From a bacterium (GTDB taxonomy: Bacteria > T1Sed10-126), in NCBI GenBank assembly GCA_003554945.1, contig PWHN01000094.1, positions 1 to 21,716 on the forward strand: a stretch of 21,716 bases of DNA, read 5' to 3'. Position 1 is the first letter of the stretch. Each line of letters starts with the position of its first letter. The notes beneath the pieces are model-generated. The model had not been told where the DNA came from. It ran no database searches and worked only from the letters and a program-made list of their open reading frames with translations. The position numbers were made by a program, and so were the translations under genes. This document shows positions 1-21,716 of the stretch, one piece after another.

Positions 1-347
1 CTGGTTCCATCCAGAACAATAATTGCGCTGTCAGCGGCCACCAGAGTCCTGTAAGTGTCAGCGCTAAAATCAGCATGGCCCGGGGTATCCAGCAGGTTAA
101 CGTGACAGTTTTCATAATTAAACTGGAGGACGCTCGAGGTTATCGATATACCTCTCTCCTTCTCCATATCCATCCAGTCCGAAGTCGCGTAGCGGTCCGC
201 CTTCCGTCCTTTGACTGAACCAGCTCGATGAATAACCCCGCTGTAAAGCAACATCTTTTCAGTTAAAGTAGTTTTGCCGGCGTCGGGGTGTGCAATAATA
301 GCGGCAGTCCGGCGGCGCTCTATTTCCTCGTTTAATTTAGCTTCCAT
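1..347 (-). CDS. prfC: Peptide chain release factor 3 (RF3), N-terminal part
   Basis: RF3 is a cytoplasmic translational GTPase that removes RF1/RF2 from the ribosome after termination. About 115 N-terminal codons are present and the gene runs off the left edge. Visible GTPase motifs are the P-loop AHPDAGKTT (residues 19-27), the switch I stretch [13 protein letters not shown], and the G3 motif DTPGH followed by [11 protein letters not shown]. The segment [19 protein letters not shown] between P-loop and switch I is typical of RF3 rather than EF-G or LepA. The ATG is 15 bp beyond the aroC stop and has an AGGTGA ribosome site (354-359), so the two genes are probably cotranscribed. Family assignment is firm from motif order and wording; the C-terminal domains lie outside the window. 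Confidence 0.93.
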
Positions 348-362
348 TTTATAATCACCTGG

Positions 363-1463
363 TTACTTACTGGTAGGTATGTTCTTCTGGCCCTGCTGAC
401 GAAGGGCATGATCCATCAATACGCTGGCCAGCTCAGCCTCCACCACGGGAACCGCCCGGGGCAACACGCAGGGGTCATGTCTCCCACCGGCCTCAAGTGT
501 AACCTGCTCACCGGAGGCGGTTACAGTCTGCTGTGGCTGAGAAATCGTGGGAACCGGCTTAAAAGCAACGCTGCCAGTGATGGGCATACCGTTGCTAATA
601 CCACCCTGAATTCCACCACTGTTATTCGTCTGAGTGCGAACTTTTCCGTCTTCCATTTTGAACTCGTCGTTCTGCCGGCTTCCCGTCGAACGAGCCCCGG
701 CAAATCCACTGCCAAACTGAACTCCTTTAGCAGCGGGAATGGAGAATAAAGCTTTACCCAACTCTGCCTCTAACTTGTCAAAAACCGGTTCGCCCCAACC
801 TGCCGGAACATTTCGCACCACAAACTGCAGCTCTCCGCCCAACGAGTCACCCTGGTCTCGACATTTCTCTATCGCTTCCCGCATTTTTTGGGCAATCTCA
901 GGGTCGGGGCAACGAACTTCGTTGCTTTCAACCTTCTGCCGGGTAACCTGGTCAAGATTATCCTTTTTTAACTCTATCTTACCGACCACTTTCACCCAGG
1001 CAACTATTTCCAGAGAGTGATTTTCAACCAGCCATTTGCGAGCGATAGCACCGGCGGCGACACGGGCCGCCGTCTCACGAGCGCTGGCTCGCCCACCACC
1101 CATCCAGTTGCGGCGGCCATATTTAGCATCATACGTGTAATCGGCATGAGATGGTCTGTATATCTCTTTACGCTCCTCATATTCAGATGGACGTGCGTCC
1201 CGGTTCTTTATTTCTAACCCGATAGGTGTCCCCAGTGTTTCGCCTTCAAAGACTCCACTTAGGATTTTGACTTTATCAGTTTCACGGCGCGAACTGCTCA
1301 GGTCGCTCTGGCCGGGACGACGGCGGTCAAGCTCAGCCTGCAGGTCGGCCGCAGCCAGAGGAAGACCGGCCGGACAGCCATCAACAACAGCGCCGACACT
1401 GGGGCCATGACTCTCCCCCCAGGTCGTTATTCTAAACATTCTGCCGCGCGTGTTTCCCGCCAT
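363..1463 (-). CDS. aroC: Chorismate synthase
   Basis: Catalyses the last shikimate step, 5-enolpyruvylshikimate-3-phosphate to chorismate, using reduced FMN in the cytoplasm. The 366 aa length is normal for the family. Both catalytic histidines are visible: His19 in TTWGESHG and His106 in RPSHADYTY. The signature GGGRASARETAARVAAGA (122-139), the flavin/substrate loop SGGIQGGISNG and the C-terminal GRHDPCVLPRAVPVVEAE are all intact. The ATG is preceded by GGGTG (complement of 1471-1475). It is first in a leftward pair with prfC. Aromatic biosynthesis next to a termination factor has no evident functional link. Long frames on the other strand inside this gene are shadows. Confidence 0.97.
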   Translation of the reverse strand: MAGNTRGRMFRITTWGESHGPSVGAVVDGCPAGLPLAAADLQAELDRRRPGQSDLSSSRRETDKVKILSGVFEGETLGTPIGLEIKNRDARPSEYEERKEIYRPSHADYTYDAKYGRRNWMGGGRASARETAARVAAGAIARKWLVENHSLEIVAWVKVVGKIELKKDNLDQVTRQKVESNEVRCPDPEIAQKMREAIEKCRDQGDSLGGELQFVVRNVPAGWGEPVFDKLEAELGKALFSIPAAKGVQFGSGFAGARSTGSRQNDEFKMEDGKVRTQTNNSGGIQGGISNGMPITGSVAFKPVPTISQPQQTVTASGEQVTLEAGGRHDPCVLPRAVPVVEAELASVLMDHALRQQGQKNIPTSK

Positions 1464-1518
1464 TTTATTTCACCCTTAAAAGATAGTTTAACCGAATTAA
1501 AAGTGATACTTTATAACA

Positions 1519-1758
1519 ACTAAAGTTTTGCGGTTTCCCCGTTCTGAGGACCGATATATTCCTGACATCATTCTCGTGGCCCTCGGGGCCACTTCCGAGG
1601 TATAAAGACCTCAAAACAACCCCATCCTGAGGTTTGAGGTCTTTATAAATCCGTCAGAAACACATCGGTCCTCAGAACTACCGTTTTTTTACTAAAATAG
1701 GAAACCACTCAGTATTTGATCAAAAATAAACGTATGGTACAAAACACAAAACTTTAGT
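1519..1758. repeat. Nested foldback element with multi-branched inverted repeats
   Basis: Six inverted pairs nest or sit side by side. ACTAAAGTTTTG (1519-1530) pairs with 1747-1758. GGTTTCC (1532-1538) pairs with 1700-1706. GTTCTGAGGACCGAT (1541-1555) pairs perfectly with 1664-1678. CTGAC (1562-1566) pairs with 1653-1657. Inside this stem lie two side hairpins: GTGGCCC (1576-1582) with 1586-1592, and TATAAAGACCTCAAA (1601-1615) with 1633-1647. A T-run (1684-1690) follows the main stem. One strand can fold into a long stem ending in a three-way junction. It lies between divergent aroC and the ferritin gene. It could be a structured RNA, a miniature mobile element or a bidirectional terminator; no family was recognised. 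Confidence 0.75.
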
Positions 1759-1783
1759 AACAAACACCTTCAAAAAATTGTGA

Positions 1784-1812
1784 AATAAGCTTAAAATGAA
1801 TGTACGCTTATT
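1784..1812. repeat. Short inverted repeat
   Basis: AATAAGC (1784-1790) pairs with GCTTATT (1806-1812) across a 15-nt loop, with imperfect continuation outward. It lies between the large foldback element and the promoter candidate of the ferritin gene. Function unknown. Confidence 0.4.
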
Positions 1813-1842
1813 AATTTCAAACACTACTCTAAATGTGTGACG

Positions 1843-1882
1843 TTGCAGCTTAAGTAAGTTCTGTATATTTTATCAGAGATAA
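1843..1882 (+). promoter_or_regulatory. Promoter candidate with operator-like palindrome
   Basis: TTGCAG (1843-1848) and TATTTT (1866-1871) are 17 bp apart, a reasonable sigma-70-type promoter for the ferritin gene. The perfect palindrome TTATC-AGA-GATAA (1870-1882) overlaps the expected start of transcription and would be well placed as a repressor site. It is not a clear match to a Fur or PerR box, so the regulator is unknown. Confidence 0.45.
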
Positions 1883-1928
1883 TCTTGAACACGAAGCTAC
1901 TTTAATTACTTTCAGGAGGTTGTTAAAA

Positions 1929-2219
1929 ATGAGCGGGTTTCACGAGTCTGAGGAAAAACTACCCGAGTCGGTGAAAGAATATCACCGCATGATCCAGAGC
2001 GTGATTGAAGAACTGGAAGCGGTTGATTGGTATAATCAGCGGGCAGCCGTTACCGAAGATGAAGAGTTGAAGGCCATCGTAGAACACAATCGAGACGAGG
2101 AAATTGAGCACGCCTGCATGGGACTCGAATGGCTGCGCCGCAACAGCGACACCTGGGACGAAGAATTGGAAACCTATCTGTTCACCGGCGACCCAATTAC
2201 TGAACTTGAAGATCATTAA
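1929..2219 (+). CDS. EncFtn-type (encapsulated-ferritin family) ferritin-like protein
   Basis: A 96-aa acidic protein with the two-helix signature of the encapsulated ferritin (EncFtn) family, whose members oxidise Fe(II) at a site built between two subunits. Helix one carries EELEAVDWYNQR (27-38) and helix two carries HNRDEEIEH (53-61). The ferroxidase residues known from Rhodospirillum rubrum EncFtn (Glu32, Glu62, His65) correspond to Glu28, Glu58 and His61, with Trp34 also kept. The ATG at 1929 is chosen because AGGAGGT (1914-1920) lies 8 nt upstream; an in-frame TTG at 1920 overlaps that site. The protein stops just after TYLFTGDPI, without the C-terminal extension and encapsulin-docking peptide of classic members, and no shell gene is in view. 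Rubredoxin follows 65 bp downstream. Confidence 0.88.
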   Translation: MSGFHESEEKLPESVKEYHRMIQSVIEELEAVDWYNQRAAVTEDEELKAIVEHNRDEEIEHACMGLEWLRRNSDTWDEELETYLFTGDPITELEDH

Positions 2220-2284
2220 CAGTGTTACGTTACTTTGAACCGTCTGTGGTAGACTACTCCTTCTAATGGGAGGTGTCCATATTT

Positions 2285-2446
2285 ATGCAAAAATACGTCT
2301 GCACGGTTTGTGGCTATGTATACGATCCTGAAGAAGGAGATCCGGATGCCGACGTCGAGCCGGGGACTTCCTTTGACGCCTTACCCGATGACTGGATCTG
2401 TCCGGTCTGCGGCGTAGGCAAGGAAGATTTCGAAGAATACGATTAA
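2285..2446 (+). CDS. Rubredoxin
   Basis: A 53-aa cytoplasmic electron carrier with one Fe(SCys)4 centre. The two cysteine knuckles are complete: CTVCGY (6-11) and CPVCGVGK (39-46). The core [13 protein letters not shown] and LPDDWICP are standard for rubredoxins, and the length is exactly typical. The start is supported by GGGAGGTG (2268-2275), 9 nt before the ATG. It is probably cotranscribed with the EncFtn-like gene. In anaerobes rubredoxin feeds electrons to peroxide- and superoxide-detoxifying or iron-handling proteins, so a role in reducing stored Fe(III) or in a shared oxidative-stress response is a reasonable inference, not shown here. Confidence 0.96.
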
Positions 2447-2464
2447 GTCCGACACCAGTTTGTT

Positions 2465-3724
2465 CTACCTTATTGGTGGTTGATAATCTTTCTCCGGCTT
2501 TAACAAGTCCACGTATTCGCTCTGATAACCGGTCAGGAAAAAAGTTCTGAGGTTGTCTACAACCTCGTCGTGGCGGGTTATTGCATCCACATCACGTGAG
2601 GCATTAAAATAATTGTAAGACAGGTTTGTCGAACCAACCCAGGCCATATCACCATCCACTATAACCAGCTTGGGATGGGTTGTCCGGGCGAAAGGAATGT
2701 AGCCCCACTCTTCACTCTGCGGTAGACTCATAACCTTCACCTCTACACCATCCAGCACAGCCAGACTCTTCAAATACTTCTCTGAACTTCCTCCAAACAC
2801 CCAGTCTGGAACCAGGATTCTTACGTCAACCCCCCGAACTTCAGCGCGTCGAATTGCCCGGTCAAGTTCATCCCAGTATTTGCCGGCATAAAAATCCCAA
2901 TTGTCATATTCATAGATATCCATGTAAAGATAGTTTTCGGCCGTATTTATCATCTTAATTAACGCCTCATCGGAACGCATTACGCCCGGCGGCGTTGACT
3001 GCGGCGGCGACGCAGTTAATTTTATTTCACGCTCCCCGCTAAAACTAAATGTCTCGCCCGTAATCTCATGATAAGGTGTCTTCCCCTGGAAAGGCGTGTA
3101 TTCTTCCCAGAACTCGTCTCCGCGGTCTCCGGCAAACTGCCAGTCTACTTCAAAAATATCGTTAAGGTCGGCGGCTATTTCAGGCTTGTTGATTGCTAAC
3201 CCTACCTCACGGATATGTTCCAACGAGCGCCAGTCAAAGTTGGCGCTCCCCAGGTAAACCAGTTCCTCGTCAACGATAAAATACTTGGCGTGCATCACTC
3301 CACCTGAATGCTCACCATAAGCGGAGTAACGAACTTCTATGTTTTCTTCCTCATCCAGATAAGCCGGTGGTTTCGTTATTGCCGTATCCGTCAATATTTC
3401 AACTTCAACACCCTCACGGCTCATTTCAACAATTTTATCCAGCACTCTGTCCAGATTCGTCTCGCCGTGTACCCACTCCTGGATGTAAAACAGCCCCGCC
3501 TTGATTGACTCTTCAGCCGTTTCAAGTCCGGCTATCCAGGCCTCTGCTGTTTGCGGGATATATGGGTGATTAAAATCAACATCGTCTGGAACGCTCTCTA
3601 TGACAAAATGCTCACCCTCGGCAGGAACTAACTCGTCAGCCGCAGTTGGCGAAATATTTATTCCAACTGCCAACAGAAAAAAGAGCACAAATAACACAAT
3701 TTTAACTCGGCACGTAAACCTCAT
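2465..3724 (-). CDS. Secreted phospholipase-D-like protein with two HKD motifs
   Basis: A 419-aa protein with an N-terminal signal peptide (hydrophobic residues 8-24, likely cut after PTAA). Two phospholipase-D active-site motifs are complete: H145-x-K147-x4-D152 followed by LGSANFDWRSLEH, and H350-x-K352-x4-D357 followed by VGSTNLSYNYFN. Both halves form one active site in this superfamily, which hydrolyses or transfers phosphodiester bonds in lipids or nucleic acids. Two HKD motifs in one chain resemble phospholipases and cardiolipin synthases rather than single-motif nucleases. There is no membrane segment beyond the signal, so it probably acts in the periplasm or outside. The substrate cannot be read from sequence. 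It is convergent with rubredoxin (18 bp apart) and is transcribed alone. The ribosome site is weak (GAGGGG region). Confidence 0.88.
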   Translation of the reverse strand: MRFTCRVKIVLFVLFFLLAVGINISPTAADELVPAEGEHFVIESVPDDVDFNHPYIPQTAEAWIAGLETAEESIKAGLFYIQEWVHGETNLDRVLDKIVEMSREGVEVEILTDTAITKPPAYLDEEENIEVRYSAYGEHSGGVMHAKYFIVDEELVYLGSANFDWRSLEHIREVGLAINKPEIAADLNDIFEVDWQFAGDRGDEFWEEYTPFQGKTPYHEITGETFSFSGEREIKLTASPPQSTPPGVMRSDEALIKMINTAENYLYMDIYEYDNWDFYAGKYWDELDRAIRRAEVRGVDVRILVPDWVFGGSSEKYLKSLAVLDGVEVKVMSLPQSEEWGYIPFARTTHPKLVIVDGDMAWVGSTNLSYNYFNASRDVDAITRHDEVVDNLRTFFLTGYQSEYVDLLKPEKDYQPPIR

Positions 3725-3823
3725 AACAACTCAACCCCTCGTTAGAAAAAATTAGACGACTTCTTTTCTCCCATTAACCCATCTGTAAACAAACCCTGGA
3801 AGAAAACAAGTCACACTTTCCGG

Positions 3824-3885
3824 TTCCATAAAGCTCTATAACTGGTAAAATAGTCTCTACGAAAACTTTATCATATTTTTAAGGA
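3824..3885 (+). promoter_or_regulatory. Promoter candidate and ribosome site for the 3895 gene
   Basis: TTCCAT (3824-3829) and TAAAAT (3846-3851) are 16 bp apart, and AAGGA (3881-3885) sits before the ATG at 3895. The intergenic region is divergent (170 bp), so the phospholipase-D-like gene should have its own promoter on the other strand; none stands out. Confidence 0.4.
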
Positions 3886-3894
3886 AAAACAAAA

Positions 3895-4383
3895 ATGAAA
3901 AAAATTGCCGGCGGCGCACTGCTTGTGCTACTCATTGTAATCATGTTTCAGATGAATCGCTCGCCTGACCTTTCATCTCCCTCCGCCAGCTTGCAAACCG
4001 CCAGGGATCACCTTGCCAGTGAGAACTGGGATGTTCTCTATGATTTGACGACCGATGAACTGGCAGATGAGATTGACGAGAAAATAATGTTACTGCTCCA
4101 AGTCTCCGCCCATTTCCTCCCCCCTGAGATTAGAGATGACCTTGATCTTCTTACACAAATTTCTGCCCAGAAACGATTTGCAGCTTTTATGGACGGATTT
4201 TCAAAAAGACCAGAAACACGACGACTGATGACCGCCTACGAGGAAGCGAAATACGAGGTAACTCAGACATCAGAAGAGCAAGCAAAAATAAGCTTTGAGG
4301 CCGACATCAGCCTGCCATTTGCCACTGTTAAACTGGAAAAGCTCGAAGACAACTGGTATTTTTCTTCCATCCCGGAGCTTTAA
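3895..4383 (+). CDS. Membrane-anchored or secreted protein of unknown function
   Basis: A 162-aa protein not recognised. Residues 1-19 (MKK then a hydrophobic run) form a signal sequence or N-terminal anchor; there is no lipobox cysteine. The rest is a soluble domain with an amphipathic start (SLQTARDHLASENWDVLYDLTTDEL), a helical middle and a C-terminal beta part ending in AKISFEADISLPFATVKLEKLEDNWYFSSIPEL. The pattern of helix pair followed by strands with a closing W-Y-F resembles NTF2-like or DUF4878-type lipoproteins that monitor or bind small ligands, but this is only a fold guess. It is transcribed alone and is convergent with the HypE-like gene 33 bp away. Confidence 0.75.
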   Translation: MKKIAGGALLVLLIVIMFQMNRSPDLSSPSASLQTARDHLASENWDVLYDLTTDELADEIDEKIMLLLQVSAHFLPPEIRDDLDLLTQISAQKRFAAFMDGFSKRPETRRLMTAYEEAKYEVTQTSEEQAKISFEADISLPFATVKLEKLEDNWYFSSIPEL

Positions 4384-4410
4384 TTTTATGGTTCTGGGGG
4401 CTCTTTTTTT
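4376..4410 (+). terminator. Weak intrinsic terminator candidate
   Basis: GAGCTTT near the end of the 3895 gene can pair, with G-U pairs, to GGGGCTC just before a run of seven T (4403-4409). The stem is weak, but the T-run and its place in the 33-bp convergent gap support a terminator. Confidence 0.35.
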
Positions 4411-4416
4411 CTCTAA

Positions 4417-5418
4417 CTACTCCTCCATTATTTTAAAAGCCTTCAGCAGTTGATCCTGGCTGTAACGGGGAAGTGGATTTTTTTCGCCGGCGGTGTCAAT
4501 CATAATTCTTTCTTTCTCCTCGGTTAACTCACCAATTTTGTTTAGTCCCAGAACCGAAGGCGGCTCAAAAGAAGCGTCGTAGACAACCAGCAGGCAGCCG
4601 GAGGAGAGCAAACCAAGCGGATCTATAGACAAACCGGAGAAAAGTTTTTCCGCTTTATCCGGCCACTTAATTGCCGCTGCGTCGCCCCTGACTCCACAGC
4701 CGGCCGCATCGGCCAGCTCATGAATCGCTGTGGCCACTCCGCCCTCGGTCGGATCGTGCAGAGCAACCGGCTCACCGTAATTGAAAAGTTTTCGGCTGTC
4801 GGGCCAGACACATATACCAGGGTCATCCAGCAGTTTCTTTAGTTGATCGACAGTCTCTGAATCCAGCCAGGCAGTTAGCTTTTTTTCATATTCACAGGTA
4901 AGCAAAGCCAGCCCTTCTAACGCCGCAGGTCGCCATTGATAAATAGCCTGTCCTGCTTTTGCTCCTTCGGGACTAATTAATTTTTCCCCCAGTGGCTCGC
5001 CCATTATTTGACCACATAACAACGGACGCTCCACAGCGTCAGTCACTTCAGTATGACCGGCCACTGCCGTAATCTGCCACCTGTTTAACGCCTGGACCAG
5101 ATCTTGCCAGTATTCTTTTAAATCTTTCTCCGTCGTTCCCAGCGGCAATAACAAACTGGCCGCATACCAGCGCGGCCGACAACCCTGGCAAACAACATCG
5201 TTGATGTTCACCGCCACGCTGTAGTGACCGATGTTTTCGGCGGCGAAAGTTATTGGGTCAGCGGCTATAGAAATATATTCACTTCGAACCTTTATACCCC
5301 CTGCATCTATTCCTATCCCCGGCTTTATAACCACGTCCTCATCAGTGGGCAACTCACTTAAACATCCGCTTAAAAGCTCTGAATTCAACTTTCCTTCCGG
5401 CAAAACTTTATTTGTCAT
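4417..5418 (-). CDS. HypE-like AIR-synthase-family protein
   Basis: A 333-aa cytoplasmic protein of the PurM/AIR-synthase superfamily, closest in wording to HypE-type proteins, which bind ATP at a dimer interface. Visible motifs are the glycine-rich start GIGIDAGGI (35-42), ADPITFAAENIGHYSVAVN (53-71), ND near 73-74, AGHTEVT (120-126) and HDPTEGGVATAIHELADAAG in the C-terminal half. True HypE ends in a conserved cysteine that carries the thiocyanate for hydrogenase cofactor assembly; this protein ends KAFKIMEE, so it is probably not hydrogenase maturase HypE. A CxxC (77-80) replaces the usual small residues after ND. The ATG is preceded by AGGGAG and lies inside the end of the lytic transglycosylase gene (11-bp overlap), implying coupled translation. 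Its reaction is unknown. Confidence 0.82.
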   Translation of the reverse strand: MTNKVLPEGKLNSELLSGCLSELPTDEDVVIKPGIGIDAGGIKVRSEYISIAADPITFAAENIGHYSVAVNINDVVCQGCRPRWYAASLLLPLGTTEKDLKEYWQDLVQALNRWQITAVAGHTEVTDAVERPLLCGQIMGEPLGEKLISPEGAKAGQAIYQWRPAALEGLALLTCEYEKKLTAWLDSETVDQLKKLLDDPGICVWPDSRKLFNYGEPVALHDPTEGGVATAIHELADAAGCGVRGDAAAIKWPDKAEKLFSGLSIDPLGLLSSGCLLVVYDASFEPPSVLGLNKIGELTEEKERIMIDTAGEKNPLPRYSQDQLLKAFKIMEE

Positions 5419-6307
5419 TAAGTTTCTCCCTTATCTCTTCGGCCAGCCTGCAGACGGTTACCACGTAGTTGTTCGCCCTGTTATAACTGAAGATAGCATC
5501 AAAATTTGACGTGGCGGCGTAACGTATTTCACCCGCTTCTCCAAGCGGTACGACTCTCTTTTGATCCGACACTTCTTCGTCAGGTTCTATAAATTTTCCA
5601 CATCCTTCGCCCGTTTGCCAGCCATGTTCACTCAAATAATTTGCCACTGAGGCGAGAATGTCAGTTTCACACCCCCAGATATCCGCCCATCCAGTGGCTG
5701 TAAAATCAACTGCATAATGCTGATAGCTGGAGGGTAAAAATTGAGGTTGCCCCATCGCTCCCGCCCAGGAGCTTGGCCTCCCTTCAAGAGAAAAACCCAG
5801 CTCCTCATAAAGTTCAAACAGCGTCAGTAGTTCTCGTTTAAAAAAATCACTTGACCGCGGATGAGCATAAGCCAGAGTGGCCAGCGATGGAACTATTTCA
5901 AATTCCGACTCGTAGCCACCAAAACGGCTTTCCACTCCCCAGATAGCCAGAAGGTAGGTAGGATGAACCCCAAATTCATTATAGATTTCCACCAGGGTAT
6001 CCGCCATCTGGTCATAACGCTCAATCCCCTGTCCAATCATTTCTTCGTTCACAAAACGACTCTTATACTCTTCAAAAGGCATTGTGAATTCTGCCTGGGA
6101 ATCGAGCCGTTCTATTACCACAGGATCGAACCTTATTTCTGATAAATAACGGTCTAAAACAGTTTCACTAATCCCCTGGTCCAGAGCCGTCTCCCTGAAA
6201 TTTTTCCGCCAGCTTTCAAAATCTTCTCCGGCCAGAGCTTCTAATGGAAATAACACCGCCACCACAAGAACAACAGATAGACATATAGTTTTTAACGTTA
6301 CCTTCAC
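5408..6307 (-). CDS. Lytic murein transglycosylase, MltB family
   Basis: A periplasmic enzyme that cleaves peptidoglycan glycan strands to 1,6-anhydro-muropeptides. The 299-aa form has a signal peptide (residues 1-26, ending EALAG). The catalytic glutamate is Glu126 in YLLAIWGVESRFG (118-130). Other family blocks are LATLAYAHPRSSDFFKREL, SSWAGAMGQPQFLPSSY, WADIWGCETDILASVANYL, and the C-terminal FDAIFSYNRANNYV. The GTG at 6307 is chosen because GGAGG lies 5 nt upstream and the signal peptide then begins MKVTLK; the in-frame ATG at 6322 has no ribosome site. It lacks a lipobox, so it is soluble rather than a lipoprotein like E. coli MltB. It heads a two-gene leftward unit with the HypE-like gene. 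Confidence 0.92.
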   Translation of the reverse strand: MKVTLKTICLSVVLVVAVLFPLEALAGEDFESWRKNFRETALDQGISETVLDRYLSEIRFDPVVIERLDSQAEFTMPFEEYKSRFVNEEMIGQGIERYDQMADTLVEIYNEFGVHPTYLLAIWGVESRFGGYESEFEIVPSLATLAYAHPRSSDFFKRELLTLFELYEELGFSLEGRPSSWAGAMGQPQFLPSSYQHYAVDFTATGWADIWGCETDILASVANYLSEHGWQTGEGCGKFIEPDEEVSDQKRVVPLGEAGEIRYAATSNFDAIFSYNRANNYVVTVCRLAEEIREKLNDK

Positions 6308-6349
6308 GATAACCTCCACCATAAAAATTTTCTGTAACTAATCATCTAT

Positions 6350-6465
6350 CCCCTCACCCTTTTTCACCCCCCTTTGCATCCCCCCATCAAGGGGGGAAAA
6401 AGGGTCGCCCCCCCTTCGCTTTTCTCCTTCAGGGGGGAAAGATAAAGTGAGTAGTTACAATTTTC
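6350..6465. repeat. Dispersed palindromic repeat (C-run/G-run family), copy 1
   Basis: The segment has CCCCCC/GGGGGG runs that fold back on each other, with TTTTTCACCCCCCTTT at the left and AGATAAAGTGAGTAGTTAC (6440-6458) at the right. The same layout recurs inverted at 20560-20640, and the right-end motif recurs at 20900-20918. It is intergenic, immediately upstream of the lytic transglycosylase gene. Such elements are typical non-autonomous, multi-copy bacterial intergenic repeats. Confidence 0.75.
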
Positions 6466-6501
6466 TTTGCTTCTTAATTTTCTCATAACACTTTAGAAAA
6501 A

Positions 6502-6642
6502 TCAGGTAAAAAATATTGGCTCTGTTGAAATCCTTTTTACTATTTTAGAGAGCAATTGATCAGTGCTTCCGTTTGAATATCTCTTGATTGGGCTACTCAA
6601 ATAACTCCCTACATCTTTGTGTAGCCCTTCTTCAGCAGGGAT
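6502..6642 (-). pseudogene. Possible insertion-sequence fragment (47-codon open frame)
   Basis: On the minus strand there is a 46-codon open stretch with no start codon of its own, reading IPAEEGLHKDVGSYLSSP then IKRYSNGSTDQLL and ending RISTEPIFFT. Near its end the plus strand has GGCTCTGTTGAAA (6518-6530), which resembles the terminal repeats of several insertion-sequence families. No matching opposite end or transposase core is present. It may be a remnant of a transposase gene end, or chance. Confidence 0.25.
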
Positions 6643-6683
6643 TTAAACCAAACAAACTATTTCTTTCCTTTGGATAGTTTGTT
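6590..6683. other. Hairpin pair in the leader region of the barrel/propeller genes
   Basis: GGGCTAC (6590-6596) pairs with GTAGCCC (6621-6627). AACAAACTAT (6651-6660) pairs perfectly with ATAGTTTGTT (6674-6683) over a 13-nt loop. They lie 170-260 bp upstream of the 6849 gene. They may be part of a structured leader or of a decayed mobile element. The rest of the spacer up to 6848 shows nothing else I recognise, and no riboswitch class matched. Confidence 0.4.
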
Positions 6684-6848
6684 CTGCCGACACGGTCTCT
6701 TGCTAGACAGATTTGCCTTTTTCGCTTCACCTTTGGGTTTAAGTGGACGATTAATAAATCAGACACGTATGATTACACTGCTGTGTCCGAACGAGCACGC
6801 GCGGGCTGGATGTGTTAAAAAAGTCTTAATCAAGCGGAGCTGAATGTA

Positions 6849-7376
6849 GTGAGAACAAACAAGTTATTGGTTCAACCAAAAAAATTGGACAGGTTTCTAG
6901 TAATTGGAGTAACAACACTGTTACTCGCAATCTTCTTAACCGGTTCAATATCACCGGTCCGGGCATTTCCAGAAGTGGAAGATTATTATGTTGGTATCAA
7001 TTATCCCGGTCTCGCCCTGGGCTTAAATTTTAACGACTCAGCGCTTGAACTTCGATACTTCACTGACGGTGACATCGACCTGTATGGCGCACGGATACGT
7101 CACGATCTCTATCATTTCGAGGGCCGCGACCTGTCTGAAAATATCATCTATCTTGGAGCCGACGTCCTTTTTACAGAGTTTGAAGATACCCTGACCGAGG
7201 GCGACGGTCTAATGTACGGCATCGTTGGGGGACTGGAAACACCAATTTCACAAAGTATAACAGCCAATCTTGATATTGGACCCTACCAGGTTGAAATAGA
7301 GGATGACTACTCCGGTCTTGATAGCAACGGCCTCCATTACGTTCTTAATTTCGGGATTAACATTTTTCTCTGGTGA
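6849..7376 (+). CDS. Small outer-membrane beta-barrel protein, function unknown
   Basis: A 175-aa secreted protein. A long signal peptide (basic start, hydrophobic residues 17-33, cut after PVRA) is followed by about 135 residues of alternating short strands: YYVGINYPGLALGLNF, ALELRYFTDGDIDLYGARI, NIIYLGADVLFTEF, LMYGIVGGLETPI, ITANLDIGPYQVEI, and LHYVLNFGINIFLW. The aromatic C-terminal residue and strand pattern fit an eight-stranded barrel inserted in the outer membrane. No specific family was recognised. The start is GTG, supported by GGAG (6836-6839) 9 nt upstream; no ATG is near. The next gene begins 8 bp after the stop, so the two form an operon. Confidence 0.72.
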   Translation: MRTNKLLVQPKKLDRFLVIGVTTLLLAIFLTGSISPVRAFPEVEDYYVGINYPGLALGLNFNDSALELRYFTDGDIDLYGARIRHDLYHFEGRDLSENIIYLGADVLFTEFEDTLTEGDGLMYGIVGGLETPISQSITANLDIGPYQVEIEDDYSGLDSNGLHYVLNFGINIFLW

Positions 7377-7384
7377 ACTAACCA

Positions 7385-8998
7385 ATGAATAAAATAAAAC
7401 AATACCAACACGAGGTCTTATTTAAAAATTTTACATCGCTAAAATTTTTATTATTTGTAATTTTCTTGCTGTTCTGTTTTTCTCCCCTCGAAAATTTTAC
7501 CACTAACGCTATGGCCAGCCTCCGTTTGGGCCCGGTTGAAGCTGTGGAGTCTGAAGTTGACGACCTTGAAGAAGCCGCGGAAGAACACTGGCAAAAAATA
7601 TATTACGATAATAATTGTAACTATAACCCTGAACCGGAAGACTGCGCTGAAGAAGCCGGTATCCCCTCGCACGTGATTGACCACTGGTTTGATGACAGTG
7701 AAACACGAGAGGAAATGAACCTTGAGGCAGACTATTATATTAGCCTGCTTTATGACACACAGCCCCTGCTTGATCGCGGAGACGGAGTTTACGGTGGCAC
7801 TGTGAAATTTGCTGATTTTAGCGGAAGCGATACCGACGATCTCGCCCTCAGCGGCATTGATGCAGATAAAAATTATCGATTAAGTTTACATAAAAACCGT
7901 AACGGTGGCTTTAACTCTACTCCGGACACGGAACCGCTGGACGGTGAAGGTGATGGATTAGAACAGTCGTCGCTGATATTTGCTGATTTCAGCGGCGACA
8001 GTGATCTGGATATGGCCGTTGCCGGGCGCGACAGCAATCAGGATGAAAGAATGATGATCCTTGAAAATCAGTCCGGTTTTGCATATGACGCCAGCGCTGA
8101 AAAACCGTTGAAAAATAATGACGACGGAACAGGTGTCTGGGACGCCGCCCTGGCAGCAGGGGATATGACGGGAAATGGCGTTCCAAACCTTGTTGTTAGC
8201 GGTCGAGATGTTAACGATTCACCGCAACTTATTATTTATCATAAGGATAAATATTCGGACACTTACGCAACCCACTGGCAGCCAATGGCTGACACCGGCG
8301 GCGGACTCTGGGGAGGAGACCTTGCGCTTGGAAATTTTACCAGCCGATATGAAGACCTCTCAAGTGTCGGCTACCAAGATCTCGTCGCTGCCGGGCGGAC
8401 CGGTCAACCCGGCGACGGCCAGCCAAAATTAAATCTTTACGATACCCGGCGTAGTGACAGTCCGGCTGAGCTTGACTCTCCTTTTGAGGAAGGACTATGG
8501 TTCTCAGCACTTGATCTCGCTGATTTTACTGGTAACCACAGGCTGGATCTGGCTGCTGCCGGTCTTGATAATAATAACCAGCCAAGACTATTACTCTTTG
8601 AAAACATCGGCGACGGAAATTTTATCCTTCATGATGAACCTATGGTCGATGACGGCGGCGGTCTCTCGGGCGCCGACCTCGAACTCGGTGACCTCACCGG
8701 TAACGGCTATCCTGACCTGGTCGCCGCCGGACGGGATGCTAATTATGATCCCCGGCTTATTGTATTTGTTAACGAAGGTAATGGTGATTTCAAAAAATAC
8801 TCTGAACCGCTGGCTGACAATCCCGAACTCGACGCCGAAGGTCTCTGGTCTGCTTCCGTATCCCTGGGAGATTATACCGGCGACGGTCGCCTGGACCTCG
8901 CCGCCACAGGCAGCATCACCTATGCCCACTACAGTGACCATTACTACCACCTGAACCTCGAACCACGGCTTTTCCTCTTTAAGAATCCCGTCAGATAA
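7385..8998 (+). CDS. Secreted FG-GAP/VCBS-repeat protein, probable seven-bladed propeller
   Basis: A 537-aa exported protein. After an N-terminal hydrophobic segment (residues 16-36, ending before TNAMA) and a short acidic helical region (about 45-125) come seven repeats of 55-65 residues. The core is G.L..A.L.LGD(F/L)TG.G..DL..AGRD.N..PRL.(I/V)(F/Y)....G, for example LGDLTGNGYPDLVAAGRDAN and LADFTGNHRLDLAAAGLDNN. The D-x-T/S-G-x-x-x-x-D-L parts are calcium-binding loops of FG-GAP/VCBS propellers. Seven repeats match one closed seven-bladed propeller, as in integrin alpha chains and many bacterial surface or lectin-like proteins. No C-terminal sorting domain is present. It probably works with the barrel protein encoded 8 bp upstream. 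The ribosome site is weak. Cytoplasmic function is unlikely. Confidence 0.85.
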   Translation: MNKIKQYQHEVLFKNFTSLKFLLFVIFLLFCFSPLENFTTNAMASLRLGPVEAVESEVDDLEEAAEEHWQKIYYDNNCNYNPEPEDCAEEAGIPSHVIDHWFDDSETREEMNLEADYYISLLYDTQPLLDRGDGVYGGTVKFADFSGSDTDDLALSGIDADKNYRLSLHKNRNGGFNSTPDTEPLDGEGDGLEQSSLIFADFSGDSDLDMAVAGRDSNQDERMMILENQSGFAYDASAEKPLKNNDDGTGVWDAALAAGDMTGNGVPNLVVSGRDVNDSPQLIIYHKDKYSDTYATHWQPMADTGGGLWGGDLALGNFTSRYEDLSSVGYQDLVAAGRTGQPGDGQPKLNLYDTRRSDSPAELDSPFEEGLWFSALDLADFTGNHRLDLAAAGLDNNNQPRLLLFENIGDGNFILHDEPMVDDGGGLSGADLELGDLTGNGYPDLVAAGRDANYDPRLIVFVNEGNGDFKKYSEPLADNPELDAEGLWSASVSLGDYTGDGRLDLAATGSITYAHYSDHYYHLNLEPRLFLFKNPVR

Positions 8999-9084
8999 AA
9001 CCTTCTCTATCCCCCCAAAACTCGCCATCTATGTCTATCCTTTTGATTCGCTGATTGTCATTACTGAACCTTTCTGCCGATCAT

Positions 9085-9170
9085 TATTACTGACCTGATT
9101 TGACGGTCGTCGTCATTACGGGCTTGATTTGTCGGGCGTCATTGCGGGCTTGACCCGCAATCCATCTGAT
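9085..9170. repeat. CGTCATTGCGG/CCGCAATCCATCT repeat, tandem partial copies
   Basis: A partial copy CGTCATTACGGGCTTGATTT is followed by a full copy in which CGTCATTGCGGGCTTGA is closed by CCGCAATCCATCTGA, giving the palindrome TTGCGGG...CCCGCAA. The same unit recurs at 20088-20120 and, in variant form, near 9695-9750, 19790-19818 and 19929-19960. The remainder of the 340-bp spacer before the 9339 gene has only a G-rich stretch (9192-9230) and no gene. Confidence 0.8.
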
Positions 9171-9338
9171 GTTCGGTTATTGATTTACGTTCGCGGCGGG
9201 GAGCAGGGAGCGGGGCGCGTGGCGTGCCACCGCAAGACCTAAAAACCCACGAATATCCTCCCCCAGTAGGGTTCTTTCTCAGTAAAAAACTTGCAATACA
9301 GATAAGCTGAAGATAAAGTGTTATTGGAGGTAATATCA

Positions 9339-9659
9339 ATGCAAATTAAAGTCGAACACAATCCGGCCGAGAATAACTTTGTCTGCCAGCTTGGTGATGT
9401 CCACGCTGTGCTTGCTTATTCGCGCAAAGCTAACGCTCTGTCACTGGAGCGACTCTTTGTTCCCGAACAGGAAGACAAGGAAGAAATTACCACCGCTCTC
9501 GTCGGAACGGCTGCTCGCTATTGCCAGAATCACAACCTACAAATGATAGCCGTCGAGTCTTATCTACGCGATGACTTCTTCCCCGCTCACACCGAGTTTC
9601 AATCTCTTCTCAAGCAGGACCCAGGGCCCGGCGCCGGGGCTGAATTTTTACGCCTCTGA
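9339..9659 (+). CDS. Small COG2388/GCN5-related acetyltransferase-like protein
   Basis: A 106-aa cytoplasmic protein resembling the short GNAT-like family COG2388 (Acetyltransf_CG; human NATD1, bacterial YjdJ-like). The pattern I-K-V-E-H-N near the start, FVCQLGDVHAVLAYSRKAN, LSLERLFVPEQ, ALVGTAARYCQNHNLQMIAV and ESYLRDDFF follows the family order of strand, strand, P-loop-like region, helix and strand. The expected acetyl-CoA loop (about R-G-x-G-I/L-A) is replaced by EDKEEITTALV, so catalysis is doubtful. The ATG at 9339 is chosen because TGGAGG (9325-9330) lies 8 nt upstream; an in-frame GTG at 9318 would put that site inside the gene. It stands alone between repeat patches. Confidence 0.7.
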   Translation: MQIKVEHNPAENNFVCQLGDVHAVLAYSRKANALSLERLFVPEQEDKEEITTALVGTAARYCQNHNLQMIAVESYLRDDFFPAHTEFQSLLKQDPGPGAGAEFLRL

Positions 9660-9689
9660 ACCAACCCAAATAACGCTACCGGCCTTGAC

Positions 9690-9800
9690 CGGACAATCGT
9701 CACTGCGAGCCTGATCTGAAGCTCGTCGTTCCGGCCGACGAGCCGGAAAACACCAGCTTAAAGCTCAAAGCCAAAAGCTTAAAGCTAATTCAAATTCATT
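9690..9800. repeat. Repeat patch: CCGG hairpin and AGCTTAAAGCT direct repeats
   Basis: GCTCGTCG (9721-9728) pairs with CGACGAGC (9736-9743), and overlapping TTCCGGC (9729-9735) can instead pair with GCCGGAA (9742-9748), so two hairpins exclude each other. AGCTTAAAGCT occurs twice (9755-9765, 9776-9786). This belongs to the CGTCATTCCGG dispersed repeat class. No gene is visible. Confidence 0.65.
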
Positions 9801-9869
9801 AAGTGCTCAAAATCTTGCTCTGGACCTTGATTGCCCCGAACTTTCGCCTGTTCGCAGGTTCGAAGTTTA

Positions 9870-10140
9870 CGCCCCGCACCAAGCGTTCCGCTCCCCGCGA
9901 ACTTTTCCCCGCTCGCCCCCTCTCCCCATCGCCCTTTCGCTATCTCGCTCCTCGCTCTTCGCACTTTGATCATACGGTTTTCGCTCCTCGCTCTTCGCTC
10001 CTCGCCCTTTCGCCCCATCTCCCCCTCGCCCCATCGCCCCACCATGAACTTCCGCCCGCTCTCCTGCTCGCCCCTTCGAACATTCCCTTGCTCTCGATCT
10101 ATCTCCCCGCCGGGGAGAGGAAACAGGGGAGGGGGAGAAA
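9870..10140. repeat. Pyrimidine-rich low-complexity tract
   Basis: The plus strand is a long C/T-rich, purine-poor tract made of short variants of CGCTCCTCGCTCTTCGC and CGCCCCATCTCCCC. TCGCTCCTCGCTCTTCGC is exactly repeated at 9945-9962 and 9981-9998. The bias is reversed at the right end (purine-rich GGGGAGAGG... from 10112). Both strands stay open in several frames because stop codons are rare in such sequence, so the apparent Arg/Ser/Glu-rich or Pro/Ser-rich proteins are not believable genes. Triplex or slipped structures are possible. Confidence 0.75.
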
Positions 10141-10165
10141 AAGAATGGAGAGAGGTCCACTTGCC

Positions 10166-10263
10166 TTACAAACGCTCAAATTTTTAGTTATAATTGCCCG
10201 AAATCAACAAAAATATTTTTCTTATTGAACGTACGTTCATTTTGATCACAATCTTTAGGAGGA
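10166..10263 (+). promoter_or_regulatory. Promoter, perfect 14-bp palindrome and ribosome site of pckG
   Basis: TTACAA (10166-10171) and an exact TATAAT (10189-10194) are 17 bp apart. About 25 bp past the expected transcription start lies the perfect palindrome TGAACGTACGTTCA (10226-10239), typical in size and style of TetR-family operators. A strong AGGAGGA (10257-10263) precedes the ATG. The layout suggests repression by a roadblock just after the promoter. The regulator is not encoded in this window. Confidence 0.6.
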
Positions 10264-10269
10264 TTTATT

Positions 10270-12123
10270 ATGCTTGGCGATAAAAACCAGAAGAAACTTG
10301 ATGCAATTAACAATCCCAAGGTAGAAAAAATTGTCCGGGAGACTGCCGAACGTTGTAACCCCGATAAAATTACAGTAATTACAGACTCGGAAGAAGATCT
10401 CGCATACGTCCGCAAGGCTTCAATTGAAAAAGGTGAAGAACAACAGTTGAAAAAGAAAGGCCATACCGTTCACTGGGATGGTTTCCACGACCAGGCGCGT
10501 GACAAAGAAAATACAAAATATCTTCTACCTGAAGGCGAAGAAATGGGCGAGCGTATCAATTCTATTGAACGTCAGCAGGGACTGGAAGAAGTGCTTGAAT
10601 ATCTCGAGGGAGCAATGGAAGGAAAAGAGATGTTTGTTCGTTTCTTTTCCCTCGGCCCGACCGATTCAGTCTTCACCATTCCCGCTCTACAAATAACTGA
10701 TTCCGCCTACGTCGCCCATAGCGAAGATTTACTCTACCGGGCCGGCTACGAGGAGTTTAAGAAGCTCGACAGTGGCGACGATTTCTTCCACTTTATCCAC
10801 TCGGCCGGCGAACTGGATGAAAACAATAACAGCAAACACATCGATAAAAGACGTGTTTATATTGACCTTGAGGAAGGTCGTGTTTTTTCTACTAACACTC
10901 AATATGGTGGTAACACTATTGGACTTAAAAAACTGGCTTTCCGTCATGCCATTAAAAAGGCCATGCAGGAGGGCTGGCTGGCCGAACACATGTTTGTCAT
11001 GGGAGCTAACGGTCCCGGCGACCGCCGCACTTACTTCACCGGCGCCTTTCCCAGCGCCTGCGGTAAAACCTCAACAGCCATGATCCCCGACCAGACTGTT
11101 GTCGGTGACGATATCGCCTATCTGCGCAACATCGACGACACCGTGCGTGCCGTTAACGTGGAAAGCGGGATTTTTGGCATCATCCGCGACGTTAACCCCG
11201 ACGACGACCCCTTAATTTACAAGGTGCTTAATACCCCCCGCGAGATGATTTTCTCCAATATACTAGTAAATGATGGTCGCCCCTACTGGCTGGGCATGGG
11301 AGAAGAGATCCCCGAGGAAGGGCGTAACCATTCGGGCCAGTGGCACAAAGGAAAGACAGATGAACAGGGGAACGAAATTACTCCCTCACATAAAAATGCT
11401 CGCTACACTATCCGGATTAGCGATCTTGAAAATGCAGATCCCAAGATTCACGATCCTGAGGGCGTCCCGGTCGACGGTATCGTCTACGGCGGACGCGACT
11501 CCGACACTTCTATGCCGGTCGCTGAAGCTTTAAGCTGGGATCATGGCGTCATGACCGGGGCTTGCCTTGAGTCCGAAACCACTGCGGCAACACTCGGTGA
11601 AGCCGGCGTCCGCAACCACAATCCGATGGCTAACATCGACTTCGTTTCCGTCCCGCTCGGCCGCTATATACAGCGTCATCTGGAGTTTGGTGACAGCCTC
11701 TCCGAACCTCCCACTATCTATGGTGTTAACTATTTCTTGCGCGCAAACGGTGACGGCGATTACCTGAACGATATACTTGATAAGAAAGTTTGGCTACTCT
11801 GGATGGAGGGCCGGGTTAACGGCGATTTTGAAGCCCTTCAGACACCGGTGGGGAATATTCCACTCTACCAGGACCTGGCTGAGCTCTTCGAACAACAACT
11901 GGAAAAAAGCTATTCACGCGATGAATACGAGGAACAGTTTGCCCTCCGCGTCGATAAGTATCTTGCAAAGGTTGAACGCATGCGCGAAGCTTTTGCCGGC
12001 GAACAGGAGATGCCCGAGCGTTTCTTCGAACAGCTCGACGGCCAGGAGCAACGGCTGCAGGCGGAAAAAGATAAACATCACAGCTCTATCATCTCGCCCT
12101 TCCAGTTTAAACCAGTGCCATAA
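10270..12123 (+). CDS. pckG: Phosphoenolpyruvate carboxykinase (GTP)
   Basis: Interconverts oxaloacetate + GTP and phosphoenolpyruvate + CO2 + GDP in the cytoplasm, for gluconeogenesis or, in fermenters, CO2 fixation. The 617 aa length is normal for the GTP type. The mobile-loop/substrate region QYGGNTIGLKKLAFRHA (211-227) and the kinase-1a P-loop FPSACGKTSTA (260-270), with the hyper-reactive Cys264 characteristic of GTP enzymes, are clear, followed by VGDDIAYLRN as the second metal/nucleotide motif. Further on are ESGIFGIIRDVNP, YGGRDSDTSMPVAEA and the C-terminal nucleotide region. Wording such as YGGRDSDTSMPV differs from the common GGRRP.GVPLV, suggesting a divergent subgroup. It has its own promoter, operator-like palindrome and strong ribosome site, and no operon partner. 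Confidence 0.92.
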   Translation: MLGDKNQKKLDAINNPKVEKIVRETAERCNPDKITVITDSEEDLAYVRKASIEKGEEQQLKKKGHTVHWDGFHDQARDKENTKYLLPEGEEMGERINSIERQQGLEEVLEYLEGAMEGKEMFVRFFSLGPTDSVFTIPALQITDSAYVAHSEDLLYRAGYEEFKKLDSGDDFFHFIHSAGELDENNNSKHIDKRRVYIDLEEGRVFSTNTQYGGNTIGLKKLAFRHAIKKAMQEGWLAEHMFVMGANGPGDRRTYFTGAFPSACGKTSTAMIPDQTVVGDDIAYLRNIDDTVRAVNVESGIFGIIRDVNPDDDPLIYKVLNTPREMIFSNILVNDGRPYWLGMGEEIPEEGRNHSGQWHKGKTDEQGNEITPSHKNARYTIRISDLENADPKIHDPEGVPVDGIVYGGRDSDTSMPVAEALSWDHGVMTGACLESETTAATLGEAGVRNHNPMANIDFVSVPLGRYIQRHLEFGDSLSEPPTIYGVNYFLRANGDGDYLNDILDKKVWLLWMEGRVNGDFEALQTPVGNIPLYQDLAELFEQQLEKSYSRDEYEEQFALRVDKYLAKVERMREAFAGEQEMPERFFEQLDGQEQRLQAEKDKHHSSIISPFQFKPVP

Positions 12124-12144
12124 AACAGTCTTTGTTTAAAATAT

Positions 12145-12210
12145 TCCCTCCCCCCTGGAGGGAGAGGGCCAGAGCCTGCCCCGGACTCGATCCGGGGGTG
12201 AGGGGGAAGA
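12145..12210. repeat. Dispersed repeat, copy matching 20645-20688 in inverse orientation
   Basis: Positions 12160-12203 are the exact reverse complement of 20645-20688 (44 bp, read by eye). The core CCCCGGA (12179-12185) pairs with TCCGGGG (12191-12197) over a 5-nt loop. It lies 20 bp after the pckG stop and is followed by a T-run (12228-12235), so it may also end pckG transcription. The rest of the spacer to 12339 shows no gene. Confidence 0.85.
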
Positions 12211-12339
12211 AGATCGTAAAAACCGTCTTTTTTTAAAAGTCCCCGTTGTCCCAGGGGGGCCAGACCGGACACATCCTTTCAGTCTTAATGATCTCTCCGG
12301 TCTATGCGAAAGGAAGATGGTTAGGAAAAGGGAAATAGG

Positions 12340-13350
12340 TTAGAACTGGTAGCGGAAGCCAAGCCGGTGGACGTCGCCAAAATCACCGTAGGGCAGGTAA
12401 GCGTAGTCAAAGCTCATGTCGTCGTGGCGGTAGCCAAAACCGGCAGTTAGTCCGTCGTCGAGGTCAATGTTACCGTCATAGCCGGCTCTCAGAGCCAGGC
12501 GGTCAAACGGCCACCATTCGACCCCTCCCATCAACCCATATTCTCCCGACTCAAACTGATACTCCAGGTCAACGCTGGTCTCTAACCGCAGCCCGTAGAA
12601 ACGGTAGACAGCTCCACTACGCAGCAGTTCCGGTAAGGACTCGTCTTCTTCGTCAAAAGTGATATCGGTGCCAAGATTGGCAAGCACCAGTCCGGCGGAA
12701 AGCGGACGCTCACGGCTGTTCCAGCGCGTCCCAAGGTCAACTGAGAAAGCATCGCCACTCACGTCATCAAGCTCCTGCCGTACATATCGAGCAGTTACAC
12801 CGTAGGACCAGTTGGCCCAGTTTTGTCCGTAACCGGCGCTTAGAACAAGATCTGAGTTAGAAAAGCTTCCATCGGGTTTAAGAACTCCACTTACCCGGCG
12901 GACTCGGTCCTGACTGCCATAGTCAAGATAACGCAAGCCTAACGCCCAGGTTCCCTCAAACAGACGTTCACGTTCAGTATTTTCCGGCAAGGAAAGGGCA
13001 TAATCTATATTTCCGTAATTGATCCCCTCCGGCAAACTGTAGTAACTGGCATCAAGATCCCGCTCCCAACCAGAGATAGGCTCATCACCGTTGGCGATCA
13101 ATGGTAAAACCGAGGCGTTCAGATCAAGCTCCCGGTTCATAAAACCGAGCCCGCCTGGATTATAACTTAACGCAGTTGCCCCACGCGCTGAGGCCACTCC
13201 GGCTCCCCCCAGGGCAGGAACACGGGCCCCGCCTCCCATCCTCAGCACTTCAGCCGCCGTCTGACCGGCGTCACCGGCAGAGACGGGAGCTGCCCATAAC
13301 AAGCTTATTATTAAAAATAAAGCCGTGGTACTAGCAGATAATTTTTTCAT
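12340..13350 (-). CDS. PorV/PorQ-family outer-membrane beta-barrel protein
   Basis: A 336-aa outer-membrane protein with a signal peptide (residues 1-25, ending PVSA). The mature start AAEVLRMGGGARVPALGGAG and ATALSYNPGGLGFM are the signature of the PorV/PorQ (UPF0164, FadL-like) family, and the rest alternates amphipathic strands, ending LGFRYQF with the terminal Phe expected for barrel assembly. In Bacteroidota PorV carries type IX secretion substrates from the translocon to the attachment complex. Its ATG overlaps the stop of the giant repeat protein gene by 4 bp (ATGA), so the two are translationally coupled. It is therefore inferred to be a dedicated carrier or anchor for that protein. 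A general porin role cannot be excluded. Confidence 0.85.
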   Translation of the reverse strand: MKKLSASTTALFLIISLLWAAPVSAGDAGQTAAEVLRMGGGARVPALGGAGVASARGATALSYNPGGLGFMNRELDLNASVLPLIANGDEPISGWERDLDASYYSLPEGINYGNIDYALSLPENTERERLFEGTWALGLRYLDYGSQDRVRRVSGVLKPDGSFSNSDLVLSAGYGQNWANWSYGVTARYVRQELDDVSGDAFSVDLGTRWNSRERPLSAGLVLANLGTDITFDEEDESLPELLRSGAVYRFYGLRLETSVDLEYQFESGEYGLMGGVEWWPFDRLALRAGYDGNIDLDDGLTAGFGYRHDDMSFDYAYLPYGDFGDVHRLGFRYQF

Positions 13351-16300
13351 CGGATTATCGTCAACTTCCCGGTCTCTTCGTCCCCCGTATCAAGGTCTTT
13401 AACCCGCCAGAGATAAGTTCCACTGGCAACATCATTGCCCGAATTGTTCTCCACGTCCCACTCGTAGGGATCATTATGAGTAGTAACGTCATAAACCAGC
13501 GAGCCGGTTACCGTATAGATTTCAATTTCGAAACGCTCACTGGCTGAATTAAATTCAAAGTCCAGCGATCCTTCATCAGTCCCCGTGGTCTGATCACCAT
13601 CGTTTGGCCGGTAGGGGTTTGGACCAATCAGCATGCTACCGAGCCCCGCTTCATCGGCAGCTGGTCGAGCATTAAGCAGTTGAAAGACAGACATCTCTTC
13701 TACTTCAACTTCTACATAAGTGTCGTGGATAGACTCAGTTTCTTCCAAAATTGGTTCCCTGGACCAGGTATCAAAATCAGTGTCCAGCTTAAACGCTTTA
13801 AGATGCTCAGGATCACGAACTAAATTATCGGGGTTGAAGGGCAGCCTGATCACATAACCGTCATCGTGAACATCTGAAAATTCTATTCTAATTACACTTT
13901 CTTCAACAATCTCCAGGTGTTGATCGCGAGCGTTTCTGTTCGCATTATCAACAGCATTTCGAGTTTCCGGATCAATCACCGTATCACTAATCGTAACAAG
14001 GGTTCCTGAATCAAATTTATCTCCTACACTGCGATCGCAGGCGGGACTGTGGCAAAAGATTGTGTCCGCTACATCCTCAGTGAAACTACGGGACTTACTG
14101 GCTTCATCTCTAAGAAACCTACGACTCTTCTCCAGTTCAGCAGCCGGAAACTCTACCTGAACTTCCCAGGCACCGGCTCCATTCAATTCAAGGTCCTCAG
14201 TGATTTTTTTGTTTAATGAAAAGTCAGCCGTTTCAACCGTGGTCTGGTCCCAGCGCGTTCCATCGCGCCAGGTGGAAATAACGATGGTATCGCCGGCAAA
14301 CACATCAGCTCGTAATCTAACCTCTACCTCAGTGTCTGCTACAAGTTGACTGGTAAAAGGTCTTTGTATAGTAAATTCGCGCGGCGGTCCGGCCAATTTT
14401 ACTGCCGCAGTGTCGGCGACGGGACTTGCTGTATCTGATTCATACAATCGAGCAATCAGGTGATTTTCCGGGTGCTCAAGTTTAACGTCATCAAACTCCC
14501 AGTTGCCGCCCTCGGCCACAGAAGTATAATCATAAAACGGTGTGTCCGAGCCGTCTAATGAGCGCGACATTAGAGCAACTGAATCGCCTGCCCGCGTATG
14601 TTTTGTCCCCCCCGCAACCGCTATCCTATCAGTTCCGGAATCAAGCGGCGCTTCAAAATAGATCCGTGGATCACGGCGCCATATATATACTTGATCAGTA
14701 TCAACCACGTCGTCGTCAACGGATTCAAATTTGGCTACAAGACTGACTGAATCTGACGCCGGCAGTTCTTCCACATCCACCTGCCAGGCCGTATCATATT
14801 CGGTGCCAACACCGACCAGATTCTCAAACTCAGTATCCCCGTCAACAAAAACTGAAACAGTTTCTCCAGCACTACGCTCAGTTGCGCGCCCCTGTACTTT
14901 TAGTTCGGTCGCCGTAGTATCAAAACCCGAAACCGGCGTGTCGATCCAGACGCTGTGTCGATACACCCAGGTCTGCTCACTATCAACACTGCGCTTGCCC
15001 GAATGTTCGGTGTAAAGGTTAGCCTCAATTGTTCCCGTGTCCGGCGGCAGGGGGAACTCCTCAACCCGCCAGCTCTGGTCACTCTGGACGCTGGCATACC
15101 TGGTGTCACCGCCATCAACCGTTACAGCCACAGTATCGCCGGACGGCGTTTGCTTTGATTGGCCGCTAACAGATATGGTTTCCGACGCCGTCGAATACCC
15201 TGCCTCTGGCTCCTCAATAACAAGATTATGCCAGTAAACTTCTATTTGGTGTTCGCCAACCAGCTCTCCCTCACCCGAGTATATCTCAATCTTGATATAG
15301 TTCGTTTTCTTCTGGGCCAGCTCAATATTAGTAAATGTCCCGCTGTCTGTTTCTCCCGGTCCACCCTTTACAGTCATAGAATCAATTTTGTCGTTGTTGT
15401 GACGTAACTCAACAATATTATCCTTCGGCGCCTCGCTCGTAGTAAATCTAACGTCAATCTCATCAGCACTGGTGTCATAGTGATCATGCGGCGGCGACTC
15501 TATTTCAATTAGAGATTCAAGCTGCCTGATTTCGACCGTATCGCTGTGTACCACTCGTGAGCCAGAATCAGCGGTATGAACACGAACCGCCACAATATTG
15601 TTTACCCCCATAAAAAGCGGCTTATCATCAAAGTCCCACTCATAATCTTCTCCCACCTCGCCACTTTCAATCCAGACAGTATCTGCTGTTTCTTCGTCAT
15701 TTATGACCAGCGTATCTTCGTCAGTTTCAGCTTCAATACGCAGAGTAAGCGTATCCCCTTCTTCCGACCCCTCTGAAAGACCGGAATAAGAGAACCTGTC
15801 CTTGAGTGTATCCAGGTCCGTGTCGGGGTCGTCGATCCTCACCTGATGACGACGCACTTCTATTAAATGCGTATCAAAAATTGTTGAACCAATTTCAGTG
15901 TCATAGAGGGTTGCTTCAAGATAGTTGAGGTCCGTGTCAATCCCAACTTCGGAAAAGTGCCAGGGGCTATCTGCTGAAGTGTTGTACTCCCCTGTGTCAC
16001 TAAGTCCAAGATCGCTTACAACCTGAAGCTGTAATGAATCAGCCGGGTCGGCGGCATAGATTTCACCGCCAACTTCTATAGCTGTATCGCCGCTGTCAAA
16101 ATATATGCTGTCCGGCTCATCTATCACGACGAAAGGCCGATAAACGGTCCTGACATCCGTATCGAGCAAGTCAGTAAAACCTTCCTCCGTCTGAGCATAA
16201 ACCCCCACCTGCAGTTCATTTTCGCCGGGGAATAGCGGCGTATTGTTTTGACGCCAATCAGTATCACCATCAATCCCAATAGTTCCTTCTACAGTTGTCT

Positions 16301-19300
16301 CTTGATCATCCTCGCCAAAAATCTGAATGACGAATGAATCTCCCGAACTCGACCCGCGTGAATAACCATAGGCAGGTATTTGGGCTGCCCCGGTAGCATA
16401 GTCGTCTTCCGGCGCTTCAAAATTTATGTCATGCACACGAACAGTTATGCTGCTTGTATCTTTAAGTGCACTGTAAGTATCGCTTTCATATAAATGGGCA
16501 ACAAGTTTGTTAACTCCGCTATCAAAATTTACTTGGGGTTTTAACCAGCCGTCGCCCGTGTCGTTGACAGTGGTATATAAAGTATCTGCCTCTTCGGCCA
16601 TATCGCCACTAATTGCAATAGAATCACCCGGTCTGGCATCTGCAACTGTTCCCCCTAAATCAATTGATGTTGCCCCTGTATTATAAGTATCATCCGCAGT
16701 AACCGGATTAGAGAAGTCAATTTTCGGGTCACGCCGGTAGATTGCAAATGTATCCGAGGTAAGTTCAACATCCTCCGGGCCACCTTCATGTGAAGTAACA
16801 GTAATTACATTTGTGTCACTGATCGCTGGTAACGGCACATTTGAAAAATACCAGCTACTGTCTGCTTGCACATCAACGGGAGGCGTTTCCCCTTCTCCAC
16901 CTGAATCTATTCCACGTACTCTTATAGAGACGGAATCCCCGACTTCACTACCGGCTACCGCCGTCCCTGAAACATCAACATACGCTGCCGTCGTTGAGTA
17001 ACCGTCTTCCAGCCTGGCCTTAAGCGTTGCGGTATCAATAACTATTTTTGCGCTAACAACAGTAATACTGTCAGAATCTAAAACTCGTCCTCCTTTATGC
17101 AGAACCGCTCTAATTTTATTATCCCCGGAGGCTATATTCACTTCGCCAACCCACTCTTCTTCACTGCTGACCGAAACCGTATCCTCGGTGTCCCCATCCA
17201 CCAAAATTTTCACCGTGTCTCCTTCCAATGAGCCTTCACTTTCACCTGCAATCTGGAGCCGGCGGGCCCCAGTGGTATATTCGTCCGCCGGCGAAGTAAT
17301 TTTCAAATCATGAAGGCGCACGGTAATATATTGGGTATCGGTATATTGAGACTGATCTCCATAATGAACAACTGCCGCAATTGTATTTTCGCCCGCTTTA
17401 AGCCTTAATTCTTCTACGGACCATGTGTCTCCACCCGCTAAACCATCAGTCTGTTGGCCAGAATCATAAACATCGTCATTAGCGAAAATCTTTACTACCA
17501 CGGTGTCTGGATCTGATAAATTGGCTCCAAGCGAACCTGAGACATCAATCTTAGCGGCGCCGGTTTCGTAGCCGTCCTCGGGCGACTCGATAACTATTGT
17601 CTGGTGAGGCACAGTAATTGAATCGGAGGCTACAATTTTGCTGGCCGTATCACTGGCATGAAGGTCAACAGAAATTTTATTATTATGAGCATCTATAAGT
17701 CCAACATCCTCAATTTTCCAGGTGGAATCTCCGTTATTCGAACTAACACTGGTAACCCAGGTATCCACGGTATCGGCATCATCAGCAGTTCTAACCAGGG
17801 TTACAGAGTCGCCTTCACGAGCATCAACCGCAGTTCCCGACACATCCACTTTAGCTGCTCCAGTACTCACCCCGTCGGTCGGCTTGTTTATAGAAATTTC
17901 AGGAGAAAGCTGACGAATATTGATCTCATCATCAGCTACGTATACTTCTCTAACACCGTCTTTGATCATAACTCTGAGATTATTCCATCCCCCGGTATCA
18001 AGAGCAACTTCTCGAGCCCAGTCGGTATTACGACCACCGGGAGTTATTTTTGCAACTTCTTCATCGTTTCGATAAATAACAACGCTATAACTTATTTCAG
18101 CGCCTTCCGGTCCACCAAAGGGAGCATCAGCTATAGTCCCGCCCAGGGCAACTGATTCAGCGTAAGTTTCACTGTCATCTTCTGGAAAATTAATTGAAAT
18201 ATCTGGTTCCAGGTGCTCGACTGATACAGTGTCAGATGCTACAACTGAATCGTCTGCTTCATGAACAATTTCGGCTTCCAAAACAGTAATATCTCCGGAT
18301 TCCAGGTCAATTTCTGAAATTGACCAGGACGTGCCATCAACAGTAGTTGTTGAGCCATTATCCTCAGCGCCGGTCACCCGCACTATCCAATCAGCATCCA
18401 CCTCAAACGCAGTATTAGTTCCGGAAGCGGTTATAGAATCAGCAGTGGTAAGCTGTCCGTCCAGGGGTGAAGTTATCCTGATAACACGCCGGTTTACAGT
18501 AATCTCTGCCATATCAGCCTCGTAAGAGTCAGTATCTGACTCGTATAATGTCGCGATGATCTCGTTTTCCCCGTCCGCAATTGGCCAGTCCGCAACCGTC
18601 CAGGTATCTCCCGAACTAACTTTAGTTATAGCCGTATCTTCCCCCGTTGAAATCACAACAGAGTCACCCACGTGAGCATCCGTTACTTCACCTGCAAGAT
18701 CAACCTCACGGACATCAGTATCCAACTCTTCTCCAGTTTCTACCGGGACAGTAAAATCTATTTCACCAAACGAATGTTCAACATCAATCTCCGCAGTATC
18801 GACGGCCGGTTCAGACATTCCCCGGGGATGGATTGCGGCAACTACACTGTTGGTAATATCAGTGTCTAGACGTATTTTTCCGCTCCAGGTATAATCAGCC
18901 GCTTCAATTGAAACCGTATCCTGTAAATAACCGTTAACAACCAATGATACAGAGTCACCTTCTAAGGAACCAAGCGAACGACCTTCGATTGATATCTCCT
19001 GCCGACTGACACTATCACCGTCAGTCGGTGTATCAATAGAAATATCGTGGCGGCGAATCTGAATTGTATCCGAATGCAGTGGAGAGTCAGGCTGATGCTG
19101 ACTGTAGATTGTTGCTGTAACGGTCTGCAGGCCAGTATCAAGGGCCACTTCTGTTGACCATAACGTATCGCTTACAATGCCTTTTGAGACAACTGTATCA
19201 CCGCCAACTTCTGTTTCCCTGATCACCTCCACAGTGTCCCCGTCCTCTGAACCAGGAGCCTCCCCTGAAACAGTTATCGTTTCGGGACCGGTATCGTGAC

Positions 19301-19742
19301 CATCATCAGGAGACTTGATTTCAACTTCATGCCGACGAACCATAATATAAGCCGTATCAATAATAACTTTAGGATCAAGCGATGATTTGGCTATGGCCTC
19401 TATTTTGTTATTACCGACTTCAAGCTCTTCTTCATCTGCTAACTCTTCAGCCGAAAAATTCCATGCCGCTGTATCTTCTTCTTTATCCCCCGCAAAATTT
19501 CCATTTATTCGCAACCGCACCAATTCAATTGCTGGATCCGCTGCAGTTCCTGAAACATCAACAGCAGTTGCACCCGTCTGATAACCAGAATCTGGAAAAT
19601 TAATTGCTACTGAATCACTCACAGCACCAGCAAAAATTGGAGAATTAAAAAGAGAAATGAGAGAGGCCACGCAAGCTACCAAAAGGAAGGTTGAGGAGAG
19701 AGAAAAGAAACTAAAATTTCTATCCTGCGCCAAAAAATTCAA
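13347..19742 (-). CDS. Giant secreted Ig-like-repeat protein with FlgD-like C-terminal domain
   Basis: About 2131 aa. A signal peptide (hydrophobic stretch FSLSSTFLLVACVASLISLF, cut near IFAGA) is followed by 18 clear Ig-like repeats of 85-105 residues and one degenerate repeat. Each begins like I.I.SP.DGY.TGA..IDVSGTA...GDSV and ends VD(S/T)D.I.VRRH. Then come a non-repeat region with the only mature cysteines (FCHSPACD) and a C-terminal FlgD-Ig/type IX-like sorting domain: IGPNPYRPND, FEIEIYTVTGSLVYDV, NDVASGTYLWRV and a closing KLTIIR. The protein is very acidic and rich in Asp-Thr pairs. TTG at 19742 is the preferred start: GAGGT (complement of 19750-19754) lies 7 nt upstream. An in-frame TTG at 19808 falls inside a dispersed repeat. 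It probably forms a long surface stalk or adhesin; the coupled PorV-like gene follows. Confidence 0.88.
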   Translation of the reverse strand: MNFLAQDRNFSFFSLSSTFLLVACVASLISLFNSPIFAGAVSDSVAINFPDSGYQTGATAVDVSGTAADPAIELVRLRINGNFAGDKEEDTAAWNFSAEELADEEELEVGNNKIEAIAKSSLDPKVIIDTAYIMVRRHEVEIKSPDDGHDTGPETITVSGEAPGSEDGDTVEVIRETEVGGDTVVSKGIVSDTLWSTEVALDTGLQTVTATIYSQHQPDSPLHSDTIQIRRHDISIDTPTDGDSVSRQEISIEGRSLGSLEGDSVSLVVNGYLQDTVSIEAADYTWSGKIRLDTDITNSVVAAIHPRGMSEPAVDTAEIDVEHSFGEIDFTVPVETGEELDTDVREVDLAGEVTDAHVGDSVVISTGEDTAITKVSSGDTWTVADWPIADGENEIIATLYESDTDSYEADMAEITVNRRVIRITSPLDGQLTTADSITASGTNTAFEVDADWIVRVTGAEDNGSTTTVDGTSWSISEIDLESGDITVLEAEIVHEADDSVVASDTVSVEHLEPDISINFPEDDSETYAESVALGGTIADAPFGGPEGAEISYSVVIYRNDEEVAKITPGGRNTDWAREVALDTGGWNNLRVMIKDGVREVYVADDEINIRQLSPEISINKPTDGVSTGAAKVDVSGTAVDAREGDSVTLVRTADDADTVDTWVTSVSSNNGDSTWKIEDVGLIDAHNNKISVDLHASDTASKIVASDSITVPHQTIVIESPEDGYETGAAKIDVSGSLGANLSDPDTVVVKIFANDDVYDSGQQTDGLAGGDTWSVEELRLKAGENTIAAVVHYGDQSQYTDTQYITVRLHDLKITSPADEYTTGARRLQIAGESEGSLEGDTVKILVDGDTEDTVSVSSEEEWVGEVNIASGDNKIRAVLHKGGRVLDSDSITVVSAKIVIDTATLKARLEDGYSTTAAYVDVSGTAVAGSEVGDSVSIRVRGIDSGGEGETPPVDVQADSSWYFSNVPLPAISDTNVITVTSHEGGPEDVELTSDTFAIYRRDPKIDFSNPVTADDTYNTGATSIDLGGTVADARPGDSIAISGDMAEEADTLYTTVNDTGDGWLKPQVNFDSGVNKLVAHLYESDTYSALKDTSSITVRVHDINFEAPEDDYATGAAQIPAYGYSRGSSSGDSFVIQIFGEDDQETTVEGTIGIDGDTDWRQNNTPLFPGENELQVGVYAQTEEGFTDLLDTDVRTVYRPFVVIDEPDSIYFDSGDTAIEVGGEIYAADPADSLQLQVVSDLGLSDTGEYNTSADSPWHFSEVGIDTDLNYLEATLYDTEIGSTIFDTHLIEVRRHQVRIDDPDTDLDTLKDRFSYSGLSEGSEEGDTLTLRIEAETDEDTLVINDEETADTVWIESGEVGEDYEWDFDDKPLFMGVNNIVAVRVHTADSGSRVVHSDTVEIRQLESLIEIESPPHDHYDTSADEIDVRFTTSEAPKDNIVELRHNNDKIDSMTVKGGPGETDSGTFTNIELAQKKTNYIKIEIYSGEGELVGEHQIEVYWHNLVIEEPEAGYSTASETISVSGQSKQTPSGDTVAVTVDGGDTRYASVQSDQSWRVEEFPLPPDTGTIEANLYTEHSGKRSVDSEQTWVYRHSVWIDTPVSGFDTTATELKVQGRATERSAGETVSVFVDGDTEFENLVGVGTEYDTAWQVDVEELPASDSVSLVAKFESVDDDVVDTDQVYIWRRDPRIYFEAPLDSGTDRIAVAGGTKHTRAGDSVALMSRSLDGSDTPFYDYTSVAEGGNWEFDDVKLEHPENHLIARLYESDTASPVADTAAVKLAGPPREFTIQRPFTSQLVADTEVEVRLRADVFAGDTIVISTWRDGTRWDQTTVETADFSLNKKITEDLELNGAGAWEVQVEFPAAELEKSRRFLRDEASKSRSFTEDVADTIFCHSPACDRSVGDKFDSGTLVTISDTVIDPETRNAVDNANRNARDQHLEIVEESVIRIEFSDVHDDGYVIRLPFNPDNLVRDPEHLKAFKLDTDFDTWSREPILEETESIHDTYVEVEVEEMSVFQLLNARPAADEAGLGSMLIGPNPYRPNDGDQTTGTDEGSLDFEFNSASERFEIEIYTVTGSLVYDVTTHNDPYEWDVENNSGNDVASGTYLWRVKDLDTGDEETGKLTIIR

Positions 19743-19783
19743 TGAATTTACCTCACATAGGTTTCGGTCTTGATCTAAAAGAT

Positions 19784-19995
19784 TGTCAATGCGGACCACG
19801 ATCCGCAATCCATTTTAAGTTCTTAGTTTCCAGTTTATAGTTTAAAGTTTCCAGTTGTAGGTTTTAACCCGTAACTCGCAACCTGCAACAAGTTTTTGAG
19901 TCTTGAACGATAACCGCTTAAATTCAAGATGGATTCCGGCTCGCGGGCCGGAATGACGTCAAGTTCAATGTCAAGTTCAATGTCAAGCTCAAGTT
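19784..19995. repeat. CGTCATTGCGG / CCGGAATGACG repeats and 12-bp tandem repeat
   Basis: 19790-19818 holds a degenerate TGCGGACC...CCGCAATCCAT unit. 19929-19957 holds AGATGGATTCCGGC with GCCGGAATGACG, the same unit in the other orientation. GTCAAGTTCAAT is tandemly repeated at 19958-19969 and 19970-19981, with a third variant GTCAAGCTCAAG at 19982-19993. The area between (19819-19928) has only short AT-rich repeats (AGTTTCCAGTTTATAGTTT). No gene is visible. Confidence 0.75.
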
Positions 19996-20087
19996 TCCCC
20001 CACCTTAGTCCTCCCCCGCCAGGGGGGAGGAAATGTTCTGGGGCCGGAGGCCGGAATGACGTCAAATTCAAACTTGATTCAACGCTC

Positions 20088-20120
20088 GTCATTGCGGACC
20101 GCGATCCGCAATCCATCTGA
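20088..20120. repeat. CGTCATTGCGG...CCGCAATCCATCT repeat unit
   Basis: CGTCATTGCGG is closed by CCGCAATCCATCTGA with inner palindrome TTGCGGACCGCGATCCGCAA. It matches the unit at 9127-9164, including the following GTTC. A related CCGGAATGACGTCAA copy lies just to the left (20050-20066). Confidence 0.8.
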
Positions 20121-20121
20121 A

Positions 20122-20290
20122 GTTCAGTATTCAGTAATCGGTGATCGGTAATCGGTGTAAAACGTGAAAACCGAATAAATCAGTAATCGGTGATCAGTAA
20201 GACCGGGGTAACCGGTAGTCGGTGATCGGTTTTGACTTTACTGATTACTGATTACTGAACTTTACTGATTACCGATTACTGAACTTTAAT
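20122..20290. repeat. CAGTAATCGG low-complexity foldback array
   Basis: CAGTAATCGGTGATC is exactly repeated at 20132-20146 and 20181-20195, with many shorter variants (GGTAATCGG, GGTGATCGG). The right half carries the reverse complement, e.g. ACCGATTACTGAA (20271-20283) against TTCAGTAATCGGT (20130-20142). The whole can fold back on itself. Units are too short and irregular for CRISPR. Confidence 0.8.
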
Positions 20291-20413
20291 GACGTTCTGT
20301 CTGTAAGTCATTTCGTATTCGTCTGACGCCTTCACCGCCATTGAGGGCCTGAACAAAACAGATTTTGGACAAATAACGGCTGCTCGAACCACAAGAGCGA
20401 CACGTACCTGTTT

Positions 20414-20478
20414 AGCGCCCCCCTTAACCCCCTCTTTTGTATTTTCTCCCCCAATGGGGGAGAAAAGATGAGAGCGCT
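20414..20478. repeat. Dispersed palindromic repeat with strong hairpin
   Basis: TTTTCTCCCCC (20442-20452) pairs perfectly with GGGGGAGAAAA (20456-20466) over AAT, enclosed by AGCGC (20414-20418) and GCGCT (20474-20478). The composition matches the C-run/G-run family at 6350 and 20560. It could act as a terminator or mRNA stabiliser, but lies between two leftward genes without an obvious client. Confidence 0.75.
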
Positions 20479-20559
20479 CAACTAGTCCAGCGACACTTAT
20501 ATTATATCTTATTTTGTCGTTCTCAAAAAACAACCCCCACTTGCGCATTTCATCATTTC

Positions 20560-20705
20560 ATCGTAACTACTCGCCTTATCTTTCCCCCCTTCAAGGGGGG
20601 AAACACAAAGGGGGGTGAAAAACGGTTTTTAAGACCTTCATTCCCCTCACCCCCGGATCGAGTCCGGGGCAGGCTCTGGCCCTCTCCCCCCAGGGGAGAG
20701 GGGAT
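20560..20705. repeat. Composite dispersed repeat (C-run/G-run family plus CCCGGATCGAGTCCGGG unit)
   Basis: The left half is the inverse of 6350-6465: GTAACTACTCGCCTTATCT (20563-20581), the CCCCCC/GGGGGG foldback, then CACAAAGGGGGGTGAAAAA. The right half (20645-20688) is the exact inverse of 12160-12203, ending in CTCTCCCCCCAGGGGAGAG. So two families sit side by side here and singly elsewhere. Confidence 0.85.
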
Positions 20706-20859
20706 AGATTAGTAGTTGCATTTCATCATTTTCTCATTTACGCAATTGCGAAAACGTGCAAATGTGTGAAGTGGGCGGGGAAATATAGACCCCTACACTA
20801 TCAGATTATCGGCAAAATAGATAAATATTATGAAGGTAGATTTCAGGTGACTATTCTTC

Positions 20860-20918
20860 TATCCCCTAACCCCGGCGAAAAACCTAGAATAAGGGGGGGA
20901 GGTAAGGTGAGCAGTTAC
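20860..20918. repeat. Further copy of the dispersed repeat (decayed)
   Basis: CTATCCCCTAACCCC at the left and AAGGGGGGG with AGGTAAGGTGAGCAGTTAC (20900-20918) at the right match the ends of the 6350-6465 element. The stretch 20706-20860 has no gene or recognisable structure. Confidence 0.6.
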
Positions 20919-20981
20919 GATTTAGGTTGGAAAAATATGGAGCACGCGTCGCATAAGAGGTGCGATGGCGTATATTTCTAT

Positions 20982-21716
20982 TTAAAACTCATACCCGGCA
21001 GTGAAGGTTATTTCACGTCCCGGGGCCGGGTATGTGTAACCGTCATTGCTACGGTTGGTGTCCACCCAGTCGTAATCCTCGTCAAAAAGGTTATTTATCC
21101 GCAGTCGCGTGTTGACGTTTTCAATTAAATCGGCAGTCCCAAGAGTAAAATCAAAAACGTGGTAGCCATCCGCATCGTCAAGATCCCAGCCCGAAGCTGT
21201 AGCATAATCTTCGCGAGACTGGTCTGAAATTAAGCGTCCATTAAGTTCAAACCAGAGCTGTTCAACAGGTCGATAGGTCAGGGTGGTATTGAACTGGTGT
21301 TCGGGTATCCCCCAGCTCTCTACTGTTTCAACAAACTCTCCCTCCTCATAGATATCCTCCTCGGCGTCAACCCAGGAGTAGCCAAGGGAAAACTGCCAGT
21401 GGTCGTAAGTGAAATCCAGCTCGGATTCAAGACCAACTGATTCCTGGGTTCCAATATTATTATAAAATTCTCCGTCAAAGTCTTCAGCCCCGGTGTCAGA
21501 GCGAATATAATCCTCTATTTCATTGCTATAGGCGGCAAAATTAAAGCGAATACTTTCACTTAAATCTCGCTCGTATTGCAATTCCAAGGTCTCAATAATT
21601 TCTGGATCAAGATCGGGGTTACCGCTGGTCCAATCGGGGTTATCCTCGGTAAGCAGTTCCCGCGCGGTTGGGGCACGAAAAGCCTCACCATACATAATTT
21701 TGATCAAGTCTTTTTC
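20982..21716 (-). CDS. TonB-dependent outer-membrane receptor, C-terminal part
   Basis: About 244 residues of the C-terminal barrel of a TonB-dependent receptor; the start lies beyond the right edge and the frame is open to the last base. The block YGEAFRAPTARELL, then NPDLDPEIIETLELQYE, is the hallmark barrel motif (F.RAPT...L......GNP.L.PE). Further strands are IRFNFAAYSNEIEDYI, FYNNIGTQESVGLESELDF, HQFNTTLTYRPVEQLWFELNGRL and LRINNLFDEDYDWVDT (typical V.NLFD..Y). It ends GREITFTAGYEF, with the terminal Phe used in outer-membrane insertion. Such receptors import siderophores, cobalamin or sugars; the plug that would tell is outside. It needs TonB-ExbBD and confirms a diderm cell. Confidence 0.93.
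   Translation of the reverse strand, partial: EKDLIKIMYGEAFRAPTARELLTEDNPDWTSGNPDLDPEIIETLELQYERDLSESIRFNFAAYSNEIEDYIRSDTGAEDFDGEFYNNIGTQESVGLESELDFTYDHWQFSLGYSWVDAEEDIYEEGEFVETVESWGIPEHQFNTTLTYRPVEQLWFELNGRLISDQSREDYATASGWDLDDADGYHVFDFTLGTADLIENVNTRLRINNLFDEDYDWVDTNRSNDGYTYPAPGREITFTAGYEF

Follow-up and report, generated by a model that had tools for sequence, protein, structure and literature searches.

The window, a stretch of 21,716 nucleotides of bacterial DNA, carries on its minus strand a gene for a giant repeat protein, and the stop codon of this gene overlaps the start of a gene for an outer-membrane barrel. We refer to the giant protein as the cargo and to the genome that holds the window as the source genome (G000). 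The features of the locus are listed below, with the basis of each assignment.

13347 to 19742, minus strand: giant cargo gene, 2131 aa, with a TTG start at 19742 and GTGAGG upstream.
19623 to 19742, minus strand: apparent Sec signal peptide, ~40 aa, ending ...NSPIFAGA, recognised by eye.
14106 to 19610, minus strand: 19 Ig-like repeats of 87-111 aa each, placed by leave-one-out profiles, the last by eye.
13350 to 13634, minus strand: FlgD-like or type IX-like sorting domain, 95 aa, from Pfam, profiles and predicted fold.
13347 to 13350, minus strand: ATGA, where the cargo stop overlaps the barrel start by four bases, read from the sequence.
12340 to 13350, minus strand: PorV/PorQ-family 14-strand outer-membrane barrel, 336 aa, from NF033709, a structural model and fold search.
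12146 to 12168, minus strand: terminator-like hairpin 3′ of the barrel gene, a consensus match only.

The longest open reading frame for the giant cargo spans 13347-19808 on the minus strand. A ribosome-binding-like GTGAGG ends 8 nt upstream of the TTG at 19742, the start chosen here. The length of about 2131 aa and the coordinates given in a preliminary description of this DNA are right. The protein runs from an apparent signal peptide through ~19 Ig-like repeats and a linker to a 95-aa C-terminal domain (CTD). All of the 19 repeats counted in that description could be placed: 18 were recovered by a profile of the remaining repeats (E 3e-25 to 3e-11), and repeat 19, the last, was assigned by eye alone. 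Pfam gives Glucodextran_B matches in five stretches of the protein, and at the C-terminus FlgD_ig at 28.2 bits (cut-off 27), with CHU_C and Por_Secre_tail weaker. We also see that Asp-Thr pairs occur at ~3-4 times expectation in giant proteins of the source genome, using all codon combinations (68 against 22.6 expected at window 13347-19742, and 70 against 18.4 expected at L048:12286-18999).

The CTD was compared with known sorting domains by profile and by fold. A profile of 18 such CTDs searched against the PDB matched the CTDs of PorU, PorZ and type IX secretion system (T9SS) cargo, and among NCBIfam models the window CTD matches that of the PorZ C-terminus best. Its predicted fold, which contains the C-terminal Ig-like β-sandwich present in PorU, PorZ and cargo CTDs, lies nearest to PorU, Vpr, the mirolase CTD, PorZ and the NucA CTD, with FlgD and other Ig-like folds scoring too. 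Against TIGR04183, the T9SS type A sorting domain, the window CTD alone reaches 21.2 bits, under the cut-off of 23; all 18 of the CTD relatives match this model at E <0.1 (best 1.6e-8), and one of the 18 matches TIGR04131 (type B). Scanned alone against PF13585, a family tied to type B sorting domains (PMC10202324), the window CTD scores 29.4 bits (cut-off 27) while missing the type A cut-off, so that the class is split. It is a FlgD-like domain related to type IX CTDs, with type A versus type B undecided by the cut-offs; the earlier assignment to a FlgD-like domain of the type IX kind is thus borne out by Pfam, the CTD profile and the predicted fold.

The barrel scores 139.8 bits against NF033709, the PorV/PorQ family, and passes its cut-off of 90. 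For PorV proper (NF033710) it scores 57.6 bits, under the equivalog cut-off of 250, and for PorQ proper (NF033711) 92.5 bits, which is above the PorV score and under the equivalog cut-off of 220. Among solved structures, a profile of 15 barrel relatives matches PorV best (6h3i_F, E 3e-29), with TodX behind. An AlphaFold2 model of the window barrel (pLDDT 81) has 14 strands, and its nearest solved fold is PorV 8gl6_F (E 6e-16, Z 30.8), followed by FadL (VIA Z ~28). Even at E up to 1, PF11751 (PorP/SprF) did not match the window barrel, and no plasmid record encoding this barrel was found. The overlap of the cargo stop with the start of a PorV/PorQ-family gene, noted previously, therefore holds. 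A general porin with unrelated neighbours is not what we find: the family score and the nearest structure rule out a general porin, and neighbouring genes that encode CTDs recur, as described below. We regard it as highly improbable that the barrel takes up small hydrophobic molecules in the manner of FadL, with the giant protein unrelated to it or serving as a ligand-gathering surface protein. The fold is indeed FadL-like, as the second-ranked match indicates, but the PorV/PorQ cut-off is passed, the matches listed for the window barrel include no FadL/Toluene_X, and among the pairs described next the passengers vary widely while the CTD is the common element.

The source genome (2.2 Mb, 93.5% complete, with roughly 2,000 genes as estimated from genome size) contains 11 near-complete PorV-family genes (C108 scores under the family cut-off), and 10 of these come immediately after a CTD gene, with the same 4-base overlap in five of the 10 pairs. 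The eleventh falls in the same cluster as one of the paired barrels, and contig C118 starts with a fragment of another barrel. Counting from the other side, as had been proposed, the CTD profile finds 12 CTD genes, with a barrel directly next in 10; of the remaining two, one is followed by a second CTD gene and then a barrel, and the other, on C36, is without a barrel. The passengers of the paired cargo include Ig repeats, subtilases, LRR/GLUG proteins and carboxypeptidase-regulatory domains. Because pairing recurs in this way, in the source genome and in other groups, chance adjacency of cargo and barrel is excluded. On contig C102 (L045:5038-9980), genes for ExbB, ExbD, TonB and a TPR protein of 908 aa come after one CTD gene and two genes of the PorV family, and may form an energy module close to these barrels.

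In the sister genome, G001, whose sample name, CSSed10, belongs to a soda-lake sediment survey (PMC6146748), there are seven CTD-barrel pairs, 44 CTD matches and ~8 barrels. Most G001 cargo must therefore be without a private barrel, and one-to-one dedication of cargo to barrel is not universal across genomes. In other groups a CTD gene lies directly upstream of 45 of the 73 barrels sampled; these barrels come from named genomes (Elusimicrobia, Aerophobetes, Hydrogenedentes-labelled MAGs and others) and were retrieved by similarity to the window barrel, so that the fraction describes this sample and not a random survey. Endomicrobia/Ruminimicrobiellum-type loci are the chief exception. Candidate CTD-barrel fusions were rejected, as the long frames seen in G029 and elsewhere turned out to be extended barrels or overlapping frames. 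Barrels fused to TPR domains occur in the source and sister genomes, and barrels fused to OmpA domains in other genomes, which by analogy with PorE suggests periplasmic anchoring. Further PorV-family barrels in other genomes are fused to OmpA/CARDB or to a Reg_prop propeller (L179:5270-8218, L180:2594-5644 and L181:2741-5200).

Distances among 17 CTDs were then compared with those among their 17 barrels. The two sets correlate with r=0.88 over the 17 pairs (0.77 for the source genome only, p 0.0003), and with r = 0.87 when passenger similarity is partialled out. The pairs C6a/C6b, C118b/C45 and C79/G1C119 have passengers in common, yet the similarity of their CTDs and barrels is only 27-31%; for C6b and C23, which show little passenger similarity, the corresponding figures are 48% and 42%. 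These mismatches indicate that passengers passed from module to module without disturbing the match between CTD class and barrel class. Linkage alone could yield such matched divergence: the cargo gene has its CTD at the 3′ end, next to the barrel gene, so that a single exchange of this stretch would move the two together, and the co-divergence could reflect no more than this.

Divergence matched through linkage alone would also fit an account in which the barrels are interchangeable, recycled PorV-like shuttles whose gene order was inherited from a duplicated porU-porV-type pair and carries no cargo specificity. The many barrel-less CTD genes of G001, some with CTDs very like paired ones, fit that account, as does a C25 peptidase gene that precedes a PorV-family gene in G004. 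We nevertheless think it rather unlikely. The count in the source genome is near one-to-one, about eleven barrels would be superfluous if one sufficed, and passengers changed while CTD and barrel classes remained matched. An ancestral porU-porV order as the whole explanation was rejected, since no C25 peptidase was found in the source genome and the partners scanned are diverse. The earlier idea of a dedicated, co-encoded pair is supported in so far as the gene pairs recur and diverge in step; what weighs most against strict dedication is G001, where CTD genes far outnumber barrels.

A search of the source genome for type IX parts, as advised in the preliminary description, returned an N-terminal fragment of SprA at a contig end (52% identity to the G001 protein, E 2e-24), while PorU, GldM and GldN went undetected; the genome is thus not devoid of type IX components. 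TIGR04189 gave no SprA match in the source genome, where the fragment came to light with the sister protein as query; the C-terminal half of SprA was not found in the source assembly. The SprA-like gene of G001 is itself spread over two contigs, and Pfam gave no match on the SprA-like proteins. A profile of the sister protein with fuller relatives matches SprA 6h3i at 1e-156, and a model from the fuller relatives alone finds the G001 protein at 3e-55. With sequence models, GldM/PorM and GldN/PorN were not detected in G000, G001 or any SprA-bearing genome tested; the GldM and GldN models score strongly in G062 and G203. A PorU-type C25 peptidase was not found by sequence models in the incomplete assemblies of G000, G001, G029 and G038, and C25 peptidases were found in 9 of the 14 genomes searched. 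All of these absences are bounded by the sequence models and by incomplete assemblies, the source genome being 93.5% complete. Eight other genomes (G002, G004, G010, G025, G039, G045, G055 and G058) combine SprA with C25 peptidases, with GldM/GldN undetected. The pattern of gene content suggests widespread SprA-type export outside Bacteroidota in which the known motor has no part. The source genome itself apparently belongs outside that phylum, as had been suspected: the GldM/GldN-bearing genomes are listed as related to it only at the level of the same domain, and the nearest relatives of the window barrel are in unclassified MAGs and other phyla.

Because the pair presumably requires SprA, it is not a self-contained export route. 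This, together with the missing PorU, GldM and GldN matches, goes against the earlier suggestion of a compact variant: judged by the parts recognised, the route is reduced or different, not a compact copy of the Bacteroidota system. In two-partner secretion, cargo and barrel genes are likewise adjacent and one-to-one. An export of that kind, in which the barrel itself would pass the adjacent cargo through the outer membrane without SprA, would suit the similar layout seen here, the mere fragment of SprA assembled in the source genome, and G027, where barrels are present and a SprA match is absent. The 14-strand FadL/PorV-type fold is known, however, as a shuttle class and not as a protein channel, and the sister genome encodes a SprA-like protein; we consider SprA-free export very unlikely.

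The reading we favour, and think probable, is that the pair comprises a surface protein and its own PorV/PorQ-class carrier, with the cargo exported via SprA and held at the surface. Both proteins would cross the inner membrane by Sec, and the barrel would fold into the outer membrane. The cargo would exit via the SprA-type translocon, and its CTD would be caught outside by the barrel made from the same mRNA. Since no PorU sortase was found to remove the CTD, this domain would stay uncleaved and the cargo would remain docked. A barrel held in this way would be consumed instead of recycled, and consumption without a sortase would account for the overlapping start, through which barrel and cargo are made together. 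Several published observations are relevant to these steps. PorU-PorV and PorZ-PorQ are surface pairs, and porU mutants accumulate PorV-bound cargo (PMC5562754). The cognate barrel used by type B cargo of F. johnsoniae is usually the product of the next gene downstream, and the authors argue for matched amounts of the two (PMC12618676). Type B cognate barrels have been proposed as surface anchors of cargo (PMC9143113), and a review suggests that cognate PorV-like barrels may shield the CTD from cleavage (PMC10202324).

The arrangement fits the logic of type B cargo/SprF and PorZ-PorQ, here with a PorV/PorQ-class barrel. As with the F. johnsoniae type B cargo/SprF pairs (PMC12618676, PMC9143113), a large surface protein with a CTD is encoded directly before its own 14-strand barrel, and there are several pairs per genome; unlike them, the barrel is PorV/PorQ rather than PorP/SprF, the CTD stands closer to PorU/PorZ and type A CTDs, and the host is apparently outside Bacteroidota. 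In P. gingivalis PorZ-PorQ and PorU-PorV (PMC5562754), a PorV/PorQ-family barrel also holds a CTD protein at the surface, as predicted here, but those are single pairs forming an attachment machine, in contrast to ~ten unlike passengers in the present case. The PorV shuttle for type A cargo shares the barrel family and a related Ig-like CTD, whereas one PorV serves all cargo there and the barrels here are multiplied and paired by gene. Of the Bacteroidota T9SS, SprA, a PorV-family barrel and Ig-like CTD cargo are recognisable, while GldM, GldN and C25/PorU are undetected in the source and sister genomes. The parts belong to known families; described systems show neither this arrangement nor the set of type IX parts detected here. 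In the open full-text literature we found no description of this layout of cargo and PorV/PorQ barrel, and no paper naming both Elusimicrobia and PorV.

To our knowledge, T9SS reviews confine the system to the Bacteroidota/FCB group and describe a single PorV serving all type A cargo. PorV-family barrels that are multiplied and paired with cargo, apparently outside Bacteroidota/FCB, differ from this one-PorV picture. The pairs offer a natural test of what fits a CTD to its barrel, and they raise the question of how SprA-type export works in genomes that yield neither the known motor nor the known sortase. More tentatively, it is possible that a reduced type IX route exists outside Bacteroidota, in which SprA and CTD cargo are kept, the GldLM/PorKN motor is lacking and energy comes from elsewhere; in this lineage there would be no PorU, and each cargo would be held permanently by a PorV/PorQ barrel of its own, in some cases fused to TPR or OmpA parts.

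Two further features of the window are recorded here. Window 7385-8998 encodes a protein of 537 aa that has FG-GAP repeats and apparently a signal peptide, and the CTD profile found no CTD of the cargo class in it. Finally, we see intergenic repeats at window 19778-20300 and 9884-10081, composed of ACTGATTACTGATTACTGA-type units, CGTCATTGCGGACCGCGATCCGCAATCCA-type inverted repeats and C-rich TCGCTCCTCGCTCTTCGC units.
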